From: Rhodoluna limnophila
GTDB lineage: Bacteria; Actinomycetota; Actinomycetes; Actinomycetales; Microbacteriaceae
Direction: 5' to 3'
Length of the DNA stretch: 64,000 bases
NCBI GenBank assembly: GCA_945883505.1
Contig: CAMCXL010000004.1
Span: forward strand, 62,001 to 126,000
Every line of letters begins with the position of its first letter. The first letter of the stretch is position 1. The notes beneath the pieces were generated by a model that saw only the letters and a program-made list of their open reading frames with translations, was not told the origin of the DNA and searched no databases. The position numbers were made by a program, and so were the translations under genes. This document shows positions 1 through 64,000 of the stretch, in pieces.

Positions 1-849
1 GCACTAGCTGGAAACCAAAAACTAGAGCCAGGGTCAACAGCAGTTGTCACACTCGAGCCCTGCAACCACACCGGCAAAACTGGTCCGTGTGCGAAGGCTT
101 TGATTGACGCAGGAGTTTCTAAGGTTGTTTTCGCATCCAGTGATCCAGGAGAAAATTCTGGCGGTGGAGCGAAAACTCTCTCCGAAGCCGGCGTGCAAGT
201 TGAGTCCGGTGTCATGGAAGAAAAAGCCGATCAGCAACTTCGGGTCTGGCTAACTGCTACCAAATCCAACAGGCCGTTTGTCACACTCAAGTGGGCCTCT
301 AGCTTAGATGGTCGAGCAGCAGCCGAGGATGGAACCAGCAAGTGGATTAGCGGTCCAGAATCTCGAGCCGATGCCCACCAGCGAAGATCTGAAGTCGACG
401 CAATTTTAGTTGGCACCGGAACCGCAATGGTTGATGACCCGGAGCTAACCGCAAGAAAACCAGACGGAACTTTATTTGCGAATCAGCCGGTTCGAGTCGT
501 GCTTGGTGAAAGAGAGCTTCCCTCCTCACTTCGGGTGTTCAACTCAGATGCCGAAACTCTGACCTTGAGAACTCAATCGATTCACGGTGCTTTAGATGAG
601 CTTCATGAGCGCGGTATCAAGCACGTCATGGTCGAGGGTGGTCCAACCCTTGCCAGTAGGTTTGTGCAACTAGATCTAGTGGATGAGTTTTTGGTTTACA
701 TCGCTCCCAAGCTATTGGGAGGCGAGAAACTCTCGATTGGTTCAATCGATGTTCCTTCTATTGACAAAGCCAAGCAACTGGAGTTTTTTGAGATCAAGCA
801 ACTGGGCGACGATGTGTTGTTAGTTGCAAAGCAAGCGGGGAGAAATTAA
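1..849 (+). CDS. ribD: Bifunctional riboflavin biosynthesis deaminase/reductase RibD (5' end outside window)
   Basis: The reading frame is already open at base 1, so the gene starts upstream and the ORF-track start at 100 is internal. RibD deaminates and then reduces the pyrimidine made from GTP, the second and third steps of riboflavin synthesis. The fragment opens inside the deaminase zinc site: the motif LEPCNHTGKTGPC near residues 18-30 supplies the two cysteine ligands, while the HAE part lies before the window. The reductase domain follows from about residue 97 (RPFVTLKWASSLDGR) and includes VEGGPTLASRF. The stop codon overlaps the ribE start by one base, so this is the first visible gene of a ribD-ribE-ribBA-ribH operon. 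Any FMN riboswitch would lie outside the window. Confidence 0.96.
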   Translation, partial: ALAGNQKLEPGSTAVVTLEPCNHTGKTGPCAKALIDAGVSKVVFASSDPGENSGGGAKTLSEAGVQVESGVMEEKADQQLRVWLTATKSNRPFVTLKWASSLDGRAAAEDGTSKWISGPESRADAHQRRSEVDAILVGTGTAMVDDPELTARKPDGTLFANQPVRVVLGERELPSSLRVFNSDAETLTLRTQSIHGALDELHERGIKHVMVEGGPTLASRFVQLDLVDEFLVYIAPKLLGGEKLSIGSIDVPSIDKAKQLEFFEIKQLGDDVLLVAKQAGRN

Positions 850-1448
850 TGTTTACCGGAATCGTTGAAGAACTGGGAACTGTTGCAGCCGTTGAAACCC
901 TTGCCGACAGCATCCGACTTCAAATCAAGGGTGACCTCGTTTGTTCTGACCTGTCAAAGGGTGAGTCAATAGCAGTCAACGGCGTTTGCCTAACCGCAGC
1001 CGAGCTAACCTCGGATGGCTTTATCGCAGATGTGATGCTAGAAACCCTAAACCGCTCAAGCCTTAGCGGTATCAAAGAAGGTGACCCGGTAAACCTGGAG
1101 CGGGCCATGAGTGGCGCAGGTAGGTTTGGTGGTCACGTGGTTCAAGGGCACGTTGATGGCGTTGCCGAGATTATTTCCAGAGAACCCAGTGCGAACTGGG
1201 AAGTTGTTAAGGTAAAGATTCCAGCCGAGTTATCCAAGTACGTAGTTCACAAAGGATCAATCACTTTTGACGGAGTATCGCTAACCGTGAATGACATTTC
1301 CCATGACACTGTTTCTTTGAGTTTGATTCCAGAGACCCTGAGACTCACAACACTGGGAAGCAAAAAAGTCGGCGACAAGCTAAACGTCGAGGCTGATATT
1401 TTGGCGAAGCACATTGAAAAACTAATCGAAGCAAGGAGTCAGGTATGA
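849..1448 (+). CDS. ribE: Riboflavin synthase alpha chain
   Basis: This enzyme dismutates two molecules of 6,7-dimethyl-8-ribityllumazine into riboflavin and the pyrimidine substrate. The 199 residues form the expected tandem of two lumazine-binding barrels. The first begins MFTGIVEELG and contains ESIAVNGVCLT. The second starts near residue 93 (GRFGGHVVQGHVDG) and repeats the pattern with SLTVN. Length is normal for the family. The ATG overlaps the ribD stop by one base and the stop overlaps the ribBA ATG as ATGA, so translation is probably coupled. An AGGAG box just before the gene end serves ribBA. Confidence 0.97.
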   Translation: MFTGIVEELGTVAAVETLADSIRLQIKGDLVCSDLSKGESIAVNGVCLTAAELTSDGFIADVMLETLNRSSLSGIKEGDPVNLERAMSGAGRFGGHVVQGHVDGVAEIISREPSANWEVVKVKIPAELSKYVVHKGSITFDGVSLTVNDISHDTVSLSLIPETLRLTTLGSKKVGDKLNVEADILAKHIEKLIEARSQV

Positions 1449-2689
1449 ATCTGGCAACAGTAGTTGAGGCAATAGAAACCCTAAAGGCCGGAAAGCCGGT
1501 TTTGGTGGTTGACCACCGAAACCGCGAGAACGAAGGCGACGCCATCATGGCGGCGCAGTTTGCTACGCCTGAGTGGATTGCCTGGATGGTGAAACACACC
1601 TCCGGTTTCTTGTGTGCTCCGATGGCCGAGTCTTTGGCAAACCGACTAGAGCTTCCACTGATGACAAATAGCAACCAAGATCGCTACCGCACTCAGTACA
1701 CGGTTTCGGTTGACGCCGCTCACGGAGTAACAACTGGAATCAGTGCGGCTGACCGCGCTGAAACTCTTCGTGTGTTGGCGGACCCCGAGTCAATGCCGGC
1801 TCATTTGATTAGACCGGGTCACGTTATTCCACTACGTGCTCACCCAGACGGTGTCTTTGGAAGACCCGGCCACACCGAGGCAACCGTTGATTTACTAAAG
1901 CTCGCGGGACTAGTTCCAGTTGGGGTTATTGCCGAGATGGTTTCTGAAAATGGCGAGATGATGCGTCTTCCTGAGCTACTAGCGGTCGGTGAGAAGGAGA
2001 ATCTTCCAGTGATCTCCATCGAGCAAATCTTTGACTATCGTGAAATAGCGGAGCTAATTCCTAGAGATGACAGCGTTCAGCGAATTCGCTTCGAAGCCGA
2101 GGCCATGATGCCTTCAAGCCACGGAACCTTTAAGCTGCGTGGCTACTACGACACCCGAACCACTGCCGACCATGTTGCCATTATTGCCGGAAACCCGGCC
2201 GGTGAAAATGTCTTGGTGCGCATGCACAGCGAATGCATCACGGGTGAAGCCTTTGGTTCAAAAAAGTGTGAGTGTGGCCCGCAGCTGGATTATGCGCTTG
2301 ACGCAATCGCTAGCGACCCTGAGGGTGGGGTGGTTATTTATCTTCGCGGGCAAGAAGGACGAGGCATCGGGCTACTGAATAAGCTCAAGGCCTACGCATT
2401 GCAAGATCAAGGTATGGATACCGTCGAAGCTAACCTGGCGCTGGGTCTTCCAAGCGAAGCACGCGAGTACGGAGCTGCCGTTTCTATCCTGCGCGATCTG
2501 GGAATCAAAACAGTTCGCCTGATGAGCAATAACCCAGCCAAGATCGATGCACTCGAAATGGCCGGCATCTCGGTCACAGAGTATGTTCCAATCATCGTTG
2601 GCCAGGAAGATGAGAACGTCGGATACCTAGAAACCAAGAGAGACAAGATGGGACACATCTTGCCGGAGGCTGCAAAAAATGAGCTCTAA
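1445..2689 (+). CDS. ribBA: 3,4-dihydroxy-2-butanone-4-phosphate synthase / GTP cyclohydrolase II
   Basis: This fusion makes both riboflavin precursors, from ribulose-5-phosphate and from GTP. Residues 1 to about 205 are the RibB half, with RENEGD, HTSGF, GVTTGISAADR and RPGHV...GHTEATVDL. Residues from about 210 are the RibA half, with the zinc site C-x10-CxC (SECITGEAFGSKKCECG) and GQEGRGIGL. In the RibB half the acidic stretch usually written DDEDRENEGD reads DHRNRENEGD. The catalytic R, E, E and D remain, but three residues just before them differ. Both domains look full length (414 residues). The gene overlaps ribE by 4 bases and ribH by 11. Confidence 0.96.
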   Translation: MNLATVVEAIETLKAGKPVLVVDHRNRENEGDAIMAAQFATPEWIAWMVKHTSGFLCAPMAESLANRLELPLMTNSNQDRYRTQYTVSVDAAHGVTTGISAADRAETLRVLADPESMPAHLIRPGHVIPLRAHPDGVFGRPGHTEATVDLLKLAGLVPVGVIAEMVSENGEMMRLPELLAVGEKENLPVISIEQIFDYREIAELIPRDDSVQRIRFEAEAMMPSSHGTFKLRGYYDTRTTADHVAIIAGNPAGENVLVRMHSECITGEAFGSKKCECGPQLDYALDAIASDPEGGVVIYLRGQEGRGIGLLNKLKAYALQDQGMDTVEANLALGLPSEAREYGAAVSILRDLGIKTVRLMSNNPAKIDALEMAGISVTEYVPIIVGQEDENVGYLETKRDKMGHILPEAAKNEL

Positions 2690-3140
2690 TGGAGCACCGA
2701 AGCTGGCTATTGATGCCAGTGGTCTAAAAATAACAATCGTTGCAACCAGTTGGCACACCGTGATAACCGACGGGTTAGTTGCTGGTGCCGAGAGGGCGCT
2801 CAAAGCCGCCGGCAACGAAGATTACAAAGTGGTGCGGGTCCCGGGCGCTTTTGAACTTCCGTTAGCCGCACAACTTGCAATCCAAAATGGTGCTGAAGTT
2901 GTGATTGCGCTGGGTGTTGTTATCCAGGGTGAAACTCCACACTTTGACTACGTCTGTGACGCAGCAACTGAAGGGCTCACCAGGGTCCAGCTTGATACCT
3001 CGGTGCCGATTGGTTTTGGCTTGCTCACAGTTTCGAATGAACAACAGGCTCTAGATCGCGCTGGACTGCCCGGCTCCAAGGAGGATAAGGGTGCGGAAGC
3101 CGTTGAGGCTGCAGTACTAATGAAGCGGTTATCCTTTTAG
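2679..3140 (+). CDS. ribH: 6,7-dimethyl-8-ribityllumazine synthase
   Basis: RibH condenses the two products of RibBA to give the lumazine substrate of riboflavin synthase, and usually assembles into a 60-subunit shell. The 153-residue protein shows the family landmarks: an aromatic site near the N terminus (ATSWH), PGAFELPLAA, and the catalytic segment GETPHFDYVC with its histidine. GFGLLTVSN and a C-terminal KGAEAVEAAV follow. The ATG lies 11 bases inside the end of ribBA, so the two are translationally coupled. It is the last riboflavin gene here. Confidence 0.97.
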   Translation: MSSNGAPKLAIDASGLKITIVATSWHTVITDGLVAGAERALKAAGNEDYKVVRVPGAFELPLAAQLAIQNGAEVVIALGVVIQGETPHFDYVCDAATEGLTRVQLDTSVPIGFGLLTVSNEQQALDRAGLPGSKEDKGAEAVEAAVLMKRLSF

Positions 3141-3164
3141 TAGTTAGAAATAAGGAGAATCACC

Positions 3165-3542
3165 ATGTTGGAACTTGCCGGAATCATCAAAAGCTTCCTT
3201 GTTGTGCTGCACCTAGTTGGAATGGCCGCCCTGTTGGGTGGCTTCCTAGTTCAAATTAAGGCACTCAGGGCAAAGACCGCAGAGATTCTCCCTGCCATGA
3301 TCCACGGTGCCTGGACTGCCCTAATCACCGGACTCTTGCTAGTTGGAGTTCGCGAGTGGGAGCTTGCCATGGGTGGCGGCTACGACCTAGACCACAGCAA
3401 GATTGCCATCAAGACAGTAATCGCACTCATTGTTGTAATCCTCGTGATGCTAAAGCGCAAGCAAAGGCCAGTTTCCGGGTCAGTGCTTGGGTCAATCGGT
3501 GGCCTTACCTTCTTGAACGTCGTTCTTGCAGTTTTCTGGTAG
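3165..3542 (+). CDS. Small integral membrane protein of unknown function, downstream of ribH
   Basis: This 125-residue protein has about four hydrophobic segments (roughly residues 8-28, 43-60, 80-97 and 106-124) and short basic loops such as MLKRKQRP. I recognise no catalytic motif and cannot name a family with confidence. A good ribosome-binding site (AAGGAG) lies about 9 bases before the ATG. The gene follows ribH by 24 bases in the same direction, so it is probably co-transcribed with the riboflavin genes. A transport or flavin-related role is only a guess from position. Confidence 0.8.
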   Translation: MLELAGIIKSFLVVLHLVGMAALLGGFLVQIKALRAKTAEILPAMIHGAWTALITGLLLVGVREWELAMGGGYDLDHSKIAIKTVIALIVVILVMLKRKQRPVSGSVLGSIGGLTFLNVVLAVFW

Positions 3543-3578
3543 TTCCAAACTCCCAAGCGGGCCTAAGACTTCACTTGT

Positions 3579-3584
3579 TAGCCT
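3579..3584 (+). promoter_or_regulatory. Leaderless promoter -10 hexamer (TAGCCT)
   Basis: TAGCCT matches the actinobacterial -10 pattern TANNNT and lies at -12 to -7 relative to the ATG at 3591. No ribosome-binding site precedes that ATG. The mRNA therefore probably starts at the start codon. Confidence 0.6.
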
Positions 3585-3590
3585 TGACTA

Positions 3591-4454
3591 ATGCCTACTG
3601 AAACTCTCTATTCCACGAAGCTTGGCAACACCAGGGTCACAGGTAAAGAGCAGTTCTACACACCTCAAGACTTAGCGATTGAGTTAGTTGCCACGGTAGA
3701 AAACACCCTCGGTCCACTCAAGGGCAAAACAATTTTGGAACCAGCCGGTGGCACCGGATCATTTATCGAAGCGGTAGCAAAAGCCGGTGCTAAAAAAATT
3801 ATTAGCTTCGACATCGAACCACTTCACGAAAGTGTCACCCGAGGAAGTTTCTTAGATCAAGAAATTAACGAAACTGGGGTCATAACAATTTCTAATCCGC
3901 CGTTTGGGAGAAATAATGCTTTGAGCATTCCTTTCTTTAACCACGCAGCGAGCTTCAGCGACGCAATTTGTTTTATAGTTCCAAGGTCTTGGAGAAAGTG
4001 GTCGGTGACTAACCGGCTAGACATGAACTTCGAACTGGCACTAGATCTTGAGCTAGATATCGATTACGTCGATGCCAGTGGAGAGCTAGTTTCAACTAAG
4101 AATCGACTAGCAACCTGTTTTCAAATTTGGAGAAGGAATAAAAACCCAAGAATGCCGATTCGCATAAAGGAGATGAGAATAGTCGAAAAGGTATCCCCTG
4201 CTGACGCTGATGTCTCACTTACAATTTTTGGCTACGGCTGCGGAAAACTAAAGACCGAATTCCAACCGGTTGCAAACACCACTCAGATGTTTCTCAAGCT
4301 GATCCATCCAGGAGCCTTGGCGGCTCTGAAAAAAGTTGACTACTCAAAGTTTTTTAAGAACACCGCATACACCGAAGCTCTTTCTCTCCAGGAGATTAAC
4401 TACCTGCTCAACGAAGAAATTTACGGCGACCCGATGATGGAAAGTGGCAGCTAA
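3591..4454 (+). CDS. Orphan N6-adenine DNA methylase-like SAM methyltransferase
   Basis: The 287-residue protein has the landmarks of amino-methyltransferases of the N6-adenine DNA class. KEQFYTPQDLA occurs near residue 19, as in type I and IIG modification subunits. The SAM-binding motif ILEPAGGTGSFI sits near residue 48, an acidic SFDIEP after it, and the catalytic ISNPPFG near residue 100. It is much shorter than restriction-linked methylases and shows no obvious target-recognition domain. No restriction gene lies nearby. Hand-counted lines inside the gene are 37-47% G+C against 55% in a ribBA line, so it may have been acquired. It has its own leaderless promoter, and its stop overlaps the next ATG by one base. 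The substrate could be DNA, RNA or protein (NPPF is also used by glutamine methylases). Confidence 0.75.
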   Translation: MPTETLYSTKLGNTRVTGKEQFYTPQDLAIELVATVENTLGPLKGKTILEPAGGTGSFIEAVAKAGAKKIISFDIEPLHESVTRGSFLDQEINETGVITISNPPFGRNNALSIPFFNHAASFSDAICFIVPRSWRKWSVTNRLDMNFELALDLELDIDYVDASGELVSTKNRLATCFQIWRRNKNPRMPIRIKEMRIVEKVSPADADVSLTIFGYGCGKLKTEFQPVANTTQMFLKLIHPGALAALKKVDYSKFFKNTAYTEALSLQEINYLLNEEIYGDPMMESGS

Positions 4455-6241
4455 TGAGCATGGTAGGCAGAGGTAGGACCCTCGCACCCAAGGACTCAGG
4501 TCCAAAGGCCAAGTTCAGTCAACTGACCCCTTACCTGTTAGAACACAAAGGCGCTCTCGGAGTCGCTGTTGTCTTGTCTTTGATTGGTGCGGTGGTAAGC
4601 CTTGCTCAGCCGCTAGTTGTTGGGCAGATCATCACCTCGGTTCAAAACGGTCAAGACGTTGGTCAGCTGGCCGGAATCCTGGTTTTGATCATCTTCGCAG
4701 CCGGAGTCGCCAGCGGATTCATGTATTACGTGCTGGCTAAAGCCGGCGAGGGTGTTGTGCTCTCAGCTCGAAATAAGCTCGCTGTTCGCCTGCTCAAGCT
4801 ACCCATTTTGGAATACGACCTTCGAAGAACTGGGGACCTGGTTTCCAGAGTTGGTTCAGACACCACTTTGCTTAGAGCCGTTTTGACTCAGGGACTTATC
4901 GATGCCGCCGGTGGAGTTTTGATCTTTGTCGGTGCCATCATCGCAATGGCCTTTATCGATCCGTTTTTACTGCTTCTAACACTGGCCATGATTTCGGTTG
5001 CGGTGGTCTCGATCGTTATCTCCGCAAGGCAGATTCGCTCGGCAACCACCAAGGCTCAGCAAAGAGTTGGCGACATGGCAGCCTCGGTTGAAAGAGCACT
5101 ATCGGCAGTAAGAACAATTCGCGCAGCCCGCGCCGAGTCTCGCGAAACCGAGAGCATAAATCACGATGCCAAAGAGGCATATGTCCAAGGTGTGAAGATT
5201 GCCAAGATCAACGCCCTTATTTCTCCAATCGCGGGCATCGCCTCGAACTCGGCATTTATCGTCGTGCTGGGAGTTGGTGGCTTTAGAGTTGCTGCCGGTG
5301 AAACATCGGTTGCCGACCTAGTGACTTTTATTCTTCTAATGTTTTTGATGATTCGGCCACTGGGCCAAGCCTTCGGAGCTTATAGCTCTGTGATGAGTGC
5401 GCTAGGAGCTCTAGCTCGCATCGAAGAAATACTTGTTCTACCCCTTGAGGAAACCGCTAAAGAGTCAGCACAAACCGCAAAGCCAAAAAGAACTCAAACC
5501 TCAATCGAATTCAAAAAAGTAAACTTCGCTTACCCCTCCACCGAAGACCACAGAGATGGCAAACCGGTTCTTAGTCAGGTGAGCTTCAAGATCAAAAAGG
5601 GTGACCGGGTTGCTCTGGTTGGACCATCGGGAGCAGGCAAGTCCACCATCCTGTCGCTAATCGAAAGATTCTATGAGCCGGACTCGGGCGAGATTCTGCT
5701 CGAAGGTGTTCCGGTTCGGGATCTTTCCAGAGACGCTCTCAGGTCTCAGATCGGATATGTCGAGCAGGATGCTCCGGTGCTGGCTGGATCAATCAGAGAC
5801 AATTTGTTGATTGGCTCACCGAATGCAACCGATGCGCAGCTCAAAGCGGTGCTTGGCGAAGTAAACCTTACTGCGGTACTAAAGCGCGATAAAAGAGGCC
5901 TAGATGCCGAGGTTGGCGAAGCTGGCATCATGCTCTCCGGAGGAGAGCGTCAGCGCTTGGCTATAGCCAGAGCTCTTCTGGCAGCTCCACCGATACTGCT
6001 GTTAGACGAATCGACTTCCGCTCTCGATGGACTAAATGAGCAGCGCATGCGAGAGGCAATCGATGCGGTGGCTTTGGGTCGAACCATGATCGTGATTGCC
6101 CACCGACTATCCACCGTGGTCGATAGCGACCTAATTATTGTCCTAGACCAGGGAAAGGTGGTTGGCTCTGGAACCCACAGCCAACTGGTCAAATCCACAC
6201 CTTTGTATAAGCAACTAGCCAAGCACCAGCTGCTGGTCTAA
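4454..6241 (+). CDS. ABC exporter half-transporter (fused membrane and ATPase domains)
   Basis: The 595-residue protein has a six-helix type IV exporter membrane domain (about residues 30-320) followed by an ATPase domain (about 350-590). The ATPase domain carries Walker A GPSGAGKST, signature LSGGERQR, Walker B LLLDES with the catalytic glutamate, and the switch histidine in IVIAHRLST. All ATPase motifs are canonical, so a homodimer with two working sites is expected. It belongs to the multidrug/lipid exporter group; the cargo cannot be read from sequence. The gene overlaps the preceding methyltransferase by one base and is probably co-transcribed with it. Confidence 0.93.
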   Translation: MSMVGRGRTLAPKDSGPKAKFSQLTPYLLEHKGALGVAVVLSLIGAVVSLAQPLVVGQIITSVQNGQDVGQLAGILVLIIFAAGVASGFMYYVLAKAGEGVVLSARNKLAVRLLKLPILEYDLRRTGDLVSRVGSDTTLLRAVLTQGLIDAAGGVLIFVGAIIAMAFIDPFLLLLTLAMISVAVVSIVISARQIRSATTKAQQRVGDMAASVERALSAVRTIRAARAESRETESINHDAKEAYVQGVKIAKINALISPIAGIASNSAFIVVLGVGGFRVAAGETSVADLVTFILLMFLMIRPLGQAFGAYSSVMSALGALARIEEILVLPLEETAKESAQTAKPKRTQTSIEFKKVNFAYPSTEDHRDGKPVLSQVSFKIKKGDRVALVGPSGAGKSTILSLIERFYEPDSGEILLEGVPVRDLSRDALRSQIGYVEQDAPVLAGSIRDNLLIGSPNATDAQLKAVLGEVNLTAVLKRDKRGLDAEVGEAGIMLSGGERQRLAIARALLAAPPILLLDESTSALDGLNEQRMREAIDAVALGRTMIVIAHRLSTVVDSDLIIVLDQGKVVGSGTHSQLVKSTPLYKQLAKHQLLV

Positions 6242-6265
6242 TTTTTTTCGACTCTGGCTTCGGGC

Positions 6266-6271
6266 TAGGCT
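6266..6271 (+). promoter_or_regulatory. Leaderless promoter -10 hexamer (TAGGCT) of kynU
   Basis: TAGGCT fits TANNNT and ends 7 bases before the kynU ATG at 6279. There is no ribosome-binding site between them, so transcription probably starts at the start codon. This separates kynUA from the upstream exporter gene. Confidence 0.6.
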
Positions 6272-6278
6272 GAAACTC

Positions 6279-7601
6279 ATGAGCTACCCATTACTCGAAG
6301 GCCTAGGCAATCCATTACAGCGAGAAACAGCCCTCGCCCTTGATAAAGCGGATGAGCTTGCCTCATTCCGCAGCGAATTTTTCATCAAAGATGAAAACAT
6401 TTGCTACCTAGATGGAAACTCGCTCGGTCGCTTGCCAGTAAAAACCATCGAGTCAGTCAATCACTTTCTCACTGAAGAGTGGGGCACGGAACTGGTTGAT
6501 GGTTGGAGTCACTGGATCGATGAAGCTCAGCCCGCCGGAGACTTACTAGCTCGAGCGACTCTTGGCGCGGGACCTGGCCAGGTTTTGGTTTGTGATACCA
6601 CCAGCGTTAATTTGTATCAGCTCTGCGTTGCTGCGATTAGGGCAAGACCTGATCGCAAAACAATAATTGTTGACTCAGCAAATTTTCCAACCGACAGGTT
6701 TGTTGTGCAGGGAATCGCCGAGCAGTTTGGGCTAAATCTAATCACCCTTGACACCGACGGTTCCGGTGGTCCTGGAGCAGTCCAGGTCAATTCTGAAAAC
6801 GAGCTAGTCACCCCCGAACTTCTTAAACCTTTGCTAAGCGAAGATGTTGCAATGGTGACCCTCCAGGTGGTGAACTACCGCTCGGGTGCAAGACAAGACA
6901 TCAAGGCAATCACTGATCTGGTCCGGTCTTTCGGCGGCTTGGTGGTTTGGGATGCCTCTCATGCCGGTGGTTCAGTAGAGCTGGACTTCGACGCCAACGG
7001 CGTCGACCTAGCAGTTGGCTGCACCTATAAATACGGCAACGCAGGCCCAGGGTCCCCCGCTTGGCTGTTCGTTCGGAAAGAGCTCCAGTCCGATTTCAAA
7101 GTCCCGATTCAGGGCTGGTTTGCTCAAGACGACCAGTTCGCTATGGGGCCAGCCTTTGATCGAAACTTGGGTATTCGCGGTTTCCAGATCGCAAGCCCTT
7201 CAATCATTGGCATCCGAGGCGTCCAGGCTAGCTACGAAATGATTGAGCGGGCTGGGATCAAGACAATTGCCAAGAAGGCCGCCATCGGAACCGAGTTGAT
7301 GATTGCCCTATTTGACGCCTGGCTTGCCCCACTTGGATTCACTCTTTTGACTCCGCGGGATGCAAGCCGCCGCGGCGGACACGTCACAATTGGCCACCCG
7401 GAGGCTAAGCGAATTGCGGCTGCGCTTAGGCAGTATGCCCAGGTGATTCCGGACTACCGGATGCCAAACTCGATTCGTCTTGCAATCTCTCCTCTTCCAA
7501 CCAGCTACACCGAGGTCTTTGATGGATTTGCTCGCATCAAAGAATCAGTCGAGCGCAAGGATTATGAAAAAATCAAAAACACTGGAAACCGGGTTACCTA
7601 A
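6279..7601 (+). CDS. kynU: Kynureninase
   Basis: Kynureninase is a PLP enzyme that splits kynurenine into anthranilate and alanine. The 440-residue protein shows the fold-type I pattern: LDGNSLG near residue 44, the PLP-phosphate contact DTTSVN near 106, the conserved D225 and H228 in WDASHAGG, and the Schiff-base lysine K251 in CTYKYGNAGPG. The usual YLNAGPGG reads YGNAGPGS here. The C-terminal domain has RGGHVTIGH. kynA follows with no spacer, so the pair forms a tryptophan-degrading operon. No kynurenine formamidase or monooxygenase gene is in the window. Confidence 0.93.
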   Translation: MSYPLLEGLGNPLQRETALALDKADELASFRSEFFIKDENICYLDGNSLGRLPVKTIESVNHFLTEEWGTELVDGWSHWIDEAQPAGDLLARATLGAGPGQVLVCDTTSVNLYQLCVAAIRARPDRKTIIVDSANFPTDRFVVQGIAEQFGLNLITLDTDGSGGPGAVQVNSENELVTPELLKPLLSEDVAMVTLQVVNYRSGARQDIKAITDLVRSFGGLVVWDASHAGGSVELDFDANGVDLAVGCTYKYGNAGPGSPAWLFVRKELQSDFKVPIQGWFAQDDQFAMGPAFDRNLGIRGFQIASPSIIGIRGVQASYEMIERAGIKTIAKKAAIGTELMIALFDAWLAPLGFTLLTPRDASRRGGHVTIGHPEAKRIAAALRQYAQVIPDYRMPNSIRLAISPLPTSYTEVFDGFARIKESVERKDYEKIKNTGNRVT

Positions 7602-8435
7602 ATGACTAACGAACACGACAAAGCAGTCACCTACACCAGCTACCTAAAAGTTGACGAGCTTCTAAAACTTCAGACACCGCTTTCGGATGGTCCCGAGCAC
7701 GATGAACTTTTGTTTATCACCATCCACCAGGTCTATGAACTTTGGTTCAAGCAAATGCTTCACGAGAGTGAAGCGTTGCAGGTTGCTCTGGAGAGTGGGA
7801 ACAGCCACCGATCGCTGGCTCTGCTTGGCCGAATTCGAACCATAATGAAAACCTGTGTTGCACAACTAGATATTTTAGAAACCATGACTCCGTTGCAATT
7901 CAATTCCTTCCGCGGAAGGCTAAGCTCCGCATCGGGTTTTCAATCGGCTCAGTTTAGACAGTTTGAGGCAGTACTTGGAAGGCGCGATCAAGCCGGTGCA
8001 ACTGCAACTCCTGGAACCGGCATGGCAATGGCGGCACATTTGGTGCCAGGCTCGCCCGCCAGGGAAAAAGTAGAGGCTGCCATGGCAAGACCCAGTTTGT
8101 ATGACTCGGCCCTGAAGTATTTCTCCTCTCGCGGTCACGCAATTCCTAAAGAAGTATTGGAGCGCGATGTGACTGTTGGCTATGAGCCGAACGAAAAAGT
8201 GCAAGATGCTCTGCTGGATGCTCACCGCAATGACCCAGAGGCGAATATGGTCGGAGAAGCTTTGGTTGATCTAGACGAAGGTCTTCAGGAGTGGCGCTAT
8301 CGGCACGTCAAAATGGTCGAGCGAACCATCGGAGCCAAGATGGGTTCTGGCGGGTCCTCGGGGGCTGGTTATCTATCCAGCACCCTGTTTCGCCCGGTAT
8401 TTGCTGACCTTTGGGCTATCCGCTCCAGGTTCTAG
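7602..8435 (+). CDS. kynA: Tryptophan 2,3-dioxygenase
   Basis: This heme enzyme opens the indole ring of tryptophan to N-formylkynurenine, the first step toward the KynU substrate. The 277-residue protein has the substrate-site segment [14 protein letters not shown] (residues 38-51), [14 protein letters not shown], and the C-terminal heme region where H235 in [10 protein letters not shown] is the expected axial ligand. [11 protein letters not shown] follows. Length is normal for the bacterial enzyme. The ATG directly abuts the kynU stop. The 3' end overlaps the convergent folD gene by 4 bases. Confidence 0.95.
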
Positions 8436-9298
8436 GAACTGGCTGAATCGACCACATTCTTCACAAGCATGGCCCTGGTCATTGGCCCAACCCCACCCGG
8501 GTTTGGGGACAGGTAGCCGGCGACGGCTGCTACACCCGGGTCAACATCTCCCACCAGCTGCGCCTGACCACTTGATTCAATTCTGGTAATTCCCACATCT
8601 AGAACTGCTGCGCCTGGCTTTACCCAATCGGCTTTGACAAAATGTGCAACTCCAACTGCCGCCACCACGATGTCGGCTCGACGAACCGAACCTGGAATGT
8701 CCTTGCTTCCGGAGTGAAGTAAAGTCACCGACGCGTCAATTCCCTTTCTGGTAAGAAGTAGGCCCAGTGGGCGACCCACGGTAATGCCTCTTCCAAGAAT
8801 CGCAACTTCTTTGCCAGCGATATCGATCTTGTAGCGACGAAGTAATTCAATAATTCCTGATGGCGTGCAGGGAAGAGGTGAGTTCATTTCACCCGCAACG
8901 CTCAAGACAAGCTTTCCAAGATTGATTGGGTGCAGGCCATCGGCATCCTTGGCAGGATCGATTGCCTCAAGCAGTTCGTTGGTATCGATACCTATCGGAA
9001 GTGGCAGCTGAACTATATACCCGGTGACTTCGGGCGAATCATTGAGCTCGCGAACCGCCCGAAAAATATCGGCCTTTGATGCACTCCCCGGCAAATCAAT
9101 TCGGATGGAGCTTACCCCCACTTCGGCGCAGTCGCGATGCTTACCCGAAACGTAGGAGTGTGAACCTGGGTCATCGCCAACCAGCAAAGTTCCAAGTCCC
9201 GGAGTGATGCCGGATTGCTTTAGCTTTGTTACGCGCTCGGTTAGTTCTAACTTGATGGTCTTGGCTGTTGCCCGGCCATCAAGAATGATCGCGTTCAA
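8432..9298 (-). CDS. folD: Methylene-THF dehydrogenase / methenyl-THF cyclohydrolase
   Basis: FolD interconverts 5,10-methylene-THF and 10-formyl-THF using NADP, supplying formyl groups to purine synthesis. The 288-residue protein has the catalytic lysine region [13 protein letters not shown] near residue 49, the GYIVQLPLP motif, [11 protein letters not shown] and the dinucleotide-binding [24 protein letters not shown] lies near the end. The start is a TTG three bases after the glyA stop; it aligns with the family N terminus and no ATG is nearby. glyA and folD therefore form a unit controlled by the riboswitch ahead of glyA. Confidence 0.96.
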
Positions 9299-9301
9299 GA
9301 A

Positions 9302-10588
9302 TTACCAATTCTCCAGACCCGAGTAAAGCGGGAACTGGTCGGTTAGTTTACGAACCCTAGCTTGCAAAGCTGGAACGTCAGGATTTGGCATCAGAACCTG
9401 AGCGATAATCTCCCCAACCTCGGTGAACTCGGTTGCCCCAAAGCCTCTGGTTGCCAGTGCTGGCGTGCCAATCCGGACACCGGAGGTCACAAGCGGTGGA
9501 CGAGGGTCGTTTGGAACGGAGTTCCGGTTCACGGTAATTCCAACCTCGTGGAGCAGGTTCTCGGTGGTGATTCCATCGATTGGAGCATTTCTTAGGTCAA
9601 CCAGTACCAGGTGAACATCGGTTCCCCCGGTCAGAATCGAGACTCCATTAGCCTTCACGTCGGCCGCAATCAGACGGTCGGCAATGATTCGGGCACCTTC
9701 AATGGTGCGCACCTGGCGCTCCTTGAACTCGTCAGTCATGGCGGCTTTGAAAGCTACCGCCTTGGCTGCAATCACGTGCATCAGCGGACCACCCTGCTGA
9801 CCCGGGAAAACACCCGAGTCAATTTTCTTGGCGAGCTCGGCCTTGGAAAGAATTAGACCCGATCTTGGACCACCGAGTGTTTTGTGCACGGTGGTTGAGA
9901 CAACGTCTGCGTGAGGAACGGGGGAAGGGTGAACCCCGGCTGCAACTAATCCTGCGAAGTGAGCCATGTCAACCCAAAGCTTTGCTCCAACTTCGTCAGC
10001 GATTGATCTAAAGGCTGCGAAATCTAGGTGACGAGAATAGGCCGACCAGCCGGCAATCAAAACAGCGGGCTTGGTTTCAATTGCACGAGCACGAACAATA
10101 TCCATGTCAATCAAGTTTGTGTCGGGGTGTAGCTCATAAGCGTGAGCGTCATACATCTGCCCGGAGAAGTTTAATTTCATACCGTGGGTGAGATGACCAC
10201 CGTGAGCTAGATTCAAACCAAGAATTCGATCTCCCGGTTTTGCAAGGGCCATCATTAGAGCAGCGTTCGCTGTTGCTCCGGAGTGTGGCTGGACGTTGGC
10301 GTGTTCAGCTCCGAATAATTCCTTCGCGCGATCGCGCGCTAGATTCTCTGCGATGTCCACTGCTTCGCAGCCACCGTAGTATCGCTTGCCCGGGTAACCT
10401 TCAGCGTACTTATTGGTAAGAACCGAACCTTGAGCTTCGAGGATTCCTCGAGAAACAAAGTTCTCCGAGGCAATCATCTCTAGGGTGTGACGCTGACGAT
10501 CTAGTTCCTGCTGCAAGACTTGGGCAATTTCCGGATCGGTTTCACTAAGTGGCTTGCTAAAGCTGGAGGAAAGCTTCGTTTCTAACAT
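9302..10588 (-). CDS. glyA: Serine hydroxymethyltransferase
   Basis: GlyA moves the serine hydroxymethyl group to THF, giving glycine and 5,10-methylene-THF, the main one-carbon entry point. The protein contains [35 protein letters not shown] and the PLP lysine in [14 protein letters not shown]. The ORF track begins at 10672, but I place the start at the ATG at 10588. AAGGAG sits 6 bases before that ATG, the product [10 protein letters not shown]... has normal length (428 residues), and the upstream 84 bases belong to a ZTP riboswitch. folD follows after 3 bases. Confidence 0.95.
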
Positions 10589-10594
10589 TCGGGG

Positions 10595-10600
10595 CTCCTT
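10595..10600 (-). promoter_or_regulatory. glyA ribosome-binding site AAGGAG that decides the start
   Basis: AAGGAG on the minus strand precedes the ATG at 10588 by 6 bases. No comparable site precedes the ATG at 10672 used in the ORF track. The CCCC after it could pair with the GGGG of the riboswitch core, a possible way to hide the site; this is inference. Confidence 0.75.
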
Positions 10601-10621
10601 CAAGGTCTGTAGTTCATGAGG

Positions 10622-10697
10622 ATGGCCCAGGCGCACGACCAAGTGTCTCTTCGCTCCCCGATGGAAACCCATCTATAAGCGCCAGTTGCGATAGGGC
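10622..10697 (-). ncRNA. ZTP (pfl) riboswitch controlling glyA-folD
   Basis: Read on the minus strand, the leader holds the conserved pieces of the ZTP/ZMP aptamer in order. CGCAACTGGCG comes first, then a hairpin (GATGG-GTTT-CCATC) running into CGGGGAGCGA, a variable linker, and GCGCCTGGGCC. These match the class pattern (ACUGGCG, the CCACCGGGGAGC block and CCGCCUGGGC), including the UCGC/GCGA closing helix. The class senses the purine intermediate ZMP/ZTP, which accumulates when 10-formyl-THF is short, and typically switches on folate one-carbon genes, which is what follows here. No U-run follows the aptamer, so control is probably at translation. Confidence 0.92.
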
Positions 10698-10698
10698 C

Positions 10699-10704
10699 AG
10701 CCTA
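10699..10704 (-). promoter_or_regulatory. Probable glyA -10 hexamer (TAGGCT)
   Basis: TAGGCT on the minus strand lies just ahead of the riboswitch. A transcript starting about 7 bases later would begin with the first aptamer bases near 10692. I see no convincing -35 box. Confidence 0.5.
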
Positions 10705-10823
10705 TCAGCCCAATAAATCCGCCACTTTCAACACGTTCGTCATTTGGTGTTCGTAATTCCGAAGTTAGGACTAAAATGGGTTAAGCGTGTTATTTTAGCG
10801 CCGAAAGGACCAGTTTTTTCTCC

Positions 10824-10949
10824 ATGACTGAAACACCAGTAGTGATGCTCGTCGGGGCGGGCATGATTTTCCTAGGAACCCTGGTGGCAGCATGGATTGT
10901 AGCTAGCATCGTTCGGCAGAACCGCAAAGACCGATCCTTCCCAGAATAA
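10824..10949 (+). CDS. 41-residue single-pass membrane protein
   Basis: This gene is too short for the ORF track. It starts ATG ACT GAA ACA and ends TAA at 10947-10949. The product has a short acidic N terminus (MTETPVV), one hydrophobic helix of about 22 residues (roughly 7-30) and a basic tail (VRQNRKDRSFPE). An AAAGGA box lies about 14 bases before the ATG and a TATTTT -10-like hexamer lies at 10791-10796. It precedes purU by 13 bases on the same strand. The layout resembles small transporter subunits such as MetS, but I do not recognise a family. Confidence 0.6.
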   Translation: MTETPVVMLVGAGMIFLGTLVAAWIVASIVRQNRKDRSFPE

Positions 10950-10962
10950 GCTAAGAAGTCTT

Positions 10963-11823
10963 ATGTCTAAGACTGCCCTGACCCACTGGGTCCTAACCCT
11001 AGTTTGCAAAGATCGTCCGGGTATCGTTCACGCCATTTCTGGCGCCATCGTAAAAGCATCGGGAAACATCACCGAGTCTCACCAGTTCACTTCTGAAGAT
11101 ACCGGACGATTTTTCATGAGACTTCAAATTGAGTCCCCGGTCGAAAGAGCCGAGCTCGAACAAAAAATCGCCCAGGTCACAAAAGAGTTTGGGATGGACT
11201 GGGAACTAGATGTTGTTGGCCGGAAGATGAAGACCCTGGTGCTAGTTTCCAAAGCCGCCCACTGCCTCAACGACTTACTCTTCAGACAGCGCTCTGGACA
11301 ATTGCCAATTCTGATTCCCAAAGTTCTGGCCAACCATGATTCCCTGGGTGAGCTTGCAACTTTCTATGGCATTGACTTTGAATCTCAGGCAATTGATTCC
11401 CCAGAGGATAAGTTGGCTTTTGAAGCTGACCTACGAAAGCTGATTCGGTCCGAAGAAATTGAACTTATTGTTCTGGCCAGATTCATGCAGATTCTGTCTC
11501 CAGAGTTTTGCAAAGAGTTCGCTGGCAAAATAGTAAACATTCACCACTCCTTCCTTCCAGGATTCAAGGGAGCTGACCCCTACGCCCAGGCTCATGCTCG
11601 AGGCGTAAAGCTAATTGGTGCAACCGCACACTTCGTGACCAGTGATCTTGATGAAGGTCCAATCATCGAACAAAACGTGGTTCGAGTTGAGCACGGTGAT
11701 TCGAGAAACCACCTGTTGGCTATCGGTCAAGACGTAGAGTCCAAAACTCTAAGCCAAGCGGTGCGCTGGTTCGCCGAGCGTCGGGTCCTTCTAGACGGTG
11801 CCCGAACCATCATCTTTAGCTAG
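10963..11823 (+). CDS. purU: Formyltetrahydrofolate deformylase
   Basis: PurU hydrolyses 10-formyl-THF to formate and THF, balancing the one-carbon pool or feeding formate-dependent purine synthesis. The 286-residue protein has an N-terminal ACT regulatory domain (about residues 8-85, starting VLTLVCKDRPGIVHAIS) and a formyltransferase-fold domain. The second domain has the NIHHSFLPGFKGADPY motif and the catalytic aspartate in SDLDEGPII. It lies beside glyA-folD but on the opposite strand. Its last 8 bases overlap the end of the convergent surface-protein gene. Confidence 0.95.
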   Translation: MSKTALTHWVLTLVCKDRPGIVHAISGAIVKASGNITESHQFTSEDTGRFFMRLQIESPVERAELEQKIAQVTKEFGMDWELDVVGRKMKTLVLVSKAAHCLNDLLFRQRSGQLPILIPKVLANHDSLGELATFYGIDFESQAIDSPEDKLAFEADLRKLIRSEEIELIVLARFMQILSPEFCKEFAGKIVNIHHSFLPGFKGADPYAQAHARGVKLIGATAHFVTSDLDEGPIIEQNVVRVEHGDSRNHLLAIGQDVESKTLSQAVRWFAERRVLLDGARTIIFS

Positions 11824-13753
11824 ACAACACACCGGGTATCCCGCGCCTGGCAACAATTAGTCCAGCCACCAGAGCAAATAAGCCCATCCCCAGGAGCCCA
11901 AATATCCAGCCATTTTGGCCAAAGCCGGGCTGAAAACCCTGGGCTGGGATTGTCACTATTTGACTGGCCTGTGGCAAGGAACTGGCCGGTGGGCTCTGAA
12001 AGCTTGGCTGCTGAGGTCTCACCTCACCCAGCTGGACCTCTGGTGGATTGGCCGGGTTCAACGGTTCGGGGACTAAAACAGGCTCAACTTCGGGACTGGA
12101 AATGAGTGGAAACTGATCCTCGTCGCCAGGGATTAGGCCCACCACAGATTCCACCGGATCAGGTTGCAGCACTTGCGGCTCCGAATAAATCGGCTCATCT
12201 CGCACCACTACTTCGGTCACAGTTGGGGAATTCTCGGAAGTTAAATCTTCCTCGGGTTCCTGTGCTACCGGTTCGCTGGGTTCTTCGCTGGGTTCTGGAG
12301 CAGGTTCTTCGGAAGGTTCTGGAGCAGGTGGTTCTGGAACTTCGGCCGTGAAGCTTGTTGTGATTATTGAATTGGGTCCAAGGTTACCTGTTCCATCAGA
12401 TACCGAAAGTGCCTTGAGGCTGAGGGTGAAATCACTTTGTTGACAATCTGCAGTTTCGACCTGCCAGATTGTCGCACTCTGTTGGCTAATCCCCACCAAA
12501 CTGCAGGCTGGACTGGCGGCAGTGAATTCAATTGCTAATAGAGGAAGTGATTCAATTGGCTCGGTAAATTCTAAAACTGATCCTGTTTGATTGATTTCCC
12601 CCCAGCTCGCGGTTGGAGCGATGGTATCAATCAGTAAAGTGCTGGAAGAAAACGATTCGATGGGTCCAGTAACTTCAGAATTTGAAACGGAGTTTGGCCT
12701 TATGGTAATCGATAGCTGTCCTTGATCGCATCCGGAAAAGACCACTTGATAATTTGCTCCAGAACCTGAGAGCGAAGTGCTAAGGCAGGTGCCAGTGCTG
12801 TGGGATAGTTCGATATCTGAGCTATCAAAACCAGACACCGGGCCGTTGAACTGGATTCCAAAAGTTGCCTGGTCGCCCGATAGTTGCGATGTGATGCCCA
12901 AAACCACAGGTGCCAGCTGGTAGCGAATTACTACCTGGCCAGAGCCTGGCCAGATGCCTTGGGAGTGAACGACATTTGAAACCATGGCCGGATCAGTAAA
13001 GGAGGAGCCTCCGCCTCCGCCTCCAGCATCGGTGCAGCAGGAGTCGGTGTCTGAACCGCCACCTCCGCCGCCGAAGTATCCGCCGCCTCCACCGCCTCCG
13101 CCAAAAAGCGAGCTGCTGCCACCTTGGCCACCAGTGCCAAGGCTTCCGGCACTGCCCGAGCTACCGCTACCGTTGGCGGCACCTCCAGCACCTCCCGAAA
13201 GCTGGGAGCCTCCTTGGCCACCAATGCCCTGACCGGTTCGACCATTTAGAGCAACCAGCGCTCCTCCCGATCCACCGCCGGAGCCAAGTCCTGCCCCTCG
13301 GCCACCTCCACCTCCGGCAACAATAATTCTGGATGAAAGATCTAGTGACGTTCGAATATCAGTTGCTCCGCCTCCCGAGCCTTCAACCCCAGAACCAGAT
13401 CCAGCGGTGCCTCCACCGTTAAAACCTCCCGGTATGTTCGCTCCCGAATCACCAGCGCCACCGACGAAGATATATAAAACTTCCGGAACAATAGTTAGGC
13501 CACCGGTGACCTGCCCCCCTCCACCACCGCTTTTTCCACCCTGTGCTCCTGCCGCTTCAAAGGTCAGGTTCTTGGCATTTGCTGGAGGCGTGAAGGTTTG
13601 CATCTGTCCATTGAAGGAAAAAGTCACCGTGCATTTATCCCCGACACAACTTTCTGTGACACTGGCTTGGGAAGGTAAAGGAGACAGCACCGCAAAATAA
13701 AGAGCGAGGGCTGGAACAAGATGGAGAAGTCTTTTAGTTGGCCAATTATTCAT
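11816..13753 (-). CDS. Secreted glycine-rich surface protein with Ig-like repeats and C-terminal membrane anchor
   Basis: The 645-residue protein begins with a signal peptide (basic MNNWPTKR, hydrophobic core, SQASV cleavage region). A glycine-rich domain follows (about residues 33-275), opening with the typical TFTPPANAKNLTFEAAGAQG pattern and containing GGGATDIRTS and long Gly runs. Two Ig-like beta domains come next (about 280-375 and 376-470), then a Pro/Glu/Ser-rich spacer with PEPSEEP repeats and a C-terminal hydrophobic helix with the tail ARRGIPGVLSS. There is no LPXTG sorting motif, so anchoring is probably by the helix itself. The start is leaderless. Its function is unknown; adhesion or cell-surface structure is plausible. 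Confidence 0.85.
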   Translation of the reverse strand: MNNWPTKRLLHLVPALALYFAVLSPLPSQASVTESCVGDKCTVTFSFNGQMQTFTPPANAKNLTFEAAGAQGGKSGGGGGQVTGGLTIVPEVLYIFVGGAGDSGANIPGGFNGGGTAGSGSGVEGSGGGATDIRTSLDLSSRIIVAGGGGGRGAGLGSGGGSGGALVALNGRTGQGIGGQGGSQLSGGAGGAANGSGSSGSAGSLGTGGQGGSSSLFGGGGGGGGYFGGGGGGSDTDSCCTDAGGGGGGSSFTDPAMVSNVVHSQGIWPGSGQVVIRYQLAPVVLGITSQLSGDQATFGIQFNGPVSGFDSSDIELSHSTGTCLSTSLSGSGANYQVVFSGCDQGQLSITIRPNSVSNSEVTGPIESFSSSTLLIDTIAPTASWGEINQTGSVLEFTEPIESLPLLAIEFTAASPACSLVGISQQSATIWQVETADCQQSDFTLSLKALSVSDGTGNLGPNSIITTSFTAEVPEPPAPEPSEEPAPEPSEEPSEPVAQEPEEDLTSENSPTVTEVVVRDEPIYSEPQVLQPDPVESVVGLIPGDEDQFPLISSPEVEPVLVPEPLNPANPPEVQLGEVRPQQPSFQSPPASSLPQASQIVTIPAQGFQPGFGQNGWIFGLLGMGLFALVAGLIVARRGIPGVLSS

Positions 13754-13759
13754 GGCGCA

Positions 13760-13765
13760 AATGTA
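13760..13765 (-). promoter_or_regulatory. Leaderless promoter -10 hexamer (TACATT) of the surface-protein gene
   Basis: TACATT lies at exactly -12 to -7 from the ATG at 13753 and directly touches the icd terminator. No ribosome-binding site is present. A leaderless start is the simplest reading because a 5' leader would have to begin inside the terminator hairpin. Confidence 0.6.
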
Positions 13766-13794
13766 AAACCCTGACCGAATTACGGTCAGGGTTT
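13766..13794 (-). terminator. Hairpin downstream of icd
   Basis: A perfect 12-bp stem (AAACCCTGACCG and its complement) encloses a 5-base AATTA-type loop, followed on the minus strand by TTTT within TTTTACATTT. It starts 15 bases after the icd stop and should end icd transcription just before the surface-protein promoter. Confidence 0.75.
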
Positions 13795-13808
13795 ATACAC
13801 AGTGTGAA

Positions 13809-15023
13809 TTACTTTAGGCGGGCAGTTAGATTTTCTGCTAGTGAGGCCATGAACTCTTCGGTTGACTGGTAGGCCTGTCCACTTCCAACCAGAGAGGAAA
13901 GATCCTTGGTCATCTTGCCCGACTCAACCGTCTTGATAACAACGTCTTCTAGGGTTTCGGCAAACTTATTTACCTCAGGAGTTCCATCCAACTTGGCACG
14001 GTGCATAAGTGCACGGGTCCAAGCGTAGATCGAAGCAATCGGGTTGGTCGAAGTCTTCTTGCCGGCCTGGTGCTCGCGGTAGTGACGGGTCACTGTTCCG
14101 TGGGCTGCTTCGGCCAAAGCGGTCTTGCCATCTGGGGTAGTTAGCACCGAGGTCATAAGTCCTAGGGAGCCAAAGCCTTGGGCTACGGTATCGGACTGCA
14201 CGTCGCCGTCGTAGTTCTTACAAGCCCAGACGTAGCCACCTTCCCACTTCAAACAAGCAGCGACCATGTCATCAATTAGGCGGTGCTCGTAAGTGATGCC
14301 GGCAGCCTTGAATCTGTCGGCATACTCGGTGTCAAAGACTTCCTGGAAGGCGTCTTTGAAGGCTCCGTCATAGGCCTTCAAGATGGTGTTCTTAGTCGAA
14401 AGGTATACCGGGTAGTTTCTGGCAAGGCCGTAATTAAAAGAAGCCCTAGCAAAATCACGAATTGATTCCATGTAGTTATACATACCCATGGCAACACCAC
14501 CGGCAGCCGGATAGTCCGCAATTGTCCAAGTCTGGGGCTCGCCCGATTCTGGGGTGTAAGTCATAGTGACTGTGCCCTTGCCAGGGATCTTTATGTCAGT
14601 TGCCTTGTACTGATCGCCGTGAGCGTGTCGACCGATAACGATCGGCTTGGTCCAACCAGGAACTAGACGGGGAACGTTCGAGATAATAATTGGCTCGCGG
14701 AAGACAACACCGTCCAGGATGTTTCGGATAGTTCCATTAGGAGATTTCCACATCTTCTTTAGACCAAATTCTTCAACCCTGGCCTCATCCGGTGTGATCG
14801 TCGCACACTTAACTCCAACGCCATGCTTTTTTATGGCGTGAGCTGCATCAATGGTTACCTGATCGTCGGTTGCGTCACGGTGTTGGATCGAGAGGTCGTA
14901 ATACTCAAGGTCAACATCTAGGAAGGGCAAAATCAGGGAGTCCTTGATGTTCTGCCAAATGATTCTTGTCATTTCATCGCCGTCAAGCTCTACTACTTTT
15001 CCGACAACCTTGATTTTTTCCAT
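13809..15023 (-). CDS. icd: NADP-dependent isocitrate dehydrogenase (eukaryote-like homodimeric type)
   Basis: The enzyme oxidatively decarboxylates isocitrate to 2-oxoglutarate in the TCA cycle. Segments such as [55 protein letters not shown] and [15 protein letters not shown] are those of the IDH1-like subfamily, not of the monomeric enzyme common in actinobacteria. I use the ATG at 15023 (404 residues) instead of the track start at 15062. The extra N terminus is a Lys-rich run that translates the leader, including an AAGGAAG ribosome-binding site. A terminator follows the gene. Confidence 0.95.
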
Positions 15024-15120
15024 ACGCTTTTTGACTTCCTTTTTCTTTTTAGCTCGTTCCAAACTCTTCTAGACTACTTAACAATCAGCTTGGGGCTAAA
15101 ACCATGGGTTTTACTGCCCG

Positions 15121-16920
15121 TTAGACCAGTGAATCTCGCCAGGCCTTATGCATCTTGGAGAACTTTCCGGTGCCCGAGATCAGCTTCTCCGGGGTGTCAT
15201 CTTCGATGACCTGACCGTGCTCCAAAACAAGCACCCGATCGGCAATTGCCACCGTCGAGAGACGGTGAGCAATGATTATCGCCGTTCGAGAATTCAGCAG
15301 GGTCTTTAGCCCCTGCTGGACCAAGCGCTCGGATGGAACATCCAGCGAACTGGTTGCCTCATCGAGAATCAATACCGCGGGGTCTGCAATAAAGGCCCTG
15401 GCAAAAGAGATCAGCTGACGCTGCCCAGAACTTACTCGCCCCCCGCGCTTATTGACATCGGTTGAGTAGCCATCGGGGAGCTCCATTATGAAATCATGAG
15501 CGCCGACCGCCTTGGCGGCGGCCTCAATTTCTTCCGGTGTTGCGCTTGGCTTGCCAAGCGCAATGTTTTCAGCCACCGATCCAGAAAACAGGTAAGCCTC
15601 TTGGGTGACCATCACAACAGTTTTTCTCAAGTCCGTGCTGGAAATGTTTTGAAGATTAATTTCATCCAGTAGCACTTCGCCTGCAGTTGGGTCATAGAAC
15701 CTTGCAACTAGTTTCGCGATGGTGGATTTGCCAGCACCGGTAGTTCCAACTAGTGCAACGGTTTGTCCGGGCAAGATCTCAAGCTTTAGGTCCTTTAGAA
15801 CCTTGACCTCGTTTGAATAGTTGAAGGATACGTTGTTGAAAGTTATCCGACCTTCTATTTCACCCAGTTTGGTTGAGGCTTTGGGTTCTAGAACAGTTGG
15901 TTTTTCTTGCAGAACTCCGGAGATTTTTTCCAGCGAGGAGTTTGCCGACTGGTAAGAGTTATAGAACATTGCAAGGTTTTCCATCGGGTCAAAAAATCTT
16001 CTCGCGTAGATAATTGCCGCGGTTAGAACACCGATGCCAAGTTCGCCCTGGAGCACTCTGGTTCCACCAAACAGCAAAATGGTTGCTACCGTCATGTTTC
16101 CAATAAGTAGTAGGCCTGGACCAAAGTAACCAAAGAGCTGAATGACTTTTACCGTGACATCCCGATACTCTTCGCTGAGAATCTCGTAGAGACTCTGATT
16201 GGCCTTTTCTTTGCGGAAGGCCTTTACAGCCCTTATTCCGGTCATGGTCTCAACGAAGTTCACAATCAATGACGCCGAGGCAACCCTGGACTGGCGGAAC
16301 TTCAGCCTTGAGTTCACCTGGAACCACTTGGTTAGAAAGAAAAGCGGTATCCAGCTAATTGCCAAGATTCCAAAGCTTGAGGGGTCAAGCAGGAAAAGAG
16401 CCGAGGCGGTAAAGAGCATATAGAAGACACCGGCAATCATCTCATTACCGCCAGAGGCCAAAAGTTCCTTGATGGCGTCCAGGTCGCTGGTTTGTCTGGC
16501 AATAACCCGACCCGAGGTGTATTTCTCGTGAAACTCAATAGAAAGTCGCTGGGTTTGCTTAAAGATTCGCTGCCGAAGATCTAGTAGCACATCCTGATTT
16601 ATCTTTGCCGCAAACCTCAGGAACCAACTGATCAGCGATGCGGTGGCAAGCGCTGCAAAAAGGTATCCTCCAACCACCAAAAATAGCGGTGTGGTTTCTT
16701 GTCTTATTGCAGCAGGAAGTGCCCAGTCAATTCCAAGGGCGATAAGGGCTGGTCCTGCAACCCTAAGCATCTGAGACAAAATAACAACAAACAAACTCAG
16801 AACCAGTCTGCTGCGGACCGGATGAATCAGCGAGAAAAGTAGTGCGCGCGAGCGAAGCTTGAGCGCCTTCGATTCAGCTTTGTCGAGGATGATCTTGTCT
16901 TCACCCTTTACCCCCTGCAT
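15121..16920 (-). CDS. ABC exporter subunit B (canonical Walker B, altered signature)
   Basis: This is a fused membrane and ATPase half-exporter of about 599 residues. Its ATPase domain has Walker A GTTGAGKST and Walker B LILDEATSSLD with the catalytic glutamate, but the signature reads VSSGQRQ in place of LSGGQ. The upstream partner shows the opposite pattern, so the two should form an asymmetric heterodimer with one active and one degenerate ATP site. The track start is a TTG at 16926. The ATG at 16920 fits better, since AGGTGAG lies 9 bases before it. It overlaps or abuts the partner's stop. The cargo is unknown (multidrug or lipid type). Confidence 0.92.
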   Translation of the reverse strand: MQGVKGEDKIILDKAESKALKLRSRALLFSLIHPVRSRLVLSLFVVILSQMLRVAGPALIALGIDWALPAAIRQETTPLFLVVGGYLFAALATASLISWFLRFAAKINQDVLLDLRQRIFKQTQRLSIEFHEKYTSGRVIARQTSDLDAIKELLASGGNEMIAGVFYMLFTASALFLLDPSSFGILAISWIPLFFLTKWFQVNSRLKFRQSRVASASLIVNFVETMTGIRAVKAFRKEKANQSLYEILSEEYRDVTVKVIQLFGYFGPGLLLIGNMTVATILLFGGTRVLQGELGIGVLTAAIIYARRFFDPMENLAMFYNSYQSANSSLEKISGVLQEKPTVLEPKASTKLGEIEGRITFNNVSFNYSNEVKVLKDLKLEILPGQTVALVGTTGAGKSTIAKLVARFYDPTAGEVLLDEINLQNISSTDLRKTVVMVTQEAYLFSGSVAENIALGKPSATPEEIEAAAKAVGAHDFIMELPDGYSTDVNKRGGRVSSGQRQLISFARAFIADPAVLILDEATSSLDVPSERLVQQGLKTLLNSRTAIIIAHRLSTVAIADRVLVLEHGQVIEDDTPEKLISGTGKFSKMHKAWRDSLV

Positions 16921-16922
16921 GC

Positions 16923-18698
16923 TCAATTTCTCACCTGCCCTTCATCGGAGTGCTCCTCAAGAGAAGAAACCACGAAGCGATAATCCGGACTTGAAATAAG
17001 TAACTCAGCGTGTTTACCAAAGGCAACGATCTTGCCATCTTGCAGTAGTGCAACTCGATCGGCCAACTGCACTGTGGAGGGGCGGTGAGCAACAATTAGC
17101 GCGGTGGTTTCAGAAAGCACAGTACGAAGTGCACTTTCCACCAGCGCTTCAGTATCAACATCCAGCGCCGAAAGTGGATCATCTAAAACCAAAACTGCAG
17201 GCTTTGCGGCAACCGCCCGAGCCAGCGCTAAGCGCTGCCGCTGACCACCCGATAGCGATAAACCCTCTTCACCGATCTTGGTCTCAACACCATCTGGAAG
17301 ATCGTAAACAAACTGAGCCTGAGCAATCTCTAGAGCTTCTTTGAGATCTTGCTCGGTGGCCTCGGGTCTTCCCAATAAAACGTTTTCACGAACCGAGCTT
17401 GAAAATAAAGTGGCGTCTTCGAAGGCCATGGCGATGTGGGTGCGAAGCTCAGCCCTTGTGAGAGATTTGATGTCTACGCCATCAAGCTCAATTGAACCGC
17501 CGGTTGCTTCAAATAGCCTCGTGGTAAGAGCCGTCAACGTGGTCTTGCCAGAGCCGGTGACTCCGATTAGAGCCACGGATTCACCCGGATTTAGCAACAG
17601 GTTAACCCCGCTTAGAAGCGGCAAAGAGCCTGGTTTTTGGTCTGGATAGCTAAAGTGAACATCCTTGAACTCAAGCTTGCCCCTGGGGTTCTTGATGGTT
17701 TGGGGATCTAATGGATCCTCAATTGAGACCGGCTCATCGATTACCTCGAAGTGCCTGGAGATGGCTGTCTTGGCGTCCAGAGTAAGAGCGAGCAAAAAGC
17801 CGATTGATTCGGTTGGCCAGCGAAGCACCGTTGCGGTTGCAAAAAATGCCACCAGTCCACCCACGGTAAGAGAGCCTTCGGCAACCAGAAGTATTCCGGC
17901 AAACATAGAAAGACCGAGAGCTGTTTCTGGAAGAAATAACAGGTATGCCCACATATTTGCAATCAGTCCGGCTTTTTTGAGCTCGGTGGAACGAAGATCG
18001 GTTGCTCCGGCTGCGAATTTCTGAGCAGCGAACTCGCCTCTACCAAACGCTTTCAAGACCCTGATGCCGTGAACTGATTCTTCAACCGCGGTTGCAAGGT
18101 CCCCTGCTTGATCTTGAGACTGCCTGGCTATTTTGCCGTAGCCGGATTCAAACCTAAATCCCTTAATCCAAATCGGAATCGAAACAACAAAGAAAATGGC
18201 ACCGAGTATCCAACTAAAACTAAACAGCACCACAAGTCCGATTGCGATTGTTGCAGCGTTGGCAATTAGCAAAACCAAACCGAAGGAAAGCCAGCGCCGG
18301 ATAAGACCTAGGTCTTGGGTGGCGCGAGAAAGCAATTGCCCCGAGGGCCACCGGTCGTGAAAACTAACCGGGAGATCTTGAAGTTTCTTAAAAAGACTCG
18401 TCCGCATCGAAGACTCGACTCCGGTGACCGGAGTTAGTACCAGCCAACGTCGAAGCAGAACCAGGAAGGCTTCTAGTAGACCCATTCCAAAAACTAGCGC
18501 AACTAAGAAGTAAAGATTTTCTAGGGTCCCAAGCTCGGAGAGCTCATCGATTAATTCGCGTAGAACTTGGGGAATACTAAGCGCCACCGCGTGAGCACTA
18601 ATGGCGGCGATAACTCCAAGTAGCAGCCTTGGAATGGCCTTTTTGGCGTAGGGCAGAATCCTGAACAGGGTTTTTAGCGTGCCGCTTGCATTACTCAA
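16923..18698 (-). CDS. ABC exporter subunit A (degenerate Walker B, canonical signature)
   Basis: This is a fused half-exporter of 591 residues with a membrane domain (about 20-310) and an ATPase domain (about 345-575). Walker A is GVTGSGKTT and the signature LSGGQRQR is intact, but Walker B is [12 protein letters not shown], with Asp where the catalytic Glu should be. Together with the altered signature of the next gene this places the non-hydrolysing site on this subunit's nucleotide-binding face, as in known heterodimeric exporters. The start is a TTG with GGAAGG about 12 bases before it. It is the first gene of the pair. Confidence 0.92.
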
Positions 18699-18778
18699 CT
18701 AGCTTTGGAGCCTTCCGCCAGACCGATTTGGTCAGCTTTTTAGGCTAACACGGGTTCGCTGGGCTAAAGCTTCCTCGC

Positions 18779-20425
18779 CTAGTGGAAAAAGTGCCTTTCG
18801 CCGGTGAAATACATAGTCACACCCGCAGCTTCAGCTGCAGCGATGACATCCTCGTCTCGAACCGAACCACCGGGCTGAACAACTGCCTTGACTCCTGCTC
18901 GAAGCAGAACCTCCAGACCGTCGGCGAATGGGAAGAAGGCATCGCTTGCGGCAACCGTGCCCCGTACCCTGCCGGCTGCTCTTGATACCGCCAGCTCACA
19001 AGAATCGACCCGGTTCACCTGACCCATTCCAATACCAATTGATGCACCGTCTCTGGCAAGCAAAATACCATTTGATTTCACCGAGCGAACTGCCCGCCAG
19101 GCAAATTCCAAATCCGCCCTAGTTTTCGGATCAGCCTTGGTCCCGGTGACAAGCTTCCAGTTCTTATCGGTGAAGTTTTGGAAGCTGTCAGTTTCTTGAA
19201 CCAGAAGTCCCCCCGACACTTGCTTGAGCTCCATCGCCGCCCTAGAAAAATTAGGAGGTATCTGCAAAACTCTTAGGTTTTTCTTGGTTAGTAGTAGCTG
19301 CAGAGCCTCAAAGTCATAGCCCGGCGCAACAATTACCTCTGTGAATATGTCGGCAACCTGTCTTGCCATTTCTAAAGTGACCGGGCGGTTAGCTGCGATG
19401 ACTCCGCCGTAGGCGGAGACCGCATCACAAAAGTGCGCCTTGGCGTGAGCCTCCGCAATTGGATCAATAGAGCCTTCCAAACCAATAGCAATACCGCAGG
19501 GGTTGGCGTGCTTGATGATCGCAACCGCTGGCTCATTGAAGTCGTAAGCTGCCCGGAGGGCAGCGTCGGCATCAACGTAGTTGTTGTATGACATTTCCTT
19601 GCCACCGAACTGCTTGGCTTGAGCAATTCCCAGTGAAGTTTCTAGGCCCTCAACTTTGTATAGCGCGGCTGCTTGGTGTGAGTTCTCGCCGTAGCGAAGT
19701 ACCGAGGAAAGAGTTGCCTTGACATCCAGGGTTTTAGCAAAGCCGGGGTTCTTGCTGGCATCGGCATCACTTCGGCCGGCGTCTGATTTCCAGGCATCAT
19801 CGAGCGAGGTTGCCATCCAGTTCGACACTGCGGTGTCGTATCTTGCTGTGTGTGAAAAAGCCAAAAGAGCTAGCTCCTTGCGCTGGGTCAAAGTGGTTCC
19901 ACCCGATCCAAGTGCGGTGATGATCTCGGAGTACTTAGCTGGGTCAACCACAATGGCAACGTTGGCGTGGTTTTTGGCAGCGGCTCGAACCATGGCCGGT
20001 CCCCCGATGTCGATCTGGTCAATGGCTGTCTCGCCAGTTGCACCTTTAGTTATGGCCTCAACGAACGGATACAGGTTCACAACCACCAGCTGAAACGGCT
20101 TGACCTTTAATTGCTCAAGCTGCGACTGGTGCTGTACCAGGCGAAGATCGGCCAATAATCCGGCGTGAATTGCAGGGTGCAGGGTCTTGACCCTGCCATC
20201 TAGGGTCTCTTCAAAGCCGGTGACTTCCGCTACCTCGGTGACTTTAATTCCTGCTTCCGCAATGGTTTTAGCGGTAGAACCGGTCGAGACAATTTCAACA
20301 CCGTTTTCCCCGAGTGCCCTGGCAAGCTCAATTAATCCAGTTTTGTCTGAAACAGAAATCAGAGCGCGCTTGATGGGGACTTTGTCAAAGTGACGATAGT
20401 CGGCTGCTTGGTATTTGCTGTCCAT
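18779..20425 (-). CDS. purH: Bifunctional AICAR formyltransferase / IMP cyclohydrolase
   Basis: PurH formylates AICAR with 10-formyl-THF and closes the ring to IMP, the last two steps of purine synthesis. The 548-residue protein has the cyclohydrolase domain first (about 15-165; [32 protein letters not shown]). The formyltransferase domain follows, with the catalytic IIKHANPCG and [11 protein letters not shown], and the protein ends [14 protein letters not shown] is ZMP, the ligand of the riboswitch ahead of glyA, so the two loci are metabolically linked. The gene follows purN by 11 bases. Confidence 0.97.
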
Positions 20426-20436
20426 GGTTTGGTGCT

Positions 20437-21021
20437 CTAAATCTTTGCCAAGTCGATACGCTTTTCCGCAACCCCGATGATCGTGTCGATAAGAAGTTCA
20501 CGCTCGTGAACTTTGATTCGCTCGTGCAGAGTTGGGACATCATCACCGGGCATTACTTGAACTTTGCGTTGGAGAATAATCGGCCCGGTGTCAACGCCGG
20601 CGTCAACAACATGGATGGTTGCTCCGGTCTCACTGACTCCGGCTGCCAGGGTGTCACGCACAGCGTTCGCTCCGGGGAAAAGTGGAAGTAAAGATGCGTG
20701 AATATTAATTAGGTTTGGGCTAAAGCGATTCACAAAAGCTGGAGGCAATATCTTCATGAATCCGGCTAGAGCAACAAGGTCTGGGTTGAAGTGCTCAACT
20801 GTTTCTTGTAGTTTCTTTGCCCAACTTTCACGGTCGGGAAACCTACTTCTTTCAACAACAAAAGTTGGCACACCGTACAAATCGGCATGAGCTAAACCGA
20901 GAGCTGGTCCATCTGAACCAACCGCGAGAATTCTTACCGGAACCAGGGGGCTCTCGGTGGCTTTCAGAAGCGCCAAAAGGTTTGAGCCGGTACCAGAGAT
21001 TAGAACTACGACCGACAGCAT
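20437..21021 (-). CDS. purN: Phosphoribosylglycinamide formyltransferase
   Basis: PurN transfers a formyl group from 10-formyl-THF to GAR, the third step of purine synthesis. The 194-residue protein has the substrate loop ISGTGSNL near residue 8, the catalytic [10 protein letters not shown], and the aspartate in [11 protein letters not shown]. purH follows at once, so both folate-dependent purine steps are co-expressed. A TANNNT hexamer sits right before the start, overlapping the stop of the upstream DUF6350 gene. purN may therefore have its own promoter. Confidence 0.96.
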
Positions 21022-21025
21022 GGAT

Positions 21026-22285
21026 TTAGCTTAGCGTTTTGGGTTTTTTGATGGCGTTCTCAGTCGGCCTTGCGCTATAGAAGGCGGCTAGGGTCGCAAC
21101 AACGAACACCTCGACAAAGCTCACCAGCATCAAGATCAAAGGATTCACTCCAACCTCCGAAAGCCTTCCGGGTCCTGCCCCACCGGAGGCAAGGAGTGCG
21201 AGAAATCCAAGCTGCAGGGAGGTCACCAGGGCAATCGATAGACCCAGCGAAATGGCTGCACTCCAGGCTGTTGCGAACTCAAATCTGATCTCATCGGCTG
21301 ACCTTCTGATCATTAGGGTCGCTATAAAAGCCGCCAGCAAAACAACCACAATCGCAATCATTCCAAAATCGAGCTTTCCAACCGGCAGTGCTCCGAGAAT
21401 AGGCACCGCAGGAAGCGGTCCCACCTGAGATCCCAAAGGGGAAATTAGCGAGCCTGAGCCAATTGAAAAACCGACACCGGTGAACCAAGCAGCACCATAA
21501 ATAATCAGATTGGGCAAAATAGCTAACTGCCCCGCGGTCAAAACAATTGCTCCCAACACACTGACCTGAACGCTTTCATAGAGTCTTGTGATGTCAATCC
21601 AGTTGAGTCCAATCAGCACAGCGATTGTGAAGGAAGAGACCATAAGTAGCATGGCGGTGATTGCGGTGCCAGCCCGGAGGGCTGGGCTAATTAGAGACCT
21701 GATGCTCCAGTGCATCTTTAGTCTTAGATCATTAAGAGCTCTTCTGATGCGGTCGCGCTCCGGGGCCTGATCCAAAACGTCTCCATCAAATAAAATATCC
21801 GGTCTTCCAAAAACCGAACCCAGAAACTGAAAGAGAAAAAACAACAAGGTTGGGAAGATCACTCCCTGCCAGGTGACCGGGTAAACCGCCTCATCGAAAG
21901 CTAGCGTGCTAATTGCAAGCGATGCAGCACCAAAAACCAATACCCCACCTAGCCAACCTGGCCAGAGCGAAGTCGCCACCAGGAATCTTTTTCCGGCGTT
22001 GTAGTAAAGTCTTGCGAACCAAATTGTCATTCCCAAAGGAATAAGTGAAACAACGAAAGTTGGAACCTCAACCCCTAGGATTTCACCGGCGGGAACCACG
22101 AGCCTGGTTCCGTGAGAAAGCAGCCAGAAATCCGAGGCTGCCCTAAAGGCTACGGTCCAGTTAACGTTTGGGTCGTTCTCGATTATCCAGACGATCGTGA
22201 GCGGAACCAGCAATACAGCTAAGCCAATGCCAATTAATATCGTGGCGTCAAAAACCGCTATAAAAAAGGCTTGTCTTCTGTTCAC
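21026..22285 (-). CDS. DUF6350-type polytopic membrane protein
   Basis: This 419-residue protein has about ten hydrophobic helices and little else. Its N-terminal part (GIGLAVLLVPLTIVWIIEN, WLLSHG, VSLIPLGMTIWFARL) and its place between sucD and purN match the uncharacterised actinobacterial DUF6350 family. I base this on recall of the family and did not search it. The start is a GTG with AAGG about 11 bases before it. It lies 18 bases after sucD on the same strand. Function is unknown; its conserved position suggests an envelope housekeeping role. Confidence 0.75.
   Translation of the reverse strand: MNRRQAFFIAVFDATILIGIGLAVLLVPLTIVWIIENDPNVNWTVAFRAASDFWLLSHGTRLVVPAGEILGVEVPTFVVSLIPLGMTIWFARLYYNAGKRFLVATSLWPGWLGGVLVFGAASLAISTLAFDEAVYPVTWQGVIFPTLLFFLFQFLGSVFGRPDILFDGDVLDQAPERDRIRRALNDLRLKMHWSIRSLISPALRAGTAITAMLLMVSSFTIAVLIGLNWIDITRLYESVQVSVLGAIVLTAGQLAILPNLIIYGAAWFTGVGFSIGSGSLISPLGSQVGPLPAVPILGALPVGKLDFGMIAIVVVLLAAFIATLMIRRSADEIRFEFATAWSAAISLGLSIALVTSLQLGFLALLASGGAGPGRLSEVGVNPLILMLVSFVEVFVVATLAAFYSARPTENAIKKPKTLS
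21028..21033 (-). promoter_or_regulatory. Leaderless promoter -10 hexamer (TAAGCT) of purN
   Basis: TAAGCT lies at -12 to -7 from the purN ATG and overlaps the stop codon of the upstream gene. No ribosome-binding site is visible for purN. Read-through from upstream is also possible. Confidence 0.5.
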
Positions 22286-22303
22286 AGCTCAATCTGCCTT
22301 GTT

Positions 22304-23191
22304 TTAGAGAGAACCAATGACCTCGCGCATGAGTGCCGCGGTTTCGCTCGGGGTCTTGCCAACCTTGACTCCAACGGCTTCGAAGGCTTCTTTTTTAGCC
22401 TGAGCGGTTCCAGCAGAACCAGACACGATAGCTCCGGCATGACCCATGGTCTTACCCTCGGGAGCAGTGAATCCTGCGACGTAGGCAACCACTGGCTTTG
22501 TGACGTTATCTTTGATGTAGGCGGCGGCTTTTTCTTCCGAGTCGCCACCGATTTCACCAATCAAAACAATTGCCTTGGTCTCGGCATCTTCCTGAAATGC
22601 CTTGAGTGCATCGATGTGGGTGGTTCCAATCACCGGATCGCCACCGATACCAATTGCTGTAGACATTCCGATATCTCTTAGCTCGAACATCATCTGGTAG
22701 GTGAGCGTTCCAGATTTTGAAACCAGTCCGATTGGACCGGGGCCCGTTATATCACTGGGTGTAATACCGGCGTTTGATTTTCCCGGGCTGATTATGCCAG
22801 GGCAATTAGGTCCGATGATGCGGGTTTTTAGACCCTTAGAAACGTTGTAAGCCCACGCCTCCGCTGAGTCGTGAACTGGAATGCCTTCGGTGATTGCAAC
22901 TGCAAGTTTGATTTCGGCATCGATTGCCTCAATCATTGCGGCCTTGGCAAAGGCGGGTGGAACAAAAATAACGGTGACGTTGGCGCCGGTTTCTTTCATC
23001 GCATCGGCCACCGTTCCAAAAACCGGAAGAGTCTTACCGTCGACCTCAACTGATTCGCCGGCCTTTTTTGGATTTACTCCACCCACGATATTTGAGCCAC
23101 CCTTAAGCATTCTTTGGGTGTGCTTCATGCCTTCGGACCCAGTCATACCCTGGACGATGATTTTTGAATTCTGGTCTAGAAAAATTGCCAT
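22304..23191 (-). CDS. sucD: Succinyl-CoA synthetase alpha subunit
   Basis: With SucC this enzyme converts succinyl-CoA to succinate while making a nucleoside triphosphate in the TCA cycle. The 295-residue protein starts with the CoA-binding Rossmann domain ([25 protein letters not shown]) and contains [12 protein letters not shown] and GIGGDP. The phosphorylated histidine lies in [12 protein letters not shown] near residue 246. AAGGGAAG lies before the ATG. It follows sucC by 11 bases. Confidence 0.97.
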
Positions 23192-23202
23192 CTGATGCTT
23201 CC

Positions 23203-24360
23203 CTACTTGCTTGCTAGCTCGGCGGCCTTGTCGGCAGCCAAGTCCATGGTCTCAACAACTGTTACAAGCGGGTGGTTGGCATCCGCCAAGATCTTGCGTC
23301 CCTCAACTACGTTGTTGCCATCGAGGCGAACAACCAGTGGCTTAGAAGCCGAAGAACCTAGTTTTTCTAGGGCTCCAACGATTCCGTTGGCAACCGCGTC
23401 GCAGGCGGTGATTCCGCCAAAGACGTTCACAAAAACGGACTTAACCTGAGGGTCGTTCAAGATAACGTCAAGACCGGCGGCCATAACCTCGGCCGAGGCT
23501 CCACCTCCGATGTCTAGGAAGTTAGCTGGCTTAACACCACCGTGACGCTCGCCCGCGTAGGCAACCACGTCCAGCGTCGACATAACAAGACCAGCACCAT
23601 TTCCAATGATTCCAACTTCGCCGTCTAATTTGACGTAGTTCAAGTCCATGGCTTTGGCCTTGGCCTCTAGTGGGTCGAGGGCATCTCTTTCCATGTCATC
23701 GCGCTCGTGACGGAACTCGGCGTTGTCATCCAAGGAAACTTTGCCATCAAGAGCCAAGATCTGACCATCCTCGGTTAGCACCAGTGGGTTTACCTCAACT
23801 AATGTGGTGTCTTCTTTTTTGAACACTTCGTAGAGTTTGACAAAAATGGGTGCCACCTTGGCAGCTAGTTCGCCGTCAAAGCCTCCGGCTTTGGCAATTT
23901 CTAATGCCTTTGCTAGATCAATTCCCTTGACTGCGTCGATGGCAATCTTGGCGAGCGCCTCTGGGCGCTCTTCGGCTAACTGCTCAATTTCCATTCCACC
24001 TTCGACTGAGCAAAGGGACAGAAAAGTTCGGTTTGATCTATCAAGCAGAACGGAGAAGTAAAACTCCTTTGCAATCTTCGCGCCCTCTGCAATCATCACG
24101 CGCTTAACAACGTGACCTTTAATATCGAGTCCTAGAATCTTTTCGGCTGCGGCCTTGGCTTCTTCCGGCGAGTGGGCAACCTTGACGCCTCCGGCCTTGC
24201 CTCGTCCTCCCACTTTGACCTGGGCCTTAACAACAACTGTTCCGCCAATCTTGGCGGCTGCTTTCTCGGCTTGTTCGGGAGTGTCGGCGATTAGTCCCTG
24301 CAGGACTGGAACCTGGTATTTTTCGAAAAGATCGCGTGCTTGATACTCAAATAAATCCAA
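23203..24360 (-). CDS. sucC: Succinyl-CoA synthetase beta subunit
   Basis: SucC carries the nucleotide-binding ATP-grasp domain of succinyl-CoA synthetase. The 385-residue protein begins with the conserved [18 protein letters not shown] and has [49 protein letters not shown], and [12 protein letters not shown] in the CoA-ligase half. The start is a TTG at 24360; the family N terminus aligns exactly there and no ATG is near. I see no good ribosome-binding site before it. sucD follows in the same operon. Confidence 0.96.
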
Positions 24361-24415
24361 CTGTTAACCCGTTTCAGAAATAGAGCGATTGGCCGAGGGC
24401 CCTTAAGAGCTAAGT

Positions 24416-26686
24416 TTAGAGCTTTTCGATGGGGGCTATTTTTACCACCAGCGATTTGGTTGCCCCGGTATCGAAGCTGACCTCCGCTACCTGCTTGGGG
24501 CCCTCACCTCTTGTTGAAGAAACTGTTCCAACACCGTAATCAGAGTGTTGGATGCGGTCGCCAACTGCCAGCTGTAGTGAGCTGTTGTCTCTTACCTCTC
24601 TTATGGCACCGGCTATTTCGGTCTTGGGCTTCAAAGAAGGAGTCGGGGTGGAAGATCCCATGCCCCTGAAGCCCCCGGTAATAAAGCCACTCGAGGCCCG
24701 CTCGGCACCCTCGGTTTTTAGAATCTCCGGTGGAATATCGCCTAAGAAGCTGGAGGGCAAAAAGGCCGTGGTTGAGCCAAAGAGTGTTCGCTGCAACGCC
24801 GAGGTTAAATACAGTCTTCCGCGGGCTCTGGTCATACCTACATATAAAAGCCTTCGCTCCTCGGCAACTCCGCCTGGTTCATCGAAGCTTCGAATATGCG
24901 GCAAGGTCCCTTGCTCCAGACCCACCAAAAACACCACATCGTATTCCAAACCCTTGGCGGTATGTAGGGTCATCAAAGAAACATTTCCTGAGTCATCGTC
25001 AATCTCGTCGGCGGCTGCAGCCAATGTGATATCAGCCAGGTACTCAGCGATTGTGGCATCTGGGTTTTGCCTCTGGTATTCAAAGACCTGACCAATCAGC
25101 GCATCCAAGTTATCTACCCGAGCTTCATCCTGCGGGTCACGGCTATCTTCAAGGGCGCCTCGGTAGCCAGAGAGATTTAGCGCCGCCGATAGCACCTCGG
25201 CAATTTTTGACTCCACGGTCATGGCGTCTAAATCATTTAGCAACTTAGAAAAAGAGGTAAGCGAATTAGTAAGCTTTGGACCCAGTGCCAAGGTGTCGGT
25301 TTTTCCAAGGGCCTGCCTAAAAGAAATTTCTTCTTTCCTTGCAAGCTCGGCGATTTTGAGTTCAGTTTTTTCACCTATGCCACGAGAAGGCTCATTTAAA
25401 ATGCGTCTGACTGCCTCATCGTCTCTCGGGTTTGCAATCGATGTGAGGTACGCAAGCGCGTCCTTGATTTCCTTGCGCTCGTAGAACTTTAGCCCTCCGA
25501 TTACCTGGTACGGAATTCTCTGGCTTTTGAGTTCAGCTTCCAGAGAAGGCGAGAGGGCGTTGGTTCGATACAAGATCGCTATGTCCCGATACGCCACCGA
25601 CAAATCGTGCAGCTCTGCAATCTGGTCAACCACATAGGCCGCCTCGGCCCGCTCGTCGAGCCCGGTGAAGGAAATGATCTTCTCGCCATCGCCCGAGTCA
25701 GTCCAGAGGTTTTTCTCCGGTCGGTCAAAGTTTTTGGAGATGACGGCATTGGCTGCCGACAAGATGTTTTGGGTCGAGCGATAGTTTTGCTCCAGCAATA
25801 TCGTCTCTGAGCCTGGGAAATCCTTGGCGAACTCGGCGATATTTCTCATGTCCGCGCCTCGAAAGGCATAGATCGACTGGTCGGAGTCACCAACCACCGT
25901 TATGGCCGAGGGGCCAGCAAGCTCTCCGGTATTGGCATCTGGTTCGTTATGCGCATCGGCTATTGGTTTGGTGAGCTCTCTAATCAGCGAATACTGGGCG
26001 TGGTTGGTGTCCTGGTACTCATCGACCAGGATGTGGCGAAATCTCTTTTGATACTGGGCCGCAATGTTTGGAAAAGAGCGGAACAGATAAACCGTCTCGG
26101 CAATCAAATCGTCAAAGTCAAAGGCGTTGTTTTTCCGAAGCTCATTGGCATAACGGGTAAAGATATCTGCAATGGCGCGATCTTTTGGATTTGTGGAGTC
26201 AATCATTGAGTAGAAATCCTGCGAATCTTTAAGTTCGTTCTTGGCGTTTGAAATACGGGCGGCCACACTCTGCGGTTTGAGTCCTTCGATATCGCTACCG
26301 GATTCACGAATCAAGCGTTTGATTAGGGCTCTGGTGTCACCGGTGTCGTAAACGGTGAAGTTTTTGTCATGTCCAAGAAGCTCTGCTTCGCGGCGCAATA
26401 TTTGCAGACAGGCCGAGTGAAAAGTCTTAATCCACATCCCATCGGCCACATTTCCAAGTAGCGCATGAACGCGATCTCGCATTTCACTGGCAGCTTTATT
26501 TGTGAAGGTGATTGCAAGAATCTGCGAAGGCCAAGCTTCTTTCTTGTGGAGCAGGTGTGCGATGCGATGGGTTAAGACTTTTGTCTTTCCAGAGCCGGCA
26601 CCGGCAACAATTAAAAGCCCTGGACCGCGGTGAGTCACCGCGGCAACTTGCTGCGGGTTTAGTCCTTCAAGAAGATTCTGGTTCAT
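24416..26686 (-). CDS. pcrA: ATP-dependent DNA helicase of the UvrD/PcrA family
   Basis: This is a superfamily 1A 3'-5' helicase used in repair and in removing proteins from DNA. The 756-residue protein has the motifs in order: LNPQQVAAVTH (Q motif), GAGSGKTKVLTHRI (Walker A), ILAITFTNKAASEMRDR, LVDEYQDTN (Walker B), VGDSDQSIYAFRGAD, EQNYRSTQNIL, and SLMTLHTAKGLEYDVVFLVG. VGMTRAR lies near residue 645. The tail (about 700-756) is the small beta domain that binds RNA polymerase in PcrA. Length fits PcrA, not AdnA/B or RecB. It follows the phosphodiesterase gene by 13 bases. Confidence 0.95.
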   Translation of the reverse strand: MNQNLLEGLNPQQVAAVTHRGPGLLIVAGAGSGKTKVLTHRIAHLLHKKEAWPSQILAITFTNKAASEMRDRVHALLGNVADGMWIKTFHSACLQILRREAELLGHDKNFTVYDTGDTRALIKRLIRESGSDIEGLKPQSVAARISNAKNELKDSQDFYSMIDSTNPKDRAIADIFTRYANELRKNNAFDFDDLIAETVYLFRSFPNIAAQYQKRFRHILVDEYQDTNHAQYSLIRELTKPIADAHNEPDANTGELAGPSAITVVGDSDQSIYAFRGADMRNIAEFAKDFPGSETILLEQNYRSTQNILSAANAVISKNFDRPEKNLWTDSGDGEKIISFTGLDERAEAAYVVDQIAELHDLSVAYRDIAILYRTNALSPSLEAELKSQRIPYQVIGGLKFYERKEIKDALAYLTSIANPRDDEAVRRILNEPSRGIGEKTELKIAELARKEEISFRQALGKTDTLALGPKLTNSLTSFSKLLNDLDAMTVESKIAEVLSAALNLSGYRGALEDSRDPQDEARVDNLDALIGQVFEYQRQNPDATIAEYLADITLAAAADEIDDDSGNVSLMTLHTAKGLEYDVVFLVGLEQGTLPHIRSFDEPGGVAEERRLLYVGMTRARGRLYLTSALQRTLFGSTTAFLPSSFLGDIPPEILKTEGAERASSGFITGGFRGMGSSTPTPSLKPKTEIAGAIREVRDNSSLQLAVGDRIQHSDYGVGTVSSTRGEGPKQVAEVSFDTGATKSLVVKIAPIEKL

Positions 26687-26699
26687 AACTTGCTAAAGC

Positions 26700-27614
26700 C
26701 TAGGCGGTGCCATCGACAATGCTTCGCAGCAAATCCGGCTGATCAACAAAGATTCCATCAAGACCAGAAGCTGCTACCTTCGCAAAATATTCATCGACGC
26801 TTTCGGAGGCGTCCTCGGCTTTTAGGGTCCAGCCGTATATCTCAATGCCCAGTTCATGGGCAAGCGCAATGGAACCATTCGGTATGGTGTTGGTTCCAGT
26901 TTCGTCTAGATCAAGTAGCAGCGGAAGATCCAGGCTAACTCCATCAAAGTCGCCGGCAATCTTCTCGAGGTAGGACTTTGTCAATTTGGTCTCGTTGTCT
27001 GGAAGTCTCACCTGTTCGGTCAAGAAGACATACCTCTTATCTGCTCCGCAGGCTTTTTGCAGAAGCTGCATCATCTCGTAATCGAAGCTCTCGAGCACGA
27101 GCTTGATACCGCGGGCTTTCCAGCTGGATTCAGCAAGTTTCCGGGCCAGGATCCCTGCGATATCCATACCCTTTCTAGTGAAGTGCATGCCGTGCTTGAC
27201 CTCAATAACGAGGGTCTTTCCATCCATGAAGGGTGCCGCTAGCAGTTGATCTATGGTGGGAATCTTGAACTGGCCGTCAAATTTTGCACTCCCAGGCCGA
27301 AGATCTGGAAGCCGCTCTCTGGCCCTGATTGAATCAAGCTCGGCGTAGTCAAAGTCCTCGCTGAAAAACCCATTTTCGGTAATTCCATCGGAATAGCCGG
27401 CTCTTTCACGATCGGCAAACTCTGGGTGCTGCTCGATGTCGGTAGTGCCATTTAGCCAGTTCTCGTGCCGAAGGATTAGTTCGCCGTCCCTAGTTGGAAC
27501 TAGGTCACACTCCACACCGTCAGCTCCTTGCAAGATGGCAAGCTCAAAAGCTTCCAGGGTATTTTCTGGTCGGTAGCCGCAGGCTCCGCGATGACCTAGA
27601 ACTAGGGGCGCCAC
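26700..27614 (-). CDS. Glycerophosphodiester phosphodiesterase family protein
   Basis: Enzymes of this family hydrolyse glycerophosphodiesters to glycerol-3-phosphate and an alcohol. The 304-residue protein has the two catalytic segments of the GDPD barrel: LGHRGACGYRPENTLEAF at the N terminus, with its HR and E, and GADGVECDLVPTRDGELILRHE, with ExD and H. There is no signal peptide, so it is probably cytoplasmic and may recycle lipid head groups. The start is a GTG one codon before APLVLGHRG, 4 bases after the guaA stop. It is therefore probably in the guaA transcript. Confidence 0.9.
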   Translation of the reverse strand: MAPLVLGHRGACGYRPENTLEAFELAILQGADGVECDLVPTRDGELILRHENWLNGTTDIEQHPEFADRERAGYSDGITENGFFSEDFDYAELDSIRARERLPDLRPGSAKFDGQFKIPTIDQLLAAPFMDGKTLVIEVKHGMHFTRKGMDIAGILARKLAESSWKARGIKLVLESFDYEMMQLLQKACGADKRYVFLTEQVRLPDNETKLTKSYLEKIAGDFDGVSLDLPLLLDLDETGTNTIPNGSIALAHELGIEIYGWTLKAEDASESVDEYFAKVAASGLDGIFVDQPDLLRSIVDGTA

Positions 27615-27618
27615 GACG

Positions 27619-29175
27619 CTACTCCCATTCGATGGTGCCAGGTGGCTTTGATGTCACATCAAGCACCACTCGGTTGACACCTTCGACTTCGTTAGTGATG
27701 CGATTAGAAATTCTTGCGAGCAACTCATAGTCCAACCTGGTCCAATCCGCAGTCATGGCATCTTCGCTTGACACAGGTCGCAAAACAATTGGGTGACCGT
27801 AGCTTCTGCCATCGCCTTGAACACCAACTGATCGAACATCGGCAAGCAGTACTACCGGGCATTGCCAAATCTCTCCGTCAAGACCGGCGGCAGAAAGTTC
27901 AAACCTTACAATGGCATCTGCTTTTCTAAGCAGATCCAATCTTTCTTTTGTGACCTCGCCAACGATTCGAATTCCAAGACCGGGACCCGGGAAAGGCTGG
28001 CGCTGAACTATTTCCTCAGGAAGGCCAAGTTCTTTTCCAATGGCTCGAACCTCGTCCTTGAAAAGAGTTCTTAGCGGTTCGACAAGTTCAAACTGGATGT
28101 CCTCTGGTAAACCTCCGACGTTGTGGTGAGATTTGATGCCGGCGGTGACACCGCCGCCCGATTCAACAACGTCTGGATACAAAGTTCCCTGAACCAGGAA
28201 CTTGATTGGTCGATTATCAGCTTTGGCCTCGGCAATCAGCTCGGCCTGGGCCTGCTCAAAAGTTCTTATAAATTCCCGGCCAATAATCTTTCTCTTGGTC
28301 TCAGGATCTGATACCCCGGCCAAGGCGGAAAGAAACTTCTGCTCGGCGTTTACTGTCACTAGTCGGATGCCGGTTGCCGCGACATAGTCGCGCTGCACCT
28401 GCTCGGCTTCGCCTTCACGCAAAAGGCCGTGGTCCACAAACACCGCAACCAACTGGTCCCCAACTGCTTTGTGGACCAGGGCTGCAGCAACAGCTGAGTC
28501 CACCCCGCCGGAGAGACCGCAAATAACTCGGTCGGTTCCGACTTGTTTTTTGATCTTTTCGACCTGCTCGGCGATCACGTTCCCGGAATTCCAGTCGGCC
28601 GGAATTCCGGCTGCGTTGTGTAGAAAGTTTTCTAAAACGTTCTGACCAAACTGCGAGTGCTTAACTTCTGGGTGCCACTGCACTCCATAAATCTTTTTTG
28701 AAACCGAGGCAAAGGCTGCAACCGGTGTCGTCTCGGTCGAGGCTAAAACTTCAAATCCGGCAGGGGCTTTAACAACCTGATCTCCGTGGCTCATCCAGCA
28801 GGTTTGGGACTCGGGCTGACCGGCCAAAATTTCACCGGCTGCAGATACCTTCAAATCAGTTTTGCCATACTCGCGCTTACCGGTTTTATCAACCTGTCCA
28901 CCGAGCAAACTGGCAAGGGTTTGGAAGCCGTAGCAGATTCCAAGAATTGGAATTCCAAGTTCTAGAATTTTTTTATCAAACTGAGGAGACCCTGGCTCGT
29001 AAACACTAGATGGTCCACCGGACAAGATAATTGCAAGTGGTTCTTTAGCCTTGATGTCCTCGCTTGAGATGTTGTGGTGGACAATCTCGGAATAGACACC
29101 GGCTTCGCGCACGCGACGAGCAATCAGTTGCGCATACTGCGCACCGAAGTCAACTACCAGTACCGGACGATTAAT
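27619..29175 (-). CDS. guaA: GMP synthase (glutamine-hydrolysing)
   Basis: GuaA converts XMP to GMP with glutamine and ATP. It has an N-terminal glutamine amidotransferase domain (nucleophile in [18 protein letters not shown]), the PP-loop ATPase ([13 protein letters not shown]) and the dimerisation domain ending [24 protein letters not shown]. The start is unclear. The family N terminus ([14 protein letters not shown]) lies just after an ATT at 29175 that overlaps the upstream stop as ATTAA, with GGTGG before it. The other in-frame options are a TTG at 29217 and the track's ATG at 29277, both deep inside the DUF3817 gene and without a ribosome-binding site. From ATT the length is 518, normal for GuaA. 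Confidence 0.93.
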
Positions 29176-29635
29176 TTTTTGCCACCCAACCCACTTCGCA
29201 CATTTGCTCTTCAGCAATTCTGGCGTAGCGGCGCTCGGTATAAAAAGACAGGAATGGGATAATTCCGCCGGAAGCAATGATTAGAAACCTCAGGAAACTC
29301 CAGCGCATCAGGGTCCACATCCGAAAATCGGCGAACAGATACAAAACGTATAACCAACCGTGAATTACCAAAATGCCAACGGTTAGATTCAGCCCAGTTT
29401 CTGGAAGACCCTGACCCTCGTTGACATAGGGCTCCAGGGTGATAAGCCCATTGGGGCCGAAGGCCCAAAGGTCATACCCCACGCTTGCGCCAGAGGTTAC
29501 AACCTCGAGGCGACGAATTCCCCAGGTGATCATCAAAAGTAATAAGAATCCACCGGTAATAAAAGACGAAACCTTGAAAAGCTTCAGGGCCTTCTCAATC
29601 GCAGGCAAAGACGCTGGATTTAGGGGCCTGGACAT
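29171..29635 (-). CDS. DUF3817 membrane protein
   Basis: The 154-residue protein has about three hydrophobic helices and the features of the actinobacterial DUF3817 family: [23 protein letters not shown] near the start, and later [29 protein letters not shown] and [11 protein letters not shown]. Family function is unknown. It lies directly upstream of guaA, and its stop overlaps the likely guaA start. That position next to guaA is, to my knowledge, common in actinobacteria. It has a leaderless-type promoter of its own. Confidence 0.85.
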
Positions 29636-29642
29636 GCCTCTA

Positions 29643-29648
29643 AGTTTA
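29643..29648 (-). promoter_or_regulatory. Leaderless promoter -10 hexamer (TAAACT) of the DUF3817-guaA unit
   Basis: TAAACT on the minus strand ends 7 bases before the ATG at 29635. GAGG right next to the ATG is too close to act as a ribosome-binding site. Confidence 0.5.
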
Positions 29649-30692
29649 CTTGTTCGGAAGCACCACTACTTTGATGGCCTCTCCTGACAAGACAGCCTCG
29701 ATGCCTTTTTGGACATCGTCCAGTGAAACCTTGGTGGTAATCAGGTCTGCTACCGGAACCTTGCCGGAGGCAATCAGGGCCAGCGCTTGACGGTTATGGG
29801 AAGGCGATGAACCATTAGCTCCCATGAGCATCAGCTCTTTGTAGTGCACGAGGTTGGAGTCGGCTTGGATCATCGGCTTGTCCTTTGGAAGACCTCCGAA
29901 GAAGCTAATTCTTCCACCCGGTCTTGCCATTTCGATTGCCTGCTCCTGAGCCTGACCGGAGGGTGCTGCTGTGATGATTACGGAAGGTCCCTTTCCGTCG
30001 GTTTCTTTTTTGATTATCTCGGCCAGATTTTCGGTTGACATATCTATTGCGCGGTCCGGCTTCACAACATCGGCGGAAAGTTTTAATCTTCCACCGTTGA
30101 TGTCGGCCAAAAATACTTTCTTAGCGCCGAGCGCTCTGGCAAGTCTTACGTGAAGGCAACCAATTGGTCCCGCCCCCATAACCAACACCTCATCGCCTTC
30201 GCCAACTCGAACTAGCTCCTGGGCATTTAGAGCACAAGCCAGCGGTTCAACAACCGATGCTTCCTCGTAAGAAACTCCCTCCGGGATTAGGTTCATGCCG
30301 TCGACTCGAACTACCTCGTTTGGAACAATCATGTATTCGGCAAAGCCGCCAGGGAATTGATATCCCATGGAAAGTTGATTTGGGCAGATCGTCATCTTGT
30401 CAGCCAGGCACGCCCAGCAGCTGCCGCAAGGAATTGCCGCTATAACTTGAACGCGGTCCCCGACTTTTACCGAGCTCACATTTTCGCCCACCGTTACTAC
30501 TTCGCCGGCTATTTCGTGACCGATGATTTGCGGTGGGGTAAGGCGAGGGTGACCGTGATTAAAAATCTTGGCGTCGGTGCCACATGTGGCACAAGCGTGG
30601 ATACGCAGCTTTACTTCGCCTGGTCCAGCCTCTGGTTCCGGAACTTGTTCAACCTTTAGATCCTGCGGTCCCCGGTAAATTGCAGCTTTCAC
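29646..30692 (-). CDS. Zinc-dependent medium-chain dehydrogenase, probable hexitol or hexitol-phosphate dehydrogenase
   Basis: The 348-residue protein is a medium-chain dehydrogenase/reductase of the sorbitol/threonine-dehydrogenase type. Catalytic zinc ligands are in CATCGTD and GHEIAGEV, and the structural zinc site is PCGSCWACLADKMTIC. The nucleotide site is VLVMGAGPIG, followed by an acidic residue (ADINGGR), which favours NAD. It is the last gene of the EIIC-EIIB-EIIA operon, with a GTG start and AGGAAGG inside the end of the EIIA gene. The usual short-chain mannitol-1-phosphate dehydrogenase (MtlD) is absent. This enzyme probably oxidises the imported hexitol phosphate, as GatD does for galactitol-1-phosphate. 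The substrate is inferred. Confidence 0.85.
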   Translation of the reverse strand: MKAAIYRGPQDLKVEQVPEPEAGPGEVKLRIHACATCGTDAKIFNHGHPRLTPPQIIGHEIAGEVVTVGENVSSVKVGDRVQVIAAIPCGSCWACLADKMTICPNQLSMGYQFPGGFAEYMIVPNEVVRVDGMNLIPEGVSYEEASVVEPLACALNAQELVRVGEGDEVLVMGAGPIGCLHVRLARALGAKKVFLADINGGRLKLSADVVKPDRAIDMSTENLAEIIKKETDGKGPSVIITAAPSGQAQEQAIEMARPGGRISFFGGLPKDKPMIQADSNLVHYKELMLMGANGSSPSHNRQALALIASGKVPVADLITTKVSLDDVQKGIEAVLSGEAIKVVVLPNK

Positions 30693-30708
30693 GAGTTTTG
30701 TTGCCTTC

Positions 30709-31134
30709 CTAAAGATTAAGTAGTTCTAGTAGTTCGTTTGTGGAATTGGATTCCATCAGTTGTTTATAAGAGTCCTCGTCAAGAAGTTTCTCAGCTAGGT
30801 TTCCTAGCAGTTCTCCGTGTTCGTCCCCCTTGGCAGCAATGCCAATACACAACCTAACTTGCTCGCCCTCCCACGGAACCTCGTTCTCAAATCGAACTAG
30901 GACCAGCTGAGCGAAATTGACGTACTTCCTTGATGCGTCGGTGCCGTGGGGTAATGCAACGCCCTCCCCCATGAATGACGAAATGATGTTTTCTCTTTCC
31001 ACCATCGCATCCACATACTCTTTCTCCACAGCCCCAAGGCTTAGAAGTAGTTCGCCGCAAAGACGCACGGCCTCCTCTCGCGAGGAGGCCGTGGCGCCTA
31101 AGCGAATTCCGGCCAACTGTAAAAAGTTAGTCAT
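30709..31134 (-). CDS. PTS hexitol (mannitol-type) EIIA component
   Basis: EIIA passes phosphate from HPr to EIIB. The protein matches the mannitol/fructose EIIA fold: NFLQLAGIRLGATASSREEAV, a central EYVDAMVERE..SSFMGEGVALPHGTD with the phosphorylated histidine, and LCIGIAAKGDEH. I prefer the ATG at 31134 (about 141 residues), where the family alignment begins and which overlaps the EIIB stop by 8 bases. The track start at 31152 adds six residues. HPr and enzyme I genes are also in this window near 46 kb. Confidence 0.9.
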   Translation of the reverse strand: MTNFLQLAGIRLGATASSREEAVRLCGELLLSLGAVEKEYVDAMVERENIISSFMGEGVALPHGTDASRKYVNFAQLVLVRFENEVPWEGEQVRLCIGIAAKGDEHGELLGNLAEKLLDEDSYKQLMESNSTNELLELLNL

Positions 31135-31441
31135 CCGAAATATTGTCGCCATTCAAGATGGCGTCAACAACACCTTGGATTCTTGGATCCCCAAGAAACA
31201 TGTCAAACACCACAACTGGCGTATTTGGCATGGTCTGCTTAGCTCGCTCGCCAAGACCTCGGTGGCACAAAACCACGTCGGGACTGGAGTCGGGCAACTG
31301 GTTCACCGGTGAGTGAGTGACTTCGACGCCTTGGGCTTTGAGCTGTTTTGCCAATTGCTTGGCAATCATTACGCTCGAGCCCATGCCGGCTTCGCAAGCC
31401 ACCACTAACTTTTTTACCTTGGATCCGGAAATTGATGACAT
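31127..31441 (-). CDS. PTS hexitol (mannitol-type) EIIB component
   Basis: EIIB receives phosphate on a cysteine and passes it to the sugar as it enters through EIIC. The 104-residue protein has the mannitol-type P-loop VVACEAGMGSSVM near residue 13, where the cysteine is the phosphorylation site. NTPVVVFDMFLGDPRI follows. In many bacteria EIIC, EIIB and EIIA are fused in MtlA; here they are three separate genes in the order C-B-A. EIIB starts 8 bases after the EIIC stop. Confidence 0.92.
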   Translation of the reverse strand: MSSISGSKVKKLVVACEAGMGSSVMIAKQLAKQLKAQGVEVTHSPVNQLPDSSPDVVLCHRGLGERAKQTMPNTPVVVFDMFLGDPRIQGVVDAILNGDNISDD

Positions 31442-31449
31442 GGCTTTTA

Positions 31450-32556
31450 CTAGCCCTTCTTCATCTTCTTGGAGGCGGCTGTTGCACCGGCTAGGTCAGC
31501 GTAGTCATCCTGACGACCGGTCTTTAGTAGCACCCATCCAACTAGGAATGAAACTGTTGCTGATAGCACGATACCCAACAGAACTCCAACGTGGTTTCCT
31601 GGAGGGGTAACAGCTAGCCAAGCGAAGATCGAACCTGGTGATGGTGTTGCAACAAGTCCAGCGCCGGTAACCATGAAGGTTCCAACACCGGTGGCTCCAC
31701 CAGCGATTGCAGCCAGGATCATCTTTGGCTTTAGAAGTACGTAAGGGAAGTAGATCTCGTGGATTCCACCAAGGAAGTGGATCACGATAGCACCTGGAAC
31801 AGATCCGCGAAGAACCTTCGGTCCTGCTAGCCAGAAAGCAACCAAGATTCCAAGACCTGGACCTGGGTTGGTCTCAATCATGAACGCAATTGACTTGCCA
31901 GTTTCGGCGGCTTCTGCAACACCAAGCGGTGCCAAGACTCCAAAGTTAATTGCGTTGTTTAGGAACAGAACCTTAGCTGGCTCAACTAGAAGGGACACTA
32001 GCGGTAGCAATGAGCTATCCACCAGGAACTTCACACCGGCGCCCAAGGTGTCAGAAATTACGGTAACGGCTGGGCCGATTCCGTAGTATCCACCGATTGC
32101 CAGTAGCATTCCGGAGATTCCGAGGCTGAAGTTACCAATCAGCATCTCAAAACCTGCAGGAGTTATTGGGTCTAGGACGTCGTCAATCTTTTTTAGAACC
32201 CATGCAGCCAATGGACCCATAATCATGGCACCAAGGAACATAGGGATGGATGAACCAACGATTACACCCACGGTTGCAACAGCACCGATTACGGCACCGC
32301 GCTGTCCGTGCACCATACGACCACCGGTGTAGGCAATCAGAATGGGAAGGAGGTTGATGATCATTGGGCCAACCATTGAGGAAAGCTGCTCGTTAGGCAA
32401 CCATCCGGTTGGGATAAACAGGGCTGTTAGCAAACCCCAGGCAATGAAGGCTCCAATGTTTGGAATAACCATACCTGCAAGGTTTCCACCCAGCTTTTGG
32501 ACCGCAGCACGCCACCCGGTGTGTGTGCCCGTTCCGCTTGGAATGTAACTACTCAT
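31450..32556 (-). CDS. PTS hexitol (mannitol-type) EIIC permease
   Basis: EIIC is the membrane channel that takes up and phosphorylates the hexitol. The 368-residue protein has about eight to ten membrane segments and the mannitol-family landmarks GGNLAGMVIPNIGAFIAWG near the start, NNAINFGVLAPLG in the middle, and GGIHEIYFPYVLLKP, which carries the essential HE pair. AGAGAGG lies about 12 bases before the ATG. The 138-bp gap to the DeoR gene holds two inverted repeats, so this gene probably heads a regulated operon. Confidence 0.93.
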   Translation of the reverse strand: MSSYIPSGTGTHTGWRAAVQKLGGNLAGMVIPNIGAFIAWGLLTALFIPTGWLPNEQLSSMVGPMIINLLPILIAYTGGRMVHGQRGAVIGAVATVGVIVGSSIPMFLGAMIMGPLAAWVLKKIDDVLDPITPAGFEMLIGNFSLGISGMLLAIGGYYGIGPAVTVISDTLGAGVKFLVDSSLLPLVSLLVEPAKVLFLNNAINFGVLAPLGVAEAAETGKSIAFMIETNPGPGLGILVAFWLAGPKVLRGSVPGAIVIHFLGGIHEIYFPYVLLKPKMILAAIAGGATGVGTFMVTGAGLVATPSPGSIFAWLAVTPPGNHVGVLLGIVLSATVSFLVGWVLLKTGRQDDYADLAGATAASKKMKKG

Positions 32557-32587
32557 TTAGTCGACTACCTCTCTGTAGCTATTTAGG

Positions 32588-32602
32588 TTGAGTTGCACTC
32601 AA
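32588..32602. promoter_or_regulatory. Inverted repeat TTGAGT-TGC-ACTCAA, candidate operator
   Basis: This perfect 6-bp inverted repeat with a 3-base centre lies 32 bp upstream of the EIIC start. DeoR-family repressors bind such repeats, and the regulator gene is adjacent. Its GAGT/ACTC half-sites recur in the second repeat about 70 bp further upstream. Confidence 0.5.
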
Positions 32603-32657
32603 TGAAGATTTGCCCTGCAAAGCAAAAAGCTCTGCCCTGGATTCCATCTTCGTTTCC

Positions 32658-32677
32658 TCGAGTGCTCGCACACTCGA
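32658..32677. promoter_or_regulatory. Inverted repeat TCGAGTG-N6-CACTCGA, second candidate operator
   Basis: A perfect 7-bp inverted repeat with a 6-base centre lies between the deoR-type gene and the EIIC gene. On the plus strand it is followed by TGTTTTTG, but no plus-strand gene ends here, so an operator is more likely than a terminator. Confidence 0.45.
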
Positions 32678-32694
32678 AGTGTTTTTGAAAGTTG

Positions 32695-33453
32695 TCATGC
32701 TAGGACAACCTCAATTCCTTTTTCGCTCAGCGCCTCGACGTGCGCCGGGTCAGCATCGACGTCCGTGACTAACCGGTCGATGTTTTCAAATCCTGCAAAC
32801 AGTGCCGAGTAGCTAGCGCCAAACTTTGAGTTGTCAGCGAGCACGATGGTCTCGGTTGCATTTTGAATCATTACTTTCTTCACAGCCGCCTCGTCTGGAT
32901 CAACAGTTGTGAATCCCGAATCCAAATCAATTCCGTTAGCACCCAGGAATGCAATCTGTGCTTTGTAGCCGAGCAAGTCCGCGACAGTCTTGGATCCAAC
33001 TGAAGATAAAGTCGTGGCCCTGACTCGACCACTGAGGAAAAATACCGGCGTCGATGATTCTCCAATGCGGCTGGCCAAGGAAAGAGAGTTTGTGACAACC
33101 ATGAGCTGCGGTTTGTTGCGAAGGCCCTCAGCTAAAAATTCGGTTGTGGTTCCACCGTCAACAAAAATGCAACCTTCCTCCGGAAGGTACTGGGATGCGA
33201 TTTGCGCGATGCGAAGTTTTTGGTCTGGGTTTCTTCCCTTGCGCTCAGGAAAAGTAAATTCGTGAGAGTAGCGGCTTGCAGCAATTGCGCCACCGTGAAC
33301 TCTTCTAAGTAATCCGCGTCGCTGCAAAACATCTAGATCGCGACGAACGGTTTCAACTGCAACGTTGAGCTTGCCTGCAGCAGCCAGAGCATCAATACGA
33401 CCGTCGAGTTTTGACCACTCAACTAGTTGCATCCTGCGCTCTTCTGCGAGCAT
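32695..33453 (-). CDS. DeoR-family transcriptional regulator
   Basis: The protein has an N-terminal winged helix (about residues 1-58) whose recognition region VAVETVRRDLDVLQRRGLLRRVHGGAI is the DeoR signature. A sugar-phosphate-sensing domain follows, with IFVDGGTTTEFLAEGL and FLGANGIDLDSGFTT. I place the start at the ATG at 33453 (MLAEERRMQLVEW, 252 residues), which matches the family N terminus and has AGGG just before it. The ORF track starts 29 codons upstream. It lies upstream of the hexitol PTS operon on the same strand and is the obvious candidate for its repressor, with a phosphorylated sugar as inducer. Confidence 0.92.
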   Translation of the reverse strand: MLAEERRMQLVEWSKLDGRIDALAAAGKLNVAVETVRRDLDVLQRRGLLRRVHGGAIAASRYSHEFTFPERKGRNPDQKLRIAQIASQYLPEEGCIFVDGGTTTEFLAEGLRNKPQLMVVTNSLSLASRIGESSTPVFFLSGRVRATTLSSVGSKTVADLLGYKAQIAFLGANGIDLDSGFTTVDPDEAAVKKVMIQNATETIVLADNSKFGASYSALFAGFENIDRLVTDVDADPAHVEALSEKGIEVVLA

Positions 33454-33557
33454 CTTTACCCTGTCCGAATCTGCCTGATTCTGTTGCTTTATGACTGATT
33501 TCCAGTAAAAGTAGCAGAGTTTCTGACAAAATGCTGCCAAACAGAAGAATTCGGGCC

Positions 33558-33580
33558 AAAAAAGGCCAAATATTTAGGCC
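33558..33580 (-). terminator. Possible terminator after the guaB-guaB3-SURF1 unit
   Basis: On the minus strand GGCC-TAAATATTT-GGCC is followed by six T residues. The stem is short (4 GC pairs plus two inner A-T pairs across a mismatch) and includes the SURF1 stop codon. Confidence 0.4.
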
Positions 33581-34368
33581 CCGGAGCCGGAAATTTCCCT
33601 AATTCGCTGGTCTTCAACCAGGCGCCACCACAAAAACACGGCAAAAACCCCAAACAAGACCCATTCCACGGCATAGAACAGGGTCAACCAGTTCACCTGA
33701 GTGCCAACCCGCTGGGGAGGTAGCGCGATTCGCTCAAGCCCAAGGCCGGGTTCGGCATCGAGGGCCAAGAAACCAGCGAAGGATTCAACTGGTGGTCCTT
33801 CATACAGGTTCACCAGTTGCGCAAGGGACAGGCTCTCGAGAACGTACGGTTTGTCCGGATCAGAAATTGCAACCGGTCCCTCGGTTTGCAGGTAGCGACC
33901 GGTGGATTCTAAAAATGCTTGCACCAGAATAGATTCTTGAAGTTCGGCTCTTGCCTTCTCGGCCTGTTCCAGTGTGTCTGCATAACCGATTGCCACCGTC
34001 AAAGATCCAGTCGCATCGTCATCGGATAACAGCGCACCGGAATTTGAAATTAACCAAAACCCCTCAACAACTTCGTTGGCTGCTTGCTGCAGCCGGTTAG
34101 AAACAATGAAGACGTTGGACTGATCAATAAAAATGTTTGCCGAAACCAAAACGTTTGCGGCTTCGGCGGTCATCGGTGCCCCGGGAGTTGCAACCTCGTT
34201 CAACACCAGGACTTGCTCGTCTTCTGATTCCGGTTCAATTACGGTGAAGGTTCGATCCAACTGCCACTGCCCCAAAAGCGCAAACACGGCGGCCACGGCA
34301 AGAGAAAAAAATAATCCAGCAATCCACTTCGGTCTTCTCGCAATTGAAAAGAAAGTTGGGTTAGACAT
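33574..34368 (-). CDS. SURF1-family cytochrome oxidase assembly protein
   Basis: SURF1 proteins help assemble heme-copper cytochrome oxidase. The 264-residue protein has the family layout: an N-terminal membrane helix ending in GQWQLDR (about residues 17-38), a long extracytoplasmic part, and a C-terminal helix (NWLTLFYAVEWVLFGVFAVFLWWR, about 220-243) just before the tail. The external part has FIVSNRLQ and GRYLQTEGP where family members have conserved blocks. The ATG overlaps the guaB3 stop by one base. No oxidase genes are in the window, so the functional link is by family only. Confidence 0.85.
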   Translation of the reverse strand: MSNPTFFSIARRPKWIAGLFFSLAVAAVFALLGQWQLDRTFTVIEPESEDEQVLVLNEVATPGAPMTAEAANVLVSANIFIDQSNVFIVSNRLQQAANEVVEGFWLISNSGALLSDDDATGSLTVAIGYADTLEQAEKARAELQESILVQAFLESTGRYLQTEGPVAISDPDKPYVLESLSLAQLVNLYEGPPVESFAGFLALDAEPGLGLERIALPPQRVGTQVNWLTLFYAVEWVLFGVFAVFLWWRLVEDQRIREISGSGA

Positions 34369-35489
34369 TAGCTCTTGTGATATGGAGCCAGCACAACTTC
34401 AACTCGCTGGAATTCCTTTAGGTCTGAGTAGCCAGTTGTTGCCATTGACCGAGCTAGTGCTCCAACGATGTTTGTGACACCGTCTGCAGAAGTTGATGGG
34501 CCGGTAAGAATCTGAGCCAAGCTACCGTTTAGTCCAACCTTGACGCGATTGCCGCGAGGAAGTTCCTGGTGGTAAGCCTCCGCACCCCAGTGCCAGCCAC
34601 GACCTGGAGCATCCTTAGCCCTTGCAAGAATGGAGCCGATCATCACGGCATCTGCTCCACAAGAAATCGCCTTGACTATATCTCCTGAGGTTCCAAGCCC
34701 GCCATCGGCGATGACGTGGACATACCTGCCGCCGGATTCGTCCATGTAGTCTCTTCTGGCCCCGGCAACATCAGCCACAGCGGTGGCCATTGGGGCGTGG
34801 ATGCCAAGTACGGCACGGGTTGTGGTGGCGGCTCCGCCGCCAAATCCAACCAGAACGCCGGCTGCGCCGGTTCTCATCAGGTGAAGAGCTGCTGTGTAGT
34901 TTGCGACCCCTCCAACGATTACTGGGACATCAAGTTCATAGATGAACTTCTTTAGATTCAGCGCTTCGGTTTCTTTGGCAACGTGCTCAGCAGAAACTGT
35001 AGTCCCGCGAATCACAAAAAGATCAACTCCGGCTTTCAGTACGACGTCAGAAAACTGAGCGGTGCGCTGCGGTGACAGTGCCCCTGCCACCACAACTCCC
35101 CCGGCACGAACCTCAGCGATGCGATCACGGATTAGTTCAGGCTTGATTGGCTCTGAGTAAATCTGCTGCATACGAGAGGTGGAATCTTCTTCCGACAACT
35201 TTGAAATTTCATCGAGCAGTTTTTCCGGGTTGTCATACCTGGTCCAAAGACCTTCAAGATCTAAAACACCCAGTCCGCCGAGCTTGCCAATTTCAATTGC
35301 GGTGGCTGGGGAAACAACTGAGTCCATCGGTGCTGCCATGATCGGCATCTTGAATTCGTAGGCATCGATTGACCAACTGGTCGAGACGTCTTTGGGATCA
35401 CGGGTTCTTCTGGTTGGAACAATAGCGATGTCGTCGAAGGCATAAGCGCGCTTGGCGCGCTTATTTCTGCCAATTTCAATTTCAGTCAT
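34368..35489 (-). CDS. guaB3: GuaB3-type IMP dehydrogenase-family protein
   Basis: This 373-residue protein is a CBS-less member of the IMP dehydrogenase family. It has AYAFDDIAIVPTRRTRDP at the N terminus, MPIMAAPMDSVVSP, IADGGLGTSGDIVKAISCGADAVMIGS, and GWHWGAEAYHQELPRG near residue 300. It differs from GuaB in lacking the GSICTT cysteine loop: the equivalent region reads GFGGGAATTTRAVLG. Such paralogues are typical of actinobacteria and cyanobacteria, where GuaB3 can act as an IMP dehydrogenase. It follows guaB by 10 bases. Confidence 0.92.
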   Translation of the reverse strand: MTEIEIGRNKRAKRAYAFDDIAIVPTRRTRDPKDVSTSWSIDAYEFKMPIMAAPMDSVVSPATAIEIGKLGGLGVLDLEGLWTRYDNPEKLLDEISKLSEEDSTSRMQQIYSEPIKPELIRDRIAEVRAGGVVVAGALSPQRTAQFSDVVLKAGVDLFVIRGTTVSAEHVAKETEALNLKKFIYELDVPVIVGGVANYTAALHLMRTGAAGVLVGFGGGAATTTRAVLGIHAPMATAVADVAGARRDYMDESGGRYVHVIADGGLGTSGDIVKAISCGADAVMIGSILARAKDAPGRGWHWGAEAYHQELPRGNRVKVGLNGSLAQILTGPSTSADGVTNIVGALARSMATTGYSDLKEFQRVEVVLAPYHKS

Positions 35490-35499
35490 GGGTCACTTT

Positions 35500-37014
<1,515 letters not shown>

Positions 37015-37092
37015 TCACTGAGAGCTGAATAAGAGGTAAGCCTCAAGTCTAGCTTTTTTTGGACCCCTAAAGACAGTGCTATTCTTTGGTGA

Positions 37093-37135
37093 ACCCTAAA
37101 ACTCAAGGGTAGTAAGCCATAGGCAAGGTTGCCTA
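37093..37135 (+). promoter_or_regulatory. Two stem-loops in the livH leader
   Basis: Between a TATTCT -10-like box (37080-37085) and the livH ribosome-binding site lie two small hairpins. ACCCT-N8-AGGGT spans 37093-37110, and TAGGCA-AGGT-TGCCTA spans 37120-37135. A structured leader of about 65 bases is likely. I do not recognise a known riboswitch. Confidence 0.4.
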
Positions 37136-37154
37136 GAAACGACTTGGAGGCACT

Positions 37155-38462
37155 GTGATCCTCTCACGAAGCCGCACTGGGGCCAAATACTGGACTCAAA
37201 TAGGCCTTCTCACGACGATTCTGACCCTAATGTTTGGGGGTCTGTTCGCGACCAGTGCTTCAGCCGATTCTGTTGGCGAGGACCTCCCCTACCGGGTCCA
37301 GGGAAACGTCAAAAACGAAGGTACTGCACTCGAGGGCGTTCGAATCGTGGTTTCTGGCGGTGGCTACACCGCAGAGACCGTAACTGATGCCGATGGTAAA
37401 TGGCTTATCGGTGTTCCCGAAAAGGCCGGATACAGCGTAAGCCTTGACCAGTCAACCCTTCCTGAAGGCATTGCCGTTATCGAGGAAGGCGGAGCCGAGC
37501 AATCGGTTGAAATCGGACCATCGGGGGCCGTAACAAAGAACTTCTTCATCGGCGAAGGCGAGCGAATCGTCGTTAGCCTGTTCGATCAAATCATCGCCCG
37601 CATAATTTATGGATTGAACTTTGGTTTGATGCTTGGACTGGCTGCGGTCGGACTCTCGTTGGTTTTCGGAACCACAGGGTTATCAAACTTTGCCCACGCC
37701 GAAATGGTTACCTTCGGTGCGGTAACTGCATTTTTCCTAGGCGGGGTTTTATCCCTGCCTATTTGGATTGCGATACCTGTGGCGGTACTAATAAGCGGAG
37801 CGATGGGCTGGGGTTTGGACTCTGGACTTTGGAGGCCGCTTAGAAGAAGAGGCTTGGGACTTGTTCAGCTCATGATCGTCTCCATTGGTTTGTCGCTTGC
37901 CGTTAGATACATCTTCCAATTCTTCGTTGGCGGTGGAACTAACCAGCTTCCCGGTTTTGACGCACCAAAGATTAAGCTCTTTGGCGCAACCTCGTTGAGC
38001 ATCATCGACATAACGAGTATGGTTCTAAGCCTGGTTGTGATTTTTGCTTTTGCTTGGTGGCTACTAAACACCCAGACCGGTAAAGCCACCCGGGCCATTT
38101 CCGATAACCCCGACCTAGCGGCTGCCTCGGGAATTGACGTTGACAAGGTGATTCGAATTGTTTGGATTGTTGCCGCAGGCCTTGCCGGTCTTTCCGGTGT
38201 GCTCTGGGCTTACTTCCGCCCAGGCATCAAGTGGGACATGGGTGCCCAGATCTTGCTGCTTATCTTTGCGGCCGTGACCCTTGGAGGCCTAGGAACCGCA
38301 TTCGGTGCCCTACTTGGCGCCCTGGTGGTTGGCATGTTGGTTGAGGTATCGAGCCTGGTTATCCCGTCAGATTTGAAGTATGTAGGAGCCTTGGTCGTTT
38401 TGATCGTGATCTTGCTGGTCAGGCCACAAGGAATCCTCGGCCGAAAAGAACGAATAGGTTAG
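37155..38462 (+). CDS. livH: LivH-type permease with N-terminal extracytoplasmic Ig-like domain
   Basis: The C-terminal part (about residues 150-435) is a branched-chain amino-acid-type ABC permease, with GLSLVFGTTGLSNFAHAEMVTFGA, DNPDLAAASGIDVDKV and GLGTAFGALLGALVVGM. Ahead of it is an unusual extension: a signal-like helix ending ATSASADS (about residue 38) and a domain at about 45-135 (YRVQGNVKNEGTALEGVRI, DADGKWLIGVPEKAGY) that looks like a carboxypeptidase-regulatory/prealbumin-like beta sandwich. Standard LivH proteins are about 300 residues; this is 435. The GTG start has GGAGG 4 bases before it. It is the first gene of livHMGF. Confidence 0.93.
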   Translation: MILSRSRTGAKYWTQIGLLTTILTLMFGGLFATSASADSVGEDLPYRVQGNVKNEGTALEGVRIVVSGGGYTAETVTDADGKWLIGVPEKAGYSVSLDQSTLPEGIAVIEEGGAEQSVEIGPSGAVTKNFFIGEGERIVVSLFDQIIARIIYGLNFGLMLGLAAVGLSLVFGTTGLSNFAHAEMVTFGAVTAFFLGGVLSLPIWIAIPVAVLISGAMGWGLDSGLWRPLRRRGLGLVQLMIVSIGLSLAVRYIFQFFVGGGTNQLPGFDAPKIKLFGATSLSIIDITSMVLSLVVIFAFAWWLLNTQTGKATRAISDNPDLAAASGIDVDKVIRIVWIVAAGLAGLSGVLWAYFRPGIKWDMGAQILLLIFAAVTLGGLGTAFGALLGALVVGMLVEVSSLVIPSDLKYVGALVVLIVILLVRPQGILGRKERIG

Positions 38463-38472
38463 GGACGAAATC

Positions 38473-39453
38473 ATGGACTGGTCAGCAATTTTTTCAAACA
38501 CCGCTCAGGGTCTTTTCAGCCCGGCCACCATGGCCTTTGCCTTGGCCGCTCTGGGTCTTGCGATGCACTTCGGTTTCGCCGGCCTATTGAACTTTGGTAT
38601 CGCAGGCTTTATGGCAATTGGCGCCTACGGCTACGCAATTTCTATTCTCACCTTCGGTTTCGAATGGTGGCAGGGAATCTTGGTGAGCTTAGTTGCCTCG
38701 GTGATCTTCTCCTTGATTCTGGGTATTCCAACACTTCGTCTTCGAGGTGATTACCTGGCGATTGTCACAATTGCTGCCGCTGAGATCCTGCGCTTGTTAT
38801 TTCTTACAAACGCCTTCGTCGATGTCACGGGAAGTGCCGATGGGCTCTCTGGCTACCACAACAGCTTCAGAGCAGCCAACCCGTTCCCGGTTGGCGACTA
38901 CGGCTTCGGACCGTGGACATATAACAACAACGAGATGTGGGTTTTGGTTCTAGGCCTTCTAACTCTCGTGATCTGCGTTTCGATTTTGCTACTTCTTATC
39001 AACAGCCCATGGGGCCGAGTTATTAAGGGTATCCGCGAAGACGAAGATGCCGTTAGAGCACTGGGTAAGAACGTCTTCGCATATAAGATGCAGGCGCTAA
39101 TCATCGGAGGTATCTTCGGATCCCTCGGTGGAATTGTTTACGCATTGCCATCTTCTGTGAATCCGGGTGTCTACGTCACGTCGCTAACCTTCTTTGTCTG
39201 GACAGCGCTTTTACTTGGCGGGGCGGCCACCATCTTTGGTCCAGTCCTGGGAGCAGTAATCTTCTGGGTGCTGCAGGCTTTCCTATCGAACGTTTTGCCT
39301 CAGCTGGTCTCAAGCGGTCTGCTTCCGTTTATTAGCAGCATTCAGGCTTCGACCATTAGATTCATCCTGGTTGGCGTTGGCTTGATGTTGCTGGTTATCT
39401 ATCGACCCCAGGGAATCCTTGGAGACAAGAAGGAGCTGACTTTTGTCAAGTAG
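38473..39453 (+). CDS. livM: LivM-type branched-chain amino-acid ABC permease
   Basis: This is the second membrane subunit of the importer. The 326-residue protein has about nine helices and the family motifs GLAMHFGFAGLLNFGIAGFMAIGAYGYA, PTLRLRGDYLAIVTIAAAEILRL and INSPWGRVIKGIREDEDAVRALGKNVFAYKMQAL (the coupling loop to the ATPases). GGAATIFGPVLGAVIF is near the end. AGGGA precedes the ATG by 9 bases. The gene follows livH by 10 bases and overlaps livG. Confidence 0.95.
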   Translation: MDWSAIFSNTAQGLFSPATMAFALAALGLAMHFGFAGLLNFGIAGFMAIGAYGYAISILTFGFEWWQGILVSLVASVIFSLILGIPTLRLRGDYLAIVTIAAAEILRLLFLTNAFVDVTGSADGLSGYHNSFRAANPFPVGDYGFGPWTYNNNEMWVLVLGLLTLVICVSILLLLINSPWGRVIKGIREDEDAVRALGKNVFAYKMQALIIGGIFGSLGGIVYALPSSVNPGVYVTSLTFFVWTALLLGGAATIFGPVLGAVIFWVLQAFLSNVLPQLVSSGLLPFISSIQASTIRFILVGVGLMLLVIYRPQGILGDKKELTFVK

Positions 39454-40348
39454 CGCAAATACTCCGGCCAATCCGGCAGCCAAAACCACCGGCCTACACA
39501 TTGGAGAAATACGTCCAGGTGTTGCCAAGGTGGACCCTATTGTCACAATCGATGGTGTCTCCCGTCACTTCGGAGGTCTGACCGCGGTTGACGTTGAGCA
39601 CCTGGAGATACCAAGGGGCGCAATCACGGCCCTGATTGGTCCAAATGGTGCAGGCAAGACAACGCTGTTCAACTTGCTGACCGGCTTTGACAAGCCAGAC
39701 ACCGGAACCTGGAGCTTCGCGGGCCATGCCCTGGCTGGTATCCCTGCTTTCAAGGTTGCCCAGATGGGTCAGGTTAGAACTTTCCAGCTCACCAAGGCTC
39801 TTAGCTTGCTGACTGTTTTGGAGAACATGAAGCTTGGAGCCAAGGATCAGCGCGGCGAAAAGCTTTTGTACTCTCTGTTCCCATTCCTATGGAAGGCCAA
39901 GGAAGCCGAGATCGAAGCCAAGGCCATGGAGCTACTAAAGCGCTTCAAGTTAGATACCAAGAAGGATGACTTCGCTGCCAGCTTGTCTGGTGGTCAGCGC
40001 AAGCTTCTGGAAATGGCCAGGGCCTTGATGACTGACCCGGTTCTAGTGATGCTGGATGAGCCAATGGCTGGAGTAAACCCAGCCCTCACCCAGTCACTTC
40101 TTGAGCACGTGCTGGGTCTGAAAAAAGAAGGCATGACCGTATTGTTTGTTGAGCACGACATGCACATGGTTCGTCACATCGCCGACTGGGTAATTGTGAT
40201 GGCAGAAGGCAAGGTCGTTGCCGAAGGACCGGCTGACCAGGTTATGAAAAACCCTGCGGTTATCGACGCTTACCTTGGTTCACACCAGGACGACGACCTT
40301 GGAACTATCACCGGTCGAATTACGCTTCCAAAAAAGGGAAAGAAGTAA
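39443..40348 (+). CDS. livG: LivG-type ABC importer ATPase
   Basis: This ATPase pairs with LivF to power the importer. The 301-residue protein has a 30-residue lead, then Walker A GPNGAGKTT, the LivG-type signature LSGGQRKLLEMARALM, Walker B LVMLDEPMAGVNP and the switch histidine in VLFVEHDMHMV. The start is a TTG at 39443 inside the end of livM, supported by AAGGAG at 39430-39435 with 7-base spacing. It ends GKK, four bases before livF. Confidence 0.95.
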   Translation: MSSSANTPANPAAKTTGLHIGEIRPGVAKVDPIVTIDGVSRHFGGLTAVDVEHLEIPRGAITALIGPNGAGKTTLFNLLTGFDKPDTGTWSFAGHALAGIPAFKVAQMGQVRTFQLTKALSLLTVLENMKLGAKDQRGEKLLYSLFPFLWKAKEAEIEAKAMELLKRFKLDTKKDDFAASLSGGQRKLLEMARALMTDPVLVMLDEPMAGVNPALTQSLLEHVLGLKKEGMTVLFVEHDMHMVRHIADWVIVMAEGKVVAEGPADQVMKNPAVIDAYLGSHQDDDLGTITGRITLPKKGKK

Positions 40349-40351
40349 ACC

Positions 40352-41077
40352 ATGGCAAAGACTCCAGTTATTGAAACCCATGATCTAGTTGCCGGGTACC
40401 TTCCAGGTGTTAACATCCTGAACGGAGCCAACTTCTTTGCCGATCAGGGTGAGCTGGTTGGAATCATCGGACCAAACGGTGCCGGTAAGTCCACACTCTT
40501 GAAAGCAATCTTTGGTCTTGTGAAAGTTCGCGAGGGTGACATCAAGCTAAACGGCGAATCCATCGCCAACCTAAAAGCCAACCAACTAGTTGCCAAGGGC
40601 GTTGGCTTTGTTCCTCAGAACAACAACGTCTTTCCGTCTCTAACCATTGAAGAAAACCTTCAGATGGGTGTTTTTCAAAAGCCCAAGGAATACGCCGAGC
40701 GCATCGAGTTCGTCACCAGCATTTTTGCTGAGCTCGGCAAGAGATTGAAGCAGCGTGCTGGATCACTCTCCGGTGGTGAGCGTCAGATGGTTGCGATGAG
40801 CCGTGCTCTGATGATGGACCCTCAGGTGCTGCTCCTGGATGAGCCATCGGCTGGTCTATCTCCTGTTCGTCAGGACGAGGCTTTCATTCGGGTTTCGGAA
40901 ATCAATAAGGCTGGAGTGACAACCATCATGGTTGAGCAAAACGCCCGTCGTTGCCTCCAGATCTCAGACCGAGCTTACGTTTTGGACCAGGGTAAGGACG
41001 CCGTGGTTGGAACCGGTCGTGAGCTACTAAATGACCCGAAGGTCATCGGTCTCTACCTAGGAACCCTGGGAGAATAA
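40352..41077 (+). CDS. livF: LivF-type ABC importer ATPase
   Basis: This is the second ATPase of the importer. The 241-residue protein has Walker A GPNGAGKST, the LivF-specific FVPQNNNVFPSLTIEENLQMG, signature LSGGERQMVAMSRALM, Walker B LLLDEPSAGLSP and the switch segment TIMVEQNARRCL. It has the usual length for LivF. It closes the livHMGF operon. A strong hairpin follows and the convergent binding-protein gene lies beyond. Confidence 0.95.
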   Translation: MAKTPVIETHDLVAGYLPGVNILNGANFFADQGELVGIIGPNGAGKSTLLKAIFGLVKVREGDIKLNGESIANLKANQLVAKGVGFVPQNNNVFPSLTIEENLQMGVFQKPKEYAERIEFVTSIFAELGKRLKQRAGSLSGGERQMVAMSRALMMDPQVLLLDEPSAGLSPVRQDEAFIRVSEINKAGVTTIMVEQNARRCLQISDRAYVLDQGKDAVVGTGRELLNDPKVIGLYLGTLGE

Positions 41078-41124
41078 TTTCCCAGAGCCAGCATGGCTAG
41101 TTCCTGATCAAAAAATTAGGCCAA

Positions 41125-41160
41125 TAGAAAACCCCCGGGATTGCTCCCGGGGGTTTTCTA
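41125..41160. terminator. Bidirectional terminator between livF and the binding-protein gene
   Basis: A perfect 16-bp stem (arms 41125-41140 and 41145-41160) encloses a TTGC loop. The G/C core CCCCCGGGA is flanked by AAAA and TTTT, so both strands read as hairpin plus T-run. It sits between two convergent genes. Confidence 0.9.
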
Positions 41161-41171
41161 GTGTTGGTGAA

Positions 41172-42425
41172 TTACTTGAATGGAACGTAGGTGTTGTCGT
41201 CCTGGTAGACGTAAACACCGATGCTCGCCTCAGTTGGGTCACCGTTCTCGTCGAATGTGATCGGACCAGAAACGCCATCGTAGTCGGCTACTCCGCCGCC
41301 ATTGATGATGTCAGCACACTCAGCAAAGCTGGTGCACTTGGTTCCGCCACCGGAGCCGCCAGAAACTTCCTGGAGCTTGCCGGCCATGTCAACGCCCTCT
41401 ACTGAACCAGCAGCTAGAGCTGCAAGTGCTAGTAGAACAACTGCGTCGTATGACTCAGGTCCGTATGAGTAAACGCCAGCTAGGTCAGGGTTACCCTCTG
41501 CTACCCAGTTTGCGTTCATGGTCTCTAGGAATGCAGGAATGGTCTCAATGTCCAAACCAGGAAGAGTTCCCTTAGCGCCGGTTAGGGTGCCAGGCTCAAA
41601 GTCCTCAGAGAAGTTAGCTAGGTTTCCATCGACGAAGTAAAGCTTGTCGGCTGGGAACTGGCTTACTAGCTGAGGAATGATTGTCTTAACTTCCTCGAAT
41701 GTAATCAAAACGATTGCATCTGGGCTGGTTGCAAGAACTTCAGAAATCTGAGCACTGAAGTTGGTGTCACCAGTGTTGTAGGTAGGTGCAGCTAGAACTT
41801 CTCCACCAGCAGCTTCAAAAGCTTCGGTGGTGAATCCTGCTAGACCGGTACCGTATGAGTCGTTTAGAACGATCATGGCGATCTTCTCGTGACCGTCAGC
41901 AGCGATTAGGTTACCAAGAACCTCACCCTGTAGAACGTCAGAAGGAGCAGTACGGAAGTAAAGACCCTTGTCGTCGTAGGTGGTCAACGCAGCAGAAGTG
42001 TTCGCAGGTGAGAACTGGATTACTCCAGCGCCAACAACCTGGTCAATGAACTGCAATGAAGTACCTGATGATGCAGCACCGATGATTGCCTTAACGCCAG
42101 CGTTTAGAAGACGAGGAATCTCAGTCTCGTAAGCCTTGTTGTCGGTGTCTCCAGAGTCTCCCCATTCAACCTCGACCTGAATACCCTTGTCAGCTTCGTT
42201 GATCTCCTTGATAGCAAGAGCAACACCAGCTTCTTCAGGTGGGCCTAGGAAGGCTAGGTTACCGGTCTGCGGAAGAGCAGTACCGATCTTTAGTGTTAGC
42301 TCGCCACCTGCAGCGCCACCGTCTCCGGTAGCTGCGCAGCCAGAAAGAACTAGAGCAGCAGCAGCAAGAGTTGCAACTGCAGCAGCGGCCTTTCTGTTAC
42401 GGCGAGAGAATGAAAATGAACTCAT
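41172..42425 (-). CDS. ABC branched-chain amino-acid-type substrate-binding lipoprotein
   Basis: The 417-residue protein begins with a lipoprotein signal (SRRNRKAAAAVATLAAAALV then lipobox LSGC near residue 30). The mature part is a type I periplasmic-binding fold: TLKIGTALPQTGNLAFLGPPEEAG, a serine/threonine-rich ligand site IIGAASSGTSLQF, VIQFSPANTSAALT, MIVLNDSYGTG, and a C-terminal IGVYVYQDD. It is the probable receptor of livHMGF but is on the opposite strand, converging on livF. AAGGAG lies before the ATG. The real ligand could be an amino acid, an amide or urea-like compounds, which share this family. Confidence 0.93.
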   Translation of the reverse strand: MSSFSFSRRNRKAAAAVATLAAAALVLSGCAATGDGGAAGGELTLKIGTALPQTGNLAFLGPPEEAGVALAIKEINEADKGIQVEVEWGDSGDTDNKAYETEIPRLLNAGVKAIIGAASSGTSLQFIDQVVGAGVIQFSPANTSAALTTYDDKGLYFRTAPSDVLQGEVLGNLIAADGHEKIAMIVLNDSYGTGLAGFTTEAFEAAGGEVLAAPTYNTGDTNFSAQISEVLATSPDAIVLITFEEVKTIIPQLVSQFPADKLYFVDGNLANFSEDFEPGTLTGAKGTLPGLDIETIPAFLETMNANWVAEGNPDLAGVYSYGPESYDAVVLLALAALAAGSVEGVDMAGKLQEVSGGSGGGTKCTSFAECADIINGGGVADYDGVSGPITFDENGDPTEASIGVYVYQDDNTYVPFK

Positions 42426-42488
42426 TTTGCTCCTTATTAATTAATAGGTTTAGGGCGAAAGCCAACTGCTCCTTCAGCCCATTCGTCA

Positions 42489-42494
42489 AGTCTA
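42489..42494 (-). promoter_or_regulatory. Candidate -10 hexamer (TAGACT) of the binding-protein gene
   Basis: TAGACT on the minus strand would give a 5' leader of about 57 bases ending in AAGGAG-CAAA-ATG. No clear -35 box is seen. Confidence 0.4.
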
Positions 42495-42533
42495 GTTTGA
42501 GTACCCCCCGAATTCACTGCCCGTTTACTGGGG

Positions 42534-42556
42534 ACTGGCTTGATAACTGGCTTGAT
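42534..42556. repeat. Tandem 11-bp direct repeat (ACTGGCTTGAT twice)
   Basis: Two copies of ACTGGCTTGAT, separated by one base, lie about 40 bp upstream of the candidate binding-protein -10 box. The 12-bp period puts them on roughly the same helix face, as for an activator site. The rest of the 269-bp spacer (42426-42694) shows no gene. Confidence 0.5.
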
Positions 42557-42694
42557 GCCCGGTTCACAAAGCAGAAAATCAAAAGGAATGCGCCTAGTGG
42601 CCCTTTGTTTGCTTGCTATTTGGCCCAATCCGGAACCTGAGCCATCGCCCAATTAGCCCGTAACAATTGGATAACATAACCCGATTTAGCGGCC

Positions 42695-43603
42695 TCAGGC
42701 CACCGGAGCTACCAATCTGGACCGGTTCCTAAGCTGCCTTAGGGCATCAAAGGACAAGATAGACAGCGCAAACCAGACCATCGCAAAGCCCACCCAGCGG
42801 GCCGCCGGCATCGGCTCTTGGAACAAAAACAGACCCAGCAGGAACTGGAGGGTGGGGGTTAGATACTGCATAAAACCTATGTAGCTAAGCGGAACCCGCT
42901 TAGCTGCCGCCCCAAAAAGCAGTAGCGGTATGGCGGTTAGCACCCCGTAGGCTGCCAGGCCAAGTGAGGGCCCAAGCCCCGCGTAGCCAAACTGGATCTG
43001 CATAATTCCGGCCAGGAACACCAGTTGGATGATTCCAAGCGGCAGCAAAAGTGTGGTCTCAACCGTGAAGCTGTTTAGAGCCGAGACCTTGCCGCCGAGT
43101 TTATTTTTGGCTAGGCCATAGATTCCAAAAGACAAAGCCAGGGTGAGTGCAATAAAGGGCGGCTGACCGTAGTTCACGGAAAGCACCAAGACGGCAACAA
43201 ATCCTAAGCCCACCGATACCCACTGCAGTACGTTGAGCTTTTCTCTTAAGAAAATCGTGGCCAAGGCAATCGTCACAAGTGGATTAATAAAGTACCCGAG
43301 CGAAGCTTCTAAAACGTTGCCGTAGGCAACGGCATAGACATAAACCTGCCAGTTGACGTAGATCACAACTGCGGCAAGGGTTATCCAGATTAACTGTTTG
43401 GGTTTTTTGAAAACGGATAAGTACTCACGAAAGTTTTTAGTGAACAAGATTACTAAAAAGCCAAATGCAAAACCAAAGATTACTCGCCAGACCACAATCT
43501 CAAAGGGGTCAGCAAAGGAGAGCATCGCGATTACAACCGGGAAGCTCCCCCAGATTAGATAGGCCGAAAGACCATATCCGATACCTTTGGTCTTTTCGTT
43601 CAC
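42695..43603 (-). CDS. rarD: RarD-type EamA-family transporter
   Basis: The 302-residue protein has ten hydrophobic helices in two EamA repeats. It carries RarD-type features such as GIGYGLSAYLIWGSFPVVIAM at the N terminus and NWQVYVYAVAYGNVLEASLGYFINPLVTI in the first repeat. YIGFMQYLTPTLQFLLGLFLFQEPM lies in the second. RarD proteins are putative drug/metabolite exporters without a settled substrate. The start is a GTG without a ribosome-binding site but with a TANNNT hexamer at the leaderless distance. Confidence 0.92.
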   Translation of the reverse strand: MNEKTKGIGYGLSAYLIWGSFPVVIAMLSFADPFEIVVWRVIFGFAFGFLVILFTKNFREYLSVFKKPKQLIWITLAAVVIYVNWQVYVYAVAYGNVLEASLGYFINPLVTIALATIFLREKLNVLQWVSVGLGFVAVLVLSVNYGQPPFIALTLALSFGIYGLAKNKLGGKVSALNSFTVETTLLLPLGIIQLVFLAGIMQIQFGYAGLGPSLGLAAYGVLTAIPLLLFGAAAKRVPLSYIGFMQYLTPTLQFLLGLFLFQEPMPAARWVGFAMVWFALSILSFDALRQLRNRSRLVAPVA

Positions 43604-43609
43604 AACCCA

Positions 43610-43615
43610 AATCTA
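43610..43615 (-). promoter_or_regulatory. Leaderless promoter -10 hexamer (TAGATT) of rarD
   Basis: TAGATT lies at exactly -12 to -7 from the rarD GTG at 43603. It lies just beyond the groES terminator hairpin. Confidence 0.55.
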
Positions 43616-43627
43616 GGGGTTAAAACT

Positions 43628-43659
43628 AAAACCCCAAGCCGTTTAGGGCTTGGGGTTTT
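43628..43659 (-). terminator. groES terminator
   Basis: A perfect 13-bp stem (AAAACCCCAAGCC and its complement) has a 6-base loop. The minus strand ends the hairpin in GGTTTT followed by AGTTTTA. It begins about 15 bases after the groES stop. Confidence 0.85.
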
Positions 43660-43673
43660 ATAAAAGTAATTAC

Positions 43674-43970
43674 TTACTTTGTGACAATCGCTAGCACATC
43701 ACGAGCTGATAGCACGAGGTAGTCCTCGCCGCCATACTTTAGCTCGGTGCCGCCATACTTCGAGAAGATGACCTTGTCGCCAACTGAAACGTCAACCGGA
43801 ATGCGGTTGCCCTTGTCGTCAACGCGACCTGGACCAACTGCAACAACCTCGGCCTCCTGTGGCTTCTCCTGAGCGGTGTCTGGAATTACCAGACCAGATG
43901 CTGTTACCTGCTCGGCAGCCATTGGGCGGACAACAATACGATCTTCAAGCGGCTTGATTGAAACCGACAT
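43674..43970 (-). CDS. groES: Co-chaperonin GroES
   Basis: GroES caps the GroEL chamber during protein folding. The 98-residue protein has the standard features: [12 protein letters not shown], the mobile loop around [22 protein letters not shown], and [29 protein letters not shown] lies before the ATG. It stands alone: a terminator follows and no groEL is next to it, so GroEL must be encoded elsewhere. A CIRCE operator upstream indicates HrcA-controlled heat-shock regulation. Confidence 0.97.
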
Positions 43971-44007
43971 TATGACCTCTTCTTCGTTTGAGTAAGTTTT
44001 TAGGTGA

Positions 44008-44034
44008 TTAGCAGACTCGAGGTGAGAGTGCTAA
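44008..44034 (-). promoter_or_regulatory. CIRCE operator (HrcA site) of groES
   Basis: TTAGCAGAC-N9-GAGTGCTAA matches the CIRCE consensus TTAGCACTC-N9-GAGTGCTAA, with one perfect arm and two mismatches in the other. A third half-site, TTAGCAC, lies at 44043-44049. Confidence 0.88.
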
Positions 44035-44081
44035 CTAGAACATTAGCACGGCCGGAGGCCAAAGCCCAAGGCGGTGCTTGG

Positions 44082-44087
44082 TACCCT
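44082..44087 (+). promoter_or_regulatory. Leaderless promoter -10 hexamer (TACCCT)
   Basis: TACCCT lies at -12 to -7 from the ATG at 44094, and no ribosome-binding site lies between. It is 48 bp from the CIRCE element of the divergent groES. Confidence 0.6.
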
Positions 44088-44093
44088 CGATAA

Positions 44094-45296
44094 ATGGAGC
44101 GCGAGGACTTTATAAGGCTTGCCGACGGGGCAGGTCAGGCCCTATTGGCCCAGATTGACTACTCCTCGACAACCGATGTCGTTGCCCTGGTCTCCAAGCT
44201 CAGGTCCCAGGGCCACGACCCCGCCACGGTGGCTGCCGTTCTAACCCAGGCCAAGCTTCGAAAAAGAGCGGTGGCCAAATTCGGAGAATTTGCCTCCCAG
44301 ATGCTCTTTACCGAAGCAGGCCTCGAGCAGGCCTCGAGGCTCAAGGTCGCGGCCCTCCACGCTGGCCGGTTTCGATCCGCTTCAATCAAGCAGGTGGCAG
44401 ATCTAGGCTGCGGCATCGGAGCCGAATCAATGGCCCTTGCCTCACTGGGGATAGAAGTTAAGGCTTTTGAAATTGACGAGGTCACGGCAGCTGTTGCCAC
44501 CTATAACCTCGCCCCCTTTGAGAACGCCTCGGTTGAAATAGCCGATGTTGAAACTCTCGATCTTTCAGGCTTCGAAGCGCTCTATTTTGACCCTGCCAGA
44601 AGAGAGCTGCACGGTCCAAAGAAATCAACCACCCAGAGACATTTTGACCCAGCCAATTTCTCACCGAACTACAACTTCGTACTCGCGCAAGCTCAATTAA
44701 AACCATCCGGAATCAAATTGGGTCCAGGTCACGACAAAAAACAGATCCCGGTCAATTGTGAGGCGCAGTGGATTTCTGCTGAAGGAGACCTTGTTGAACT
44801 TGGTCTTTGGTTTGGAAAATTAGCGCGCGAGAATATATCGCGCTCCGCGCTCTTGATTTCAGCTACCGGCCAACACGAAGTCTTTTCAGACCTTAGAGAA
44901 AGTCCCAACGCAGACCTTGCCGAACTTGGTGAGTATGTCTATGAGCCAGACAACGCCTTGATTCGATCTGGGCTCATGGCAGATTTCGCAAAACCACTTG
45001 GCCTAACTCTTATCAGTCCAGAGATTGCTTACCTGAGTTCGAATCAAAGAATTTCTTCCCCATGGCTCAAGGGATACAAAATAATTGACAATCTGGTTTT
45101 TGATCGCAAGAAACTCAAAGCCTACGTACGCGAAAACAACATTGGGATTTTGGAAATCAAAAAGCGCGGTAGTGATATTTCCCCCGAGGAGTTGCGCAAG
45201 CAACTATCACCCAAAGGGGAAGGCGCCGCCACTCTGATTGTTACCAGAGTGGGCGACGCCCACCGAGTGCTAGTCACTCAACCTATAAGTGACTGA
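44094..45296 (+). CDS. Class I SAM methyltransferase with THUMP-like C-terminal domain
   Basis: The 400-residue protein has a helical N terminus (about 1-95), a Rossmann-type methyltransferase domain with VADLGCGIGAESMALASLG near residue 102, FEIDE after it, and YFDPARRELHGPKK near 165. A C-terminal THUMP-like domain follows (about 300-400; KGYKIIDNLVFDRKKLKAYVREN). This layout is that of an actinobacterial family annotated as THUMP-like methyltransferase. A nucleic-acid (RNA) substrate is likely but unproven. It is transcribed away from groES from a leaderless promoter. Confidence 0.88.
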   Translation: MEREDFIRLADGAGQALLAQIDYSSTTDVVALVSKLRSQGHDPATVAAVLTQAKLRKRAVAKFGEFASQMLFTEAGLEQASRLKVAALHAGRFRSASIKQVADLGCGIGAESMALASLGIEVKAFEIDEVTAAVATYNLAPFENASVEIADVETLDLSGFEALYFDPARRELHGPKKSTTQRHFDPANFSPNYNFVLAQAQLKPSGIKLGPGHDKKQIPVNCEAQWISAEGDLVELGLWFGKLARENISRSALLISATGQHEVFSDLRESPNADLAELGEYVYEPDNALIRSGLMADFAKPLGLTLISPEIAYLSSNQRISSPWLKGYKIIDNLVFDRKKLKAYVRENNIGILEIKKRGSDISPEELRKQLSPKGEGAATLIVTRVGDAHRVLVTQPISD

Positions 45297-45307
45297 TCCG
45301 CATATAA

Positions 45308-45631
45308 CTAGTCATCCCAGCCCATGCGGAACCTGCCCATGCCCATCTCGCCCAGCTCGCCCATGCCGTACTTACCCTGCAGGTAGGCTCCGGCGACGGT
45401 GAAGGCAACGCTTGCCAATACCCACAAAGCAATCGTGACGTAGCCAACGATTGTTCCAGCCAAGGCAAGGCCTCGACCTGACTCACCGGATTTTTTGATC
45501 TGGGTTAGGCCAACGTGACCGGTGATGATTGCCGCTACCGCTCCAATCGAGGTTAGAGCGGAGGCGATGGAAACTACCGCCAGGGTGTTTAGCTTGGTGA
45601 AATCGAACTTTTGGTTCTTTGTCTCAGCCAT
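45308..45631 (-). CDS. DUF4190-type small membrane protein
   Basis: The 107-residue protein has two hydrophobic helices separated by a short glycine-rich loop. The pattern LAVVSIASALTSIGAVAAIITGHVGLTQIKKSGESGRGLALAGTIVGY is typical of DUF4190 (TM2-related) proteins. The C terminus is Met/Gly-rich (GMGELGEMGMGRFRMG). Function is unknown. AAGGAG lies before the ATG. It converges with the methyltransferase gene, separated by 11 bases. Confidence 0.88.
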   Translation of the reverse strand: MAETKNQKFDFTKLNTLAVVSIASALTSIGAVAAIITGHVGLTQIKKSGESGRGLALAGTIVGYVTIALWVLASVAFTVAGAYLQGKYGMGELGEMGMGRFRMGWDD

Positions 45632-45814
45632 GTGTGGCTCCTTCTTATGGTGGGGGTTTACCTATAGTCAGTTGACCACGGCAAGCTGGCTAAAGCTTGA
45701 GCTTCGGCTGGGAGCTTACTGAGAGGCGAGCTCAAAAGCCTGCTTGAGCCTTGATTCAAGAAAAGGGCCATAATTAGAGCTTCTAACCCTCAACCCTCTG
45801 GCAGGAGTAAAACG

Positions 45815-46087
45815 ATGTCCTCGATCAAAGGCCAAGTTCAGGTACTGGACCCCATCGGGCTCCACGCCAGACCCGCCAGCCAGATAGTCAAGCTGGTAAA
45901 GGAATCAGGCCTTGAGATCATGATTGGACGCGAGGGCCAAGAATTTGCCAAAGCCAACTCAGCCCTTCGCATGATGGCGCTAAAAATCTCAACCGGTGAA
46001 ACCCTAACCGTGGAAGTTCCAACCCAAGACCAGGGCCTTGCCGATGGCATCATCGAACAAATTCAACACTTCCTAAAGGGCGAATAA
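45815..46087 (+). CDS. ptsH: Phosphocarrier protein HPr
   Basis: HPr relays phosphate from enzyme I to EIIA proteins such as the hexitol EIIA in this window. The 90-residue protein has the phosphorylated H17 in GLHARPAS and S49 in AKANSALRMMAL at the regulatory-serine position, so HPr kinase control is possible in principle. GGCAGGAG lies before the ATG. A CATAAT -10-like box is at 45769-45774. ptsI follows after one base. Confidence 0.96.
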   Translation: MSSIKGQVQVLDPIGLHARPASQIVKLVKESGLEIMIGREGQEFAKANSALRMMALKISTGETLTVEVPTQDQGLADGIIEQIQHFLKGE

Positions 46088-46088
46088 A

Positions 46089-47714
46089 TTGGCAGCTGCC
46101 AAAGGTGCAATCCTCAAAGGCCTCGGCGTCGGATTAGTTTCGGCGGTGGGTGATGTTCTGGTTATTAAGCAGACTCAGCCGCTACCTGCCTGGACTAAGT
46201 CCACCAAGACTAAAGAACAAGAACTTACCGAACTTCGTTCGGCAATTGATTTTGTTAGTGGAACTCTCGACGAACTAGGTGCCAAAGCCGGTGGAACAAG
46301 TGCCGAGATATTCGAAGCACTAAAGATGCTTTTAGAAGACGAAGAACTTTTTGATGTTGCCACCGCAAACATCGAGGACGGCTGGTCCGCAGCAGCAGCA
46401 ATTGGAAAAGCAGTTGATGAGTTTTCAGAACTGCTTGGAGGAGATCCAACCTTTGAAGAACGAGTTGCCGACTTCCAAGATCTATCAAAAAGAGTTCAGG
46501 CCAGAATTGCCGGAATAGAAATGTCTCTTTCTATTCCTGCAACCGGTCGGATTGTTTTGGTGGGCGAGGATTTCTCGCCCGCCGACACCGCGCAGTTCAC
46601 CGATGCCGTGGTGGGAGTAATCACCTATAAGGGTGGCCCCACTTCACACACCGCAATCATCTGTCGATCCAAGTCAATTGCAGCGGTAGTTTCTTGCCCC
46701 GAGGCTACAGCGCTCGAATCCGGCGATCGAGTACTAGTTGACCCAGTAGGTGATCGAGTTGTGGTGAGCGATGATCAATCCCTTGCCACTAAATCGATTG
46801 ACTTTGTTGCCATAAACGAAGAGCCACTTATTCCAGTTCGGGCCAACATCGGATCTTTAGAGGACGCCAAGGCAGCCAGCCAAACCAGGGCCAACGGAGT
46901 TGGCCTATTCAGAACAGAGCTTTTATACCTTTCTGCCAAGACCGAACCAACCATCGAGGAACAAGTTGCCAGTTATACCGAGATTCTAAAATCAGCCCCG
47001 AAGGGTCCGATCGTAGTTAGAACCATCGATGCCGGAAGCGATAAGCCGGTGCCGTTTTTGAACATGCCCGCCGAGGAAAACCCTTCCCTTGGGGTTCGCG
47101 GCTATCGACTGATTGCTGATCACCGGGGCTTCATTGAATCTCAGCTAAAAGCTATAGAGCAAGCCCGAGCTGCCTCCGGCCGCGAAGTGTGGGTGATGGC
47201 GCCCATGATCGCAACCGCCGAGGAAGCTAGGGACTTTAGCGACCTGGCGCGTTCAATTGGTAAATACAAAGTCGGAATCATGGTCGAGACTCCCTCGATT
47301 GCGCTGATTGTGGACCAACTGGGTGGAATCGTGGACTTCGTTTCGGTTGGAACCAATGACTTATCGCAGTACCTATTTGCTGCCGACCGGATGAACCCAT
47401 CGCTTGGGGCGCTACTAAATCACTGGCAGCCGGCGCTGATAAAGTCCCTGGCAAGAATTGCCTCGGGGGCTAGCTCGGCTGGCATCACATCCGGAGTCTG
47501 TGGGGAGAGTGCATCTGATCCAGCCTTTGCGGTTGTGCTGGCGGGGCTTGGAATTGAATCGGTTAGCGCCTCTAAGTCCCAGGTCACCGAAGTCCATAAC
47601 GCGCTATCCTCGCTATCACTTTCCGACGCCAAAGAAATAGCCAACGAGGTTTTGAAACAAACCACCGCTGAAGCGGCCAAAGCCACCGCACTTTCTGAAA
47701 TAGCCAAGCGATAG
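46089..47714 (+). CDS. ptsI: PTS enzyme I (phosphoenolpyruvate-protein phosphotransferase)
   Basis: Enzyme I takes phosphate from PEP and gives it to HPr. The 541-residue protein has the HPr-binding helical part, the phosphorylated histidine in GGPTSHTAIICRS near residue 190, and the PEP-binding barrel. The barrel carries RTIDAGSDKPVPF, EENPSLGVRGYR, MVETPSIA, SVGTNDLSQYLFAADRMN and the catalytic cysteine in GVCGESASD. It is about 30 residues shorter than the E. coli enzyme. The TTG start lies one base after the ptsH stop, with AAGGG 8 bases before it, so translation is coupled to ptsH. Confidence 0.96.
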   Translation: MAAAKGAILKGLGVGLVSAVGDVLVIKQTQPLPAWTKSTKTKEQELTELRSAIDFVSGTLDELGAKAGGTSAEIFEALKMLLEDEELFDVATANIEDGWSAAAAIGKAVDEFSELLGGDPTFEERVADFQDLSKRVQARIAGIEMSLSIPATGRIVLVGEDFSPADTAQFTDAVVGVITYKGGPTSHTAIICRSKSIAAVVSCPEATALESGDRVLVDPVGDRVVVSDDQSLATKSIDFVAINEEPLIPVRANIGSLEDAKAASQTRANGVGLFRTELLYLSAKTEPTIEEQVASYTEILKSAPKGPIVVRTIDAGSDKPVPFLNMPAEENPSLGVRGYRLIADHRGFIESQLKAIEQARAASGREVWVMAPMIATAEEARDFSDLARSIGKYKVGIMVETPSIALIVDQLGGIVDFVSVGTNDLSQYLFAADRMNPSLGALLNHWQPALIKSLARIASGASSAGITSGVCGESASDPAFAVVLAGLGIESVSASKSQVTEVHNALSSLSLSDAKEIANEVLKQTTAEAAKATALSEIAKR

Positions 47715-47717
47715 CTG

Positions 47718-48329
47718 ATGGAACTAACCAACTGGCTCATTTATTTTGCGGCTGTCTTGGGCCTTACCCTGACCCCTGGTCCAAACGGATTACTGGCCCT
47801 GACCCACGGTGCCATCTTCGGAAGTAGAAAAACCATCGCGACTATCTTGGGTGGATCGGTTGGCTTTGCAACAGTAATTGGACTTTCGATGTTTGGAATC
47901 GGAGCACTGCTTGCAGCTTCAGCTCAACTACTTATTGTGATGAAGTTTCTTGGAGGCGCTTACCTGATCTGGTTGGGTATCCAGGTTTGGCGCTCACCCT
48001 CCCTTGGCGATACCAGCCCCAAAGCAGTAAGCGATGTCTCGAGCGCTTCATTGTTTAGGCAGGGAGCACTAGCGGCTCTGACAAACCCGAAGGGTATTTT
48101 GTTTTTTGTTGCCTTCTTGCCGCAGTTTATCGATCCAGCAATTTCACTGATTACCCAATTTGTTGTTATGGCAGCAACTTTTGTTGTGATCGAGTTTATC
48201 TACGAGTACGTGGTGGCATCGCTTGCCAACAGAATCAAGCCCTGGCTTGCCAAATTTGGTAAGAAAGTAAACCGCGTCTTTGGTGGAATCTTTATGGCAA
48301 TCGGCGTTGCCCTGCCGCTTCGCGGCTAG
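47718..48329 (+). CDS. LysE-family amino-acid exporter
   Basis: The 203-residue protein has about six helices and the LysE/RhtB N-terminal signature [24 protein letters not shown], plus [18 protein letters not shown] and [23 protein letters not shown]. Members export amino acids or related small molecules; the exact substrate is not readable. The gene starts 4 bases after the ptsI stop, so it may share the ptsHI transcript. It ends with a 4-base overlap with the convergent rimI-tsaD gene. Confidence 0.92.
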
Positions 48330-49813
48330 ATAGCAAGCGTCGAATAAACCCCAAAGCCAAGCTCGCTTGGCGCCTCGCCGGCCATAATCTTTTGAGCCGC
48401 GAGCGAGGCAATCATGGCACCGTTATCGGTGCAGAGCGAAAAGGCTGGAATTCGAAGCTCGATGCCAGCCTCCTGGCACCTTGCAGCTGCCACCTCGCGA
48501 AGCCTGGCATTGGCCACAACTCCCCCTCCAAGAATGAGCCTTGGCACATTGTTATCAAGGCAGGCGTTGATGGCCTTGGTCACCAAGACATCAACCACCG
48601 CTTCGCGGAATGAGGCTGCGATGTCTGGGACGAAGACCTTCTCGCCCTTGGACTCGGCAAGCTCAACGTGCCTTGCAACAGCTGTCTTGAGTCCTGAAAA
48701 ACTGAAGTTATAGCGGTGCTTGTCCTGGTCCTTGGGCAGGGTAAGACCCCTTGGGAACCTAACGGCCTTGGGGTCACCTTCTTTGCTAACCCGGTCAATC
48801 TCTGGTCCACCGGGGTAGCTAAGACCTAGGACTCTGGCGATCTTGTCGAATGCTTCACCAGCTGCGTCATCAATTGTTTCACCGAGTAGCTCAACATCGT
48901 TGAGTAGATCTCTAACCAAAAGCAGAGAAGTGTGACCACCGGAAACCAAAAGCGCAACTGTTGGGGTTTCTAGTCTGCCGCGCTCCAAAACATCAACTGC
49001 AACGTGGGCGACCAGGTGATTCACAGCGTAGATCGGTTTATCGATTGCAACAGCCAGGGCCTTGGCCGCTCCAACACCAACCATTAGTGCTCCTGCAAGA
49101 CCCGGACCGTTGGTTACGGCAACCGCATCTATTTCGTTGATTGATAAACCAGCATCGTGCAGCGCTTTTTGTAAAGTGGCCTCCAGTGCCTCGAGATGAG
49201 CACGCGCTGCAATTTCTGGCACCACACCACCAAATCTTGCATGCTGGTCCATCGAAGAAGAAATCACGTTGGCTAGAAGTGTGGTTCCTCGAACGATACC
49301 AATACCGGTTTCGTCGCAGCTGGTTTCAATCCCAAGTACCACCGGTTCTTGTAGTCCTTGGACGCTTAAGGCAAGTCGCATAACCAAAGCTGCAACACCG
49401 TCTGGTTGATAATACTTTTCACGTCTATCAATAACTACAAAGCCGAGCGATTCGTAAAGTTTTTGCGGTGCGGTTTTGTCCTCACGAACTTCCAAATACA
49501 GCTCACTTGCTCCAAGTTGAATCGCCTGCGCAATAAGTTTTTCCATTAGCTCGTGGCCAATGCCGCGACGCCTTAGGCTCTCATCCACCGCGATGGTTTG
49601 AATATCTGCCGAGCTAGCGCTTTTGACTTTACTTAGTCCGGCGTAGCCAACAATCTTCTCGTCTAGGTAAGCAACAAGATAAAAGGTATGCGGGGCTAAT
49701 AGCTCAGCCCGCATTGTGGGCTTGGACCAGGAGTCTCTCCCAAAGCTCAATTTCTCCAGCGCCATTATGAATTCCAGATCGGCCTCGGTGGCGGGCCTAA
49801 TTTGATGACTCAT
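48326..49813 (-). CDS. tsaD: Fusion of ribosomal-protein-type N-acetyltransferase (RimI) and tRNA threonylcarbamoyltransferase (TsaD)
   Basis: Residues 1 to about 150 form a GNAT acetyltransferase of the RimI type (acetyl-CoA loop RRRGIGHEL at 81-89, KLYESLGF). Residues from about 157 form TsaD, which with TsaB and TsaE transfers threonylcarbamoyl to A37 of ANN-decoding tRNAs. TsaD landmarks are [20 protein letters not shown], metal ligands H266 and H270 in [23 protein letters not shown] and CTDNGAMIA. Separate proteins are the norm; the frame is continuous here with no stop at the join. The ATG overlaps the tsaB stop by 4 bases, and the gene ends the glmS operon. Confidence 0.94.
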
Positions 49814-50439
49814 CCGCTTACCTTCTTGCCCTTAGCTGGAATCGCATCCGGAGCTCTCAGGTAATTCGCCAGAACTTGTGATTCCAAGGTGCCGCCAGCC
49901 AGCTGGGCCAGGGCCAAAAGCCCAATGTTTGAGGCCTTGATCGAACCGGTGACGGTTTTGTAATTCGTTCCCGAGGCCAAAAGCTCAGCTTCTAAATCAG
50001 CTTGCTTTTTTACCCCTGGTCCCAAAATTACCTTCGGTTCACCATGCTTGGTCTTTTCGTGGAACAAAGCGAAGTAAACCTCGGATCTTCTGGCGTCGGT
50101 CAATATAAGAGTCGGCTCATCAAGGGGTTCTAAAAAGGCAATCGCCGAAAGCGATGACACTCCAAAGATCGGAACCTGGACGCCTTCTGCGAATAACTTG
50201 GCGGCAGCAATTCCAACTCGAAGACCGGTAAAAGGTGCTGGCCCAACACCAACTGCAACTGCCGTTACATCGGAAGATTTCTTTCCGGCCTTAGCTAAAG
50301 CCTCAGCAAGTAGCATGCCGATGTGCTCGGCATGCTGCATTGAATTATCTTCGTATAGTTCACTGACAACTTTTCCATCCACCAATACCGCAACAGCCGT
50401 TCCGCTACTTGTGTCAATTGCCAAAAGCACCTGCGTCAT
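49810..50439 (-). CDS. tsaB: tRNA threonylcarbamoyladenosine synthesis protein TsaB
   Basis: TsaB is the non-catalytic partner that stabilises TsaD in t6A synthesis. The 209-residue protein has the ASKHA-fold start [31 protein letters not shown], and [26 protein letters not shown], all family landmarks. The C-terminal half is shorter and more variable, as usual. It overlaps tsaE and rimI-tsaD by 4 bases on each side, so the three t6A proteins are made from coupled reading frames. Confidence 0.94.
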
Positions 50440-50912
50440 TTGGTTTCTCCCAAAAAATCCCTCGGGTCCGTAAATCGCCCGGTACCTAAAATGCTTATGG
50501 TGCGAAGATCGGTTTGCAAATCTCTTTCGATGTTTATCTCCAACATTGACTCAGCTAAGCCTTCGGCGTAGCCACTTCCCCACTCAATAACGCAAATGCT
50601 TCCCGCGTAGTCAATATCTAGATCATCAAGCTCGGCAGGCGAGGAAAGTCGGTAGGCATCGATGTGGTGAAAAGGTGTTCCAGATTCCGTCGCGTGAGTC
50701 CTTGCAATCAAAAATGTTGGCGAAGAAATATTTCCTTGGGCGCCAGCGCCTTCACCAATTCCCCTAGTAAGGGTGGTCTTGCCCGCGCCAAGTGGTCCGT
50801 TCAAAGATAGAAGATCTCCGGCAATAAGAGCTGATCCGAGTCGAACACCAATTTCGTGCATCTGGTGCTCGGTAGCAATTTCAATTACCAGTGCAGCGTT
50901 ATCGCTGCTCAC
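50436..50912 (-). CDS. tsaE: tRNA threonylcarbamoyladenosine synthesis ATPase TsaE
   Basis: TsaE is the small ATPase that drives the TsaB-TsaD cycle. The 158-residue protein has Walker A LNGPLGAGKTTLTRGIGEG near residue 38, SSPTFLIARTH, FHHIDAYRL with its conserved aspartate, and the family-specific CVIEWGSGYAE. Its length is typical. It is joined to alr and tsaB by ATGA overlaps. Confidence 0.95.
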   Translation of the reverse strand: MSSDNAALVIEIATEHQMHEIGVRLGSALIAGDLLSLNGPLGAGKTTLTRGIGEGAGAQGNISSPTFLIARTHATESGTPFHHIDAYRLSSPAELDDLDIDYAGSICVIEWGSGYAEGLAESMLEINIERDLQTDLRTISILGTGRFTDPRDFLGETK

Positions 50913-52006
50913 CGAAATACCCGCCTAGCCCGTCCACCGATTCGGGTCACGATCTCGTAGTTGATGGTTCCGGCTGCATCGGCTAATTCCTCGGCGGTTG
51001 GCTCACCTTTTTTGGCATCGCCAAAAATAACTACCTCGTCACCGACTTTGACGCTATCGCTTCCAACATCCAAGACAAACTGGTCCATTGCTACGCGAGC
51101 AAGAATCGGATACCGCTTACCGTTTAGCAAAACGCTGGCTTTACCGGTTGCAATCCTTGGCATTCCTTCGGCGTAGCCAAATGGCACAAGTACCAGCGTT
51201 GTGGCCGCTTTGGTTTTGTGAAGGTAGCCATAGCTGACCCCGTGACCGGCTGGAACTTGCTTCACGAAGACAACCTCTGAGCTAACCCGCATCGCCGGAA
51301 CCAAGCCAAAGCTTGCTGCCTGGGTATCCGGGTTTGGATCTAAACCGTAGAGAGCAATGCCGACTCGAACCATATCCAGATGGGTCTTTTTGTAATTCAA
51401 AGTTGCGCCAGAGGCAGCCAAGTGACGGTATTCGAAGTTTGCACCAAGCTCTGAAGCTTTACTAACGGCTGATTCAAAAACGGCCAGCTGATCCATATCG
51501 TCTTTTTCGCTAGTTCCAGAAAGGTGACTAAAGACACCAACTAGTTTCACCAAGCCAGCTGCTTCTAGCTCTACCGCCTTGGCAATAACCTTTGGCCAAT
51601 CGGCAAGCGCTGCTCCATTTCGACCAAGACCGGTGTCTACCTTGAGGTGAATTTTTGCTGGAGAAGTTTTTGCAGCAGCAGAGGCCACCAGCTCCAGACC
51701 CCCAACAGTTGAAAGTCCAATCTGGATATCATTTTTGATTGCGGAGGCAAAGTCGGTGTTTTTCCCATGCAGCCAGGCCATAAGTGGTGATTTGATGCCG
51801 GCTGCGCGAATAAGTTGTGCTTCTTCTAGGTCAGCGGTGGCCAACATGTCCACGTTTATTGATTCTAGTTTCTTCGAAACCTCAATCATGCCGTGACCAA
51901 ACGCGTCTGCTTTAACCGTCGCCATCACTTTGGCGTCCGTTAAGGATTTCAGAGTTTTGTAATTTGCGGCAATGGCCTCAAGGTTTATCTCTATAGTTCT
52001 CATCAT
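50909..52006 (-). CDS. alr: Alanine racemase
   Basis: Alr makes D-alanine for peptidoglycan using PLP. The 365-residue protein has the PLP lysine in MATVKADAFGHGM near residue 33, LKVDTGLGRNG, and the C-terminal catalytic tyrosine region VSYGYLHKTKAATTLVLVPFGYAEGMPR. The usual VVKADAYGHG reads TVKADAFGHG, a mild change that keeps the lysine. It sits between acpS and tsaE with 4-base overlaps, an arrangement often seen in actinobacteria. Confidence 0.96.
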   Translation of the reverse strand: MMRTIEINLEAIAANYKTLKSLTDAKVMATVKADAFGHGMIEVSKKLESINVDMLATADLEEAQLIRAAGIKSPLMAWLHGKNTDFASAIKNDIQIGLSTVGGLELVASAAAKTSPAKIHLKVDTGLGRNGAALADWPKVIAKAVELEAAGLVKLVGVFSHLSGTSEKDDMDQLAVFESAVSKASELGANFEYRHLAASGATLNYKKTHLDMVRVGIALYGLDPNPDTQAASFGLVPAMRVSSEVVFVKQVPAGHGVSYGYLHKTKAATTLVLVPFGYAEGMPRIATGKASVLLNGKRYPILARVAMDQFVLDVGSDSVKVGDEVVIFGDAKKGEPTAEELADAAGTINYEIVTRIGGRARRVFR

Positions 52007-52356
52007 GAACCCTCTGCAATCACATACGCTACGGCCATGCCGCCATCGTGACTCAGGGAAAGGTGAAGGTTGGCAATACCTTTTTCAGAAACTGTTGTTT
52101 TGCTTTGGCCGCTTAGCTCAAAGCCTGGCTTGCCAAATTCGTCCTTTGTGATTTCGACTTCCTGAAAGGATAACCCTTGAGCTTTGCCGACCGCTTTCAT
52201 TAGGGCTTCCTTGGCCGCGAAGCGCGCAGCCAGCGAATAGCCATTGAGGGATTTTTCACCGTCGGTGAAAAGACGGTCTTTGAGTTTTGGAGTGTTTTCA
52301 ATCGCCGTTTCGAATCTGGCGACATCGACTAGGTCGACCCCGATTCCAAGAATCAT
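52003..52356 (-). CDS. acpS: Holo-[acyl-carrier-protein] synthase
   Basis: AcpS attaches the phosphopantetheine arm of CoA to acyl carrier protein, turning on fatty-acid synthesis. The 117-residue protein has the metal-binding start ILGIGVDLVDVARFE, the second conserved block SLAARFAAKEALMKAVGK, and LHLSLSHDGGMAVAYVIAE at the end. Length is normal. The ATG overlaps the glmS stop by one base and the stop overlaps alr by 4. coaA, which starts CoA synthesis, lies just across the promoter region. Confidence 0.96.
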   Translation of the reverse strand: MILGIGVDLVDVARFETAIENTPKLKDRLFTDGEKSLNGYSLAARFAAKEALMKAVGKAQGLSFQEVEITKDEFGKPGFELSGQSKTTVSEKGIANLHLSLSHDGGMAVAYVIAEGS

Positions 52357-54203
52357 TACTCGACCGTGACCGACTTAGCCAAGTTCCTAGGCTGATCAAC
52401 ATCTAGCCCCTTGGCGTTGGCAAGCTCCATCGCAAACATCTGAAGCGGTATCACGGTCAGGACAGCAGCCATCAGCCAGTTGGTGGCAGGCACAAACCAA
52501 ACGTTCTCGGCGTATTTGGCTACCTCTTTATCGCCTTGCTCGGCTATCGCGATAACCTTGGCTCCGCGAGCCTTAATCTCCTGAATGTTGGAAATCACCT
52601 TCGGGTGCAGCGGGTCCTTAGGTGAAGGCAAGATCACAATCACCGGTTGATCTTGCTCTATCAAAGCAATCGGTCCGTGCTTTAGTTCTCCGGCGGCAAA
52701 TCCCTCGGCGTGGATATAGGCGAGCTCCTTGAGCTTTAGAGCGCCCTCCATTGCAACCGGGAACCCAACGTTTCTTCCCAAAAATAACACTGTTCTGACA
52801 TCGGCCATCTGCTTGGCCAATTGGGTTACCTGTCCCAAAGAATCCAAAACCTCGGTGACTTTAGCTGGCAGCTTAAGTAGCTCTTTACCAAGCTCGGACA
52901 GCTCTTTGGCAGTCATGGACTTTCTTCCTGCCGATAGATGAAGTGCCAGCAAATACACCGCAGTCATTTGGGCGGTGAGGGCCTTGGTGGATGCAACCGC
53001 AACCTCGGGACCGGCGTGGGTATAGATCACGGCATCTGATTCGCGAGCCAAGGTTGCGCCCTGGGTATTACAGATCGCCAAAACTTTGGCGCCCTGCTCC
53101 TTGGCATAACGGGTTGCCATCAGGGTGTCCATGGTTTCACCGGACTGGCTGATTGCAACAATCAGGGTGTTCGAAGTCAAAATTGGATCGCGGTAGCGAA
53201 ATTCATGAGCTAGCTCAACCGAAACTGGAATCTTCGCCCACTTCTCGACTGCGTACTTGGCAATCTCGCCGGCATAGCTGGCTGTTCCGCAGGCAACAAC
53301 AATGATGCGATCGATTGCCATCAAATCCTTGGTGTCTAATCCGTCCACCTCGGGAAGAGTGATCATGCCCTCGGAGTTGATGCGCCCCATCAGCGTGTCA
53401 GCAACTGCCTGAGGCTGGTCAGCAATTTCCTTGGCCATGAATGATGGCCAGCCACCCTTGGAAGCTTGAGATGCATCCCAGTCGATGGTGAACTCTTTTG
53501 AAGAAACTTTCTTGCCGTCAAAACCTTGGATCTCAACGCCCTCTGGTCGCAAGATAACAATCTCATCTTGGCCCACTGAGATCGCCCGCTTGGTGTGCTC
53601 AACAAAAGCTGCGACGTCGGAGCCTAGGAAGTTCTCCCCAACCCCCAGACCAACAACCAAAGGAGCATTCTTTCGAGCTGCCAGAATCAGATCCGGGAAG
53701 TCCTCGTGAATCACCAAAATGGTAAATGCGCCGTGCAGCCGATTTACCACTTTGCCAAAAGCAGAGACCAAGTCTTTTGAGGCTTCGAATTCTTTTGCGA
53801 TCAGGTGAGCTGCAACCTCGGAGTCGGTTTCGCTAGCAAAGCTCACACCGGAATCCAGAAGTTCTTGCTTGAGTTCGGAAAAGTTCTCGATTATCCCGTT
53901 GTGGATTAGGGCGAGCTTATTGGCCTTGCCACCAAGGTGTGGGTGAGCATTCTGATCGGTTGGAGCACCGTGGGTTGCCCAGCGGGTGTGACCGATGCCG
54001 ATTCTGGAGTCAGCGATTGGGTGAGCCTCGATGTCGGCAACCAGGTTATCTAGCTTGCCGGCTTTTTTGCGAGTGGCCAGTGTTCCACCACTTATTACCG
54101 AGATACCAGCTGAGTCGTAGCCTCGATACTCCAGACGACGCAAACCACCCAGGAGAACTTCCTGGGTTGATTTAGGTCCTACGTAGCCAACGATTCCGCA
54201 CAC
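52356..54203 (-). CDS. glmS: Glutamine-fructose-6-phosphate aminotransferase (isomerising)
   Basis: GlmS makes glucosamine-6-phosphate from fructose-6-phosphate and glutamine, the entry to peptidoglycan amino sugars. The 615-residue protein begins with the nucleophile Cys2 (MCGIVGYVG) of the amidotransferase domain (GLRRLEYRGYDSAG, GHTRWATHG, LIHNGIIEN). Two SIS isomerase domains follow (CGTASYAGEIAKYAVE, ISQSGETMDT, and a C-terminal DQPRNLAKSVTVE). The start is a GTG with a TANNNT hexamer at the leaderless distance. I see no glmS ribozyme, because only 29 bases separate it from coaA. It heads the acpS-alr-tsaE-tsaB-rimI/tsaD operon. Confidence 0.97.
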   Translation of the reverse strand: MCGIVGYVGPKSTQEVLLGGLRRLEYRGYDSAGISVISGGTLATRKKAGKLDNLVADIEAHPIADSRIGIGHTRWATHGAPTDQNAHPHLGGKANKLALIHNGIIENFSELKQELLDSGVSFASETDSEVAAHLIAKEFEASKDLVSAFGKVVNRLHGAFTILVIHEDFPDLILAARKNAPLVVGLGVGENFLGSDVAAFVEHTKRAISVGQDEIVILRPEGVEIQGFDGKKVSSKEFTIDWDASQASKGGWPSFMAKEIADQPQAVADTLMGRINSEGMITLPEVDGLDTKDLMAIDRIIVVACGTASYAGEIAKYAVEKWAKIPVSVELAHEFRYRDPILTSNTLIVAISQSGETMDTLMATRYAKEQGAKVLAICNTQGATLARESDAVIYTHAGPEVAVASTKALTAQMTAVYLLALHLSAGRKSMTAKELSELGKELLKLPAKVTEVLDSLGQVTQLAKQMADVRTVLFLGRNVGFPVAMEGALKLKELAYIHAEGFAAGELKHGPIALIEQDQPVIVILPSPKDPLHPKVISNIQEIKARGAKVIAIAEQGDKEVAKYAENVWFVPATNWLMAAVLTVIPLQMFAMELANAKGLDVDQPRNLAKSVTVE

Positions 54204-54209
54204 CCTACT

Positions 54210-54215
54210 AATTTA
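54210..54215 (-). promoter_or_regulatory. Leaderless promoter -10 hexamer (TAAATT) of glmS
   Basis: TAAATT lies at -12 to -7 from the glmS GTG at 54203. The only purine-rich stretch (AGTAGG) touches the start codon and is too close to act as a ribosome-binding site. Confidence 0.6.
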
Positions 54216-54232
54216 CGGCAGAATGGCTTGTT

Positions 54233-55192
54233 GTGAACTCTGAAGGCTCCGCCACCAGCAAACAAAGCGCCAACCCAACGCCTTTTGTTGAGATTTCGCG
54301 TGCCGATTGGGCCGAGCTCGGCCATAACACCGAGCTTCCGCTAACCGAGGCCGAGATTGCTCAGATCAGGGGCTTGGGTGACTTCCTAGACATTAAAGAG
54401 GTTCAAGAGGTTTACCTACCACTGTCTAGATTCCTAAACATCTACGTGTCCGAGTACTCCAAGCTTCACAAAGCAACCAGCAATTTTCTTGGAGAAAGAA
54501 GTGCCAAGGTTCCGTTCATTATTGGCATCGCAGGTTCGGTTGCGGTGGGCAAATCAACCGTATCCAGATTGCTTCGAGAATTACTTGCCCGCTGGGAAGG
54601 AACACCGAAAGTTGCCCTTATAACAACCGATGGTTTTTTGTATCCAAACCAGGAGCTTGAAAAACGTTCCCTAATGCACCGCAAGGGATTTCCGGAATCC
54701 TATGACCGAATGGCACTACTGAATTTTGTTGCCGATATCAAAAGCGGCAAAGAAAAAGTTCAGGCTCCGGTTTATTCGCACCTAACCTACGACATAGTGC
54801 CGGGAAAGTTTGAAACGGTTAGCTCACCTGATGTTGTGATAATCGAGGGACTGAATGTTTTGCAATCCCCCGGCCCCGATCAGGAAGTGACGCTGAGTGA
54901 TTACTTTGACTTCAAGATTTACGTGGATGCCGAAACAAAAAACATCTCGAAGTGGTTTCTAAACCGGTTCCACGAGCTTCGAGAATCTGCCTTTACTAAC
55001 CCCGCCAGCTACTTCCACCGCTACGCCGAGATGCCACTGGAAAAGGCGCTCGAGAAAGCCAGCGAAATCTGGCAGAGCATTAATTTGCCGAACCTGACTG
55101 AGAACATCTTGCCAACCCGTTCAAGGGCGACCCTGGTTCTAAGAAAAGGCGATAAGCACGCCGTTGAATCGGTCCTTCTAAGAAAGCTTTAG
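54233..55192 (+). CDS. coaA: Type I pantothenate kinase
   Basis: CoaA phosphorylates pantothenate, the first step to CoA. The 319-residue protein has the type I features: [12 protein letters not shown] near the start, Walker [18 protein letters not shown] near residue 101, [30 protein letters not shown] and [10 protein letters not shown]. The GTG start at 54233 has no ribosome-binding site and no convincing TANNNT box at the right distance, so its start is less secure than its identity. It is divergent from glmS (29 bp apart), and its end overlaps convergent glmM by 15 bases. Confidence 0.95.
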
Positions 55193-56527
55193 TTCGCGCT
55201 CAACGACTCGCGCGATTCTCTCGGCCCAGCTCTTAGCAGTTCCTGCATCCATGGCCTCGACCATCACGCGAACCAGTGGCTCGGTTCCGGAGGCACGAAG
55301 TAGCACCCGGCCATTGTCCCCAAGTTCTTTCTGGGCTTCTTGGACAACTTTTTGTAATTCGGAGTTTTTGTCAACGCCCCCACGGTCAACGCCTGGAACG
55401 TTTATCAGAACCTGCGGATAAACGCTCATCACCGAAGCTAGCTCGTTTAGGCTCTTACCGGTTGCCGCCATCTGGGCAACTAGCTGGAGTCCGGTCAAGA
55501 TGCCATCACCGGTTGTTGCAAAGCGCGAAAAAATCAGGTGCCCCGACTGCTCGCCTCCGAGGGTGTAGCCACCTTCACGAATTTGCTCCAGAACATACCT
55601 GTCGCCAACCTTGGTTTCAATAAGTTCAATGCCGGCTTGTTTCATAGCTAGTCGAAGACCCAAGTTGCTCATAACTGTTGCAACCAGAGTGTTTCTTGCC
55701 AGCTCACCACGGTCTTTTGCAGCTACTGCCAAAATCGCCATGATTTGATCGCCATCTACTACTTGACCTAGGTGATCAACTGCGAGAGTCCTATCGGCAT
55801 CGCCGTCGTGGGCGATACCAATATCTGCTTTGTGTTCCAGAACTGCCGCCTGCAGGCTGCTCAAGTGAGTCGAGCCACAACCTAAGTTGATGTTGTGCCC
55901 ATCTGGATCGTTGCCGATGACAATCACTTCAGCCCCGCCGTCTTTAAACGCTTCTGGGGAAACTGCACTAGCTGCACCATTAGCGCAGTCGAGAACAACC
56001 TTGATGCCCCTCAGGGTGTTTGGCAAAGTTCCAAGTAGGTGAACTAGGTACCGGTCCTCGGCATCTGCGAAGCGCTGCACGTGACCAATTTCTGCTCCCA
56101 CCGGCGCCAGTGGTTTCTTTTTTAAGGCCGCTTCGATTTGGTCTTCAATCTCGTCCGGTAGTTTGTGTCCACCTCGCGAGAAAAACTTAATTCCGTTATC
56201 GGGGGCTGGGTTGTGAGAAGCCGAAATCATTACTCCGAAGTCGGCGTCTAGATCTTCGGTTAGAAAGGCGGTTGCCGGTGTTGGCAAAACTCCAGCGTCA
56301 AAAACATCAACACCGCTCGAGGCAAGGCCGGAGGCAATTGCAGCTGCTAGGAACTCACCAGAAATTCTTGGGTCGCGGCCAATTACCGCAATTGGTTTTT
56401 GACCACGGCTTCTTGATTCCTCGCCGAGTACGATAGCGGCAGCTTGAGCAAGTTTTAGAGCGGAGTCGACGGTGATGTCTCTATTTGCGAGACCTCTTAC
56501 GCCGTCGGTGCCGAATAGGCGAGCCAT
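55178..56527 (-). CDS. glmM: Phosphoglucosamine mutase
   Basis: GlmM converts glucosamine-6-phosphate (the GlmS product) to the 1-phosphate on the way to UDP-GlcNAc. The 449-residue protein starts [13 protein letters not shown] and carries the phosphoserine loop [17 protein letters not shown] near residue 100, the metal loop [12 protein letters not shown], the sugar loop GGEQSGHL and the phosphate-binding [19 protein letters not shown] hexamer precedes the ATG at the leaderless distance. It is near but not in the glmS operon. rpsI lies upstream on the same strand. Confidence 0.97.
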
Positions 56528-56533
56528 GATAGT

Positions 56534-56539
56534 AAGTTA
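56534..56539 (-). promoter_or_regulatory. Leaderless promoter -10 hexamer (TAACTT) of glmM
   Basis: TAACTT lies at -12 to -7 from the glmM ATG. There is no ribosome-binding site between it and the start codon. Confidence 0.55.
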
Positions 56540-56558
56540 GCGAAATCCAAAAAAAGGA

Positions 56559-57047
56559 TTAACGCTTGGAGAACTGAGAAGCCTTTCGAGCCTTCTTAAG
56601 TCCAGCCTTTTTACGCTCCTTGATGCGGGAGTCGCGAGAAAGGAAACCATTCTTCTTCAGGGTCGCGCGGTTGTTGTCTTCGTCGATCAAATTCAGCGCA
56701 CGAGCGATACCAAGACGCAACGCACCAGCCTGACCAGCTGAGCCACCACCGGTGATCTTGGCAACTACGTCGTAAGCGCCAGATAGTTCTAGAACTGTGA
56801 AGGGGTCCTTCACTAGCTGCTGGTGCAACTTGTTTGGGAAGTACTCAGCTAGATCGCGACCGTTTACCTTGATGACTCCGGTGCCCGGAACCATGCGCAC
56901 CTGTGCGATGGCTTCCTTGCGACGACCTAGGCCGTTGCCTGGGACAGTCAGTGGCTTTCTGACCTTCTTGGTTTCTGTCTTTACAGAATCTGCTGGAGAT
57001 TCGGTTGAGTAGCTAGAAACTTCTGCTTCGGTTTCGTTCTTAGGCAA
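56559..57047 (-). CDS. rpsI: 30S ribosomal protein S9
   Basis: S9 binds the head of the small subunit, and its C-terminal tail reaches the P-site tRNA. The 162 residues include an acidic/Ser-rich N-terminal extension of about 35 residues before [21 protein letters not shown], as in other actinobacteria. The conserved [19 protein letters not shown] and the basic tail ([19 protein letters not shown]) follow. The start is a TTG with GAGGAA about 5 bases before it. It follows rplM by 33 bases. Confidence 0.96.
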
Positions 57048-57080
57048 GGTATTCCTCTAGTTTCTTATTTGTCCCAGTTA

Positions 57081-57524
57081 TTACTGGGCCACCTGATCAA
57101 TAACAAATTTGGTTGGCTGCTGCGCCGCGTGCGGGTGCTCTGAACCCTTGTACACCTTTAGCTTGGCAAGCTGGTCGCGACCGAGGGAGTTTTTAGGAAT
57201 CATTCCGCGGATGGCTTTTTCAACTGCCTTCTCTGGAGACTTCTCTAGTAGCTCGGCGTAAGTAGTAGCGGTTAGACCACCTGGGTAACCGGAGTGACGG
57301 TAAGCCTTCTTCTGCAAAAGCTTTGATCCAGTAAGTGCAACCTTCTCAGCGTTTACGATAATCACGAAGTCACCGTTGTCCATGTGAGGAGCAAAGGTTG
57401 GCTTGTGCTTTCCGCGTAGCAGCGTTGCTGCCTGGGTAGCCAAACGGCCTAGCACCACATCGGTGGCGTCAATGATTAGCCACTTGTTGTCTAGCTCGTG
57501 AGCCTTTGGAGAATACGTACGCAC
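57081..57524 (-). CDS. rplM: 50S ribosomal protein L13
   Basis: L13 is an early-assembly protein of the large subunit. The 147-residue protein has [60 protein letters not shown] and [13 protein letters not shown], all family hallmarks. The start is a GTG with AAGG 9 bases before it. The usual rplM-rpsI pairing is present. A sigma-70-type promoter lies about 100 bp upstream, leaving a 5' leader of about 90 bases. Confidence 0.97.
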
Positions 57525-57618
57525 GCTAATTAGCCTTACTTTTTCTTGAGTCGGTTTTGTTCATCCAGAATCTAAACCCTGGAATCTTGGGGCCTCTAGC
57601 AACCCGCAACAAGTTCCA

Positions 57619-57648
57619 AGTTTAGCCCCTGCCAGCCGCTATGGTCAA
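57619..57648 (-). promoter_or_regulatory. Probable rplM-rpsI promoter (TTGACC-N18-TAAACT)
   Basis: TTGACC (57643-57648) and TAAACT (57619-57624) on the minus strand are spaced by 18 bases. They lie just after the truA stop codon and are the best -35/-10 pair seen in the window. Confidence 0.65.
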
Positions 57649-57651
57649 ACC

Positions 57652-58518
57652 CTAATTTTCGTCCAGAGACCGCAATCTACGGGCTTTTTCGGCCTGTTCG
57701 GCCAGTAATTCATCCCTGGGATAGCCAACCTCAATAAGGCTCAATCCCCTAGGTCCCAAGACCTTAAATGACCCCGCCCGGTTCGCCGATTTAAGCCGAT
57801 CCGACACATCCGAAACCGTTGCCCTGCCCCTGGCAACAGCAACCAGTGCCCCGGTTAGCGCCCGCACCATGTTGTGGCAGAAGGCATCGCCCTTTAGCTC
57901 AATCTCAACGATGTTGCCGTCTTTAGGATTTCGCTTGATCTTGATATACCTAATCCTTCGAACTGTCGAAGCCCCAGCTCGCGCTTTACAAAAAGCCCCA
58001 AAGTCATGAACTCCGACCATTTTCTTAGCAGCACTTCGCATAAGTCCTATATCGAGATCTACTTTTAGTCGAAGCACGTACCTGATCTGCAAGGGATCAA
58101 CAAAACTTGATTTGTCGGCAATCCTAAAACGGTACCTTCTAAAACTTGCCGAGTACCTGGCGTCAAACCCGGCAGGTGCTTTCTCAAAGCTGAATACTCG
58201 GATGTCCTCCGGAAGCGCCGTATTGACACGGCTTGCAACATCCGGGTTTCGCCCGATGCGCTTTATTTGAGATGCGGATAAATCGATGTGCACCACCTGG
58301 TGCTGAGCGTGGACCCCGGCGTCTGTTCTACCGGCAACTCTCATTCCAAAATCTTTTGAGGATTTACCAAAGATTACCTCTAGGGCTTTTACTAGCTCGG
58401 ACTGAACAGTTCTAAACCCGGGCTGCTTGGCAAAGCCTGCAAAGTCGGTTCCGTCGTAGCCAAAGTCAATCCGGTAACGACTAAACCCGTCGACCTTATG
58501 GTCAACGGGCTTTGTCAT
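57652..58518 (-). CDS. truA: tRNA pseudouridine(38-40) synthase
   Basis: TruA makes pseudouridine at positions 38-40 of the anticodon arm. The protein has YRIDFGYDGTDFAGFAKQPGFRTVQ, the catalytic aspartate in AGRTDAGVHAQHQVVH, and GDAFCHNMVRALTGALVAVARG. I take the ATG at 58518 (MTKPVDHKVDGF, 288 residues). The track start at 58575 lies inside rplQ and adds a basic stretch not typical of TruA. AAGGA is very close to the ATG. It follows rplQ by 10 bases and ends the alpha operon. Confidence 0.94.
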   Translation of the reverse strand: MTKPVDHKVDGFSRYRIDFGYDGTDFAGFAKQPGFRTVQSELVKALEVIFGKSSKDFGMRVAGRTDAGVHAQHQVVHIDLSASQIKRIGRNPDVASRVNTALPEDIRVFSFEKAPAGFDARYSASFRRYRFRIADKSSFVDPLQIRYVLRLKVDLDIGLMRSAAKKMVGVHDFGAFCKARAGASTVRRIRYIKIKRNPKDGNIVEIELKGDAFCHNMVRALTGALVAVARGRATVSDVSDRLKSANRAGSFKVLGPRGLSLIEVGYPRDELLAEQAEKARRLRSLDEN

Positions 58519-58528
58519 TTCCTTGGTA

Positions 58529-59167
58529 CTACTTGCTCTCTTCTTCAGAAGCAGGTGCCTCTTCGGTTGCAGCATCTTGAGCCGGGGCCTCTTCAGCCGC
58601 CGGTGCTTCTGCTACTACCTCAGTTGCGCTAGCTTCGGCAACTGGTGCCTCGGCCGGTGCTTCAACTACTGCCTCTGGAGCTGCAGTTTCAACTGCAACT
58701 TCCTCAACCGGAGTCTCTGCTACTGCTTCCTCGACGACAGCTGCTGCTTTAGGCGCTGCCTTAACAGCGTTCTCAAGCTTTGGCTTTTTGTTCATCTTCT
58801 TGGCCTGGACTGGGTCCAACACCAATTCGACTACCGCCATTGGAGCGTTGTCACCCTTACGGAAGCCAAGCTTGGTTATGCGGGTATACCCGCCCTGGCG
58901 TTCTGCTACTAGGGGTGCGATGTTCACAAAAAGCTCGTGAACTACGTTTCTGTCAGTGATCGACTGCATGACTCGACGACGAGAGTGCAGGTCACCGCGC
59001 TTTGCGAAAGTTACTAGGCGCTCAGCGATTGGACGAAGGCGCTTTGCCTTGGTCTCGGTTGTGGTGATGGACTTATTGATAAACAGCGAACGAGCCATGT
59101 TGTTGAGCAACATTCTCTCGTGAGCTGGTCCGCCACCGAGACGGGGGCCCTTGGTTGGGGTAGGCAT
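58529..59167 (-). CDS. rplQ: 50S ribosomal protein L17 with long Ala/Glu-rich tail
   Basis: L17 lies near the exit tunnel of the large subunit. Residues 1 to about 120 are the conserved protein ([72 protein letters not shown]). The last 85 or so residues are a low-complexity tail of Ala, Glu, Val and Pro ([23 protein letters not shown]) ending EEESK. Such tails are known in actinobacterial L17 and are probably disordered. It follows rpoA in the usual order. Confidence 0.96.
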
Positions 59168-59201
59168 TTTGTTTCTCCTCTAGTTCTTTTTGACTCAGGT
59201 C

Positions 59202-60194
59202 CTAGACCTGGTCCTCTTCTTCGTAAGTTGTGCTGAAGTAAGCAGCGTCAAAGCCAGGCGCTGACTCCTTGAAGCTAAGGCCCATGGAAACCAACTTGTC
59301 GCGAACCTCGTCAACTGACTTTGATCCGAAGTTTCTGATGTTCATAAGCTGCTCTTCGGTTAGCCCAATTAGCTCGGCAACGGTGTTGATGCCCTCGCGC
59401 TTTAGGCAGTTATAAGAACGAACGGTTAGGTCTAGCTCTTCGATTGGAAGTGCTAGCTCTGGAGAAAGTGCAGCCTCAACTGGGGCTGGGCCAATCTCGA
59501 TACCTTCGGCTGCTTCGTTTAGTTCTCTGGCCAAGCCAAATAGCTCAACCAGAGTTGATCCAGCCGATGCAACTGCATCGCGCGGGGTCATCGAAGTCTT
59601 GGTCTCAACATCAACAATTAGCTTGTCGAAGTTGGTGAACTCTCCGGCACGGGTTGCCTCAACGCGGTAAGACACCTTTAGAACCGGTGAGTAGATCGAG
59701 TCGATTGGGATAACCCCTGGGTCAGAGTCTGGGTTTCGATTCTGTGAAGCCTGAACGTAGCCGCGGCCACGCTCAATGATTAGCTCAACTTCGAACTTGC
59801 CCTTACCGGTCAAGGTAGCTAGCACTAGCTCTGGGTTGTGAATCTCAACACCGGCTGGTGCCTGGATGTCGGCTGCGGTGACTGTACCGGCAGTTGACTT
59901 CTTTAGGTGTGCAACAACAGGAGCGTCGTTCTCGGAGGAGACAACTAGTTCCTTGATGTTCAAGATGATCTCGGTGACGTCTTCCTTGACGGAGTCAACA
60001 GTTGAGAACTCGTGGCTAACGCCATCAATTCTGATGTTGGTGACAGCCGCTCCCGGAATCGATGAGAGCAGGGTGCGACGCAGTGAGTTTCCAAGTGTGT
60101 AACCAAATCCTGGCTCCAGTGGCTCAAGAGCAAATCTGGAACGGTTGGATGAAAGAACTTCTTCGTTTAGTGTGGGGCGCTGAGCAATTAGCAC
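59202..60194 (-). CDS. rpoA: DNA-directed RNA polymerase alpha subunit
   Basis: Alpha dimerises to nucleate RNA polymerase assembly. The 330-residue protein has an N-terminal assembly domain (about 10-230; [31 protein letters not shown]) and a C-terminal DNA-binding domain (about 250-312; [39 protein letters not shown]) that contacts UP elements and activators. The start is a GTG with AAAGGA about 10 bases before it. rpsD, which precedes rpoA in many bacteria, is absent. A 105-bp spacer with a perfect palindrome separates it from rpsK. Confidence 0.97.
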
Positions 60195-60248
60195 TTGCTT
60201 TGGTTCCTTTCAGCTGAACATCCGCTATTTGATGTCCATTTGTTTAGG

Positions 60249-60270
60249 CTGCCAAGTGGCCACTTGGCAG
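60249..60270. repeat. Perfect 22-bp palindrome between rpsK and rpoA
   Basis: CTGCCAAGTGG is followed directly by its reverse complement, so RNA would form a 9-bp stem with a 4-base loop. Neither strand has a T-run after it, so it does not look like a standard terminator. It lies where rpsD sits in other genomes. Confidence 0.7.
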
Positions 60271-60299
60271 TTTGTTGCGAGTAAAAGTAAAGCTAAGAG

Positions 60300-60734
60300 T
60301 TAGACGCGACGGCGCTTTGGCGGGCGGCAACCGTTGTGAGCCTGTGGCGTCACATCCGAGATTGAACCGACCTCAAGGCCTGCTGCCTGAAGTGAACGGA
60401 TTGCTGTCTCGCGACCAGAACCTGGTCCCTTGACGAACACGTCAACTTTTTTCAGTCCGTGCTCCTGAGCCTTCTTGGCTGCAGATTCTGCTGCCAACTG
60501 AGCTGCGAAAGGAGTTGACTTACGAGATCCCTTGAAACCAACATCACCTGATGATGACCAGGAGATAACTGCACCGGATGGGTCAGTGATCGAGATGATG
60601 GTGTTGTTGAAAGTCGACTTGATATGAGCCTGTCCAACCTGGACATTCTTTTTCTCTTTGCGACGAGGCTTACGGGCTGCGCCCTTGGTTGCGGTCTTAG
60701 CCGCGGTCTTTGCTGCGGTCTTCGCTGCTGCCAT
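60300..60734 (-). CDS. rpsK: 30S ribosomal protein S11
   Basis: S11 forms part of the platform of the small subunit. The 144-residue protein has a short Ala/Lys/Thr repeat at the N terminus ([18 protein letters not shown]), then the conserved [66 protein letters not shown] and [11 protein letters not shown] at the end. AGGAG lies 7 bases before the ATG. It follows rpsM by 30 bases. Confidence 0.97.
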
Positions 60735-60764
60735 GATTTTCTCCTAAGTCCTTTTTGTCGCCCG

Positions 60765-61142
60765 CTACTTAGCGGCCTTCTTCTTGCCGGCTACGGTGCG
60801 CTTTGGTCCCTTGCGGGTACGAGCGTTGGTCTTGGTTCTTTGACCGTGGACTGGAAGGCCCTTGCGGTGACGGACTCCCTGGTAGCTACCGATCTCAACC
60901 TTGCGGCGGATATCTGCGGCTACGTCACGACGAAGTTCACCTTCAGTTTTGTAAGTACCTTCGATGTGATCACGAAGAGCAACTAGCTGCTCGTCGGAAA
61001 GATCCTTAACTCGGATGTTCTTGTCGATCTTGGTGTCTTCTAGAGTCTTGACCGAACGAGTGCGGCCAATTCCGTAGATGTAGGTTAGGGCGATTTCAAC
61101 ACGCTTGTCGCGTGGAATGTCAACGCCGGCAATTCTTGCCAT
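60765..61142 (-). CDS. rpsM: 30S ribosomal protein S13
   Basis: S13 sits in the head of the small subunit and contacts the P-site tRNA and the large subunit. The 125-residue protein starts [25 protein letters not shown] and has [42 protein letters not shown], the conserved core and basic tail. ACAGGAG lies about 8 bases before the ATG. The 141-bp spacer upstream carries three stem-loops and is likely a regulatory leader. Confidence 0.97.
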
Positions 61143-61178
61143 TTGGATTACTCCTGTTTGTATAGAAGGTCTGTAGCT

Positions 61179-61239
61179 TTACCGTCTCAAATTTCTTTGA
61201 GCTCCGGCCTTCTCCGGAGGTTTCGGTAATTTCTTACCG
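61179..61239 (-). ncRNA. Structured rpsM leader with three stem-loops and two alternative folds
   Basis: On the minus strand, in order: CGGTAA-GAAA-TTACCG, then CTCCGG-AGAAGG-CCGGAG, then CTCAAA-GAAA-TTTGAG, then a free copy of CGGTAA. The last two hairpins touch each other. The TTACCG of the first hairpin can pair either with its own 5' arm or with the downstream CGGTAA, which would close a junction around hairpins 2 and 3. Two loops are GNRA type (GAAA). It ends 36 bases before the rpsM start. I recognise no named RNA family. Confidence 0.6.
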
Positions 61240-61283
61240 ATGGAAAGCTATTGGAAATATTCAGTTGTGGTGAAGCTAAAGCT

Positions 61284-61397
61284 TTAGCCCTGACGCTGTT
61301 TGTGGCGAGGGTTATCGCAGATGATCATGACGCGACCGTGGCGGCGAATAACTTTGCACTTGTCGCAGATCTTCTTAACGCTTGGGTTAACCTTCAT
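61284..61397 (-). CDS. rpmJ: 50S ribosomal protein L36
   Basis: This gene is missing from the ORF track because it encodes only 37 residues. Read on the minus strand it starts [20 protein letters not shown] and ends NPRHKQRQG. The zinc ribbon is complete (C11, C14, C27, H32), so this is the zinc-binding form of L36. It lies between infA and rpsM, its standard place. A 14-bp palindrome (GCTAAAGCTTTAGC, 61275-61288) covers the stop codon. Confidence 0.96.
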
Positions 61398-61433
61398 GTC
61401 TCTTACTTTTCCTCAGGGTTTTGTAAAACCGAT

Positions 61434-61655
61434 TTACTTGTAGCGATAAATGATTCGACCTCTGGTGAGGTCGTAAGTGCTCAGTTCAACAATGACCTTG
61501 TCCTCTGGAAGGATGCGAATGTAGTGCTGACGCATCTTGCCGGAGATATGTGCCAAGACCTTGTGTCCGTTGGTCAACTCGACTCGAAACATTGCGTTCG
61601 GTAGCGCTTCAACAACCGAGCCCTCAATTTCAATTACGCCGTCTTTGTTGGCCAT
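61434..61655 (-). CDS. infA: Translation initiation factor IF-1
   Basis: IF-1 binds the A site of the small subunit during initiation. The 73-residue protein is a single OB fold with the conserved start [23 protein letters not shown], then [32 protein letters not shown] and [13 protein letters not shown]. It follows map by 121 bases and precedes rpmJ by 36, the usual order. GTGAGG lies very close to the ATG. Confidence 0.97.
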
Positions 61656-61776
61656 AGCCTCACTTATCTTCTTTGTCTTTTAGGCACCAAAAAACCAATC
61701 CAAAAAATGGGATTTTGCCCTTACGGCGCCAAAGGTCCAGCTTAGGCTAAAACACGCCGAAAAGGAAATTAAATTC

Positions 61777-62625
61777 CTAGGCCGAAAGGCCCCCGAAGGG
61801 CACCCCGAGAGCCTCTAGCCTTGATTTTCCGCCATCTGGAGCGGTCAAGACCCATACCCCGGACTCAGTTAGGGCAATTGAGTGCTCCCAGTGCGAAGCA
61901 TCGGATTTGTCCTTGCTCACCACGGTCCAGCCATCGGCCAAAACCTTGGTTTTATTGGATCCAGCGGTCACCATCGGCTCGATCGCGATGGCTAACCCGG
62001 GACTAACCTTTGGACCCAGGTCCTTAGTTCGAAAGTGATAAACCGGAGGCTCTTCGTGCATGTTTTGACCGATGCCGTGACCGACGTAATCCTCCAAGAT
62101 TCCATACTTACCCTGGGCGTCGATGTAATCCTCGATGGCTGCGCCAACTTCATTCAGGCGTTCGGCCTTTGCAAGAGCAGCAATCCCCGCCCAAAGCGAA
62201 CCTTCGGTAACCCGAGATAGTTCTTGCCTTGCCTTCACTTTTTCAGTGTCTGGCAAAGAGCCGTCCGGATTTGGAACAATGATTGTGATCGCACTATCGC
62301 CATTCCAGCCATCAATTTCGGCGCCGCAGTCAATCGAGAGAATATCTCCGGCTTCCAAAATTCGCTCCGGAGCTGGAATGCCGTGCACCACCTCGTGATT
62401 TATCGATGCACAGATAGTGTGGTTATAACCTGCCACCAGTTGAAAGTTTGAGTGAGCGCCCATTGACTCAATAGTCTGGTTCGCAATTTTGTCGAGCTCT
62501 CCGGTTGATACCCCGGCAACACATGCACTTCTAACAGCCTGCAGAGCCTTGGCCGTGATCAAGCCAGCTTTTCGCATGGCAATAAATTGCTCGGGGGTCT
62601 TTAGTTGAAATTCGGAGCGAGACAT
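61777..62625 (-). CDS. map: Methionine aminopeptidase, type I
   Basis: Map removes the initiator methionine from new proteins. The 282-residue protein has the substrate histidine in NHEVVHGIP and the five metal ligands in the family order: two aspartates in SIDCGAEIDGWNGDSA, the histidine in GHGIGQNMHEEP, and glutamates in IEPMV and WEHSIAL. It is type I (no insert). It lies in the secY-adk-map-infA cluster typical of actinobacteria. Confidence 0.97.
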   Translation of the reverse strand: MSRSEFQLKTPEQFIAMRKAGLITAKALQAVRSACVAGVSTGELDKIANQTIESMGAHSNFQLVAGYNHTICASINHEVVHGIPAPERILEAGDILSIDCGAEIDGWNGDSAITIIVPNPDGSLPDTEKVKARQELSRVTEGSLWAGIAALAKAERLNEVGAAIEDYIDAQGKYGILEDYVGHGIGQNMHEEPPVYHFRTKDLGPKVSPGLAIAIEPMVTAGSNKTKVLADGWTVVSKDKSDASHWEHSIALTESGVWVLTAPDGGKSRLEALGVPFGGLSA

Positions 62626-62666
62626 TTAGCTTTTCTTATTCGAATGCGGCTTATGGCTTTGGTTGG

Positions 62667-63245
62667 CTAGCTCTGGTTCTTGGCGTTTAGTGCTTCCTTG
62701 ATTCTGGAAGTCACCTCATCGATTTCACCAAGACCGTCAACCATAATCAAGGAGCCTCTAGCGGCATACATAGTAATTAGAGGTGCGGTCTGCTTCTCAT
62801 AAACCGCCATGCGATTTCTGATGACATCTTCAGTGTCATCTGATCTTCCCTGCTCAATGGCTCGCCTTGCAAGACGCTTAACAACTTCATCGCTGTCTGC
62901 GGTTAGTTGAATAACCGCCTCGAGAGAGCCGTTGGTTTCTTTCAAAATTGAATCAAGCTCATCCACCTGGTCGGCTGTTCTTGGGTAGCCATCGAGTAAG
63001 AAGCCGTTGGCACAGTCTGGGTTTTTTAGGCGGTCACGAACCAGTTTGTTTGTTAGGGAGTCTGGAACGTAAGCACCGCTATCCATAAAGGACTTGGCCT
63101 CAAGGCCAAGCGGAGTTTGATTCTTGACGTTCTCGCGGAAAATATCTCCCGTTGAGATTGCTGGGATTCCAAAGACTTCCGAAAGTTTTGAAGCCTGGGT
63201 TCCCTTGCCAGCCCCTGGGGGGCCGATCAAGAGAAGCCTCATCAT
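62667..63245 (-). CDS. adk: Adenylate kinase
   Basis: Adk balances ATP, ADP and AMP. The 192-residue protein has the P-loop LLIGPPGAGKGTQASKL at the N terminus, the AMP-site ISTGDIFRENV, and FLLDGYPRTADQVD. The lid is short (RRAIEQGRSDDTEDVIRNR) and has no zinc cysteines, as in other actinobacterial enzymes. Its ATG overlaps the secY stop by 4 bases. Confidence 0.97.
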   Translation of the reverse strand: MMRLLLIGPPGAGKGTQASKLSEVFGIPAISTGDIFRENVKNQTPLGLEAKSFMDSGAYVPDSLTNKLVRDRLKNPDCANGFLLDGYPRTADQVDELDSILKETNGSLEAVIQLTADSDEVVKRLARRAIEQGRSDDTEDVIRNRMAVYEKQTAPLITMYAARGSLIMVDGLGEIDEVTSRIKEALNAKNQS

Positions 63246-64000
63246 TTCAGCAGGCCGTCGTAGTTGCGCTGCTGCATCTGAGCGCTGATTTGCTTGACAG
63301 TCTCAAGTCCAACACCCACGATGATCAAAATGGAAGTTCCACCGAACGGGAAGTTCTGGTTGGCGCCAACAAGTGAGAAGGCGATCAGAGGAATAAGAGC
63401 AATCAAACCTAGGTAGATCGAACCCGGGAAAGTAACTCGAGAAATTACATACTCAAGGAACTCAGTGGTTGGTCGGCCGGCACGAATACCAGGAATGAAT
63501 CCACCGTACTTTTTCATGTTGTCGGATACTTCTTCAGGGTTGAAGGTAATCGCAACGTAAAAGTAAGTGAAGCCAATGATCAAGAAGAAGTAAAGCGCCA
63601 TGTATAGCGGGTGATCTCCCTGAGTTAGGTAGTTAGAGACCCACTGAACCCATGGATCAACTCTTCCTTCGGCATCTGGCTGGTTGAACTGAGCAATCAA
63701 AGCTGGAAGGTATAGCAAGCTCGAAGCAAAGATAACCGGGATAACTCCAGCCATGTTTACCTTGATTGGAATGTAAGTGGACTGACCACCGTAGGTTCTT
63801 CTTCCAACCATGCGCTTTGCATACTGAACCGGAACACGTCTTTGGGACTGCTCGACCAGAACAACCAAACCAACGATTCCAACACCAACCACGATCACAA
63901 CAATCAGAGTCTCAATCGAACGAGTCTCAGCAATTGCCAAAAGTGAGGATGGGAAAGAAGATGCGATGGAAGCAAAAATAAGAAGCGACATACCGTTTCC
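63242..64000 (-). CDS. secY: Protein translocase subunit SecY (5' end outside window)
   Basis: SecY is the channel of the Sec translocon. The frame stays open to the window edge (Gly-Asn-Gly precede the track's Met, matching the conserved GNGMSLLIF), so the gene begins outside. The 252 visible residues cover roughly the C-terminal 60%: several membrane helices, the ribosome-docking loop ending VQYAKRMVGRRTYGGQSTYIPIKVN, MAGVIPVIFASSLL, and FNPEEVSDNMKKYGGFIPGIRAGRPT. The C-terminal tail has QQRNYDGLLK. adk overlaps the stop. Confidence 0.97.
   Translation of the reverse strand, partial: GNGMSLLIFASIASSFPSSLLAIAETRSIETLIVVIVVGVGIVGLVVLVEQSQRRVPVQYAKRMVGRRTYGGQSTYIPIKVNMAGVIPVIFASSLLYLPALIAQFNQPDAEGRVDPWVQWVSNYLTQGDHPLYMALYFFLIIGFTYFYVAITFNPEEVSDNMKKYGGFIPGIRAGRPTTEFLEYVISRVTFPGSIYLGLIALIPLIAFSLVGANQNFPFGGTSILIIVGVGLETVKQISAQMQQRNYDGLLK

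Follow-up and report, generated by a model that had tools for sequence, protein, structure and literature searches.

An exported prealbumin-like domain at the N-terminus of an actinobacterial LivH permease, with a possible role in docking the substrate-binding protein

HAAT (branched-chain amino acid) ABC importers are among the commonest amino-acid importers. In a 64,000-nucleotide stretch of the genome of Rhodoluna limnophila, a small actinobacterium of fresh water (the window), we find a livH gene whose product, as read from its sequence, almost certainly joins a signal peptide, a beta domain, a linker helix and a LivH permease in one chain. The domain is a real and apparently undescribed add-on: no papers describing a LivH with a prealbumin-like domain were found in searches of a collection of open-access papers, and proteins of this architecture sit in public databases as ordinary permeases. 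It appears to have been gained once, near the base of an actinobacterial LivH clade; at least nine in ten of the sampled close homologues keep it, and the genomes examined show no more than two losses. This history of one gain, wide retention and two losses suggests that an exported permease domain is useful to the importer in bacteria with lipoprotein substrate-binding proteins (SBPs). In Luna-1 freshwater bacteria, livK is reported to rank with the uptake genes of highest transcription (PMC12422013), which makes the importer ecologically relevant.

The livH gene and its start

The open reading frame at 37155-38462 on the plus strand encodes a 435-residue protein, in which the LivH family model PF02653 covers residues 150-420 and thus leaves about 149 extra residues ahead of the core, in agreement with the roughly 150 claimed by a previous sequence-only reading of this DNA. 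The GTG start at 37155 follows a GGAGG motif by four bases (Table 1). Among 99 distinct homologues, the start codon falls in the same alignment column in every case (GTG 82, ATG 12, TTG 5), and a Shine-Dalgarno core precedes that column in 98. The only in-frame ATG, GTG or TTG codons within residues 2-153 are those at residues 26 and 65, both without a Shine-Dalgarno site, and none occurs between residues 66 and 153. With the start and its Shine-Dalgarno site conserved and no start codon in the latter stretch, the extension is real and there is in effect no room for an internal start.

The sequence-only reading had itself named evidence for an internal start near residue 140 as what would refute the fusion; the conserved start, and the lack of any start codon in that region, speak against one. 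Such a mis-called start, with the upstream frame not translated as a fusion, has in its favour only that plain LivH proteins begin at that point; besides the start-site evidence, it conflicts with the conservation of the beta domain at the protein level and with a dN/dS of 0.05-0.07, and we give it a negligible probability. No sigma-70-like promoter or terminator was found near the livH start, and no Rfam match (RNA element) in the locus.

Table 1. Features of the livH locus, in positions of the window
Feature	Position	Strand	Remarks
guaB, divergent neighbour	35500..37005	-	with GuaB3, conserved left border of the locus
Shine-Dalgarno GGAGG of livH	37146..37150	+	read directly; core in 98/99 distinct homologues
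Signal peptide, residues 1-37	37155..37265	+	GTG start; hydrophobic helix at residues 9-31; A35-x-A37 followed by D38
Prealbumin-like / CarboxypepD_reg-like beta domain, residues 38-136	37266..37562	+	ends in conserved N-F-F-I-G-E-G motif
Linker and pre-TM1 helix, residues 137-149	37563..37601	+	R137 invariant, Q145 >=90%
LivH permease core, residues 150-435, plus stop	37602..38462	+	PF02653 E 2.8e-39; N-out by loop-charge parity
livM, second permease, without extension	38473..39453	+	PF02653 2e-41; best NCBIfam LivM
livG ATPase	39443..40348	+	
livF ATPase	40352..41077	+	
Lipoprotein SBP (Peripla_BP_6), convergent	41172..42425	-	only one in genome

Fold and membrane topology

The signal-like helix and AxA-type site described from the sequence alone are both borne out, A35 and A37 each being at least 90% conserved among homologues, and we infer cleavage directly behind A37. 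For the domain that follows, PF13620 (CarboxypepD_reg) gives E 2.7e-5 and 24.9 bits, below its gathering threshold of 32.3, and the same model is found at E <= 0.01 in 33 of 35 homologues (best 3.3e-8). Weaker matches of these relatives are to the CarbopepD_reg_2, SpaA prealbumin-like and SdrD_B models, and 6 of the 35 match the start of the SusC/RagA model at E about 1e-3.

AlphaFold2, run with an alignment of 56 relatives, modelled the full LivH with a pLDDT of 83 and the domain as a 7-8-stranded beta fold with a pLDDT of about 80-88 (81 for the domain alone). Foldseek matched the modelled domain to the transthyretin-like domain of carboxypeptidase D (5aq0, TM 0.58/0.71), to CnaB2 (8bdw, TM 0.63/0.68), to 5-hydroxyisourate hydrolase (3qva, TM 0.61) and to the B domains of SdrD/UafA. 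On these models the N-terminal domain has a prealbumin-like fold, and the prealbumin/carboxypeptidase-regulatory-like class first proposed is right; the accompanying label "Ig-like" is right in a broad sense only, prealbumin-like being the specific fold class. We considered a CnaB isopeptide domain and rejected it: reading the alignment by eye, we found no conserved lysine column in the first strand, and a CnaB-type isopeptide bond is thus not a family trait. A Nonomuraea homologue (L145:3935-5218), whose gene adjoins polA, has two cysteines in the domain that could form a disulfide.

The permease itself scores 135.3 bits with PF02653 (BPD_transp_2; gathering threshold 26.8), along profile positions 2-269 of 269. 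With NF008011, the E. coli-type LivH equivalog, it reaches 95 bits against a cut-off of 379, and with the UrtB model TIGR03409 it reaches 140.4 against 250.3, short by 110 bits. Sequence searches, among them one with a profile of this permease, found no solved relative either of the permease or of the whole LivH protein. With the helices placed as in the AlphaFold model, an outside N-terminus is the only arrangement that puts the basic TM3-4 loop WRPLRRRG, the coupling loop between TM5 and TM6 and the basic C-tail RPQGILGRKERIG all in the cytoplasm. By topology, then, the N-terminus and the beta domain face outside, as the sequence-only reading had placed them, and this is the orientation that a cleaved signal peptide and an exported domain require. 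The domain had also been called secreted, which is loose: it is exported but remains tethered to TM1.

Operon context and substrate

The order GuaB3-GuaB, livH-livM-livG-livF and convergent SBP gene is kept in most Microbacteriaceae loci, and livH-livM-livG-livF with the convergent SBP gene recurs in other classes without the gua genes. In the window, GuaB3 and GuaB form a tandem pair of the IMP-dehydrogenase type (34368-37005), a conserved divergent neighbour across Microbacteriaceae. The SBP gene is separate and convergent, just as had been noted, and its product is the sole PF13458 protein of the genome, which makes it the only partner in sight for LivH.

This SBP resembles amino-acid and Leu/Ile/Val binding proteins. 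A urea importer was also considered and is unlikely: the UrtB cut-off is missed, and urease alpha (PF00449) has no match in the 98% complete genome. On homology alone, then, the substrate is probably amino acids. Salinibacterium-like loci (L043, L046, L047, L056, L059, L110) have a second, weaker SBP-like gene beside the first, possibly a duplicated binding protein sharing one importer.

Distribution, gain and losses

Genome-search counts are given as lower bounds. LivH of this type occurs in at least 108 of 150 Microbacteriaceae genomes, and a single-sequence query detected the N-terminal domain in at least 103 of those 108. Three of the five that the query missed (L180, L181, L184) have the domain by profile, while L178 and L179, from one genus, lack it; the domain is kept, in total, in 106 of the 108 sampled genomes having this LivH. 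Across 397 Actinomycetota genomes there were at least 59 LivH matches at E <= 2e-75, at least 54 of them with an adjacent N-domain match. Among the five others, the domain is weaker but clear in one (G446), a contig end cuts LivH but leaves the second half of the domain visible in another (G451), LivH is cut by contig ends in two (G355, G219), and one is a Streptomyces-type LivH without the domain (G278). Weaker LivH matches (E 5e-72 to 9e-41) had an adjacent domain in none of 51 cases, one of which is a contig-end fragment.

Plain LivH proteins, that is, Streptomyces paralogues and other distant LivH, have a short N-tail only, as originally held of ordinary LivH. The fusion that had been pointed out is real but not a local feature, the extension being the rule in the actinobacterial LivH clade. 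In one genome of the same genus as the window's, the homologue at the same syntenic place (L165:4755-6086) combines a long permease branch with an N-domain that has diverged strongly (35% identity), which suggests fast change or replacement.

A tree of 114 permease cores, built with the domain columns left out, requires three domain-state changes where 23 are expected for shuffled labels; the tree was built quickly, has some long branches and uses an outgroup chosen by hand. On this tree, the simplest history in Actinomycetota is a single gain with two losses. In the Streptomyces-type loss (L146, L167-L170, L182, L183; found in 5 of the 61 genomes sampled from that genus), the signal peptide and an AxA-like site are kept and lead straight into TM1. 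In the loss in the Microbacteriaceae genus (L178:5257-6300, L179:5133-6131), at the same locus, signal peptide and domain are both gone. Since livM, livG, livF and the convergent SBP gene all persist in both lineages, use of the binding protein does not strictly require the domain.

Where the domain is present, comparison with three close relatives gives it a dN/dS of 0.05-0.07, against 0.03-0.04 in the permease; dS is near saturation. Column conservation averages 0.65 over the domain, 0.78 over the permease and 0.40 over the signal peptide. Purifying selection on the extended LivH together with the importer is strongly supported by these sequence comparisons.

Possible function of the domain

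Our working proposal, to which we give a little less than an even chance, is that the domain serves as a membrane-anchored arm that docks or positions the lipoprotein SBP. The sequence strongly supports a chain whose signal peptide takes the prealbumin-like beta-sandwich, some 100 residues long, to the outside of the membrane and which then runs into TM1 of an otherwise normal LivH. The domain would presumably sit beside or above the translocation mouth, where it could raise the local concentration of the SBP, or orient it, over the LivH-LivM gate; such an arm would help the importer without being indispensable. More tentatively, the extended permeases could form a phylum-wide LivH class in which a built-in prealbumin-like arm docks or gates the lipoprotein SBP.

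Docking is supported by the conserved partnership of livH-livM-livG-livF with the SBP, by the single origin and by the long retention of the domain. It is the most economical reading of the membrane side, the one genomic partner, the MalF-P2 precedent (see below) and distances that track the SBP: N-domain and SBP distances correlate with a partial r of 0.29 (p 0.001) controlling for GuaB, LivG and LivF, and still, weakly, with r 0.18 (p 0.006) when LivM and the LivH core are controlled too. The N-domain/SBP correlation is, however, no greater than those of the LivH core (0.35) and of LivM (0.31) with the SBP, and coevolution of domain and SBP is present but not stronger than for the other subunits. 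Both partners are acidic (net charge -10 for the domain, -40 for the mature SBP), so bulk electrostatics would not attract them. The SBP gene also lies in the same place in the domain-less L146, L178, L179, L182 and L183, which counts against docking. With an unspecific correlation, two acidic partners and domain-less relatives that manage, docking stays a proposal.

The main rival, in our analysis, is a role in biogenesis. The signal peptide and a fast-folding domain might force insertion of TM1 with the N-terminus outside and stabilise LivH or its assembly with LivM, with no part in the transport cycle; we regard this reading as rather unlikely. The closest argument for biogenesis comes from the SusC N-terminal extension, which has the same Pfam family pair and fold behind a signal peptide on a nutrient importer, and whose deletion is dominant-negative (PMC7782687); the matches of domain relatives to the SusC/RagA model point the same way. 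The Streptomyces-type loss, which keeps the signal peptide without the domain, implies that an export signal alone can be worth keeping. Plain LivH proteins, on the other hand, insert with a short N-tail only, and in the one Microbacteriaceae genus the operon outlasted the joint loss of signal peptide and domain.

A third role, as an envelope anchor or sensor that binds peptidoglycan, a surface protein or a ligand and thereby positions or regulates the importer, appears improbable. It would suit the best structural matches, which are interaction domains of surface proteins (B, CnaB and transthyretin-like), as well as the different, HEAT-like exported domain found at the same place in UrtB, from which it follows that the partner need not be the same for every exported N-domain of a LivH-type permease. 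It fits poorly with a domain that keeps the same operon context across the phylum and directly precedes LivH in the sampled close clade, and whose family search matched no known wall-binding family.

If docking holds, a docking or gating arm would be a solution for SBP delivery not described for the HAAT family, and the two lineages that shed the arm would be natural controls. The role of the domain is directly testable with the relatives that lack it and with UrtB, whose HEAT domain offers a parallel case.

Comparison with known systems

CnaB, SdrD B and transthyretin-like domains share the fold of the LivH domain (Foldseek E 1e-4 to 1e-3). Unlike CnaB, the LivH domain has no conserved first-strand lysine, occurs as a single copy and is carried by a permease.

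The N-terminal extension of SusC/RagA (PF13715; Bt1763 NTE, PDB 6YTC) has the same CarboxypepD_reg-like Ig/prealbumin fold, and likewise lies behind a signal peptide on a nutrient importer; growth on levan depends on it, and the authors of that work propose a function in biogenesis or in the cell that might not involve transport itself (PMC7782687). Unlike LivH, SusC/RagA belongs to no ABC transporter: it is a TonB-dependent barrel of the outer membrane, and its extension lies in the periplasm.

Among ABC permeases, MalF-P2, the large periplasmic region of MalF, contacts the binding protein MalE directly (PMC3150292). Like the LivH domain it is extracytoplasmic, contains beta-sheets and belongs to a permease subunit, but it is internal, between transmembrane helices, and larger (residues 91-271).

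Proteobacterial UrtB, a subunit of urea importers, is, like the Rhodoluna protein, a LivH-type permease that starts with a signal-like segment and carries a large exported domain ahead of the permease; this domain is HEAT-like and alpha-helical in UrtB and beta in LivH. These UrtB proteins have 524-537 residues, with the permease beginning at about 233-245; in L198:1051-2625, L197:1033-2634 and L200:1012-2625 a HEAT-like domain of about 200 residues precedes it. The papers found gave no account of the role of this domain.

LivH of the HAAT importers (PF02653) has the same permease core, LivM/LivG/LivF operon partners and Peripla_BP_6 SBP. Where plain HAAT LivH has only a short N-tail, Rhodoluna LivH adds a signal peptide followed by a beta domain some 100 residues long.
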